In this document: piece after piece, positions 1 through 34,986 of the stretch
Layout of the letters: each line of letters opens with the position of its first letter
Position numbering within the stretch: position 1 is the first letter of the stretch
Origin: Candidatus Saccharimonadia bacterium
Lineage (GTDB): Bacteria > Patescibacteriota > Saccharimonadia > Saccharimonadales > Saccharimonadaceae
Direction of reading: 5' to 3'
Assembly: GCA_023260255.1 (NCBI GenBank)
Contig: JALQVV010000002.1
Span: forward strand, 1 to 34,986
DNA: 34,986 nt
The notes under the pieces: generated by a model
What the model saw: only the letters and a program-made list of their open reading frames with translations
What the model was told of the DNA's origin: nothing
Databases searched by the model: none
Made by a program: the position numbers and the translations under genes

Positions 1-1008
1 GCGCTCATCGCCATCATGTTCCTGTCATTCACTGTTTGGCTGCACCATTTCTTTACGATGGGTGCGGGTGCCAATGTGAATGCATTTTTCGGTATCATGA
101 CAATGATTATTTCGATACCGACGGGTGTCAAAGTATTTAACTGGCTGTTTACGATGTTCCGCGGGAGAATCAGTTTCAAGACCCCGATGCTGTGGTTTAT
201 GGGATTTGTCGTGACATTTACGATCGGGGGTGTGACGGGTGTATTGATGGCAGTACCGGGCATTGACTTCCAGGTGCATAATAGCCTGTTTTTGGTCGCG
301 CATTTTCATAATATGATCATTGGTGGTGTCCTGTTTGGCGTCTTTGCGGGCTTTAGTTACTGGTTCCCGAAGTTTACTGGTTTTCGCCTTCATGAAGGGC
401 TTGGCAAAGCTGCATTTTGGTGTTGGCTGATTGGCTTTTTGCTGGCGTTCTTGCCACTCTATATCCTAGGATTTATGGGCGCGGTGCGGCGGCTTGATCA
501 TTACGATCCAAGCCTTGGATGGCAGGGTCTGTTTATTGTTGCGGGTGTCGGTGTCATGGTGATCTTGCTCGGGGTATTTTTCCAGGTAGTACAGATAGCG
601 TACAGTATTTGGAAACGCAAAGAATTAGCTGTTGGTCCAGATCCTTGGGATGGCCGTACGCTCGAATGGGCAACATCAACACCAATTGCTGAATATAATT
701 TCGCAACGCTCGATACTGTACGTGAACGCGATGCGTACTGGGATATGAAGCAACGCTTTGTGAAATCATCAACAAAATACGAACCGATTACTGTACCAAA
801 TAATACAGGTATCGGGGTATTTATCTGCATCGCGGCGGTAGCGATTGGTTTTGCGATTATTTGGCATATTTGGTGGCTGGCACTCGTCGGTTTAGTTGGC
901 ATGATTGTCCTTGTGATTGTATCGACGCTGCGCGAAAATACAGAACATACAATTTCGGCAAGCGAAGTCGCCGCTATCGAAAAGCAGTTACGGAGGGCTA
1001 AGGCATGA
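1..1008 (+). CDS. cyoB: Cytochrome bo3 ubiquinol oxidase subunit I, C-terminal part (5' truncated by window)
   Basis: Frame open from base 1 (ALIAIMFLSFTVWLHHFFTMG...), heme-copper oxidase His motif HFHNMIIGGVLFG, CyoB-like DPWDGRTLEW...PEYNF-type C-terminus. Confidence 0.93.
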   Translation, partial: ALIAIMFLSFTVWLHHFFTMGAGANVNAFFGIMTMIISIPTGVKVFNWLFTMFRGRISFKTPMLWFMGFVVTFTIGGVTGVLMAVPGIDFQVHNSLFLVAHFHNMIIGGVLFGVFAGFSYWFPKFTGFRLHEGLGKAAFWCWLIGFLLAFLPLYILGFMGAVRRLDHYDPSLGWQGLFIVAGVGVMVILLGVFFQVVQIAYSIWKRKELAVGPDPWDGRTLEWATSTPIAEYNFATLDTVRERDAYWDMKQRFVKSSTKYEPITVPNNTGIGVFICIAAVAIGFAIIWHIWWLALVGLVGMIVLVIVSTLRENTEHTISASEVAAIEKQLRRAKA

Positions 1009-1589
1009 GTGTTGCGGTAGAAGAAAAAGCTCGGCTCGGAAGGACGACGATTGGTTTCTGGGTATATCTGATGACCGACTGTCTGTTGTTTGCCAGTTTG
1101 TTTGCGACATTTGCCGTGCTCCGTGGTGCTACGGCGGACGGGCCAAGCGGCAAGGACATATTTGAGCTACCGATGGTACTCGCTGAAACGATTATTCTGC
1201 TCGCGAGTAGTTTTACCTGTGGGCTGGCGCTTCTTGGCATTAAGTCTGGCAATCTGCGTCAGATTGTGATTGCTCTTGGTGCGACATATGTTCTGGGTGT
1301 CGCCTTTTTGACGATTGAGTTGAGCGAATTTGCGAAGTTACTATCCGAAGGACATGGTCCACAGCAAAGCGCATTTTTGTCGGCGTTCTTTACGCTTGTT
1401 GGGACACACGGACTGCATATTACCGTCGGATTAATCTGGCTGGTGACGCTTGCGGCCGTCCTGGTGCGCCGTGGTCTCACCGCCAAAGTATCAAGGCAAT
1501 TAACACTCTTCGGTTTGTTTTGGCATTTCCTTGATCTTGTATGGATATTCATTTTCACCGTTGTTTATCTGATGGGGGTTTCTGTATGA
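1005..1589 (+). CDS. cyoC: Cytochrome o ubiquinol oxidase subunit III
   Basis: 194 aa multi-TM protein, overlaps cyoB stop (ATGA), THGLHITVGLIWL motif of COX3/CyoC. Confidence 0.92.
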   Translation: MSVAVEEKARLGRTTIGFWVYLMTDCLLFASLFATFAVLRGATADGPSGKDIFELPMVLAETIILLASSFTCGLALLGIKSGNLRQIVIALGATYVLGVAFLTIELSEFAKLLSEGHGPQQSAFLSAFFTLVGTHGLHITVGLIWLVTLAAVLVRRGLTAKVSRQLTLFGLFWHFLDLVWIFIFTVVYLMGVSV

Positions 1590-1930
1590 CACTGCAGAAG
1601 TACATTATTGGCTTTGTCGGTTCATTGCTATTAACACTCGCGGCATATTTCCTTGTTACCAACAACACGGCAAGCGGATTGACGCTGTTGTTGATACTCG
1701 GCGGGCTCGCATTGGTACAGATGATTGTTCAGCTTGTTTATTTCTTGCACCTCGGTGACGAGGCGCGGCCGCGTTACAAACTGGCATCATTTGTATTCAT
1801 GGCGGGTATTTTAGTAATTGTCGTTGTGGGATCGATCTGGATTATGAATAATCTCAACGCTAATATGATGGACATGACACCCACCCAAAAAGACGAGTAT
1901 ATGAAAACACAGTTCGATAAAGGCTTTTAA
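1586..1930 (+). CDS. cyoD: Cytochrome o ubiquinol oxidase subunit IV
   Basis: Start taken at MTLQKYIIGF (ATGA overlap with cyoC); 3 TM, QMIVQLVYFLHLG motif typical of CyoD. Confidence 0.88.
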   Translation: MTLQKYIIGFVGSLLLTLAAYFLVTNNTASGLTLLLILGGLALVQMIVQLVYFLHLGDEARPRYKLASFVFMAGILVIVVVGSIWIMNNLNANMMDMTPTQKDEYMKTQFDKGF

Positions 1931-1933
1931 TCT

Positions 1934-2800
1934 GTGCGAGAAAAACTGAACGCGTACTATCAGTTGACCAAACCTGGCGTGTTATATGGCAATGTGCTCA
2001 CTGGTGCTGCCGGTTTTTTACTGGCTGCTGCGGGACAGGTTAATTGGCTGCTATTTATTGCGGCAATTGCTGGCATGACGCTTGTCATCGCGGCCGCTTG
2101 TGTGATCAATAACTACTTGGACCGTGACATTGATAGTATTATGGAGCGGACGAAATCACGACCGAGCGTGACTGGTGTTATCAAGGGTAACCATATGGTA
2201 ATCTATGGCATCACGCTATTAGTGCTCGGTATTGCAATTCTTGCATTTTGGACCAATTGGCTCGTTGTCGTGATTGGTATTATTGGATTTGTCACGTATG
2301 TTTGGCTCTACGGTGCGCTGTCAAAGCGACGATCAATCCACGGTACACTGGTCGGCAGTATTTCGGGTGCGATGCCGATTGCGGGCGGGTATGCAGCTGT
2401 CAGCGGTCATGTTGACATAGGGCTGATTCTCGTCTTTCTCATCCTCTTTTTCTGGCAGTTCCCGGAATTTTATTCGATAGCTATCTATCGGCGCAAAGAG
2501 TACGCCGCTGCCCATGTACCAGTTATGTCAGTTATCAAAGGCGTCCGATCAACAATCCTGCAGATTTACATTTATACGATTTTATATGTGTTCTGTACAT
2601 TACTTCTCACCGTATTTGATTACACGGGTATTGTGTATCTGATTGTTATGGCTGTGGCTGGTGGTTATTGGGTATGGCTTGCGGGTAAGGGGCTTTCGAC
2701 CAAGCATCCCGAATCGTGGGCACGCAAAATGTTCCGCACATCGATGTACACCATCTTGTTGCTCTGTGTCATGTTGGCTGTCGGCCCACTTTTGCCGTGA
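1934..2800 (+). CDS. cyoE: Protoheme IX farnesyltransferase (heme O synthase), GTG start
   Basis: UbiA-family motif NNYLDRDIDSIMERTKSRP; last gene of cyo cluster. Confidence 0.93.
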   Translation: MREKLNAYYQLTKPGVLYGNVLTGAAGFLLAAAGQVNWLLFIAAIAGMTLVIAAACVINNYLDRDIDSIMERTKSRPSVTGVIKGNHMVIYGITLLVLGIAILAFWTNWLVVVIGIIGFVTYVWLYGALSKRRSIHGTLVGSISGAMPIAGGYAAVSGHVDIGLILVFLILFFWQFPEFYSIAIYRRKEYAAAHVPVMSVIKGVRSTILQIYIYTILYVFCTLLLTVFDYTGIVYLIVMAVAGGYWVWLAGKGLSTKHPESWARKMFRTSMYTILLLCVMLAVGPLLP

Positions 2801-2856
2801 TGTGCTATACTGGCAGCAAGAAGCTTAAGGTAAATAAAAACTAAAAAGGACAAACG

Positions 2857-4041
2857 ATGAAAGTAACGATTGTGGGCGGCGGTTTCGGGGGTGTGAAAAC
2901 AGCACTTGAATTGGCTAAAAACAAACAGAACCGTGTGACGTTGATTAGCGATAAAGATGAGTTTCAGTTTTATCCGGTGCTCTATGCAACTGCAACTGGC
3001 CGTAGTCATCTGCAGTCATGGGTACCACTCGGGACGATTTTTGCTGATAAGCCCAACGTTGATGTTGTTCTGGACAGTGTCACCAACGTAAATCCTACAA
3101 AAAAACAACTACAGGCTGCAAGCGGTAATACATATGAATACGAACACCTTGTATTGGCGCTTGGGACAGTGACGACTTACTTTGGTATCAAGGGCCTGGA
3201 CCACTATGCTTTCGGTATTAAATCCGAAGCTGAAATACACAAACTCAAACACCATCTGTTCCAGCAAATGAACGAACAGCGAACCGTCGACAAGCATTAT
3301 GTCATTGTTGGCGGTGGTCCGACAGGTGTTGAGTTGGCTGCTACGCTCGGGTCGTATCTGAAGCGTTTGAGCAAAGACTATGGATTGCCGAATCGTAAAA
3401 TCAGAATTAATCTTGTCGAGGCATCACCACGATTACTCCCACGCATGCACCCTAAGACGAGTGAGCGAGTTAAAAAGCGGTTGGAAAAGCTTGGTGTCCA
3501 TGTAGAGCTGGATAAAAAAGTTGAATCGGCAACAGCCAACAGCTTGACGATCAGCGGTGTGCCGCTCAATAGCCAGACAATTATATGGACATCCGGTGTC
3601 GCCAATCATCCTTTCTATATGGCGAATGATAAACATTTCGAATTCGCAAAGAATGGCAAAATAGTCGTCAATCAATATATGCGAACAAAAGACGGTATTT
3701 ATGTGATTGGTGACAATGCCGCAACGCCTTTTAGTGGACTGGCACAGACGGCATTATATGATGCGCATTTTGTTGGCCATAATTTCAAGTTGCGACAAGC
3801 TCACAAGCCGCTGAAAAAATACCATCCGCGATTGCAGCCGGTGGTTATACCGCTTGGTGAAGACTGGGCCGCGTTTGAATGGCACGGCATACGTGTGTAC
3901 GGTTGGATCGGAGCATTGATGCATCATGCTGCAGATGCATTGATGTATTATGATGTGCTGCCACTTTTCCGAGCACTCAGTGTGTGGCGCAGCCGTGGCG
4001 ATTACGAGCGCGATTACTTTACGCCAACACCGCCACGATAG
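2857..4041 (+). CDS. Type II NADH:quinone oxidoreductase-like FAD pyridine nucleotide-disulfide oxidoreductase
   Basis: N-terminal GGGFGGVKTALELAK, second Rossmann IVGGGPTGVELAATL, C-terminal GDNAATPFSGLAQTA. Confidence 0.85.
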   Translation: MKVTIVGGGFGGVKTALELAKNKQNRVTLISDKDEFQFYPVLYATATGRSHLQSWVPLGTIFADKPNVDVVLDSVTNVNPTKKQLQAASGNTYEYEHLVLALGTVTTYFGIKGLDHYAFGIKSEAEIHKLKHHLFQQMNEQRTVDKHYVIVGGGPTGVELAATLGSYLKRLSKDYGLPNRKIRINLVEASPRLLPRMHPKTSERVKKRLEKLGVHVELDKKVESATANSLTISGVPLNSQTIIWTSGVANHPFYMANDKHFEFAKNGKIVVNQYMRTKDGIYVIGDNAATPFSGLAQTALYDAHFVGHNFKLRQAHKPLKKYHPRLQPVVIPLGEDWAAFEWHGIRVYGWIGALMHHAADALMYYDVLPLFRALSVWRSRGDYERDYFTPTPPR

Positions 4042-4170
4042 ATTCGATAGAGCAAACTACCTCCTCATTTTTTAACCATCGTAACCCTCTTGGGAATCTT
4101 GATGTAAACTTCAGGAATCGCAAGAAGATTAGCGAAAAGTGTTAACGGTGCGAAAAATAAGAAAGCGGTC

Positions 4171-4179
4171 TGCTATAAT
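4171..4179 (+). promoter_or_regulatory. Extended -10 promoter (TGCTATAAT) upstream of FKBP gene
   Basis: TGnTATAAT match 32 nt before ATG 4212. Confidence 0.6.
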
Positions 4180-4211
4180 GATGAGAGCTAAAAGAGAGGT
4201 GTAAATTACAT

Positions 4212-4754
4212 ATGTCAACGACAAAAAGTCAACGTATTGGTATTTGGGTTATTGCAATTGTTATGGCCATTGGAACGATCGGCTCGTTTTTCGTCATTAT
4301 TCTTGCGAATGATAACGCAAAGATTGATCAGCAAAAACAGCAGGAAGAGTACCAGAAACTGGTTGATGAAATGCGTAAAGCTAATAAGCCATTGGAGGGT
4401 TATGAAGCCACGCCGTTTGACAAAGCTAGCGTGACTGAGCTGAAATCCGAGGTCATAAAAGAAGGTGACGGTGCCGAAGTCAAAGCCGACTCGACAATCA
4501 ATGCCAACTATTTTGGCTGGACTGCTGATGGCAAGATCTTTGACAGCACAAACAAAAATGGCACGACAACGCCGATTGATTTTAACCTCGGACAGGTGAT
4601 CAAAGGCTGGACAGAAGGCTTGGCTGGCAAAAAAGTTGGCTCAACTGTGAAGCTGACGATTCCTGCTGACAAGGCGTATGGTGATGTCGATAGCGGTACG
4701 GGGCAGCCAACGGGTCCATTGATGTTTATCGTTGAAATAAAAGCACTAAAATAA
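4212..4754 (+). CDS. Membrane-anchored FKBP-type peptidyl-prolyl cis-trans isomerase
   Basis: N-terminal TM; IFDSTNKNGTTTPIDFNLGQVIKGWTEGLAGKKVGSTVKLTIPADKAYG = FKBP signature. Confidence 0.9.
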   Translation: MSTTKSQRIGIWVIAIVMAIGTIGSFFVIILANDNAKIDQQKQQEEYQKLVDEMRKANKPLEGYEATPFDKASVTELKSEVIKEGDGAEVKADSTINANYFGWTADGKIFDSTNKNGTTTPIDFNLGQVIKGWTEGLAGKKVGSTVKLTIPADKAYGDVDSGTGQPTGPLMFIVEIKALK

Positions 4755-4789
4755 GCATAACAATGCTATACTTTATATAGGAAACAACG

Positions 4790-5764
4790 ATGACAGATAC
4801 GATACACGACACCATCATGATAGGAACCGGACCGAGTGCGCTGGCAGCGGCTGTTTATACGACGCGCGAAGATATTGACACAACACTGTATGAAAAAAGT
4901 GTTATTGGGGGCCTCGCGGCAGTGACCGATGTTGTCGATAATTACCCAGGTTTTCCCGAAGGCGTGTCGGGTCTGCAGCTTGCCGGACAGCTGCAAAAAC
5001 AGGCTGAGCGTTTTGGGGCAAAAATTGAGTTTGGCGAAGCATCGGGCCTCACTGTGGGTGAGGATAACGTCAAAACGGTTATTATTGATGGCCGGGAAGT
5101 GAAGGCCAAGACAGTGTTAATCGCAACGGGCAGTGACTACAACAAGCTAGGCATTCCTGGCGAGGCTGAACTGTATGGTCGTGGTGTTCACTACTGTGCG
5201 ACCTGTGACGGTGCATTTTATCGCGAAAGACGGCTGGTTGTTGTTGGTGGTGGTAATTCGGCAGTCCAAGAAGCGATTTTTCTGACGCGATTTGCGACTC
5301 ATATTGATCTGTTGGTGCGCAGTACGATTAAGGCAAGTGACGTCTTACAGCAAGATTTGCAGCGATTTGTTGACGAGGGCAAAATTACGATTCATTTGGG
5401 TGTTGTACCAACTGAAATCATTGCTGAGGATAACAAGGTGACACATGTGAACGCCAAAAAGGGCGATGAGGATGTGCGATTTGATACCGACGGCGTATTC
5501 GTGTTTGTCGGGCTAAAACCTAATACGCGATTTTTGAAAGATTCAGGCATTGAATTTGATGCACAAGGATTGATCAAAACAGACGAGCATCTGGAAACAA
5601 ACTTGCCGGGCGTATTCGCGAGTGGTGATGTTCGCAGCGGTGCAACCATGCAGATTGCGAGTGCAGTTGGCGAAGGTGCAAGCGCGGCTCTATCAATTCG
5701 TGAGTATTTAGACAACCTACATCATGTCGAGAACGTACCGGCGGTTGCTCACGCATCTGCCTGA
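4790..5764 (+). CDS. trxB: Thioredoxin reductase
   Basis: GTGPSALAAAVY, CATCDGAFY redox motif, VVVGGGNSAVQEA, ASGDVRSG. Confidence 0.92.
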   Translation: MTDTIHDTIMIGTGPSALAAAVYTTREDIDTTLYEKSVIGGLAAVTDVVDNYPGFPEGVSGLQLAGQLQKQAERFGAKIEFGEASGLTVGEDNVKTVIIDGREVKAKTVLIATGSDYNKLGIPGEAELYGRGVHYCATCDGAFYRERRLVVVGGGNSAVQEAIFLTRFATHIDLLVRSTIKASDVLQQDLQRFVDEGKITIHLGVVPTEIIAEDNKVTHVNAKKGDEDVRFDTDGVFVFVGLKPNTRFLKDSGIEFDAQGLIKTDEHLETNLPGVFASGDVRSGATMQIASAVGEGASAALSIREYLDNLHHVENVPAVAHASA

Positions 5765-6417
5765 AGTGCTGTAGCGATTCGATCGGGATAATTAGTCACG
5801 ATTCCGTCAATACCGCGCCGGGCAAGTCGTCGTGCTGTATCTGGCCTATCAACAGTGTAGACATAGGTAAAAATACCGAGTTCTTTGGCGACGGCGAGCG
5901 CGAGACTATTGACTGTGAGCCGGTGAAAACCAACAGCGGCAAAGTTGAGACTTTTGTGATGACGAGTAAAGACAAACGGATCGATATGGTGTAAAAGCCC
6001 TAAATTGACGGCCGTACTTTGTCGCCGCAGTGACGCGAGCGCCTGTGGCTTGAATGACGAGAACAGAATATTGTCCCAGTCTTTTGGTCGTTTTACATAA
6101 CGAGCCACTGTTTCATAGACAGTATGTACGCCCCGAGTCTCTTTCAATTCGATATTTAAAAGTATTTTTCCAAAAAAACTATCGAGTACTTCATCGAGCG
6201 TTGTAACAGTTGTCATGGTGCGTAGTTCATCAAGCGTATGGCTGCCGATTCGCTTACCTTTAATAGTTGCATTATGGGTAAGGATGGGAATATGATCTGC
6301 GGTCAACCGGATATCGAATTCCAAAATATCTGCACCGGCGCGTCGTCCGGCGCGCAGTGCTTTGAGTGTATTCTCGGGTGCAAGTCCAGCTGCTCCACGA
6401 TGTCCGATGATCAGCAT
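5749..6417 (-). CDS. Glycerophosphodiester phosphodiesterase family protein
   Basis: MLIIGHRGAAGLAPENTLKALRAGRRAGADILEFDIRLTAD; convergent 16-bp overlap with trxB. Confidence 0.9.
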   Translation of the reverse strand: MLIIGHRGAAGLAPENTLKALRAGRRAGADILEFDIRLTADHIPILTHNATIKGKRIGSHTLDELRTMTTVTTLDEVLDSFFGKILLNIELKETRGVHTVYETVARYVKRPKDWDNILFSSFKPQALASLRRQSTAVNLGLLHHIDPFVFTRHHKSLNFAAVGFHRLTVNSLALAVAKELGIFTYVYTVDRPDTARRLARRGIDGIVTNYPDRIATALQADA

Positions 6418-6512
6418 ATTTACTCATTATAAGCCGATTACTATAAATGATGAAATAGGTGAGGTAGCGTGGATTTGATATACTGGTCGAAGTAACAAGG
6501 AGCAACAAATAT

Positions 6513-7043
6513 ATGGCAGATTTTAATCAAATTCTTACCCCCGGCAATGTTGATGAAGGTGTTATCAACGTTGTCGTTGAAATTCCAGCTGGCAGTAGCC
6601 ATAAAATCGAATGGAATCGTGACCTTGCGGTGATGCAGCTTGATCGCGTTGAGCCAGCGGTTTTTGCAAAGCCAACTAACTACGGTTTTATTCCTCAGAC
6701 GCTTGATGAGGATGGTGATGAATTGGACGCACTTATTATTACCGACGAGCCACTTCCAACGGGCATATTCCTAGAAGCAAAAGTTATTGGTGTGATGAAA
6801 TTTGAAGATGATGGTGAAGTTGATGACAAAGTTGTCGTCGTGCCTGCGGACGATCGCAACACCGGCAATAGCGTCAATTCACTTGATGACCTGCCTCAGC
6901 AGTTGATCAAACAAATTGAATTTCATTTCAATCACTATAAGGACCTGAAAAAACCAGGTACCACAACGGTTAAAAGCTGGGGCGATGCCGAGGAGGCAAA
7001 GGCGGTCATTCACGAATCGATTGAGCGCTGGAATAATCGCTAA
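6513..7043 (+). CDS. ppa: Inorganic pyrophosphatase
   Basis: KIEWNRDLAVMQLDRV, NYGFIPQTLDEDGDELDALI family I PPase signature. Confidence 0.93.
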   Translation: MADFNQILTPGNVDEGVINVVVEIPAGSSHKIEWNRDLAVMQLDRVEPAVFAKPTNYGFIPQTLDEDGDELDALIITDEPLPTGIFLEAKVIGVMKFEDDGEVDDKVVVVPADDRNTGNSVNSLDDLPQQLIKQIEFHFNHYKDLKKPGTTTVKSWGDAEEAKAVIHESIERWNNR

Positions 7044-7465
7044 TGAAACTCCGCTATGGCGCCAAAGCGGTCATTCGTCGTCGTATTGATGGCAAGTATC
7101 TTGTGCTTTGGAGTAGCAAATGGGAGGAGAATCCTCGGAGGTCACAAAAACCTGATCTACCAGGCGGCCTAATGGAAGATGGAGAATCTATTGTTGAGGG
7201 ATTACGTCGTGAAGTATTGGAAGAAGCAGGGTTTTCTGTACCGGAATCAGACTTAGTGTTGACATATGCTCTTGTCTGGAATGAAGGTGATATATCAACA
7301 TTGTTCCAAGCATATTTTGCAGAGATTGAGAATCCAACAGTTACTATCAGCTGGGAGCACGAACGTTATGCATGGTTGAGTGCAGATGAAGTATTAGCTC
7401 TTGAAATCAGACAACCATATCCCACGATCTTTCAGCACATGAACGCGATTGGATTGTTAGTTTAA
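7043..7465 (+). CDS. NUDIX hydrolase
   Basis: NUDIX box GGLMEDGESIVEGLRREVLEEAG. Confidence 0.88.
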   Translation: MKLRYGAKAVIRRRIDGKYLVLWSSKWEENPRRSQKPDLPGGLMEDGESIVEGLRREVLEEAGFSVPESDLVLTYALVWNEGDISTLFQAYFAEIENPTVTISWEHERYAWLSADEVLALEIRQPYPTIFQHMNAIGLLV

Positions 7466-9012
7466 TCTTTCGCTTTGGCGGGTTTTTTTCGCGCTGCTTT
7501 TTCGCGGATGATAGCCGCAGCACCACTGACGGCTTCGATCAGACCGAGTTTGCGTAGCTGCATACGTAATTTTGCTCTGGCATGCGATGTGGTGACAAGT
7601 TCTTGCCAGTCACTGCGCGGGAGTGATAATTTTCGCGTAATAACTTCGACAACATCGCCATTATGAAGTGGTTTGTCAAAGGCGTGAATATTGCCATTCA
7701 CTCGAAAACTATACGCATGTTTGCCAATATCACTGTGGACGAGATAGGCAAAATCAAGCGGCAGTGCACCTTCGGGCAGATTATAGATATCGCCCTTTGG
7801 CGAATAGACGAATATACGGTTTCCAAAGAGGTCAATGTTCAACTGGTCTTGGCTAATTTCCTCGCCTTCGCGCAGGCGTACGGCGATTTCTTGCATTTGG
7901 GTAATCCATTGCAACTCGGCTGGTAGGGCCGCAGCGTTTTTTGATTTAGTGTAATCTTTGGTTGATTTCTGCGCGTGATAGTGAAAACTCGCGGCCAGAC
8001 CGCGCTCGGCCCAGTCATGCATTTCCTGGGTACGGATCTGGAACTCTACGATTTGTTCTGACGGTGTGATGACCGTCGTATGGAGTGATTGGTAGCCATT
8101 TGGTTTTGGTACCGCAATATAGTCTTTGATCCGCGCAATCATGGGCTGGTACATGCTATGCAGGATGCCAAGCACGCGGTAGCACGTTTCGTTGTCACGA
8201 ACGATGATGCGCAGCGCCATTAGGTCGTAAATATCATCAATATTACCGTTTACCTTTTGTAATTTTTTGTACAGACTATAAATACTTTTAACGCGTCCAT
8301 TGATCTCGAATTTGATGTTGTGTTTGGCGAGCTCACGCTCCACCTCAACACGTACAGTACCAAGTTTGCGTGTGCTTTTGCCCAGGCGTTTTTTCATGAG
8401 GTTTTGCAAATGTTTGAACTCTTTCGGATCGAGGTGACTAAATGCCAACTCTTCGATTTGCATGCGTACACGGCCCATACCTAAGCGGTCGGCAAGCGGT
8501 GCGAAGACTTCTAGCGATTCACGGGCGATTTTGGTTCGTTTTTCGGGTGGCATGTAGCGGAGTGTTTGCAAGTTATGCAGCCGATCGGCAAGCTTGATAA
8601 TGATCACACGCACGTCTTGACCAACGGCAATGAGCAGTTTGGACAAATTATCTTTGGTTTGTGGTAAATAACTACCAAGGTCGCGCATGCCAGCGCGAGC
8701 CTGGCTAACTTTTGTCACGCCATCGACCAAAAACGCTACGTCGCGGCCAAACAAGTTTTCGATATCTTCAAGTGTCGCTGAAGTGTCTTCGACCGTGTCG
8801 TGCAGTACGCCAGCAAGTACGCTGTCGATATCCATGTCCCACTCGATCAATGTACGGGCAACCGCAAGTGGGTGCGTAATGTATGGTTCGCCGCTTTTTC
8901 GTTTTTGACCTTTGTGCTTTTCGGTCGCAAAGTCGATGGCGTGTTCCAGCTCGGCGATCTGATTCTCGTCGTAGAATTCTTTGGCCAGTTCCAGCACTTC
9001 ACGTTTTTTCAT
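7462..9012 (-). CDS. (p)ppGpp synthetase/hydrolase, RelA/SpoT family (truncated domain set: HD-RelA_SpoT-TGS)
   Basis: HD domain AGVLHDTVEDT, synthetase DLMALRIIVRDNETCYRVLGILHSMYQPMIARIKDYIAVPKPNGYQSLHT, TGS; start chosen at MKKREVLELAK. Confidence 0.92.
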   Translation of the reverse strand: MKKREVLELAKEFYDENQIAELEHAIDFATEKHKGQKRKSGEPYITHPLAVARTLIEWDMDIDSVLAGVLHDTVEDTSATLEDIENLFGRDVAFLVDGVTKVSQARAGMRDLGSYLPQTKDNLSKLLIAVGQDVRVIIIKLADRLHNLQTLRYMPPEKRTKIARESLEVFAPLADRLGMGRVRMQIEELAFSHLDPKEFKHLQNLMKKRLGKSTRKLGTVRVEVERELAKHNIKFEINGRVKSIYSLYKKLQKVNGNIDDIYDLMALRIIVRDNETCYRVLGILHSMYQPMIARIKDYIAVPKPNGYQSLHTTVITPSEQIVEFQIRTQEMHDWAERGLAASFHYHAQKSTKDYTKSKNAAALPAELQWITQMQEIAVRLREGEEISQDQLNIDLFGNRIFVYSPKGDIYNLPEGALPLDFAYLVHSDIGKHAYSFRVNGNIHAFDKPLHNGDVVEVITRKLSLPRSDWQELVTTSHARAKLRMQLRKLGLIEAVSGAAAIIREKAARKKPAKAKD

Positions 9013-9102
9013 GTACCTACTAGTATAAAACATTTGCGCTTCCCTGGCCGCGTGATATACAATCATAGCGAAAGTACTAACGCTTAGGAGAGTAGGAAAG
9101 AC

Positions 9103-10122
9103 ATGACAGCAGCAAAACTGGGCATCAACGGCTTTGGCCGTATAGGGCGGAATGCGTTTAAGATTGCGTTTGAGCGCAAAGATCTGGAAGTTGTCGCAAT
9201 CAATGATTTGACAGATACCAAGACACTAGCCTATCTGTTAAAGCACGATAGTAATTATGGTACCTATCAGCACGATGTCGGCTATGACGATTCGGGGATT
9301 ATCGTGGATGGTCAGCATATTAAGGTGTTAGCCGAAAAAGACCCTAGCGTATTACCATGGGGTGATCTAGGTGTTGAGCTCGTTATTGAATCAACTGGGT
9401 TTTTTACTGCCAAAGAAGATGCGGAAAAACACATCACGGGCGGTGGCGCCAAACGCGTCGTTATTAGCGGCCCATCTAAATCAGATGGTGTTGATACGAT
9501 TGTTTTGGGCGCGAATGACGACAAAGTTGATAACGCGACTGAAGTGATCAGCAATGCCAGCTGCACCACAAACAGCTTGGGTGCCGTCATGGCGATTCTC
9601 GATGCTGAATTCGGTGTTGAAAAATCACTATTGACCACTGTTCATAGTTACACCGCTAGCCAAGCGATCCAGGACGCGCCAAAGAAAGATCTGCGTGAAG
9701 GCCGTAACGGTGCCGAAAACATCGTTCCGACCACCACCGGTGCGGCAATCGCTGTCACGAAGACTCTTCCTCAGCTAGAAGGCAAGTTCGATGGTTTATC
9801 AATTCGCGTTCCGACGCCTGTTGTATCGATCAGCGATGTAACAGCACTACTGAGCAAAGACGTGACAGTTGACGATGTCAACAATGCGTTCAAAAAAGCT
9901 GCCAAAGAACCATTCTACCAAGGAATTCTGGGTGTTAGCGAAGAGCCACTCGTATCGCGCGATTATATCGGCAACAGCCACTCAGGGACCGTCGATTTGC
10001 TGCTCACGAAAGTCGTGGGGGGTAATTTGATTAAAATCTGTGTCTGGTATGACAACGAATGGGGCTATAGCAACCGTCTTGTTGAGCTGACGGCTGATGT
10101 CGGCAAATCTCTCCATAAATAG
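9103..10122 (+). CDS. gap: Glyceraldehyde-3-phosphate dehydrogenase
   Basis: KLGINGFGRIGRNAF, catalytic SNASCTTN, NEWGYSNR. Confidence 0.97.
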   Translation: MTAAKLGINGFGRIGRNAFKIAFERKDLEVVAINDLTDTKTLAYLLKHDSNYGTYQHDVGYDDSGIIVDGQHIKVLAEKDPSVLPWGDLGVELVIESTGFFTAKEDAEKHITGGGAKRVVISGPSKSDGVDTIVLGANDDKVDNATEVISNASCTTNSLGAVMAILDAEFGVEKSLLTTVHSYTASQAIQDAPKKDLREGRNGAENIVPTTTGAAIAVTKTLPQLEGKFDGLSIRVPTPVVSISDVTALLSKDVTVDDVNNAFKKAAKEPFYQGILGVSEEPLVSRDYIGNSHSGTVDLLLTKVVGGNLIKICVWYDNEWGYSNRLVELTADVGKSLHK

Positions 10123-10156
10123 CCATAACAACCTTTCATATTCCAAGTAAAACGCT

Positions 10157-10162
10157 TATACT
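10157..10162 (+). promoter_or_regulatory. -10 box (TATACT) ending 6 nt before rpiB ATG
   Basis: Spacing implies transcription start at or adjacent to the A of ATG. Confidence 0.55.
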
Positions 10163-10168
10163 AAAACC

Positions 10169-10624
10169 ATGAAAGTTTATCTTGGCTCTGATCATAATGG
10201 TTTCCATCTGAAAGAAAAAATCTTTGCCTACCTGGCAAAACGAGGTATCGAAGTCGAAGATGTTGGCAACGAAGAACTCGACCCTCGAGATGATTTTCCT
10301 CAGTTTGCCCAAATGGCAGCGCTGAAAGTGATCGGCGATGAAGACAAAGATCCACGGGCTATATTAATCTGTGGCGGCGGTCAGGGTATGGCGATGGCGG
10401 CAAATCGGTTTAAGGGTATTCGCGCCAGTGTGATTTGGGATGCAGAAGAAGCACGGATTACGCGCAACGATAATGACAGTAACGTACTTGCATTGCCATC
10501 ACGCGTTCTGGAAAGCGAGAACGATCAGGTCTGGCAAGATATTATTGATACCTGGCTGCACACGCCATTTGCCGATGCAGCAAGGTATAAGCGCCGTAAC
10601 GCGGAATTGGACGAACTTGCCTGA
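10169..10624 (+). CDS. rpiB: Ribose-5-phosphate isomerase B (RpiB/LacAB family)
   Basis: KVYLGSDHNGFHLKEKI, ICGGGQGMAMAANRFKGIRASV. Confidence 0.88.
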   Translation: MKVYLGSDHNGFHLKEKIFAYLAKRGIEVEDVGNEELDPRDDFPQFAQMAALKVIGDEDKDPRAILICGGGQGMAMAANRFKGIRASVIWDAEEARITRNDNDSNVLALPSRVLESENDQVWQDIIDTWLHTPFADAARYKRRNAELDELA

Positions 10625-11268
10625 TGGCGACGATCGTTCCTTGTGTCACGGTGAGTACGCCCGAAGAATACAAGGCGTCGCTTGAGCGCGTCCACCTGTT
10701 TGCGCAGCGTATTCATGTTGATATTAGCGACGGTGTGTTTGCGCCCATCACATTGATCGAACCAACTCAAATCTGGTGGCCACAGGAATGGTTAGCTGAT
10801 ATCCATGCGATGGTGAGTCAGCCGTCAGTGTACGTACCGCAGCTGATTGCCCTCAAGCCACATATGATCACACTCCATGCCGAGGCCAAAGAAGACATAC
10901 TGCCACTATTGCAACAAATAAAACAGGTCGGTATTAAGGCGGGTGTTGGCCTCTTGAAATCAACTGTCCCTTCGGATGTTGCCGGACTGATTGAAGCAGC
11001 AGACCATGTGATGATATTTAGCGGTGATCTGGGTAAATATGGCGGTACTGCCAGTATGATGCAGCTGGAAAAAGTCCGGCTCGTCAAAAACATCAATGCA
11101 GGGGTTGAAATTGGCTGGGATGGCGGTGTGTCAGTGGACAATGCGTTTAGTCTCGCTCAGGGTGGCGTCGATGTTTTAAACACAGGCGGGGCGATCCAAA
11201 AAGCCAAAGACCCTCATGCCGCCTATGATGCGCTGGTCAAAGAAGTCAATAAACAGGGAGTGATGTAG
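10624..11268 (+). CDS. Ribulose-phosphate 3-epimerase-like protein
   Basis: HVDISDGVFAP, DGGVSVDNAFSLAQGGVDVLNTGGAI; TIM-barrel epimerase pattern. Confidence 0.78.
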   Translation: MATIVPCVTVSTPEEYKASLERVHLFAQRIHVDISDGVFAPITLIEPTQIWWPQEWLADIHAMVSQPSVYVPQLIALKPHMITLHAEAKEDILPLLQQIKQVGIKAGVGLLKSTVPSDVAGLIEAADHVMIFSGDLGKYGGTASMMQLEKVRLVKNINAGVEIGWDGGVSVDNAFSLAQGGVDVLNTGGAIQKAKDPHAAYDALVKEVNKQGVM

Positions 11269-11269
11269 C

Positions 11270-12130
11270 ATGAATAAACAGCTGACGATTACTGATCTTG
11301 AACATATGGCATATCGTCTCCGCGAAGACGTTATTCGTATGCTAGAACACGCTGGAAGTGGGCATAGTGCCGGGCCATTGGGGTTGGCTGAAATATTTGC
11401 CACACTCTATTTTGATGTCATGCGCTATGATCCAAAAAATCCTGAATGGGATGATCGGGATTATTTTTTCCTCAGTAATGGTCACTGTGTGCCTATCCAA
11501 TATGCAGCTATGGCCGAGGCTGGGTTTTTCCCAAAAGAAGAGTTGATGACTCTGCGCCGTCTGGGTAGTCGTTTACAGGGCCACCCGGAGCGCACTAAAC
11601 TACCTGGGCTTGAAAATACGAGCGGCCCATTGGGGAGCGGACTGTCTCAGGCATCGGGTGTCGCCTATACCTTGCAATATATCGATAAACAACCGCATCG
11701 GTTTGTCTATGCAGTGACCGGTGATGGTGAGCTCGATGAAGGCAATATATGGGAAGCGGCAATGTTTGCTGGTAAAAACAAATTGTCACAATTGATTGTA
11801 TTTGTCGATCGCAACAATATACAGATTGATGGCACAACCGATCATGTTATGCCGCTCGAGGACTTGCATGGCAAATGGGAATCATTTGGCTGGCATGTAC
11901 AGGAAATCGATGGCCACAATGTCGAAAGTATCCGCGATGCGGCCAGCATGGCGCGAGCAATCACCAATAAACCGAGTGTTGTTATTGCGCATACGATTCC
12001 AGGCAAGGGCGTTGATTTTATGGAATATGATTATCATTGGCACGGATCCCCGCCAAACAGTGAACAGGCCAAAGAGGCGCTGCATAAACTGCGCACGCTG
12101 GATGGCAAAATCAAAGGAGAACACGAATGA
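11270..12130 (+). CDS. Transketolase, N-terminal (TPP-binding) subunit
   Basis: AGSGHSAGPLGLAEI, GDGELDEGNIWEAAMFAGKNKLSQLIVFVDRNNIQIDG. Confidence 0.93.
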   Translation: MNKQLTITDLEHMAYRLREDVIRMLEHAGSGHSAGPLGLAEIFATLYFDVMRYDPKNPEWDDRDYFFLSNGHCVPIQYAAMAEAGFFPKEELMTLRRLGSRLQGHPERTKLPGLENTSGPLGSGLSQASGVAYTLQYIDKQPHRFVYAVTGDGELDEGNIWEAAMFAGKNKLSQLIVFVDRNNIQIDGTTDHVMPLEDLHGKWESFGWHVQEIDGHNVESIRDAASMARAITNKPSVVIAHTIPGKGVDFMEYDYHWHGSPPNSEQAKEALHKLRTLDGKIKGEHE

Positions 12131-13125
12131 GCCATTATCCGCTGGTTGAAAACTTGTTTGGCGATGACATTGCTAAGGAACCGATTCGCGCCGGGTTTGG
12201 TCGTGGGTTGAAAGCCGCTGGCGAAATAAATGAACGCGTTGTAGCTCTGTGCGCCGACCTGACTGACAGTACGCAAATGAGCAAATTTAAAGAAGCGTTT
12301 CCTGAGCGGTTCGTCGAAATTGGCGTGGCCGAACAGAACCTGGTAACCGTTGCGAGTGGTATGGCGCGTGCAGGCAAAATTCCGTTTACAAGTAGTTATG
12401 CAGCGTTTAGCCCTGGCCGTAACTGGGAACAAATTCGTACGACGATCGCGCTAAATGATCAACCGGTCAAAATCGTCGGCAGTCATGCGGGCGTCAGCGT
12501 GGGACCGGATGGCGCGACGCACCAGATGCTCGAAGATATCGCAATTATGCGCGTCCTGCCAAATATGGTTGTCGTGGCACCTGGTGATAGCGTCGAGGCG
12601 GAGAAGGTGACGAAGGCAATCGCCGAAAACGGCAAACCAAGCTACATCCGCCTGGCTCGTGAAAAAACACCGGTTTTTAGCGTAGAGGAATCGCCATTTG
12701 AAATTGGTAAGGCGTATGTTCTACGCGAAGGATCCGACATCAGTTTGCTCGGTACCGGCACAATGTCCTACCAACTACTTGTTGCCGCCAAAGCACTAGA
12801 AGCACATGGTATTCATGCCGAGGTTGTTCATGTGCCAACGATCAAACCATTAGACGAAGCGACAATTCTCCATAGTATTACTAAGACTGGACGCGTACTG
12901 ACTGCTGAAGAGGCGCAGGTGAACGGTGGTTTTGGTAGTGCGATCGCCGAACTGATCAGTGAAAAGAAACCAACACCACTGTTGCGGGTTGGCATGCTGG
13001 ATCGATTTGGCGAATCAGGTGCTCCGGAGGAATTGTTGGATCATTTTGGGCTCACAGGTGCTAAAATAGCAGAGAAAGCAAAAGCGTTTATTGACACGAC
13101 ACCACAATATCACAGGGAGGGCTAA
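12127..13125 (+). CDS. Transketolase, C-terminal (pyrimidine-binding) subunit
   Basis: ATGA overlap with N subunit; VEIGVAEQNLVTVASGMARAGKIPFTSSYAAF. Confidence 0.93.
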   Translation: MSHYPLVENLFGDDIAKEPIRAGFGRGLKAAGEINERVVALCADLTDSTQMSKFKEAFPERFVEIGVAEQNLVTVASGMARAGKIPFTSSYAAFSPGRNWEQIRTTIALNDQPVKIVGSHAGVSVGPDGATHQMLEDIAIMRVLPNMVVVAPGDSVEAEKVTKAIAENGKPSYIRLAREKTPVFSVEESPFEIGKAYVLREGSDISLLGTGTMSYQLLVAAKALEAHGIHAEVVHVPTIKPLDEATILHSITKTGRVLTAEEAQVNGGFGSAIAELISEKKPTPLLRVGMLDRFGESGAPEELLDHFGLTGAKIAEKAKAFIDTTPQYHREG

Positions 13126-14037
13126 GTGAGTTTATCGATACCGCAGATCAGAGCAAACACCATGCGCGCACGGCATTTATACCAGCGCACGCGTCGTCAG
13201 CATTTTGCTGTTGGGGCATTTAATATTGATAATCAAGAGACGTTGATTGCGATATGTCGCGCGGCGCAAAAGTTGAGATCCCCCGTACTTATAGAGGTGA
13301 GTCACGGCGAGGTGAAAGCACTTGGACTCGAGAATGTGCGTGATCTGGTTGATAACTACAAAGTCGAATACGGCATTGAAATCTATTTGAATCTTGACCA
13401 TAGTCCGACGGTCGAGGACTGTAAGCGTGCCATTGATGCTGGTTACGAGTTTATTCATATCGATATCAGTCAAGAGGATCATGAAGCTCCACTGGAAGAA
13501 ATTATCAAAAAGACAAAAGAAGTGGTTGATTACGCTAAGTTTACGGGAGCATTGGTCGAAAGCGAACCGCACTATTTCGGTGGCTCCTCGAATTTGCATA
13601 CCGAGAAAATCGACTACGAAGAAATCAAGAAAACATTTAGTACGCCTGACTTCTCTAAATATTTTGTCGAGAGCACGGGTATCGATACATTTGCTGCAGC
13701 AGTTGGTAATTTACACGGAAAATATCCTGTTCCTAAGGTGTTGGATCTCGAGTTGTTGCAGGAAATTCGAGATGCAATTGATTGTGGGATTAGCTTGCAT
13801 GGTGGTTCAGGCACTCCATCGCACTATTTTGAAGATGCAGCCAAGATCGGTGTCAGCAAGATTAACATCAATAGTGACATGCGCTATGCCTTTCGTACGG
13901 CTCTGGAAAAGGTGTTAAAAGAAAACCCAGACGAATACGCTGTGGTCAAACTCATGCCCGAAGTATATGGCGCAGTGCAAAAAGTCGTCGAGGAAAAAAT
14001 CCAGGCATTTGGCAGCGCTGGTAAAGCGGTCGTCTAA
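13126..14037 (+). CDS. Class II fructose-bisphosphate/tagatose-type aldolase (GTG start)
   Basis: GAFNIDNQETLIAI, IYLNLDHSPTVEDCKRAIDAGYEFIHIDIS, SLHGGSGTP. Confidence 0.88.
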   Translation: MSLSIPQIRANTMRARHLYQRTRRQHFAVGAFNIDNQETLIAICRAAQKLRSPVLIEVSHGEVKALGLENVRDLVDNYKVEYGIEIYLNLDHSPTVEDCKRAIDAGYEFIHIDISQEDHEAPLEEIIKKTKEVVDYAKFTGALVESEPHYFGGSSNLHTEKIDYEEIKKTFSTPDFSKYFVESTGIDTFAAAVGNLHGKYPVPKVLDLELLQEIRDAIDCGISLHGGSGTPSHYFEDAAKIGVSKININSDMRYAFRTALEKVLKENPDEYAVVKLMPEVYGAVQKVVEEKIQAFGSAGKAVV

Positions 14038-14049
14038 GCATAACCATAG

Positions 14050-14058
14050 TGGTATACT
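14050..14058 (+). promoter_or_regulatory. Extended -10 promoter TGGTATACT
   Basis: Ends 9 nt before ATG of PfkB gene. Confidence 0.55.
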
Positions 14059-14067
14059 GAAAACACT

Positions 14068-15045
14068 ATGAGTGGGAAGACAAAAATTCTGACAATCGGC
14101 AAAACCGTCCAGGATGTATTTCTGACAAGCGACGAATTTGACCCGCACAAAGAAGGTAAGGTGATGTATACGCACTTGCCACTTGGGCTCAAAATGGAAG
14201 TCGAAGACGTCACATTTAGCACTGGCGGTAATGCAGGCAATGTTGCGGTGACATTGGCGCGGCAGGGTCTGGATGTGTCGTATATGTGGACGCTTGGGGT
14301 CGATCCAGCCAGCGAGACGATTCTACGTGAGCTGGATCATGAAGGTGTTAATACATCGCATGTCGTCCAAAATGATCATTATCAGGCGGGTTACTCGACA
14401 ATACTGATCGCAACCAACGGTGAGCGAACGATTTTGAATCATCGTGGTGTTTCGACGAATGTGCACGGTAAAGACCTTGATTTTGCTGCTATTGAAGCTG
14501 CTGATTGGGTTTACCCGACATCGCTAGCAAATGGTGGCATTGATCTGCTAAAAAAGATTGTCGATTATGCTGAAAAACACGACACTAAAGTCATGCTGAA
14601 CCCGGCGGGTCCAGAACTTGCCGAACCAGGTAAGTTAAAAGCATTGCTTGATAGCGTCGATATTCTGTGTATGAACAAAGAAGAAATGCAACAAATCGTC
14701 GAGGGTCAAACACTCGAAGAATTAGTACAGCACGCACTGAACTATGTTCCGGTTGTGATCGTTAGTGACGGACCGAATGGCGTGGTGGCAAGTGACGGTA
14801 AAACGGTTGTTAAAGCTGGCATGTACGAAGATGTCAAAGTGATCGACCGCACGGGTGCCGGCGATGCGTTTGCATCTGGCTTTTTGAGTCAGTGGATACA
14901 GGGGGAGTCTTTGGCGGATAGTATTGTGTTTGCCAGTGCCAACTCAACATCAGTCGTTCGCTACATTGGTGCCAAAACGGGCATTTTGCATAAGGGCGTA
15001 AAGCTCCACCACATGCCACTGCACGAGCATAAATTACAAGCATAA
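14068..15045 (+). CDS. PfkB-family sugar/ribokinase-like kinase
   Basis: GGNAGNVAVTLARQGLDVSYMWTLGVD, DRTGAGDAFASGFL. Confidence 0.88.
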   Translation: MSGKTKILTIGKTVQDVFLTSDEFDPHKEGKVMYTHLPLGLKMEVEDVTFSTGGNAGNVAVTLARQGLDVSYMWTLGVDPASETILRELDHEGVNTSHVVQNDHYQAGYSTILIATNGERTILNHRGVSTNVHGKDLDFAAIEAADWVYPTSLANGGIDLLKKIVDYAEKHDTKVMLNPAGPELAEPGKLKALLDSVDILCMNKEEMQQIVEGQTLEELVQHALNYVPVVIVSDGPNGVVASDGKTVVKAGMYEDVKVIDRTGAGDAFASGFLSQWIQGESLADSIVFASANSTSVVRYIGAKTGILHKGVKLHHMPLHEHKLQA

Positions 15046-15048
15046 GTA

Positions 15049-15057
15049 TGATATAAT
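15049..15057 (+). promoter_or_regulatory. Extended -10 promoter TGATATAAT
   Basis: Ends 11 nt before ATG 15069. Confidence 0.55.
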
Positions 15058-15068
15058 TCGGGGGATAC

Positions 15069-16571
15069 ATGACGCACTATCTGAAACAGCTTTTGGGCAA
15101 TGATCATCCGTTGTTTTCTGCCAATCTGGCGGAACTTGAGCACGCAACTGGTGGTGCTGGAGTTGATACGCGGCTGATTGCTGACATTACTGAAAAAGCA
15201 CATAACGTGCTGCGGACTATCGGGCTTGATCCCGCCGATAGTTATGGCAAGGAAGTCTATCAAGCGCTTAATGCCCGCGTGCGATCGGGCAAAATCGAAG
15301 AACTGCTCAAAGACACGTCGTATGTCCTACTGGATTTTAATGATGAAGTCGTTTCGTTTAATCTACAAGACGTCATAGAAAATGCGCACCATGAACTGCC
15401 ATACGAACAGCGCACATCGGCGCATGGGCTGCGCCATCTGCGTGCGGAAATTGTTCGTCGCTATGCCGAGCATGATCGTACCGACGATGAGCTCGTCCAT
15501 AAATTGGCCGACCAAATAGGACTAAAGCCACCGCAGGACGAAGGCCACCCAACGCTCGAACCGATGTCTGATTCGGCACCCTCTGTTTTGGCGATTGGTG
15601 ATATTTTTACCGACGCGTTTATTAAGCTGAACGAAGAAGTTGCACGAGTTGATACTGATCCTGACGGCAGCAAGCGACTTAGCTTGCCACTCGGCAGCAA
15701 ACCACCTTATGATGGTGTCGATATTATCAGGGCAGTCGGCCCATCGCCAAATGCGGCTGTGTCATTTCGACGGCTTGGACTTCATGCGGGTCTACGGGCA
15801 TTTATGGGAAACGACGAACCGGGCCTGGCATCCAAAGAACATTTGGAATTTGAAGGGATCGATACCGAACTATTGTCTATTCAGTCAGGACTACAGTCTA
15901 ACTATTACTATGTACTGCGGTATGGTGCCGAACGAACGATTTTGGTAAAGAACCAGGACTATGAGTACACCTGGCAAGCACCAGCAAAGGCCCCCGATTG
16001 GATTTATCTGTCATTGATCGGGGATGCGTCGTGGCAACTTCACGAAGATATGTTGAATTATCTAGAAGAGTATCCGGACATAAAATTAGCGTTTCAACCC
16101 GGTACCTTTCATTTTAAATGGGGCGTCGAGAAGCTCGCGCGTGTGTACAAACGCAGTCACATTGTCATTATGAACCGCGAAGAAGCGATGGATGTAACCG
16201 GTAAATCGCATGATTCGATTCGCGACCTCGCTAATGGATTGCATGATCTTGGTCCGAATATCGTTGTTATCACCGATGGCCCTAACGGATCGTACGCCTC
16301 GTATGATTGGAAACTTGTAACGATCCCGAATTATCCTGATCCTGCACCGCCGTTTGATAGAACTGGTGCCGGCGATGCATTTGCATCAACAATTGTTGCT
16401 GCATTGGCGCTTGGTGAAACTATGGATACCGCGCTCACCTGGGCGCCGATCAATAGTATGAACGTTGTGCAGCACCTCGGTGCTCAAGCAGGGCTACTCC
16501 CGATTCAAAAGATTAAAGACTATCTGAAAAAAGCCCCAGAAGACTACAAATTGACTGAGGTAAAAGAATAA
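15069..16571 (+). CDS. PfkB-family kinase with about 170-aa N-terminal extension of unknown function
   Basis: C-terminal DRTGAGDAFASTIVAAL, SPNAAVSFRRLGLHAGLRAFMGND; N-terminal helical region not matching PfkB. Confidence 0.85.
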   Translation: MTHYLKQLLGNDHPLFSANLAELEHATGGAGVDTRLIADITEKAHNVLRTIGLDPADSYGKEVYQALNARVRSGKIEELLKDTSYVLLDFNDEVVSFNLQDVIENAHHELPYEQRTSAHGLRHLRAEIVRRYAEHDRTDDELVHKLADQIGLKPPQDEGHPTLEPMSDSAPSVLAIGDIFTDAFIKLNEEVARVDTDPDGSKRLSLPLGSKPPYDGVDIIRAVGPSPNAAVSFRRLGLHAGLRAFMGNDEPGLASKEHLEFEGIDTELLSIQSGLQSNYYYVLRYGAERTILVKNQDYEYTWQAPAKAPDWIYLSLIGDASWQLHEDMLNYLEEYPDIKLAFQPGTFHFKWGVEKLARVYKRSHIVIMNREEAMDVTGKSHDSIRDLANGLHDLGPNIVVITDGPNGSYASYDWKLVTIPNYPDPAPPFDRTGAGDAFASTIVAALALGETMDTALTWAPINSMNVVQHLGAQAGLLPIQKIKDYLKKAPEDYKLTEVKE

Positions 16572-17182
16572 TGCGATACCAGATCTGCGTGTCAGGCGCA
16601 GCGAGCGGCGAAACTGTCACAGCGTCACATCAGTTGGCGTATGATTTGGGTAAGGCGATTGCCGAACGGAACAAGACACTCTTAACTGGCGCGACTGTTG
16701 GGCTGCCACATTATGCCGCCATGGGATATGCGAGTGTTCAGGATACCCACCATGGTGTGTCGGTTGGGTTTAGCCCAGCCAGTTCGTTCCGGGAGCATGT
16801 TGCTGCTTATAAATTGCCGACGAAAGAATTCGACTACATTAATTTCACTGGTATGGAATATGTCGGGCGTGATGTGCATTTGGTGCGCAGTAGCGATGCC
16901 GTGATTACAGTCGGTGGCCGTATGGGCAGCTTGCACGAACTCGCAACGGCACTTGAAAGCCGCAAGGTTTGTGCGGTGTTACTCGGCAGTGGCGGCCTGG
17001 CGGATTACGTCCCCACCCTTATTGAAAAAATTGAAGCACCAGGTGCAAAAGACATTATTTTTGATACCGATCCCGGCCGAATAGTCGATAAAGTCATCAA
17101 GGCTTTGGACGAAAAATATGCTGATTTCGAGCATGACAATACTGACAGTCACCTTGCAAATCGCTATAGCCAGAATGGCTAG
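16571..17182 (+). CDS. LOG/SLOG-superfamily (Rossmann-like) protein
   Basis: ICVSGAASG..., LTGATVGLPHYAAMGY, AVITVGGRMGSLHELATAL. Confidence 0.7.
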   Translation: MRYQICVSGAASGETVTASHQLAYDLGKAIAERNKTLLTGATVGLPHYAAMGYASVQDTHHGVSVGFSPASSFREHVAAYKLPTKEFDYINFTGMEYVGRDVHLVRSSDAVITVGGRMGSLHELATALESRKVCAVLLGSGGLADYVPTLIEKIEAPGAKDIIFDTDPGRIVDKVIKALDEKYADFEHDNTDSHLANRYSQNG

Positions 17183-17208
17183 CTGACACAATCCATAGTC
17201 GCGGCTGA

Positions 17209-17217
17209 TGGTATAAT
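17209..17217 (+). promoter_or_regulatory. Extended -10 promoter TGGTATAAT of uvrB
   Basis: Ends 7 nt before ATG 17225. Confidence 0.65.
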
Positions 17218-17224
17218 TAATAGG

Positions 17225-19195
17225 ATGAGCCAGAAATTCAGCCTAGCAACCAACTATCAGCCAACTGGTGATCAGCCAGCTGCTATTAGGCAGTTGGTTA
17301 AGGGGCTGGAAGCTGGTGAGCATGAACAGACACTGCTGGGCGTGACTGGTAGTGGCAAAACATTCACGATGGCCAATATTATTCAGGAGCGTCAAGTGCC
17401 CACGCTTGTATTAGCCCACAACAAAACATTGGCGGCGCAGCTGTATTCAGAATTTAAAGCTTTTTTTCCGGATAACGAAGTCCACTACTTTGTTAGTTAC
17501 TTTGATTATTATCAGCCGGAAGCCTACATTTCATCGAGTGATACGTATATCGAAAAAGACAGCAAGATTAACGACGAAATTGATCGTTTGCGTCATGCTG
17601 CTACAACGGCACTTTTAACACGCCGAGACGTGATTATTGTTGCGAGTGTTAGTTGTATTTATGGTATCGGTAGTCCTGATGACTATGCCGACATGTCAAT
17701 TCGTTTGACAGTAGGTGAGCGTCGCCAGCAAGACAAGTTCGTCCGATTGCTCACGGACATCCAGTACCAGCGCAACGATATCGATTTTCACCGCGGCACG
17801 TTCCGTGTCAAGGGCGACGTTGTTGATGTGTTTCCGGCGGGCAGCGATGTGGCGTATCGTATTGAATTCTTCGGCGATGAGCTCGAGCGCATTACCCGTA
17901 TTGATCCGCTGACTGGTGAAATCCTGGGTGAACCGCATGAGCTGCAGATATTTCCATCAAGTCACTATGTGACACCCAAACAAAAACTGGAACGCGCGAT
18001 CGAAGGTATCAAAAAGGAATTCGAAGAGCGGCTGGAGTGGTTTGAAAAACATGACAAGTTGCTCGAAGCTCAGCGTCTGGCTCAGCGGACAAAATACGAC
18101 ATTGAAATGCTCGAACAAACAGGGTTTGTGAAAGGCATCGAAAACTACAGCCGCTATTTGACTAATCGCGAACCGGGTGAACAGCCGGCAACACTTATTG
18201 ATTATTTTCCAGATGACTGGCTGCTGTTAGTCGATGAGAGCCACCAAACTTTGCCGCAGGTTCGTGGTATGTACAATGGCGACCGCGCTCGTAAAGAAGT
18301 GTTGGTAGAATACGGCTTCCGTCTGCCATCGGCACTTGATAACCGCCCGCTGCGATTTGATGAATTTGACCGTCATATTAACCAGGCGATTTATGTATCG
18401 GCAACACCAGGCGATTACGAGCTAGAACATAGCCCAGAACCAGCTCAGCAAATTATCCGTCCAACTGGACTATTAGACCCGCAAATTATCATCAAGCCAA
18501 CCAAGGGACAGATTGACGATTTGATTGCTGAGATTCGTGAAAGAACCGCCAAAGAACAGCGTGTATTGGTGACAACGCTCACAAAACGGATGGCCGAAGA
18601 TCTTAGCACCTATCTTCAAGAACTCGATATCAAGACGGCTTATATCCATAGTGACATTGACACGCTTGAGCGAGGTGATATTCTGCGCGATCTACGTATG
18701 GGCGTCTATGATGTTTTGGTTGGTATTAACTTGCTTCGCGAGGGGTTGGACTTGCCCGAAGTGAGCATGGTGGCGATCATGGATGCAGACAAGGAAGGTT
18801 TTTTGCGATCAGAGAGTGCACTTATCCAAACAATTGGTCGTGCAGCGCGCCATGTTGATGGGACGGTGCTCCTGTATGCAGATACAACCACGAGATCAAT
18901 GCAAGCAGCGATTGACGAGACGAATCGTCGACGCAGTATTCAGGAGGCATACAACAAAGAGCACGGCATTACGCCGACGAGTGTGGCCAAGGAGATTGGC
19001 GAAGGGTTGCGTGCGATTATACCAATGAAAGAGGATACGAAGCCAAAACTCGATCTCAAGAAGATTCCAAAAGACGAATATGAAAGTCTGATCAAGGACT
19101 TGAGTGGTCAAATGGAGCTAGCAAGTGCTAATTTGGAGTTTGAAAAAGCCGCCGAACTACGCGATTTGATCACCGAAATTCGCCAAAAGCTGTAA
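17225..19195 (+). CDS. uvrB: Excinuclease ABC subunit B
   Basis: [31 protein letters not shown], beta-hairpin [28 protein letters not shown]-terminal UVR motif. Confidence 0.98.
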
Positions 19196-19244
19196 TCTCA
19201 GCAGCATTGTTTATTCATAACCGGTATAGTATGATGTTGCTAGA

Positions 19245-21533
19245 ATGAGGTTTTCGTTCAAAAAGAGAACAGGGGTAATAAATAAACAAAACCAGCCAAA
19301 TAGTGCCGGGTTCCTATTGCCAGTCGTTATTTTTCTGGGTATAGGCATTGGTACTGTCAGTGTTGTTGCGCTGCAGTCGGTGGCTAATAACAGTACGACA
19401 CTCAATACGCAGTATTATGATTCGGCTGCGCGAGAGGCTGCGCAAGCTGGGATTGCCTCTGCGGCACAGTGCATTAAGAGTAACGATCGGTCATGGAGTG
19501 CGGATACCGATCCAGCAACCACCCTACGCCCCGATACCGGCTGCGATGGCAACGCGGTCGGCGGTCGGTCGGCATACGTGGTCGATCCAGCAGACAATCT
19601 GCCTTATGTTAGTTACTACGAAGTGGGAAATCTGCAAGCGCCCTCTTCAAACACAGTCGTTGTGACATCAACCGGCACGGTAAAGGTAAAAGGGCCAAGC
19701 GGCACGTATGTCAGCACGACAACAAGTACGGTTCGGACATTTGCCAAATCATCAACCACACCAACCGGTTATGTCAGTAAGAATGTCACCGGTGTGAGTA
19801 CTGGACCCAGTACAGCCTGTGCGGTTGCTGAAGGCTGGGTATATTGTTGGGGAAGTAACGCCAACAAGATGGTAGGTGCAGGTAAAAATTTTGCCAATGA
19901 TAGGGCGCTCCTTCCAACCAAAGTTGCCGATAACGGAGCGACAACAACGGCCCTTCCTGGTTCCCCAAATCCTTGTGGGGGCTTCCTTCAGCCAGGGTGC
20001 GTGACGAACCCAACCCCAGCCCAACCCAAAAGTGCTTTGACGAATGCGGATGGTAGTCGCAAATATGTCATGAAAGTAAGCGTTGGCAGCACACATGTGT
20101 GCGTCATGGCAAAAGATAGTCAGAGTGCCAATGACAATACGGCAAATGCCTATTGCTGGGGCGATAATGCAAGTGGTCAGTTGGGTACGCGTAATACAAC
20201 GGATACCATGACGCCTGTTGCTGTCGACACAGCGCCGTATGTGCCAGCTGAAGTCTCAACCGGACAGTGTGGTGGCTGGTTCCAGCGCGCGTGCAATCCG
20301 GCAGCTCCTGCGAGTGCGTTGAATGGCAAAAATATCAAGGATATTAGTGCTGGCAGTGGCTTCACCTGCGCACTGACAACCGATGGCCACGTGAGTTGCT
20401 GGGGGGCAAATGATAGCGGGCAACTCGGGACGGGTGATAGCTCAACATACAACTACCCAGTGGCTGTCAATGAAGATCCCTATGTGCCAGCTGAAGTCTC
20501 AACCGGACAGTGTGGTGGCTGGTTCCAGCGGCCCTGTAACCCAGCGGTGCCTGCCAGCGCCTTGAACGGTAAGTCGGTGAAGGCGCTCGGTCGAGTAAAA
20601 GCAGCGAGGACGATGTGTGTCATTGAGACCGATGATAAACACGCCTGTTGGGGCGAAAACTGGTCGGGGCAAGCTGGGGATGGAACGAAATCAGGCAATA
20701 CAACATCAACAACCGATTGTTCAGGTGGCAACTCATCGACACCGCCAGACTCATCTTTCCCTATTACATCTGCGGCTGACGAGCTACGGCCAGTCGAAGT
20801 GCAAACAACACTCAAGTTTGACTCGATCACAACATTCGGTGGAAGTGATTGGGGCTATACCATCGCAAAAACCTCTAGTTCATCGACGAATCCAAACCGT
20901 GTGTTCTATTGGGGTGGCACGACGGATGTCTCGTCCAAGACACGGCGAGCATGTGGAAGTACCGGTGGGTCGAGTGGTCCAGGTGTCAATAAGTATGAAT
21001 GGACAGGCACTCGCACCTATACGGGACAAACAACCCCAACTGGACCCCTCTTCAATGATTCCTCTGCTGGATCTCTCAATGGTGCGACACTCAGTCTTAT
21101 ATCGGGTAATGCTATCAACGGGCTATTTTGCGCCCAGACAACAACAAATGTTTCGTACTGTACAACCAACGGCGGGCGCGCAGCCGATGGCCAGACAGGT
21201 AATGGAACTGTCGTGTCATGTTCGACGAACTGGCTTGGTGTTGAAACCTGTACGCCGTCAATCCCTTCGGGGCCGCAACCGGTCAAATTGACAGGCGCTC
21301 TAGCAGGACAACTGCCGATCACTGATATAGACACCGGGTCGAGCGGCTATACCTGTGCCGTGGCAGCAAATGCGGTCTATTGTTGGGGGGTTAATAGCAG
21401 TGGTCAGGCAGGGGTTAATAACACAACCGATCAGTTTGAACCCGCTCGCCAATACCTCGACCCACCGAGTGACTTAGGTGTACAGTCGTCTGCATCCGGT
21501 ACGACGGTATGGAGTGATCCAGTAAACTTCTAG
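19245..21533 (+). CDS. Exported protein with pilin-like/PilX-like N-terminus and RCC1-type repeats
   Basis: SAG|FLLPVVIFLGIGIGTVSVVALQSVANNSTTLN N-terminal hydrophobic helix; repeated CWG.N..GQ.G blades. Confidence 0.75.
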   Translation: MRFSFKKRTGVINKQNQPNSAGFLLPVVIFLGIGIGTVSVVALQSVANNSTTLNTQYYDSAAREAAQAGIASAAQCIKSNDRSWSADTDPATTLRPDTGCDGNAVGGRSAYVVDPADNLPYVSYYEVGNLQAPSSNTVVVTSTGTVKVKGPSGTYVSTTTSTVRTFAKSSTTPTGYVSKNVTGVSTGPSTACAVAEGWVYCWGSNANKMVGAGKNFANDRALLPTKVADNGATTTALPGSPNPCGGFLQPGCVTNPTPAQPKSALTNADGSRKYVMKVSVGSTHVCVMAKDSQSANDNTANAYCWGDNASGQLGTRNTTDTMTPVAVDTAPYVPAEVSTGQCGGWFQRACNPAAPASALNGKNIKDISAGSGFTCALTTDGHVSCWGANDSGQLGTGDSSTYNYPVAVNEDPYVPAEVSTGQCGGWFQRPCNPAVPASALNGKSVKALGRVKAARTMCVIETDDKHACWGENWSGQAGDGTKSGNTTSTTDCSGGNSSTPPDSSFPITSAADELRPVEVQTTLKFDSITTFGGSDWGYTIAKTSSSSTNPNRVFYWGGTTDVSSKTRRACGSTGGSSGPGVNKYEWTGTRTYTGQTTPTGPLFNDSSAGSLNGATLSLISGNAINGLFCAQTTTNVSYCTTNGGRAADGQTGNGTVVSCSTNWLGVETCTPSIPSGPQPVKLTGALAGQLPITDIDTGSSGYTCAVAANAVYCWGVNSSGQAGVNNTTDQFEPARQYLDPPSDLGVQSSASGTTVWSDPVNF
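20238..20287 (+). repeat. 50-bp exact direct repeat, copy 1 (within RCC1-repeat gene)
   Basis: tatgtgccagctgaagtctcaaccggacagtgtggtggctggttccagcg identical to 20481-20530. Confidence 0.95.
20481..20530 (+). repeat. 50-bp exact direct repeat, copy 2
   Basis: Identical to 20238-20287; encodes YVPAEVSTGQCGGWFQR. Confidence 0.95.
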
Positions 21534-21567
21534 TTACTTGCATAAGCATGATAAAATAACCATAAGC

Positions 21568-24180
21568 ATGGAAGATTCGTCGACGAACCCGTATATCCCG
21601 CAGGAGTCTGAGGCTATTCGGCAAAAAGTATACCAGCAACAATCGCCGCTTGGACGCGTGGTGAAATGGTCGCTGATTGCGACAATTATTGTTGCAGTGC
21701 TTGTAGGGATTGGTTTGTTTTTTGTTGTTCCACGAAGTGAAGCGGTTGATCAACAGGCTCGGGTAAAACTTGCTGACGCATTGCAGCCACCCGATCAGAC
21801 ATTAAAACGTGTTCCAGTCCAGTCAGATCTTGGATTCAAACTGAATTATGACAACCGTGTTTATAGTAGCTATGCAGAAGTAGGTGACAGCACGGCAGGG
21901 TCGGATAGTAGCGCTGCAGTCTTGTCGGGTCAAACATATGAAAACAATGATTTGCGGGTGACTCGTGCCTACAATTATGTTCGTATTCGGCCGATTGAAA
22001 GTGTTGAAGGTGCACGTGCGTTGGCGACTCAACCACCCCAACTTGAATTATTTGCAACCGTCACAGACAAAGATTTAACAACCGCTGCAACAGTTGCGGA
22101 GAATAAGGGGCTGTCCAAGCTTAGTTTGTTCGTTAAGCTTGATTCCGACAAGCGTTTGGCGAAAAAGGTGGCCGATGACAAAACAGTTGTCACAATCGAA
22201 GCCTCAAAACCTGTTTCGGCGAGTATTGGAAGTGTTGACTATCAAAAAGTGAGGTTTACGACAACGAACGATAACCACCGCGTTTCCAATGTGCAATATG
22301 ATGACTGCTACTACACAATTCAAAATGATCAGCCTTATTCCGTGTGTATCAGTAATGTCCGACCTACCAATGTCAGTGCTGCGAGTTTGGTGGAGCAGGT
22401 TTTCGATTCGATTACCTATGAGCAGCCTTCGGTTGACGCATCGGGGGCGGATAACAATACAGATACCAGCAAGAAGACCTCGTATGCGCTTCCGCTGGCA
22501 CGGCTTGCCAAGACATCAATAACCGATGAGGCATCGCAGTCAGGTAGTTCGGACAATACCCAGGACAGCAGTGAGGCACCACTTCTTACTATTACGCCAG
22601 AATACTACGCAGATGCTGCCAGTCTGAAAGCAATCGCCAAAAATCAGCCAAGTGTCGTGAGGATTGGCACGCTCTACTGTACGAATCTTGCTCTCAAATT
22701 TGAAAGCGGTGAAACAGCCACAACGCTGACCGATGCTTGTGCTGGCACGGTGGCGAGCGGTGTATTTATTTCAAAAGATGGCTATGTTGCGACGACTGGT
22801 CATGCGATTCGCGCACAGAAAAAAGCAGCGATCAACGGGTATATTAACTTTGCTCCAGATCAAGATCAGATGCTCGATCGTTTGCAGCGTATTCTCGACT
22901 ACCTGCTAAAGGCAAAGATTATTCTGCAGTCAGACGCGGACTATCTGAAAACAGGCGCTTCTATCGGCGATCAAGAAGCGCTCGCGAAAGTTGAAAACAT
23001 TGCTTCTGTCATACCGGATAATTTTATCGTGCCGGTGAACGAAAGCTACACTTACGCGATTCAGCCAACCGATAAGCCAATCGTCATCAACAGGACAGAT
23101 AGCAACAAGCCAGCGTTTGCCTACTCGGATAGTGTACTGAATGCAAAATATGTTGCATCTAATTATGATGCGGCAAAATCCATTCAGGAGGTCTTCGGGA
23201 GTCAGACGCCATCGACTGACGTCGGACTATTAAAAGTCGATGGTGATTTTCCAAATGTTTCAATAGCAGCCAATGAGGATGTCAAAGCGAATGACACGCT
23301 GAGCACTGTTGGCTATTCTGCCTACACCGATAGTTCGCTAACAATCGACAAGATCCGCAATATTCCTGTGGTTACCTCAAGTAAGGTCGAGCAAGCCTAC
23401 CAAAAAGATGGTGGTCGTTTGATTCAGACAAATATGCCAGTGCTCCCTGGGAATGATGGAGCGCCAGTCTTTTCGAGTACTGGCAGCCTGGTTGGTTTTG
23501 CCGTCTATGGCTTGTTGTATTGCCCGGATCAACAGTGTTTTGCAAACGGCACCGTTCGATCATCAGCTGAACTCGTAAAATTATTGGACGACAGTAACAT
23601 CAAACTAGATACTTCTAGTAAAGCGTCGGCAACATGGGAGGAAGGCGTTCACCAGTATTTCCGCGCCAACTATGCAACGAGTACGACCGCATTTGCTGCT
23701 GGGGGAAATGAATATCCATTCAACCGATGGGCGGAGCCACTCAGTAAATTATCGAGTAGTCTAGAAGGTTCTCAGAGCGATACATCACTATGGAATCAGC
23801 TGCAAACGATTATGATCGTCGCGCTAATTATCCTGGTTGTACTGACAATAGTACTTGCGATTGCTTACTTCCTTCACCGTCGTCGGATTAGCTATTTGCA
23901 GGTTGGTCATTATGGTGCCGCTGAACCGCAACCTACTGTTATGGGGCCATCTGCGACATCAATGCAGCCACCCACTGCGCTTCCTCCGGCTCAACCTACA
24001 CAACCTACGCAACCTTTTCAACCATCGGCCGCACCAGCTCAACCTGGACAGCCTATTCAGCCGCAAACGCCATCACTCCAGATGCCTGTTCAGTCACCGC
24101 CAAGCTCCTCCGCACAGCAATACCCGCCTGCAGCGCCCACGGCTCCTTCGACACCGCCAGAAGATCCATTCTACAAATAG
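21568..24180 (+). CDS. Membrane protein with trypsin/HtrA-like fold domain, Pro/Gln-rich C-terminal tail
   Basis: TM near N-terminus (VVKWSLIATIIVAVLVGIGLFFVV), GVFISKDGYVATTGHAI, STDVGLLKVDGDFP, LPGNDGAPVFSSTGSLVGFAVYG, second TM then P/Q-rich tail; start at MEDSSTNPYIPQ. Confidence 0.75.
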   Translation: MEDSSTNPYIPQESEAIRQKVYQQQSPLGRVVKWSLIATIIVAVLVGIGLFFVVPRSEAVDQQARVKLADALQPPDQTLKRVPVQSDLGFKLNYDNRVYSSYAEVGDSTAGSDSSAAVLSGQTYENNDLRVTRAYNYVRIRPIESVEGARALATQPPQLELFATVTDKDLTTAATVAENKGLSKLSLFVKLDSDKRLAKKVADDKTVVTIEASKPVSASIGSVDYQKVRFTTTNDNHRVSNVQYDDCYYTIQNDQPYSVCISNVRPTNVSAASLVEQVFDSITYEQPSVDASGADNNTDTSKKTSYALPLARLAKTSITDEASQSGSSDNTQDSSEAPLLTITPEYYADAASLKAIAKNQPSVVRIGTLYCTNLALKFESGETATTLTDACAGTVASGVFISKDGYVATTGHAIRAQKKAAINGYINFAPDQDQMLDRLQRILDYLLKAKIILQSDADYLKTGASIGDQEALAKVENIASVIPDNFIVPVNESYTYAIQPTDKPIVINRTDSNKPAFAYSDSVLNAKYVASNYDAAKSIQEVFGSQTPSTDVGLLKVDGDFPNVSIAANEDVKANDTLSTVGYSAYTDSSLTIDKIRNIPVVTSSKVEQAYQKDGGRLIQTNMPVLPGNDGAPVFSSTGSLVGFAVYGLLYCPDQQCFANGTVRSSAELVKLLDDSNIKLDTSSKASATWEEGVHQYFRANYATSTTAFAAGGNEYPFNRWAEPLSKLSSSLEGSQSDTSLWNQLQTIMIVALIILVVLTIVLAIAYFLHRRRISYLQVGHYGAAEPQPTVMGPSATSMQPPTALPPAQPTQPTQPFQPSAAPAQPGQPIQPQTPSLQMPVQSPPSSSAQQYPPAAPTAPSTPPEDPFYK

Positions 24181-24201
24181 CAACAAGGATAACCGTAATA
24201 C

Positions 24202-24230
24202 TTGAAAAAGTACATTAAATGTGCTACAAT
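24202..24230 (+). promoter_or_regulatory. Sigma70-type promoter TTGAAA-N17-TACAAT for DEAD-box gene
   Basis: Direct match with 17-nt spacer. Confidence 0.7.
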
Positions 24231-24340
24231 GAATATATTGCATTCGATTGAATGTCACACTCTCTTTTTTGATAGACCAGAGATAGATAACAGACACACC
24301 TTTTGACTGCAACCGAATTAACCTGACGGAAAGGCTATAC

Positions 24341-25552
24341 ATGCCCCAATTTCAAAAAAGCGGCCAGCGCTCATTTCATGCTGCGCGCCGCAACTTCCGC
24401 CCCGGCGGATCAGGGAAAGGTGCTCACCGTAGTAACGGCAAGCAAAACATTCATCCCTCAAAATTCATCAATAAAGCAACCGCCTACGAAGAAAAACCCT
24501 ACGAACCGGCACATCGGTTTGCGGACTTTCCTTTTGGTGCAGAATTGCAGTACAACATCGCCAAAAAAGGTTTTGAACTACCAAGTGCAATTCAGGATCA
24601 GGCAATTCCACTGATCGTTGAAGGTCGCGATGTCATTGGCTTGGCAAATACCGGCACCGGCAAAACAGCTGCATTCCTATTGCCAATCATTGAACGCCAG
24701 CGGGGGATTATGCTCCGCCCAAGCGTGCTAATAGTCACACCAACACGAGAATTGGCACAGCAAATCGTTGAAGAATTCAATGATTTTGCTCGTGGTCTTG
24801 ATCTCGAGGCAGCGCTTATTGTCGGTGGGGTAAATATCGACCGCCAGATTCGTAGTTTGCGTCGTCGCCCGCACTTTATTGTGGGGACGCCAGGTCGTCT
24901 GAAAGATTTGATCGAGCGTCGTGAACTACAGATGAAAAACATGACGACACTTGTGCTGGATGAGGCTGATCGTATGCTAGACATGGGCTTTCTGCCCGAT
25001 ATTAAGCGTATTGTTGGCGGTATGCCACGTGAGCGCCAGACACTGTTTTTCAGTGCAACCATGACGCCTGACATCAAAGCTTTGACTGCGCAATTTCTGC
25101 ATGATCCTGCAACAGTACAAGTGCGTACTGGTGAGACAAGCGAACATGTTGAACAAGATGTGATCGAAGCTCGCGACAAAGCACATAAAATCGAATTGCT
25201 TCAAGATCTGTTGCAGCGCGACGGATACACCAAAGTCTTAGTGTTTGGCGATACGAAATATGGCGTACAACGCCTGAGTGATTTGCTGCATAAGAGTGGC
25301 ATTCCATCGGTGGCAATTCATGGCAACAAAAACCAATCTCAACGTCAAAAGGCCCTGCAGCAGTTTAAAGATGAGAGAGTCCGCGTATTGGTGGCAACAG
25401 ATGTTGCGGCACGTGGTCTCGACATCCCAAATGTGACGCACGTCATCAATTTTGACACACCGAAGACCTACGAGGATTATGTACACCGCATTGGCCGTAC
25501 CGGTCGTGGTGGTGCAAGTGGGCGTGCGCATACATTTATCGACGCGCGCTAA
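24341..25552 (+). CDS. DEAD-box ATP-dependent RNA helicase
   Basis: ANTGTGKTAAFLLPII, VLDEADRMLDMGF, FSATMTPD, HRIGRTGRGG. Confidence 0.95.
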   Translation: MPQFQKSGQRSFHAARRNFRPGGSGKGAHRSNGKQNIHPSKFINKATAYEEKPYEPAHRFADFPFGAELQYNIAKKGFELPSAIQDQAIPLIVEGRDVIGLANTGTGKTAAFLLPIIERQRGIMLRPSVLIVTPTRELAQQIVEEFNDFARGLDLEAALIVGGVNIDRQIRSLRRRPHFIVGTPGRLKDLIERRELQMKNMTTLVLDEADRMLDMGFLPDIKRIVGGMPRERQTLFFSATMTPDIKALTAQFLHDPATVQVRTGETSEHVEQDVIEARDKAHKIELLQDLLQRDGYTKVLVFGDTKYGVQRLSDLLHKSGIPSVAIHGNKNQSQRQKALQQFKDERVRVLVATDVAARGLDIPNVTHVINFDTPKTYEDYVHRIGRTGRGGASGRAHTFIDAR

Positions 25553-25589
25553 CTAAGCGTATATTTGGTGTTTTGGTTTTGGGTTATGG

Positions 25590-25618
25590 TTGCGCGGTGA
25601 GGATCGTTCTTGTATTAT
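25590..25618 (+). promoter_or_regulatory. Candidate promoter TTGCGC-N17-TATTAT for the ncRNA
   Basis: -35/-10-like hexamers with 17-nt spacer; an alternative -10 TATATT is at 25560-25565. Confidence 0.35.
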
Positions 25619-26111
25619 TACCCCGACAGCCGTGGAAAGAAATGTTGTACCCGCTCTGGTGAGTATGAGATCAGAGCTACATGTTAGCAGCAGGGCCAGT
25701 CGGACCCACGCACTCGGTCTCGTTCGATGTCGCGCACGTGCGCGCATGGCCGAGCGATCGGATCCATTACCATCCGGCAGTGAACTGTCAGTGACGCTGG
25801 CACGACGACCGGAGGGATCCATCAGCGGGCCCGACCCTCTTGTATCCTGCGGTCCCTGCGGGGGCACGTCGGACGACGGCATGCGCCGTGGCGAGAGGGC
25901 ATGGCACGTCTGATCGCGCTACAGAACCGGACTCGGAGTCTGTGCCCTGGGCGAGCGAAAGCACAGGACGGCGCGATCGCATCGCTCCTTTGCGAAGCCT
26001 GCCGCTATCATGGAACGACGGTACCCCGAGCACCCACGTGGTGGGCTGCCACAAACTTTTTCCACCTCGGGTGTACTGCCATAACCCGGTTCTCGCATAG
26101 CGGGAACCGGG
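25619..26111 (+). ncRNA. Putative large structured ncRNA associated with the downstream reverse transcriptase (msr/msd-like)
   Basis: About 64% GC over 25681-26100 (269/420 by hand count) versus about 45% in a sampled RT line; series of inverted repeats (25653-25677, 25713-25754, 25760-25820, 25835-25899, 25912-25978, 26019-26078, 26085-26111); no conserved protein family recognised. Confidence 0.7.
26085..26111 (+). repeat. 12-bp near-perfect hairpin (one G-U pair) with 3-nt loop just upstream of RT start
   Basis: CCCGGTTCTCGC-ATA-GCGGGAACCGGG. Confidence 0.9.
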
Positions 26112-26122
26112 CAACTTACTAT

Positions 26123-27148
26123 ATGAAGAGTAATCGAAATTATATACCACGCAAAAAGCACAGAGAGATCTGGACGCCGAACGAATACGAACTTGCTGTT
26201 CATCGTGAGTTTTTGCATGCGCTTTCATGGTTATCGAATAATCCTCAGGTCCACGCACCATTTATACCGCTGATTGCTCCAGAAAATGTGACTCTGTATG
26301 AACCGGGGGTTGTGTCGCGTTACGCCGTCGGAGGTCTTAAGGGCGGTGGTGTTCGGGCAAATGCCGAGCGGCATGCGAATAACCGGCATTTCTTTGTGAC
26401 GGATATCCGATCGGCATACACAAATGTCTCCATGGATCGACTCAATGAAAAGATGGCAGAGGCATTTACTCCTTCGACTGCGGGTTGGTTTAAAGAAATA
26501 CAGCAGTATTGGTGGCCTGACGGCCAAAAAGGTCTGCCGCAAGGCTCGCCATTATCGCCCTTTTTGTTTAATGTTTATTGTCACGACTTAGATGAGCGGA
26601 TCGGTGAAATAACCAAAGAGATGATGGGTGGTAAGCCTGTCTATACCAGATATATTGACGATATTACTGTTTCTGTTTCGGCTGAAAAGGACGGGGTTCC
26701 AAAATGGTTGGGCCGCAAGATTATTACTGCGATTCGGGAGTATGGGTTTGATGTAGCTGACCACAAGACTGCCTATATGAGTCTCGATCGCGGACCGCTG
26801 ACTATTACGGGAGTCCGCATCCAACCGGATGGAACGTTCTCGCTGCCGCATCAGCAGATTGTCGATGCTAAGGCAGCGGCATGGCAGTATGATTTAGAGG
26901 GCAGTCCTGATGCACCTGAATATGCTGATCGACTTCGTGGGTATTATGGTTTGGCATTATCGGTGTGTCCGCGAGGTACAGAAACGACAGAAGCCATGGA
27001 ACAACTCAGGGCAATGTTGCGCCGGCGAGTGATTGACTCGCATAGACAAGAAGCTGGGTATGAAGAAGACTTGAGGATGTCCGTTCCTAGGATAACAACT
27101 CAATCGAGCCATACGATAGGTCAGCTTGCACTCTTTGATATCTCATAA
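26123..27148 (+). CDS. Retron-type reverse transcriptase (341 aa)
   Basis: NAERH (NAxxH) followed by FFVTDIRSAYTNV, GLPQGSPLSPFLFNVY, RYIDDITVS, LTITGVRIQPDG; start placed at MKSNRNYIPRKK because upstream in-frame codons lie inside the structured block. Confidence 0.88.
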   Translation: MKSNRNYIPRKKHREIWTPNEYELAVHREFLHALSWLSNNPQVHAPFIPLIAPENVTLYEPGVVSRYAVGGLKGGGVRANAERHANNRHFFVTDIRSAYTNVSMDRLNEKMAEAFTPSTAGWFKEIQQYWWPDGQKGLPQGSPLSPFLFNVYCHDLDERIGEITKEMMGGKPVYTRYIDDITVSVSAEKDGVPKWLGRKIITAIREYGFDVADHKTAYMSLDRGPLTITGVRIQPDGTFSLPHQQIVDAKAAAWQYDLEGSPDAPEYADRLRGYYGLALSVCPRGTETTEAMEQLRAMLRRRVIDSHRQEAGYEEDLRMSVPRITTQSSHTIGQLALFDIS

Positions 27149-27190
27149 CCTATATCGAGCTTTTTGTATTTGATATACAATGGAAAGCAT

Positions 27191-27946
27191 ATGACTATGA
27201 TCGAAGTAAAAGACTTGAAAAAGCGTTACGGCGACAAACAAGCCGTTGACGGTATTAGCTTTTCAGTAAAAAAAGGTGAAATTTTCGGTATTTTAGGACC
27301 GAACGGCGCCGGCAAAACGACGACGCTTGAAATGATGGAAACACTCCGCCCAATTGATAGCGGCGAAGTGATTATTGATGGTGTGAACGTTGCCAAAGAT
27401 CCGCAAAAAATCAAATACTTAATCGGTGTGCAGCCACAATCTCCAGCGTTTCAGGATAAGACACGATTGACCGAAGTGATCGAAATGTTTGCAGCGGCTT
27501 ATGGAGAAAAAGTTGACCCGATGGAATTCCTGCGTGATGTTGACTTGGAAGAAAAAGCAAAAAGTTATGTCGAAGATTTGTCCGGAGGTCAAAAGCAGCG
27601 CCTGAGTATCACGACTGCGCTTGTCCATGGGCCGAAAGTTTTCTTCTTGGACGAACCGACGACTGGGCTTGACCCCCAGGCACGTCGTCATCTATGGGAG
27701 CTGATTGAAAAAGTTCGTGACAAAGGCATCAGCGTTATTATGACGACCCACTATATGGATGAGGCCGAGATCCTGTGTGATCGCATCGCAATTATGGATA
27801 ACGGTAAAATTATTGCTATTGATACGCCAAAAAATCTTATCAAGGCACTGCTAAAACGTGGTTTCAAGAAAAAGCAAGAAGTAGAGCAGGCAAATCTTGA
27901 AGATGTGTTTATCGATCTGACCGGAAAGGGGCTTCGTGATGAATAA
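27191..27946 (+). CDS. ABC transporter ATP-binding protein
   Basis: Walker A GPNGAGKTT, signature LSGGQKQR, Walker B VFFLDEPTTGLDP. Confidence 0.95.
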   Translation: MTMIEVKDLKKRYGDKQAVDGISFSVKKGEIFGILGPNGAGKTTTLEMMETLRPIDSGEVIIDGVNVAKDPQKIKYLIGVQPQSPAFQDKTRLTEVIEMFAAAYGEKVDPMEFLRDVDLEEKAKSYVEDLSGGQKQRLSITTALVHGPKVFFLDEPTTGLDPQARRHLWELIEKVRDKGISVIMTTHYMDEAEILCDRIAIMDNGKIIAIDTPKNLIKALLKRGFKKKQEVEQANLEDVFIDLTGKGLRDE

Positions 27947-29048
27947 ATCACTCTACACTGTTGCAACGTTCGTTCGCATTAATACGAAACGCTATTTTCG
28001 CGATCGACTGGCTATTTTTTTCACGGTTATTTTTCCGCTCATCTTTCTGTTTGTATTCGGAAGCTTGAATTCTGGCAGTGGCAATATTTCGTTCCGTGTC
28101 GCATTACTCAATCAGTCGGATAGTACATTTGCCAGTGATTTTGTGAAGCAGGCCAAGGACAGTGGCATTTTCAAGATCAGTGATGAAGCAACGACACTTG
28201 ATAAAGCGAAAGATCTGATGACCAAATCACAGCTGGATGCGGCGATTGTGCTGCCAAAAGATTTTGGCACGGTCAAACCGGGACAATCGGTGCCAAGTGG
28301 TCAGGCCGAGGTGATCTATACGCAGAATAATGCGCAATCTGGCACAGCGCTCAGTTCGGTGCTTGAAAGCCAGTTTAAGGCCATTAACGCCAAATTAGTG
28401 ACTGTACAAACACCGTTTACGGTGAAGTCAGAACAGCTGAGTCAAAAGAGTTTGTCGGCATTTGATTATACTTTTGCAGGGCTTCTTGGGTTTTCGATCA
28501 TCGGTATGGGTATCTTTGGACCAATGAATGTCTTTCCAGAACTCAAAAAGATGGGTATTCTTCGCCGTCTCAGCACGACACCACTCAAAGTCTGGCAGTA
28601 TTTCTTATCAACCATGATCGGACAGCTTATCATTGGTTCACTAGCGCTCGCTGCAATGTTCGTGGTTGCGATCCTGGTGTTCCACCTGAAAATTGTCGGC
28701 AACTGGCTTGAACTTGCCGCCTTTCTTGGACTTGGAGTTGTTACAATCCTTGGTATAGGGTTGGCCCTCGGTGGGTGGGCACAAAATGAACGTCAAGCTG
28801 CGCCGCTATCCAACATTATTGTTTTCCCAATGATGTTTCTTTCGGGTACCTTTTTCCCGCGGTATATCATGCCGGAATGGCTACAAAACGTGTCTGGCTT
28901 TTTGCCACTCACACCGATTATTGACGGTATCCGTTTGATTGCGACCGAGGGTAAACACCTTTGGGAGATTGCACCGCAACTTGGTCTCATCGGTATTTGG
29001 CTAGTCGTTATCTATATTATTGCCTTCCGTGTCTTCCGTTGGGAGTAA
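27939..29048 (+). CDS. ABC-2 type transporter permease
   Basis: Multi-TM, overlaps ATPase gene, PMMFLSGTFFPRYIMPEWLQNVSGFLPLTPIIDGIR pattern. Confidence 0.9.
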   Translation: MNKSLYTVATFVRINTKRYFRDRLAIFFTVIFPLIFLFVFGSLNSGSGNISFRVALLNQSDSTFASDFVKQAKDSGIFKISDEATTLDKAKDLMTKSQLDAAIVLPKDFGTVKPGQSVPSGQAEVIYTQNNAQSGTALSSVLESQFKAINAKLVTVQTPFTVKSEQLSQKSLSAFDYTFAGLLGFSIIGMGIFGPMNVFPELKKMGILRRLSTTPLKVWQYFLSTMIGQLIIGSLALAAMFVVAILVFHLKIVGNWLELAAFLGLGVVTILGIGLALGGWAQNERQAAPLSNIIVFPMMFLSGTFFPRYIMPEWLQNVSGFLPLTPIIDGIRLIATEGKHLWEIAPQLGLIGIWLVVIYIIAFRVFRWE

Positions 29049-29056
29049 TAACCTAC

Positions 29057-29062
29057 TATAAT
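29057..29062 (+). promoter_or_regulatory. -10 box TATAAT of gatC, ending 6 nt before ATG
   Basis: Perfect hexamer; implies leaderless start. Confidence 0.6.
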
Positions 29063-29068
29063 AAACAT

Positions 29069-29362
29069 ATGACCACCGCCATCTCTCGTGATGATGTGCT
29101 GCATTTGGCACAACTATCCAACTTGCAACTGAGTGATGATGAAATCACTGCTCTTCAGACCGATCTTGGTAGTATTCTTGGCTATGTGGCACAACTGAGT
29201 GAACTCGATACGAGCGGCGTTGAACCAACATATCAGGTGACTGATCTAGAGAACATTTGGCGTCAGGATGAAATACAGCCGCATGGGGCCGGTCGTGAGC
29301 AACTACTTGCACTCGCACCGCAGCAACAAGATTATCAAATAAAAGTCCCGAAAGTTCTCTAA
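29069..29362 (+). CDS. gatC: Asp-tRNA(Asn)/Glu-tRNA(Gln) amidotransferase subunit C
   Basis: VLHLAQLSNLQLSDDEI, LSELDTSGVEPTYQV. Confidence 0.9.
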   Translation: MTTAISRDDVLHLAQLSNLQLSDDEITALQTDLGSILGYVAQLSELDTSGVEPTYQVTDLENIWRQDEIQPHGAGREQLLALAPQQQDYQIKVPKVL

Positions 29363-29363
29363 T

Positions 29364-30734
29364 ATGACTGCTATTTCTGATTTTATCGATAGCTCAGCAA
29401 CTGACAATGTAAAGAAGGCAATTGCTGCAGCCAAAGAAAACGAGTCGATTCATGCGCTCCTAAGCCTCACCGAAGAGCGGGCACTGGAACGAGCTACTTT
29501 GGTTGATAAGGGCGAAATAACGGGCCGACTGGCTGGCGTACCATTTGTTGCCAAAGATAATTTTATGACGCTTGGCGGTACGACAACCGCTGCGAGCCAT
29601 TTCCTAGAACAGTTTGAAGCGCCATTGCAGGCGACGGTGATTGAGCGGCTCGAAGCTGAAGGGGCAATTTGTATTGGCAAAACAAATCTGGACGCGTTTG
29701 CTCATGGTGGCAGTACCGAAAACTCTGCGTTTGGTCCAACACTTAATTCGGCTGATCCAACCCGTGTCGCGGGTGGTTCGTCTGGTGGTTCAGCGGTTGC
29801 AACAGCGCTTGGTATTGTGCCGTTTGCAATCGGTACCGATACCGGCGGATCAATTCGTCAACCAGCAAGCTTCAACGGAGTCGTTGGCGTGAAGCCGACC
29901 TATGGTACCGTGAGTCGCTATGGAGTGGTGGCAATGGCGAGCAGCACCGATACAATTGGTTGTTTCGCTACGACCGCACATGACGCCGAACTCGTGATGG
30001 ATATCATGGCCGGGCGGGACGATCGCGATATGACGACTTTGCCAGATTTTTTTGCGCCAGCAGAGGCACCGACAGCACTAAAAGTTGGTGTGATCAAAGA
30101 ATTTATGACCGATGATGTCGATGCAGGTGTGCGGCAACAGGTTGCGACGTACGTCGAATCACTGAAGGCTGCCGGACACATCGTCGAAGAGGTAAGCATG
30201 TCGATGCTCAAGTATGCGCTTGCTATGTACTACATTATCGTCCCGGCCGAAATCAGCAGTAATTTATCGCGGTATGATGGTGTGCGTTATGGTAGGCGAG
30301 CCGAAGCGGGCAACCTATCAGAGCTTTACGGAAAGTCACGTGACGAAGGTTTTATGGCCGAAAACAAACGACGCATTATGATTGGCAGTTACGTATTGTC
30401 GAGTGGTTATTTTGATGCGTATTATTTGCAGGCGCAGAAGGCCCGAACGCTGCTTATTAATGAATTTAACGAACTGTTCAAAACATATGATGTTCTTGTT
30501 GGACCCGTGGCGCCAACGCCTGCGTTTAAGCTCGGTGAAAACACGGCCGATCCTGTCAAAATGTATCTGGCGGATATTATGACGGTCCCTGCTAGCCTTG
30601 CGGGATTGCCAGCTATAAGCGTGCCTGCGGGTACGACCGATGAAGGATTGCCTGTCGGTGTGCAGCTGATTGGTCAGCGCCGCGATGACGCCAAGTTGTT
30701 AGCGCTCGCAGCAAGCCAGGAGGAAGCAGCATAA
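29364..30734 (+). CDS. gatA: Asp-tRNA(Asn)/Glu-tRNA(Gln) amidotransferase subunit A
   Basis: Amidase signature GGSSGGSAVATALGIVPFAIGTDTGGSIRQPASFNGVVGVKPTYG. Confidence 0.96.
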   Translation: MTAISDFIDSSATDNVKKAIAAAKENESIHALLSLTEERALERATLVDKGEITGRLAGVPFVAKDNFMTLGGTTTAASHFLEQFEAPLQATVIERLEAEGAICIGKTNLDAFAHGGSTENSAFGPTLNSADPTRVAGGSSGGSAVATALGIVPFAIGTDTGGSIRQPASFNGVVGVKPTYGTVSRYGVVAMASSTDTIGCFATTAHDAELVMDIMAGRDDRDMTTLPDFFAPAEAPTALKVGVIKEFMTDDVDAGVRQQVATYVESLKAAGHIVEEVSMSMLKYALAMYYIIVPAEISSNLSRYDGVRYGRRAEAGNLSELYGKSRDEGFMAENKRRIMIGSYVLSSGYFDAYYLQAQKARTLLINEFNELFKTYDVLVGPVAPTPAFKLGENTADPVKMYLADIMTVPASLAGLPAISVPAGTTDEGLPVGVQLIGQRRDDAKLLALAASQEEAA

Positions 30735-31150
30735 TGGATGGCAGTTTAATCTTCCTTTTTGCCGCGATTATCATTGTTGGCGTCCTCCTGTTTGCGGCTA
30801 TCACCTTTGGCAAGCGTGGCGGCTCGCTCGATATCGAGAAATACCGTAGTCGCTGGCTGAGTATCGAGCAGTCGCTGGTCCGTGATAATGAAGCGAGTTA
30901 TCATATGGCCATTTTGAATGCTGACAAGCTGGTCGATCAAGCCCTGCGTGATAAGGGTTTTTCTGGCCAGACAATGGGTGATCGATTGAAATCGGCGAAA
31001 GATGCATTGCCGCATCGCGACGCAATATGGACGGCGCATAAACTCCGCAATCAAATCGCGCATGAACCTGATGTCAAAATCAACTACAATCATGCACGCC
31101 AAGCACTTGCACAGTTTAAACAAACCCTAAAAGATTTGGGGGCAATATAA
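30734..31150 (+). CDS. Small membrane-anchored protein with HEPN-like C-terminal motif
   Basis: N-terminal TM; WTAHKLRNQIAHEPDVKINYNHARQALAQFKQTL (R-x4-H-like). Confidence 0.6.
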   Translation: MDGSLIFLFAAIIIVGVLLFAAITFGKRGGSLDIEKYRSRWLSIEQSLVRDNEASYHMAILNADKLVDQALRDKGFSGQTMGDRLKSAKDALPHRDAIWTAHKLRNQIAHEPDVKINYNHARQALAQFKQTLKDLGAI

Positions 31151-32577
31151 TGACGAAATATGAAATGACCATTGGTATTGAGTGTCACGTGCAGCTTGCA
31201 ACAGTGACAAAATTGTTCAGCCCTGCCGACAACGATGCTCGCAGTAAAGATCCAAACAGCGTCGTCCACCCCATTGATTATGGGCTGCCTGGTATGTTGC
31301 CGATCCTTAATCGCCAAGCAGTCACATTAGCCGTTCGTGCCGGTAAAGCGCTGAATGCCAAGATTGCCAATACTAGTCGATTCGATCGTAAGCACTATTT
31401 CTATCCAGACTTACCAAATGGCTATCAGATTACCCAGATGTACTATCCGACAATCCTCGCAGGATTAGTTGAAGCGCCGATGGAAGACGGAGCGACAGTC
31501 AAAGTTCGTATTCACCATGCGCACATCGAATCTGACGCCGGCAAACTGAGCCACTACGGCGACTATAGCTTGGTTGATTTAAACCGTGCGGGCACGCCAC
31601 TGATCGAAATCGTATCCGAACCTGACATGCACTCACCGCAGGAAGCAAAAGCCTATGCGGCCGAACTGCATAAATTGATGACATATGCCGGTGTGACATT
31701 TGGTGATTTGTATCATGGCAACATGCGTTTTGATGTTAATATTTCCGTGGCACCAGAGGGTTCAACAGAACTAGGTAAGCGTGCCGAAATCAAAAACCTC
31801 AACTCGTTCCGTAGCGTTGAGCGCGCAGCCGAGTATGAATTTAAACGACAAGTCGCCCTGCTCGAAAAAGGTGAACGAGTCGTCCAGGAAACCCGCGGTT
31901 GGGACGACGCAACCGGTAAAACCACCAGTCAACGCAGCAAAGAAGATGCTCAAGATTATCGCTATATGCCTGATCCAGATATTCCGCCCGTTATCCTCGC
32001 CGACGAAGAAATCGCAGCTATCCAAGCGGAAGTGCCTGAGTTGCCACCGTATTACCGCGAAAAATGGGCAAATCTAGGGCTTGATAAGTCGGTCATTGAC
32101 TCGATTTTGGCGCATCAAAGCTATGCAGTCCTACTGGCCACCATTCAAGACCAAGCCGGTGACGATAAGATGAAACGCGTCGCGCACTGGTTTGCCAGCG
32201 GTGTCTCAACCGACGAAGAAACCGCGGAAGTCGCGAGCAATTTTGTGCCCGAAGGTTTTATTGAACTGGCCGACATGGTAGATAAAAACGAGTTGTCGAG
32301 TACAGCGGCTAAAGAAGTGTTTAACGAACTACTGAATAGCGACAAGACTCCACGCGAAATTGCCGAAGCCAGAAACTTACTGCAGGTTAGTGATGAAGGC
32401 GCAATTGCTGCAATCGTCGACGAAGTTTTGGCCGATCCTGCCAGTGCCAAAGCTGTCGAAGATATCAAAGCCGGCAACGACAAAGCAATTGGATTCCTAG
32501 TTGGCCAAATTATGAAAAAATCCCAAGGCAAAGCCAACCCTGCTTTGGCCCAAAAACTCATCAGGGAGCGTTTGTAA
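31150..32577 (+). CDS. gatB: Asp-tRNA(Asn)/Glu-tRNA(Gln) amidotransferase subunit B
   Basis: TIGIECHVQLATVTKLFS, RFDVNISV, C-terminal GatB/Yqey GFLVGQIMKKSQGKANP. Confidence 0.96.
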   Translation: MTKYEMTIGIECHVQLATVTKLFSPADNDARSKDPNSVVHPIDYGLPGMLPILNRQAVTLAVRAGKALNAKIANTSRFDRKHYFYPDLPNGYQITQMYYPTILAGLVEAPMEDGATVKVRIHHAHIESDAGKLSHYGDYSLVDLNRAGTPLIEIVSEPDMHSPQEAKAYAAELHKLMTYAGVTFGDLYHGNMRFDVNISVAPEGSTELGKRAEIKNLNSFRSVERAAEYEFKRQVALLEKGERVVQETRGWDDATGKTTSQRSKEDAQDYRYMPDPDIPPVILADEEIAAIQAEVPELPPYYREKWANLGLDKSVIDSILAHQSYAVLLATIQDQAGDDKMKRVAHWFASGVSTDEETAEVASNFVPEGFIELADMVDKNELSSTAAKEVFNELLNSDKTPREIAEARNLLQVSDEGAIAAIVDEVLADPASAKAVEDIKAGNDKAIGFLVGQIMKKSQGKANPALAQKLIRERL

Positions 32578-32579
32578 TC

Positions 32580-33125
32580 GTGCAGCCTTGGCCCCATGCA
32601 GAAGAGCCTGAGGAGATAAAAGTTGGCTGGCGGCGATTGGTTCGCAAAGTATTTGTTGATCCAAATGGTAAAAAACAAGAATACTATACTAAAGAAGATC
32701 CAAAGCGGCCCTCTGTTGCAATCATTGCATTGACACCGGATAACAAAGTTATTGTTGCCGAGCAATTCCGACCAGGACCGGAGCGTATTATGCAAGAACT
32801 GCCAGGCGGCGGCGGTGAGAACGACGAGGACCTACAGGCTGCAGCTATACGAGAGTTACATGAAGAAACAGGCTATGCAGTTGGAACTGTCGAATCCCTC
32901 GGTTTTGTCTATAAAGACGCTTATACCAATCCAACCAGCAATTACTTTCTTGCACGCGATTGTGTTCGTGATGCCGATCAGCATACCGATGAAGGTGAAT
33001 TTATCAACGTCAAGGAAATAACAATCGACGAATTATTCGACAATGCAAGAAACGGCTGCATGACTGATTCCGAAGGTGTATTCCTGGCCTATGAAAAATT
33101 AAATGCTATTCGAGCGGGGGTATAA
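32580..33125 (+). CDS. NUDIX hydrolase (ADP-ribose pyrophosphatase-like), GTG start
   Basis: QELPGGGGENDEDLQAAAIRELHEETGYAVG. Confidence 0.88.
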   Translation: MQPWPHAEEPEEIKVGWRRLVRKVFVDPNGKKQEYYTKEDPKRPSVAIIALTPDNKVIVAEQFRPGPERIMQELPGGGGENDEDLQAAAIRELHEETGYAVGTVESLGFVYKDAYTNPTSNYFLARDCVRDADQHTDEGEFINVKEITIDELFDNARNGCMTDSEGVFLAYEKLNAIRAGV

Positions 33126-33127
33126 CA

Positions 33128-34006
33128 GTGAAGAAACCGACCAAAGCAATCATTGCTGCAGCAGGACTAGGGACGCGATTTTTGCCGCAGACTAAGGCGA
33201 TGCCCAAGGAAATGTTGCCGATTATTGATCGGCCAGTTATCCAGTTGATCGTCGAAGAAGCCGTTGCGGCTGGCGTGACGGAAATCATTATTGTCACGGG
33301 TAGTACCAAACGCGCCATCGAGGATCATTTTGATCGCAGCGATGAGCTCGAGCGTGAACTACGCGAAAAGGGCAAGCGCGACAAAGCCGATGAGATTGAA
33401 AAGATCGCCAATCTTGCAAACTTCGTGTATGTCCGACAAAAAGGATCACCGAAGGGTAATGCTCGCCCAGTATTGAATGCTCAACATCTCATCAATGACG
33501 ACGAGCCATTTTTCGTATTTTTTGCCGACGATTTTTTCCGAAGCAAAGTACCGCGTGCCGAACAGTTGCTTGAAGCTTACGAGGCTACTGGCAAATCGGT
33601 CATCACATTGATAGAGGTCGATAAAAAAGATGCCGACAAGTATGGGATGGCCGCTATTGATACAAAGTTCGATGACAAAACTTTTCAGCTGACACAACTG
33701 GTCGAAAAACCGGGCGAAGCCAATACACCCAGCAACTTCGCCTCGGTCGGTGGGTATCTACTCACGCCAGATATTTTACCGATCATTGCCCAGGAAAAGC
33801 CAGACAAAAACGGCGAGATTACCCTTGCGGATAGTATTAATGAACTAGCACAGCAGGACAAAGTGTATGGACGTTTTGTCGAAGGCATCTGGCACGATAC
33901 TGGCGATCAGTTGAAATACATTAAAGCCGTGGTTGACTTGGCACTTGAAAGTCCGGAATACGGCGACAAACTGGCAGCTTATTTACAGGAGCGGTTGCAG
34001 CAATAG
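33128..34006 (+). CDS. galU: UTP-glucose-1-phosphate uridylyltransferase (GTG start)
   Basis: KAIIAAAGLGTRFLPQTKAMPKEMLPIIDRPVIQLIVEEAV. Confidence 0.94.
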   Translation: MKKPTKAIIAAAGLGTRFLPQTKAMPKEMLPIIDRPVIQLIVEEAVAAGVTEIIIVTGSTKRAIEDHFDRSDELERELREKGKRDKADEIEKIANLANFVYVRQKGSPKGNARPVLNAQHLINDDEPFFVFFADDFFRSKVPRAEQLLEAYEATGKSVITLIEVDKKDADKYGMAAIDTKFDDKTFQLTQLVEKPGEANTPSNFASVGGYLLTPDILPIIAQEKPDKNGEITLADSINELAQQDKVYGRFVEGIWHDTGDQLKYIKAVVDLALESPEYGDKLAAYLQERLQQ

Positions 34007-34025
34007 TTGTGCTACAATGATGCAT

Positions 34026-34277
34026 ATGGATTGGGCTTACGTTTTAGTCATCATATTATCAATCTTCCTGGCGTTATTCTTACTCCTGGGGATTATATTG
34101 ATCATATTGCTTATTCGAGTGACATTGCAGATCAAATCAATTACCGAATCAGCCCAGCGAACGGCTGATACTGTTGAGGGGATCGTCAGTGGTATTGGCC
34201 GATTCAGTTCGCCAAGCATCATTGCTGGAATGTTGATAAAAAAAGCCAAAAAATTTACACGAAAGAAGGACCGATAA
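34026..34277 (+). CDS. Small single-TM membrane protein
   Basis: MDWAYVLVIILSIFLALFLLLGIILIILLIRVTLQIKSITESAQRTADTVEGIV; DUF948-like layout. Confidence 0.6.
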   Translation: MDWAYVLVIILSIFLALFLLLGIILIILLIRVTLQIKSITESAQRTADTVEGIVSGIGRFSSPSIIAGMLIKKAKKFTRKKDR

Positions 34278-34278
34278 C

Positions 34279-34482
34279 ATGGCAAAGAAAATTTTCCCAT
34301 TTGGAGCGATTATTGGTGCAATTGCTGGTGTGATTGCCGGCGTATTAGTAGCGCCTAAAAGTGGCCGAGAAACTCGTGCAGATATCAAGGCAAAAGCCGA
34401 AGAGCTGAAAGACAAAGCCGAAACAGAAATCGACAAGGCCAAAGCATCTGCTGGTGAGCTCAAAGATAAACTGAAAAAGTAG
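34279..34482 (+). CDS. YtxH-like small protein
   Basis: FPFGAIIGAIAGVIAGVLVAPKSGRETRADIKAKAEELKDKAE. Confidence 0.8.
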   Translation: MAKKIFPFGAIIGAIAGVIAGVLVAPKSGRETRADIKAKAEELKDKAETEIDKAKASAGELKDKLKK

Positions 34483-34484
34483 TC

Positions 34485-34763
34485 ATGGTGAAGTCACTAG
34501 CTAAACGCATTCGCCGCGGACAACAAATGGGTGCTCGTCGCGACTTGCTTCAGGAATTATTCAACGATTTCTATCGTGATCGTCATAATATTTACAAAAT
34601 CAATTTCATACGAGGCATATTCTTTGGTCTGGGTACCGCACTCGGCGGCACGGTGGTCGTTGCGCTCGTAGTGTGGGCACTGAGTTTCTTTGTGAATATT
34701 CCAGGCATTGGCGACGCTGCCCAAAAAGCCCAATCCACTCTGGAATCTGGGCATCAGAACTAG
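34485..34763 (+). CDS. Small membrane protein (DUF5665-like)
   Basis: Single TM with basic N-terminus; FIRGIFFGLGTALGGTVVVALVVWAL. Confidence 0.6.
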   Translation: MVKSLAKRIRRGQQMGARRDLLQELFNDFYRDRHNIYKINFIRGIFFGLGTALGGTVVVALVVWALSFFVNIPGIGDAAQKAQSTLESGHQN

Positions 34764-34858
34764 CAATTGTTAAATAATTGTTAAATTAAACTTCACTATT
34801 GCATTCTTGTCAATTTAAATATATTTTAAAAGTATTAGCATTATTGGAGGGGTACCAC

Positions 34859-34986
34859 ATGAGCGAGGGTCTATTACGTATTGCCAATTTTATGAAATTA
34901 CTGACTGTAAAGCGGGTTTTCCTGGTATTTTGTTGTTTTGTACTGGTCTTTACGCTCATGATGCCAGCGCAAACCCAGGCGTGGAG
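34859..34986 (+). CDS. N-terminus of exported protein (3' truncated)
   Basis: GGAGG RBS then MSEGLLRIANFMKLLTVKRVFLVFCCFVLVFTLMMPAQTQAW, signal-peptide-like. Confidence 0.6.
   Translation, partial: MSEGLLRIANFMKLLTVKRVFLVFCCFVLVFTLMMPAQTQAW

Follow-up and report, generated by a model that had tools for sequence, protein, structure and literature searches.

A probable retron-type element formed by a reverse transcriptase and a long upstream RNA in a Saccharibacteria genome

In this study, we report a locus that is probably a two-component element of the retron type, consisting of a reverse transcriptase (RT) and its cognate structured RNA just upstream, without an effector and in a long-RNA variant. 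It lies in a stretch of 34,986 nucleotides (contig JALQVV010000002.1, positions 1 to 34,986 of the forward strand; hereafter the window) from a Saccharibacteria (TM7) genome, in which the RT stands alone with a folded RNA of about 500 bases in front of it. The cassette (25553-27163, + strand) holds the RNA and the RT and nothing else. It is placed between a DEAD-box helicase gene, whose stop at 25552 forms its upstream edge, and an ABC transporter ATPase gene, and the RT is a lone gene with these neighbours, as the preliminary description of this DNA had indicated. To our knowledge, those retrons whose function has been established work together with an effector, and the bacteria in which they were characterised belong to other groups. 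A deep branch of RTs with long RNAs in Patescibacteria bears on the origins of retrons, on whether msDNA can act effector-free when only the RT and the long RNA are present, and on phage resistance in ultrasmall epibionts. Additionally, long RNAs naturally copied by an RT would be of practical use for obtaining long single-stranded DNA in cells.

The RT is encoded by an ORF of 341 amino acids (26123-27148, + strand), which was confirmed exactly with the motifs previously read in it: GVRANAERHANNRHFFVTDIRSAY, GLPQGSPLSP, YTRYIDDITVS and LTITGVRI. One detail had to be corrected, since five residues (ANNRH) and not four separate NAERH from FFVTD. NAERH occupies residues 80-84 and corresponds to the NAxxH of region X, whose H is invariant across the clade described below, and the catalytic aspartates (YIDD) are kept. 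Region Y starts with ITG in place of VTG, a V-to-I change also known from the validated RT-Vc81 (PMC6868368). The frame is open further upstream, with an alternative ATG at 25901, and the protein alignment starts around residue 14 of the 341-aa form. The protein matched Pfam RVT_1 (2.9e-21), and its best family models were PADLOC RT_VI (1.4e-24, 84.8 bits) and NCBIfam retron_St85_RT (NF038233), the latter with 88.3 bits, far under the NCBIfam cut-off of 235. Other retron types scored nearly as high as these two models and therefore no retron type can be assigned to the window RT. Among its top 25 PADLOC matches, 24 were retron RT models and the remaining one was a CRISPR-associated RT; all 15 sampled clade RTs matched PADLOC retron RT models. 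When a profile of 15 clade members was compared with the PDB, the best 15 sequences were retron RTs and one CRISPR-associated RT domain (8bgj), with 120-62 bits versus 57 for group II, 44 for DRT2 and 37 for DGR RTs. The AlphaFold2 model of the window RT had a mean pLDDT of 72.8, with residues 302-341 and 43-61 at low confidence, and the best 11 Foldseek matches obtained with it were all retron RTs. By its sequence and its modelled structure, the window RT belongs to the retron lineage, not to the DGR, group II or DRT enzymes.

A tree of 58 rows of RTs, with the Ec86 RT among its reference sequences, placed the window RT inside the retron group (support 100/99) and, within it, in a clade of 20 rows found exclusively in Patescibacteria (85/89). 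This clade has two parts, one of 7 rows including the window, mostly from Saccharibacteria (82/87), and another of 13 rows from Parcubacteria and others (97/88), and its sister group consists of all other sampled retrons (94/89). Phylogenetically, the RT clade is deep-branching and specific to Patescibacteria among the sampled retrons. The HMM and phylogenetic placement proposed in the preliminary description has hence been run, the window RT clustering with retrons and not with group II or DGR RTs, and the retron or retron-derived RT announced there is supported by sequence profiles, predicted structure and tree alike. Two features of the tree count against a retron-type reading: the window RT is a long branch, and a topology holding it with DGR-like RTs was barely rejected (AU p 0.049). 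Grouping with Ec86, the Ec78 family and the Ec67 family was rejected (p 0.003), that reference set not being a clean clade itself.

The distribution of the clade is patchy. It was detected in 8 of 394 genomes of the window's family (E below 1e-28), in few of 381 genomes of the phylum, and in 4/199 and 4/147 genomes of two Parcubacteria orders (E below 1e-40, centre genomes counted in); in the window's genus, the nine further genomes all lack a clade RT. Single-sequence scans of genome contigs and viral contigs gave no match, an alignment profile being required. In genome G154, the RT is split across the ends of two contigs (L034 in C60, L035 in C47) by an assembly break within the gene. No report of Patescibacteria retrons was found in the open-access papers searched, to which the main 2020 retron census does not belong, and this absence is therefore weak evidence of novelty.

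The extent of the unit was delimited by comparison within the genus. In G131, a GtrA-like gene and gatC come after a helicase with 84% identity, and neither the ncRNA nor the RT is present there. In G112, G123, G074 and G139, the ABC genes come after a trypsin-like gene, either directly or with one small gene in between. Given these arrangements, the variable unit beside the helicase is the RNA and the RT only. In the window, a protein of 880 aa with a trypsin-like domain (PF13365) is encoded at 21538-24180, and among the genomes of the genus that were examined, its gene is conserved beside either the helicase or the ABC genes. BLAST of the flanking proteins at 20 loci revealed the RT as the sole gene common to all, the other flanking genes being mostly housekeeping ones (IF-2, gyrase, ABC-F ATPases). 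No conserved effector gene was found beside the RT across about 20 loci from several orders, nor any effector adjacent or fused to it in the window cassette. From these genome comparisons, the unit is present or absent as RNA plus RT, with no conserved adjacent effector. In this regard, an adjacent or fused effector is typical of defence retrons and lies outside the original retron definition. The DEAD-box helicase was considered as a partner and rejected, as it is a gene of the genus that occurs without the RT and is near just one other RT (L042).

The two ends of a retron RNA are complementary over 8-30 nt; such an RNA also has one to three msr hairpins and a single long msd hairpin, its priming G is located on the 5' arm, at the inner end, and the transcript of retron Mx162 measures 241 nt (PMC6868368). 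The criteria applied here were msr hairpins of 7-10 bp, an msd hairpin of 10-50 bp and a priming G in TAGC, CAGC, GAGC, ACGC or CAGA. Before the window RT, an msr-msd-like ncRNA of about 509 nt is predicted (25579-26087, + strand, as are all its parts), with bounds set by an inverted repeat. Its a1 arm (GGGTTATGGT, 25581-25590) pairs with the a2 arm (GCCATAACCC, 26078-26087) with a mean pair probability of 0.98, and a2 ends 35 nt upstream of the RT start codon. The predicted interior comprises a second closing stem (GTGGAAAGA/TTTTTCCAC, 25632-25640 with 26057-26065, p 0.90), an msr-like hairpin of 8 bp with a 9-nt loop (25653-25677, p 1.00) and an msd-like branched domain with several inner hairpins (25680-26012, closing pairs p 0.97-0.99), closed by a 12-bp stem (CATG-TAGC-GCAG / CTGC-GCTA-CATG). 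We infer that this domain would be the part that is reverse transcribed. Directly before the RT start, a further hairpin, CCCGGTTCTCGC-ATA-GCGGGAACCGGG (26085-26111, p 0.005 versus shuffles), shares the last 3 nt of a2 and is followed by no T-run.

The structured and GC-rich character of this region and its length, previously given as about 490 nt and here as about 500 nt, were upheld, with a GC content of 0.56-0.68 across 25600-26099 versus about 0.47 in the surroundings. The upstream stretch folded with a z of -3.0 relative to dinucleotide shuffles, 1 of 100 being equally good, and 25579-26087 with a z of -2.4, reached by 0 of 40. The start had to be moved, since the positions of the inverted repeat put the onset of the RNA unit probably some 40 nt earlier. 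The upstream stretch is single-copy in the window genome and without Rfam match, and DNA searches with the window RNA against plasmids and phages gave no match. As to a protein-coding nature of the region, which the preliminary description raised for close homologs as a contrary outcome, the stretch has no Pfam domain above the cut-off and no excess of open reading frames, and a coding role was rejected.

It must be noted that several traits of the window RNA count against a retron-type reading. The a1/a2 pairing of 10 bp is at the expected place, and 34 of 100 shuffles match it; as it is not significant alone, the assignment rests on position and on the relatives. At a1, a priming site of the TAGC/CAGC type is absent, TTGC being found instead. 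A single long msd hairpin is not predicted, 25680-26012 being branched with a longest hairpin of 21 bp, and the window RNA has no detectable relative. In addition, long-range pairing tests on upstream regions of 570 nt gave no signal in the window, L037, L045, L047 and L048. A test of the 'ends' (1/60) was biased because the ends had been picked for complementarity, and it was not used as evidence.

The a1/a2 repeats were sought in 20 clade and near-clade loci and before 36 control genes from the same loci. The best inverted repeat spanning 180-540 nt was taken from the 600 nt before each RT, its 3' arm being required within 140 nt of the start codon, and p values were obtained from dinucleotide shuffles. 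Repeats with p<=0.05 were present in 12/20 RT loci versus 6/36 control genes, with a mean z of 2.4 versus 0.45. The control rate of 17% indicates a liberal test; therefore, the comparison with controls and not the nominal p constitutes the evidence. Among the loci at p<=0.05, repeats of 12-17 nt were found in L039, L041, L046, L053, L058, L125, L126 and L143, and clear a1/a2 pairs in L041 (GAATTTGGGAGTTG), L046 (GCGGCCCAGAGT), L053, L058, L125 (GTGGTCTGGGGCC), L126 (TAAGGGCAAGCAGGG) and L143 (GAGACCTAGGGA); that of G154 is CAGGCGGGAG. AGC is present at the inner end of a1 in L047, L052, L058 and L125. The spans bounded by a1/a2 measure 206-511 nt, those of Saccharibacteria being mostly 361-511 nt and that of G154 252 nt. 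The claim of an ncRNA longer than usual thus holds at the level of the clade, where such RNAs precede most RTs and are longest in Saccharibacteria, in comparison with the 241 nt of Mx162. Thirteen of the 16 RNAs had a fold z of -3.3 or below; it was weaker in the window, L047 and L045. Outside the clade, a Patescibacteria retron (L126:3051-3437, + strand) has an RNA of about 310 nt, whose a1/a2 is perfect over 15 nt and which includes an msd-like hairpin of 52 bp.

The window RNA is the longest among the clade RNAs and, by prediction, the most branched. A canonical layout of msr and a long msd hairpin (39-46 bp) is predicted in L041 and G154; therefore, if the prediction is right, the window would represent an extreme long and branched form. 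A new ncRNA architecture, as suggested in the preliminary description, was not established: L041 and G154 are canonical, the window RNA lacks close relatives, and by itself its a1/a2 is within chance.

Direct evidence of a selected RNA structure in the clade comes from compensatory changes in L039 and L040, whose RTs are 85% identical. Each of these loci has tandem RNA copies, with their own a1/a2, and one RT gene (L039:5177-5411 and 5551-5756; L040:5073-5314 and 5382-5588). The four copies have a 58-nt core that is 100% paired with 11 double-change cells, and this covariation exceeds all 500 shuffles and all slid versions. The covariation in upstream regions that had been proposed as a check was accordingly found in two relatives. 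A covariance model of this core (R1) detected neither the window RNA nor those of other relatives; the divergence of the RNAs is too rapid for a single shared model.

The hairpin before the RT is significant in seven of eight Saccharibacterial members (window, L036, L037, L045, L047, L058 and G154; not L048) and, among the remaining loci tested, in L046 alone. In L036, L045 and L058 it comes with a T-run, which gives it the appearance of a terminator placed between RNA and RT. In the last 100 nt before the RT of L037 and L048, the a2 arm is inside the loop of a larger hairpin, with arms GGGGGCGC/GCGCCCCC and ATCCCTGGC/GCCAGGGAT, respectively, as if this hairpin and the a1/a2 pairing were alternatives.

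With respect to known systems, the window shares with the E. coli-type retrons (Ec86, Ec78/Eco7, Ec83, Ec67) the RT fold, NAxxH, [V/I]TG and an RNA just upstream; a1/a2-paired ends are common to these retrons and the window's relatives, and msr plus a long msd hairpin to some relatives. Unlike them, the window is in a separate deep Patescibacteria branch, without an adjacent or conserved effector, and has a weak a1/a2 and no TAGC-like priming site; its RNA of about 509 nt is predicted to be branched, versus 241 nt in Mx162. According to published abstracts, DRT2, DRT9 and DRT10 are two-component systems of a lone RT and a structured RNA, a layout like that of the window, whose RT lineage differs and which has no sign of a hidden ORF. 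The DGRs of Patescibacteria have host group and RT superfamily in common with the window element, but the template/variable repeat pair is absent from the window and the RT clade differs.

The locus might be an ordinary defence retron with its effector elsewhere in the genome or lost, and with a long RNA that is merely a bulky msd. The retron lineage of the RT (profile, tree, structure) and the canonical msr-msd of some relatives are in agreement with this, which we consider possible but rather unlikely, given that no conserved adjacent partner appeared in about 20 loci over several orders and that other retrons usually hold the effector beside or fused to the RT. Two fusions of clade RTs could supply such effectors. 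In L045 (5764-7686, + strand) a single ORF encodes the RT together with a domain of the peroxide stress protein YaaA (PF03883, 4.7e-63); this could be a real fusion, or a host gene joined in frame by accident, which would speak against an ordinary defence retron. In L052 (5815-7062, + strand) the RT is fused to a DnaG-type CHC2 zinc ribbon (PF01807, 2e-24). That the GC-rich stretch is not the template of the RT but a leader, an attenuator or a foreign piece, the RT alone being retron-related, is unlikely: it would agree with the lack of relatives of the window RNA, with an a1/a2 that by itself lacks significance and with the strong hairpin ahead of the RT start, yet a bounded structured RNA occupies the equivalent position in most clade relatives, and in G131 the RNA is absent together with the RT.

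An element like DRT2, DRT9 or DRT10, whose RNA templates a cDNA (repeated or protein-primed) that acts as the effector, would match the layout of lone RT and neighbouring structured RNA without effector gene. Nevertheless, the RT is outside the UG/DRT lineage (DRT2 44 bits versus 120 for retrons), the relatives' a1/a2 repeats are retron-like and the ncRNAs show no excess of ORFs, which a DRT2-like hidden gene might need; such a system is very unlikely here. For contrast, the window genome has a clear UG21 RT: on its contig C100, a second, unrelated RT of the UG21 DRT type is encoded (L002:784-2355, - strand; PADLOC 8.6e-131). DGR-like RTs occur in genomes of the same family (L017-L019), but a DGR or group II intron RT is highly improbable for the window, as the tree separates its RT from both, NAxxH is present and Rfam gave no intron RNA match in the window. 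Moreover, no second genomic copy of the upstream DNA exists and therefore there is no variable repeat, which argues against a DGR.

If the locus is the two-component retron-type element that we favour, its RNA would fold with paired ends (a1/a2), the RT would bind the 5' hairpin part, and priming would start at a guanosine close to the inner end of a1. By analogy with retrons, part of the long 3' domain would be copied to give a branched RNA-DNA hybrid (msDNA). The hairpin before the RT gene, terminator-like in several relatives, may let the RNA accumulate over the RT mRNA. Without an adjacent effector, the active agent could be either the complex of RT, RNA and DNA or a host protein whose gene lies elsewhere. 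The default guess for the biological role, by analogy, would be phage defence. As a tentative and more doubtful extension, these could be basal, effector-free retrons specific to Patescibacteria, whose very long branched RNA would give an unusually large or multi-armed RNA-DNA hybrid as the active agent, whether for defence or for some other function, in an epibiont whose genome measures about 1 Mb.

Finally, at three loci (L039:5027-5109, L046:6688-7254 and L053:5072-5291), tRNA genes adjoin the RT/RNA cassette or lie close to it, perhaps marking integration sites.

Follow-up and report, generated by a model that had tools for sequence, protein, structure and literature searches.

In known retrons the two ends of the RNA pair with each other (a1/a2), and the usual role of retrons is defence. 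Retrons of the Ec86, Ec78, Ec83, Ec67, St85 and Mx162 types combine a reverse transcriptase (RT) bearing NAxxH and [V/I]TG motifs with an upstream ncRNA that has a 5'/3' inverted repeat, a CAGC priming context and an msr-like hairpin, and of these the RT motifs, the upstream ncRNA and a predicted msr-like hairpin have counterparts at the locus described here, as may the inverted repeat and the priming context. CAGC is the context of the priming G in Retron-Sau1 and Retron-Mxa1, and the primary transcript of Mx162 measures 241 nt (PMC6868368). By contrast, the span between the closing arms is 434–457 nt in the focal RNA and 200–480 nt in the RNAs of its relatives, the predicted core of the focal RNA is multibranched and not one msd hairpin, a local stem (X:X') surrounds the putative a2, and the RT belongs to a separate clade and has no adjacent effector. 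DRT2 and other defence-associated RTs with ncRNAs likewise have a structured upstream ncRNA and no separate effector gene, but the profiles and fold of the focal RT match retrons better. Group II introns also join an RT to a long structured RNA; the focal RNA, however, lies 5' of the RT instead of around it (no RT inside domain IV), matches no Rfam intron, and its RT gives a low-scoring group II match.

The focal locus comprises the RT gene and the ~500 nt of GC-rich structured RNA preceding it (Table 1), and lies in the window, that is, the whole 34,986-nt stretch of DNA that was analysed, from a genome of 1.0 Mb in 121 contigs. GC content is 0.69 within the ncRNA versus about 0.47 around it, and the predicted fold of 25600–26122 is more stable than its own shuffles (z −3.3). 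The region is flanked by the gene of a DEAD-box helicase, whose end is at 25552, and by that of an ABC transporter; both genes are matched in genus siblings without the RT, and at the region where they match, the ncRNA and RT have no match in these siblings. An Rfam search revealed no family matching the ncRNA, no close ncRNA relatives were found, and sequence-pattern scans using the single RT returned nothing. Elsewhere in the window, the translations give the impression that a protein of 762 aa combines a pilin-like N-terminus with RCC1-like repeats and that the next gene, starting with TTG, encodes a trypsin-like membrane protein of 880 aa (19245–24180). At the window start (16–4041) they give the impression of terminal-oxidase genes and of genes resembling those for haem O synthase and NADH dehydrogenase, which would suggest that this reduced genome has a respiratory segment. 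The same genome encodes a second RT-like protein, non-retron, in a 523-aa open frame (L002, G000:C100:22651-23055).

The focal RT displays the motifs expected of retron RTs: NAERH corresponds to NAxxH of region X, and TITG to VTG of region Y with a V-to-I change that is also known in RT-Vch2. Many of its relatives have NVxxH or diverged forms at the NAxxH position. The best profile matches are to retron RTs, the scores being 84.8 bits for PADLOC RT_VI; matches were also obtained to NCBIfam retron_St85 (88.3 bits, below the cut-off of 235 for that model) and, lower, to group II RTs (42.3 bits). Retron RTs also lead the matches to solved structures by both sequence and fold, the predicted structure (mean pLDDT 60) being of good confidence in the RT core only. 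In the phylogenetic tree, which includes few known references and no non-retron RT class, the focal RT falls inside a clade of 18 RTs, all from Patescibacteria (99/98 support), and is set apart from both the Ec67 and the St85 type; its nearest named relative is a Saccharibacteria record. By its profile, sequence and fold matches the focal RT groups with retron RTs and not with other RT classes, and the retron-type RT with an ncRNA proposed in the first-pass annotation is supported. The focal RT sits on a long branch, its highest identity being 29%, and its relatives are only about 25–30% identical to it, an identity so low that RNA-level alignment of the focal ncRNA with those of the relatives is impossible; covariation for the focal RNA itself is therefore absent. 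In one relative the retron-type RT (L036:6216-8135) continues at its C-terminus into a YaaA domain, known from a peroxide stress protein (Pfam E 5e-63), and has a long upstream ncRNA of its own. In PADLOC, the C-terminal part of another relative's RT (L088:4815-6059) matches an RT-associated DnaG-like model as well as the UG29 DRT model, the latter at its N-terminus.

The DNA upstream of the RT genes of the clade was read and searched for long-range helices, with a1/a2 of the relatives curated partly by eye. Closing helices of 8–15 bp, spanning 200–476 nt, are found in the upstream RNAs of 14 relatives (L034, L035, L036, L037, L038, L039, L088, L089, L115, L116, L119, L120, L075 and L076). The minimum free energy (MFE) fold closes on a1/a2 in most of the relatives folded, and some of the a1/a2 pairings fail to beat shuffles. 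In L035 and L088, CAGC starts right where a1 ends; the offset is one nt in L034 and a few nt more in L038 and L115. Just before the RT, Saccharibacteria members have a GC hairpin, followed by a T run in several. Many members have their a2 inside the loop formed by the local stem X:X', 0–3 nt from X'. With a2 fixed and the flanks shuffled, the occurrence of X:X' beside a2 has a Fisher combined p of 5e-7 without the focal locus and of 3.9e-5 when L036 and L037 are also left out, these two being hand-steered cases in which X' influenced the choice of a2; for the focal locus p is 0.03. An uncurated joint search for a1:a2 and X:X' was significant for some members only, and at the focal locus it chose a different, non-significant pair. 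The X:X' strands of L034 (GUCAUGCG/CGCAUGAC) and L035 (UUCAUGUC/GACAUGAG) have a common UCAUG:CAUGA core and differ at two pairs, each of which is changed in both strands. Since a1 lies far 5', a1:a2 crosses X:X', and we infer that the abutting helices form a long-range pseudoknot in these members. Upstream of the RT-adjacent ncRNA, L075 (at 4111-4420) and L076 (at the equivalent site) have another structured RNA, which is closed by a separate helix (GTGCGGGGGCAG/CTGCCCCCGCAT) and has a T run; it shares AGTGTC..GCTGACGCC..GTCATGC with the RT-adjacent ncRNA, the two being tandem related ncRNAs.

At the focal locus an 8-mer, TACCCCGA, is present exactly at 25619–25626 (copy 1) and at 26022–26029 (copy 2), and either copy can form 8 Watson–Crick pairs, with one bulged T, with TCGGGTGTA, which is exact at 26067–26075. 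The duplication, its coordinates and this pairing had been pointed out in the first-pass annotation and are all exact, as is the AGC at 25628–25630, one nt past copy 1. Further copies of the 8-mer in the whole window number only two, both on the minus strand (569 and 812). By analogy with the relatives, the focal a1/a2 core would be GUGGAAA/UUUCCAC (25632–25638/26059–26065), and X:X' is a predicted 12-bp stem of −18.1 kcal/mol. The core alone is weak, −8.2 kcal/mol versus −15 to −20 kcal/mol in the relatives; a combined helix of copy 1 and a1 (UACCCCGA-CAGCC-GUGGAAAG) against a2-X' reaches −17.0 kcal/mol, inside the range of the relatives, at the cost of losing X:X'. End closure of the focal RNA has two overlapping options, each weak on its own. 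When the RNA begins at 25560, 25570 or 25600, the favoured MFE fold lacks a1:a2, and closure on it appears only for RNAs cut at 25610–25625. The predicted msr-like hairpin (25653–25677) fits both the 7–10 bp expected of retron msr hairpins and the sizes described in PMC6868368. The single long msd hairpin expected of retrons was not found in the predicted multibranched core, a difference that weighs little, as it concerns a prediction only. An outer extension of the closing stem may be provided by GGGTTATGG and CCATAACCC, the latter overlapping the terminal hairpin by 3 nt; the presence of GGGTTATGG in the RNA would require the upstream promoter.

Table 1. Features of the focal locus, with positions in the window
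Feature	Position	Strand	Basis
Upstream promoter candidate, TTATCG (25536–25541)-18-TATATT (25560–25565)	25536–25565	+	predicted start near 25572
GGGTTATGG, perfect 9-nt complement of CCATAACCC (26079–26087)	25581–25589	+	possible outer closing-stem extension
Promoter candidate, TTGCGC (25590–25595)-17-TATTAT (25613–25618)	25590–25618	+	predicted start about 25625
TACCCCGA copy 1, a1 of the first-pass annotation; may form the outer part of an a1 in two blocks	25619–25626	+	sequence, energies, shuffles
CAGC with candidate priming G25629	25627–25630	+	known priming-G context; follows a1 in relatives
GUGGAAAG, putative a1	25632–25639	+	analogy with relatives; 25632–25638 pairs with 26059–26065
msr-like hairpin, 8 bp, 9-nt loop	25653–25677	+	MFE fold
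Multibranched GC-rich (about 65%) ncRNA core, presumably holding msd	25680–26018	+	predicted fold
X, CGGTACCCCGAG, 5' strand of local stem; holds copy 2	26019–26030	+	predicted to pair with X'
CUUUUUCCAC, putative a2, in the X:X' loop and touching X'	26056–26065	+	analogy with relatives
X', CTCGGGTGTACTG, 3' strand of local stem; holds 26067–26075, a2 of the first-pass annotation	26066–26078	+	
GC hairpin, 12-nt arms, just 5' of the RT gene	26085–26111	+	terminator/attenuator-like equivalents in several relatives
Retron-type reverse transcriptase, 341 aa	26123–27148	+	NAERH, YIDD and TITG motifs

Whether copy 1 is transcribed depends on the promoter. Both candidates match the consensus at 8 of 12 positions, a score reached by 28% of random 60-mers, and the choice of a start site from promoter motifs was rejected on this tie. 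A start near 25625 would leave copy 1 mostly untranscribed; the upstream candidate would include it. Most relatives have promoter-like elements 5–44 nt 5' of a1, the distance from the −10-like box to a1 being short (5–10 nt) in L036–L038 and 21–44 nt in L034, L035, L039, L088, L115 and L119. The general idea that the RNA is closed by pairing of its ends, at a place that directly follows promoter-like elements and directly precedes the RT, is supported, most clearly by the relatives.

We favour, with a probability of about 0.6, the reading that the locus belongs to a retron-type family of a Patescibacteria clade in which a1:a2 closure is stacked on X:X'. The first-pass annotation had instead assigned a1 to 25619–25626, a2 to 26067–26075 and the branch to G25629, with copy 2 as a decoy in a switch between closed and open forms, which we regard as rather doubtful. 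The complementarity is exact, and CAGC directly follows copy 1, as it does a1 in L034, L035 and L088 and as in retrons Sau1 and Mxa1. The proposal of a priming G beside a1 fits in general, but the GUGGAAA a1 is not directly followed by CAGC, and CAGC at the focal locus is correctly placed as a priming context only if copy 1 belongs to a1. The triple of two copies and a common partner is modestly beyond chance because only 34 of 2000 dinucleotide shuffles of 25553–26122 (1.7%) have a repeat with both copies complementary to one more site shortly downstream; moreover, 8 Watson–Crick pairs to X' are given by 69 of 20,000 shuffled leaders (0.35%). In the predicted energies, an RNA from 25619 adopts the long-range form by 4.4 kcal/mol, whereas the RNA from 25570 to 26115 prefers the local form by 4.8 kcal/mol, and the helix of copy 1 with X' is worth −9.3 kcal/mol versus the −18.1 kcal/mol of X:X'. 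Over four tested boundaries that include copy 1 the energy gap between the folds is 4.4 to 7.7 kcal/mol, and since the sign of the difference depends on the RNA start, both folds are possible on paper. The relatives argue against this assignment: in them a2 and X' are separate adjacent elements, the equivalent of their a2 lies immediately 5' of TCGGGTGTA, which itself belongs to X', and copy 2 lies in X, the 5' strand of the recurring local stem. The −10-like TATTAT, whose last base is 25618, also counts against it, as copy 1 may thus lie outside the transcript. Nor is the duplication with its switch conserved to a convincing degree. Across the clade, complementarity of the leader (5' of a1) to X' has p 0.10 (0.17 without the focal locus), and a looser chain score gives p 0.015 (0.03 without it); because several scores were tried, a family-wide leader:X' switch was rejected as unproven. 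The best other leader:X' match, similar to the focal one, is that of L119 (p 0.004–0.018).

A further possibility, to which we give somewhat less than even odds, is that copy 1 is a chance 8-mer in promoter DNA and that only X:X' and GUGGAAA/UUUCCAC are functional. The duplication alone is ordinary, an exact 8-mer repeat of some kind occurring in 1815 of the 2000 shuffles (91%), and the −10-like box TATTAT directly abuts copy 1, with a1 of L036–L038 starting 5–10 nt past such a box. Against this, the a1 core alone is weaker than the closing helices of the relatives, chance is unlikely to have produced both the position of CAGC and the leader:X' complementarity, and the promoter matches at only 8 of 12 positions. 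The stacked a1:a2 and X:X' reading and the scheme of the first-pass annotation are not mutually exclusive, and copy 1 may or may not take part. Much the least probable is a non-retron mechanism, in which a DRT2/DRT9/DRT10-like RT would use the structured ncRNA to synthesise DNA, in a repetitive or a templated manner, with no branched product. It would agree with the long ncRNA, with the putative pseudoknot, since the DRT2 ncRNA is pseudoknotted (PMC12039810), and with the absence of an adjacent effector in the window and in most relatives, among which no shared neighbour was found either; however, the profile, motif and fold matches of the RT favour retrons, and CAGC follows a1 in several members.

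According to the favoured family model, the transcript would start within 25572–25627 and end at or past the terminal hairpin. The a1 at its 5' end would pair with a2 beside the RT gene. This would close the long RNA around its multibranched core, and a G near a1 would be presented to the RT as a 2'-OH primer, as known retrons suggest. X:X' would enclose a2, which runs straight into X', such that a1:a2 and X:X' could stack as a long-range pseudoknot, an arrangement that recurs in the relatives. If transcribed, copy 1 would lengthen a1 on its outer side and compete with X for X'; alternatively, it would be promoter DNA that matches by chance. The RT most likely makes branched or RNA-linked DNA from the focal RNA. 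The locus would then be a retron variant, for which the switch is unproven. It is a more speculative and, in our estimate, unlikely extension that effector-less retrons with pseudoknot closure occur throughout Patescibacteria and that some of them, such as the focal locus and L119, swap X for the leader and so switch between priming-competent and locked states.

No description of retrons of such kind in Patescibacteria was found in the open-licence literature searched. If the family model is true, a separate retron-type clade of the ultra-small Patescibacteria, in which the RNAs can be twice as long as the Mx162 transcript, a2 is enclosed by a stem and an effector is usually absent from the vicinity, would add to the RNA designs that an RT can use and would raise the question of what such RTs do without a toxin partner.
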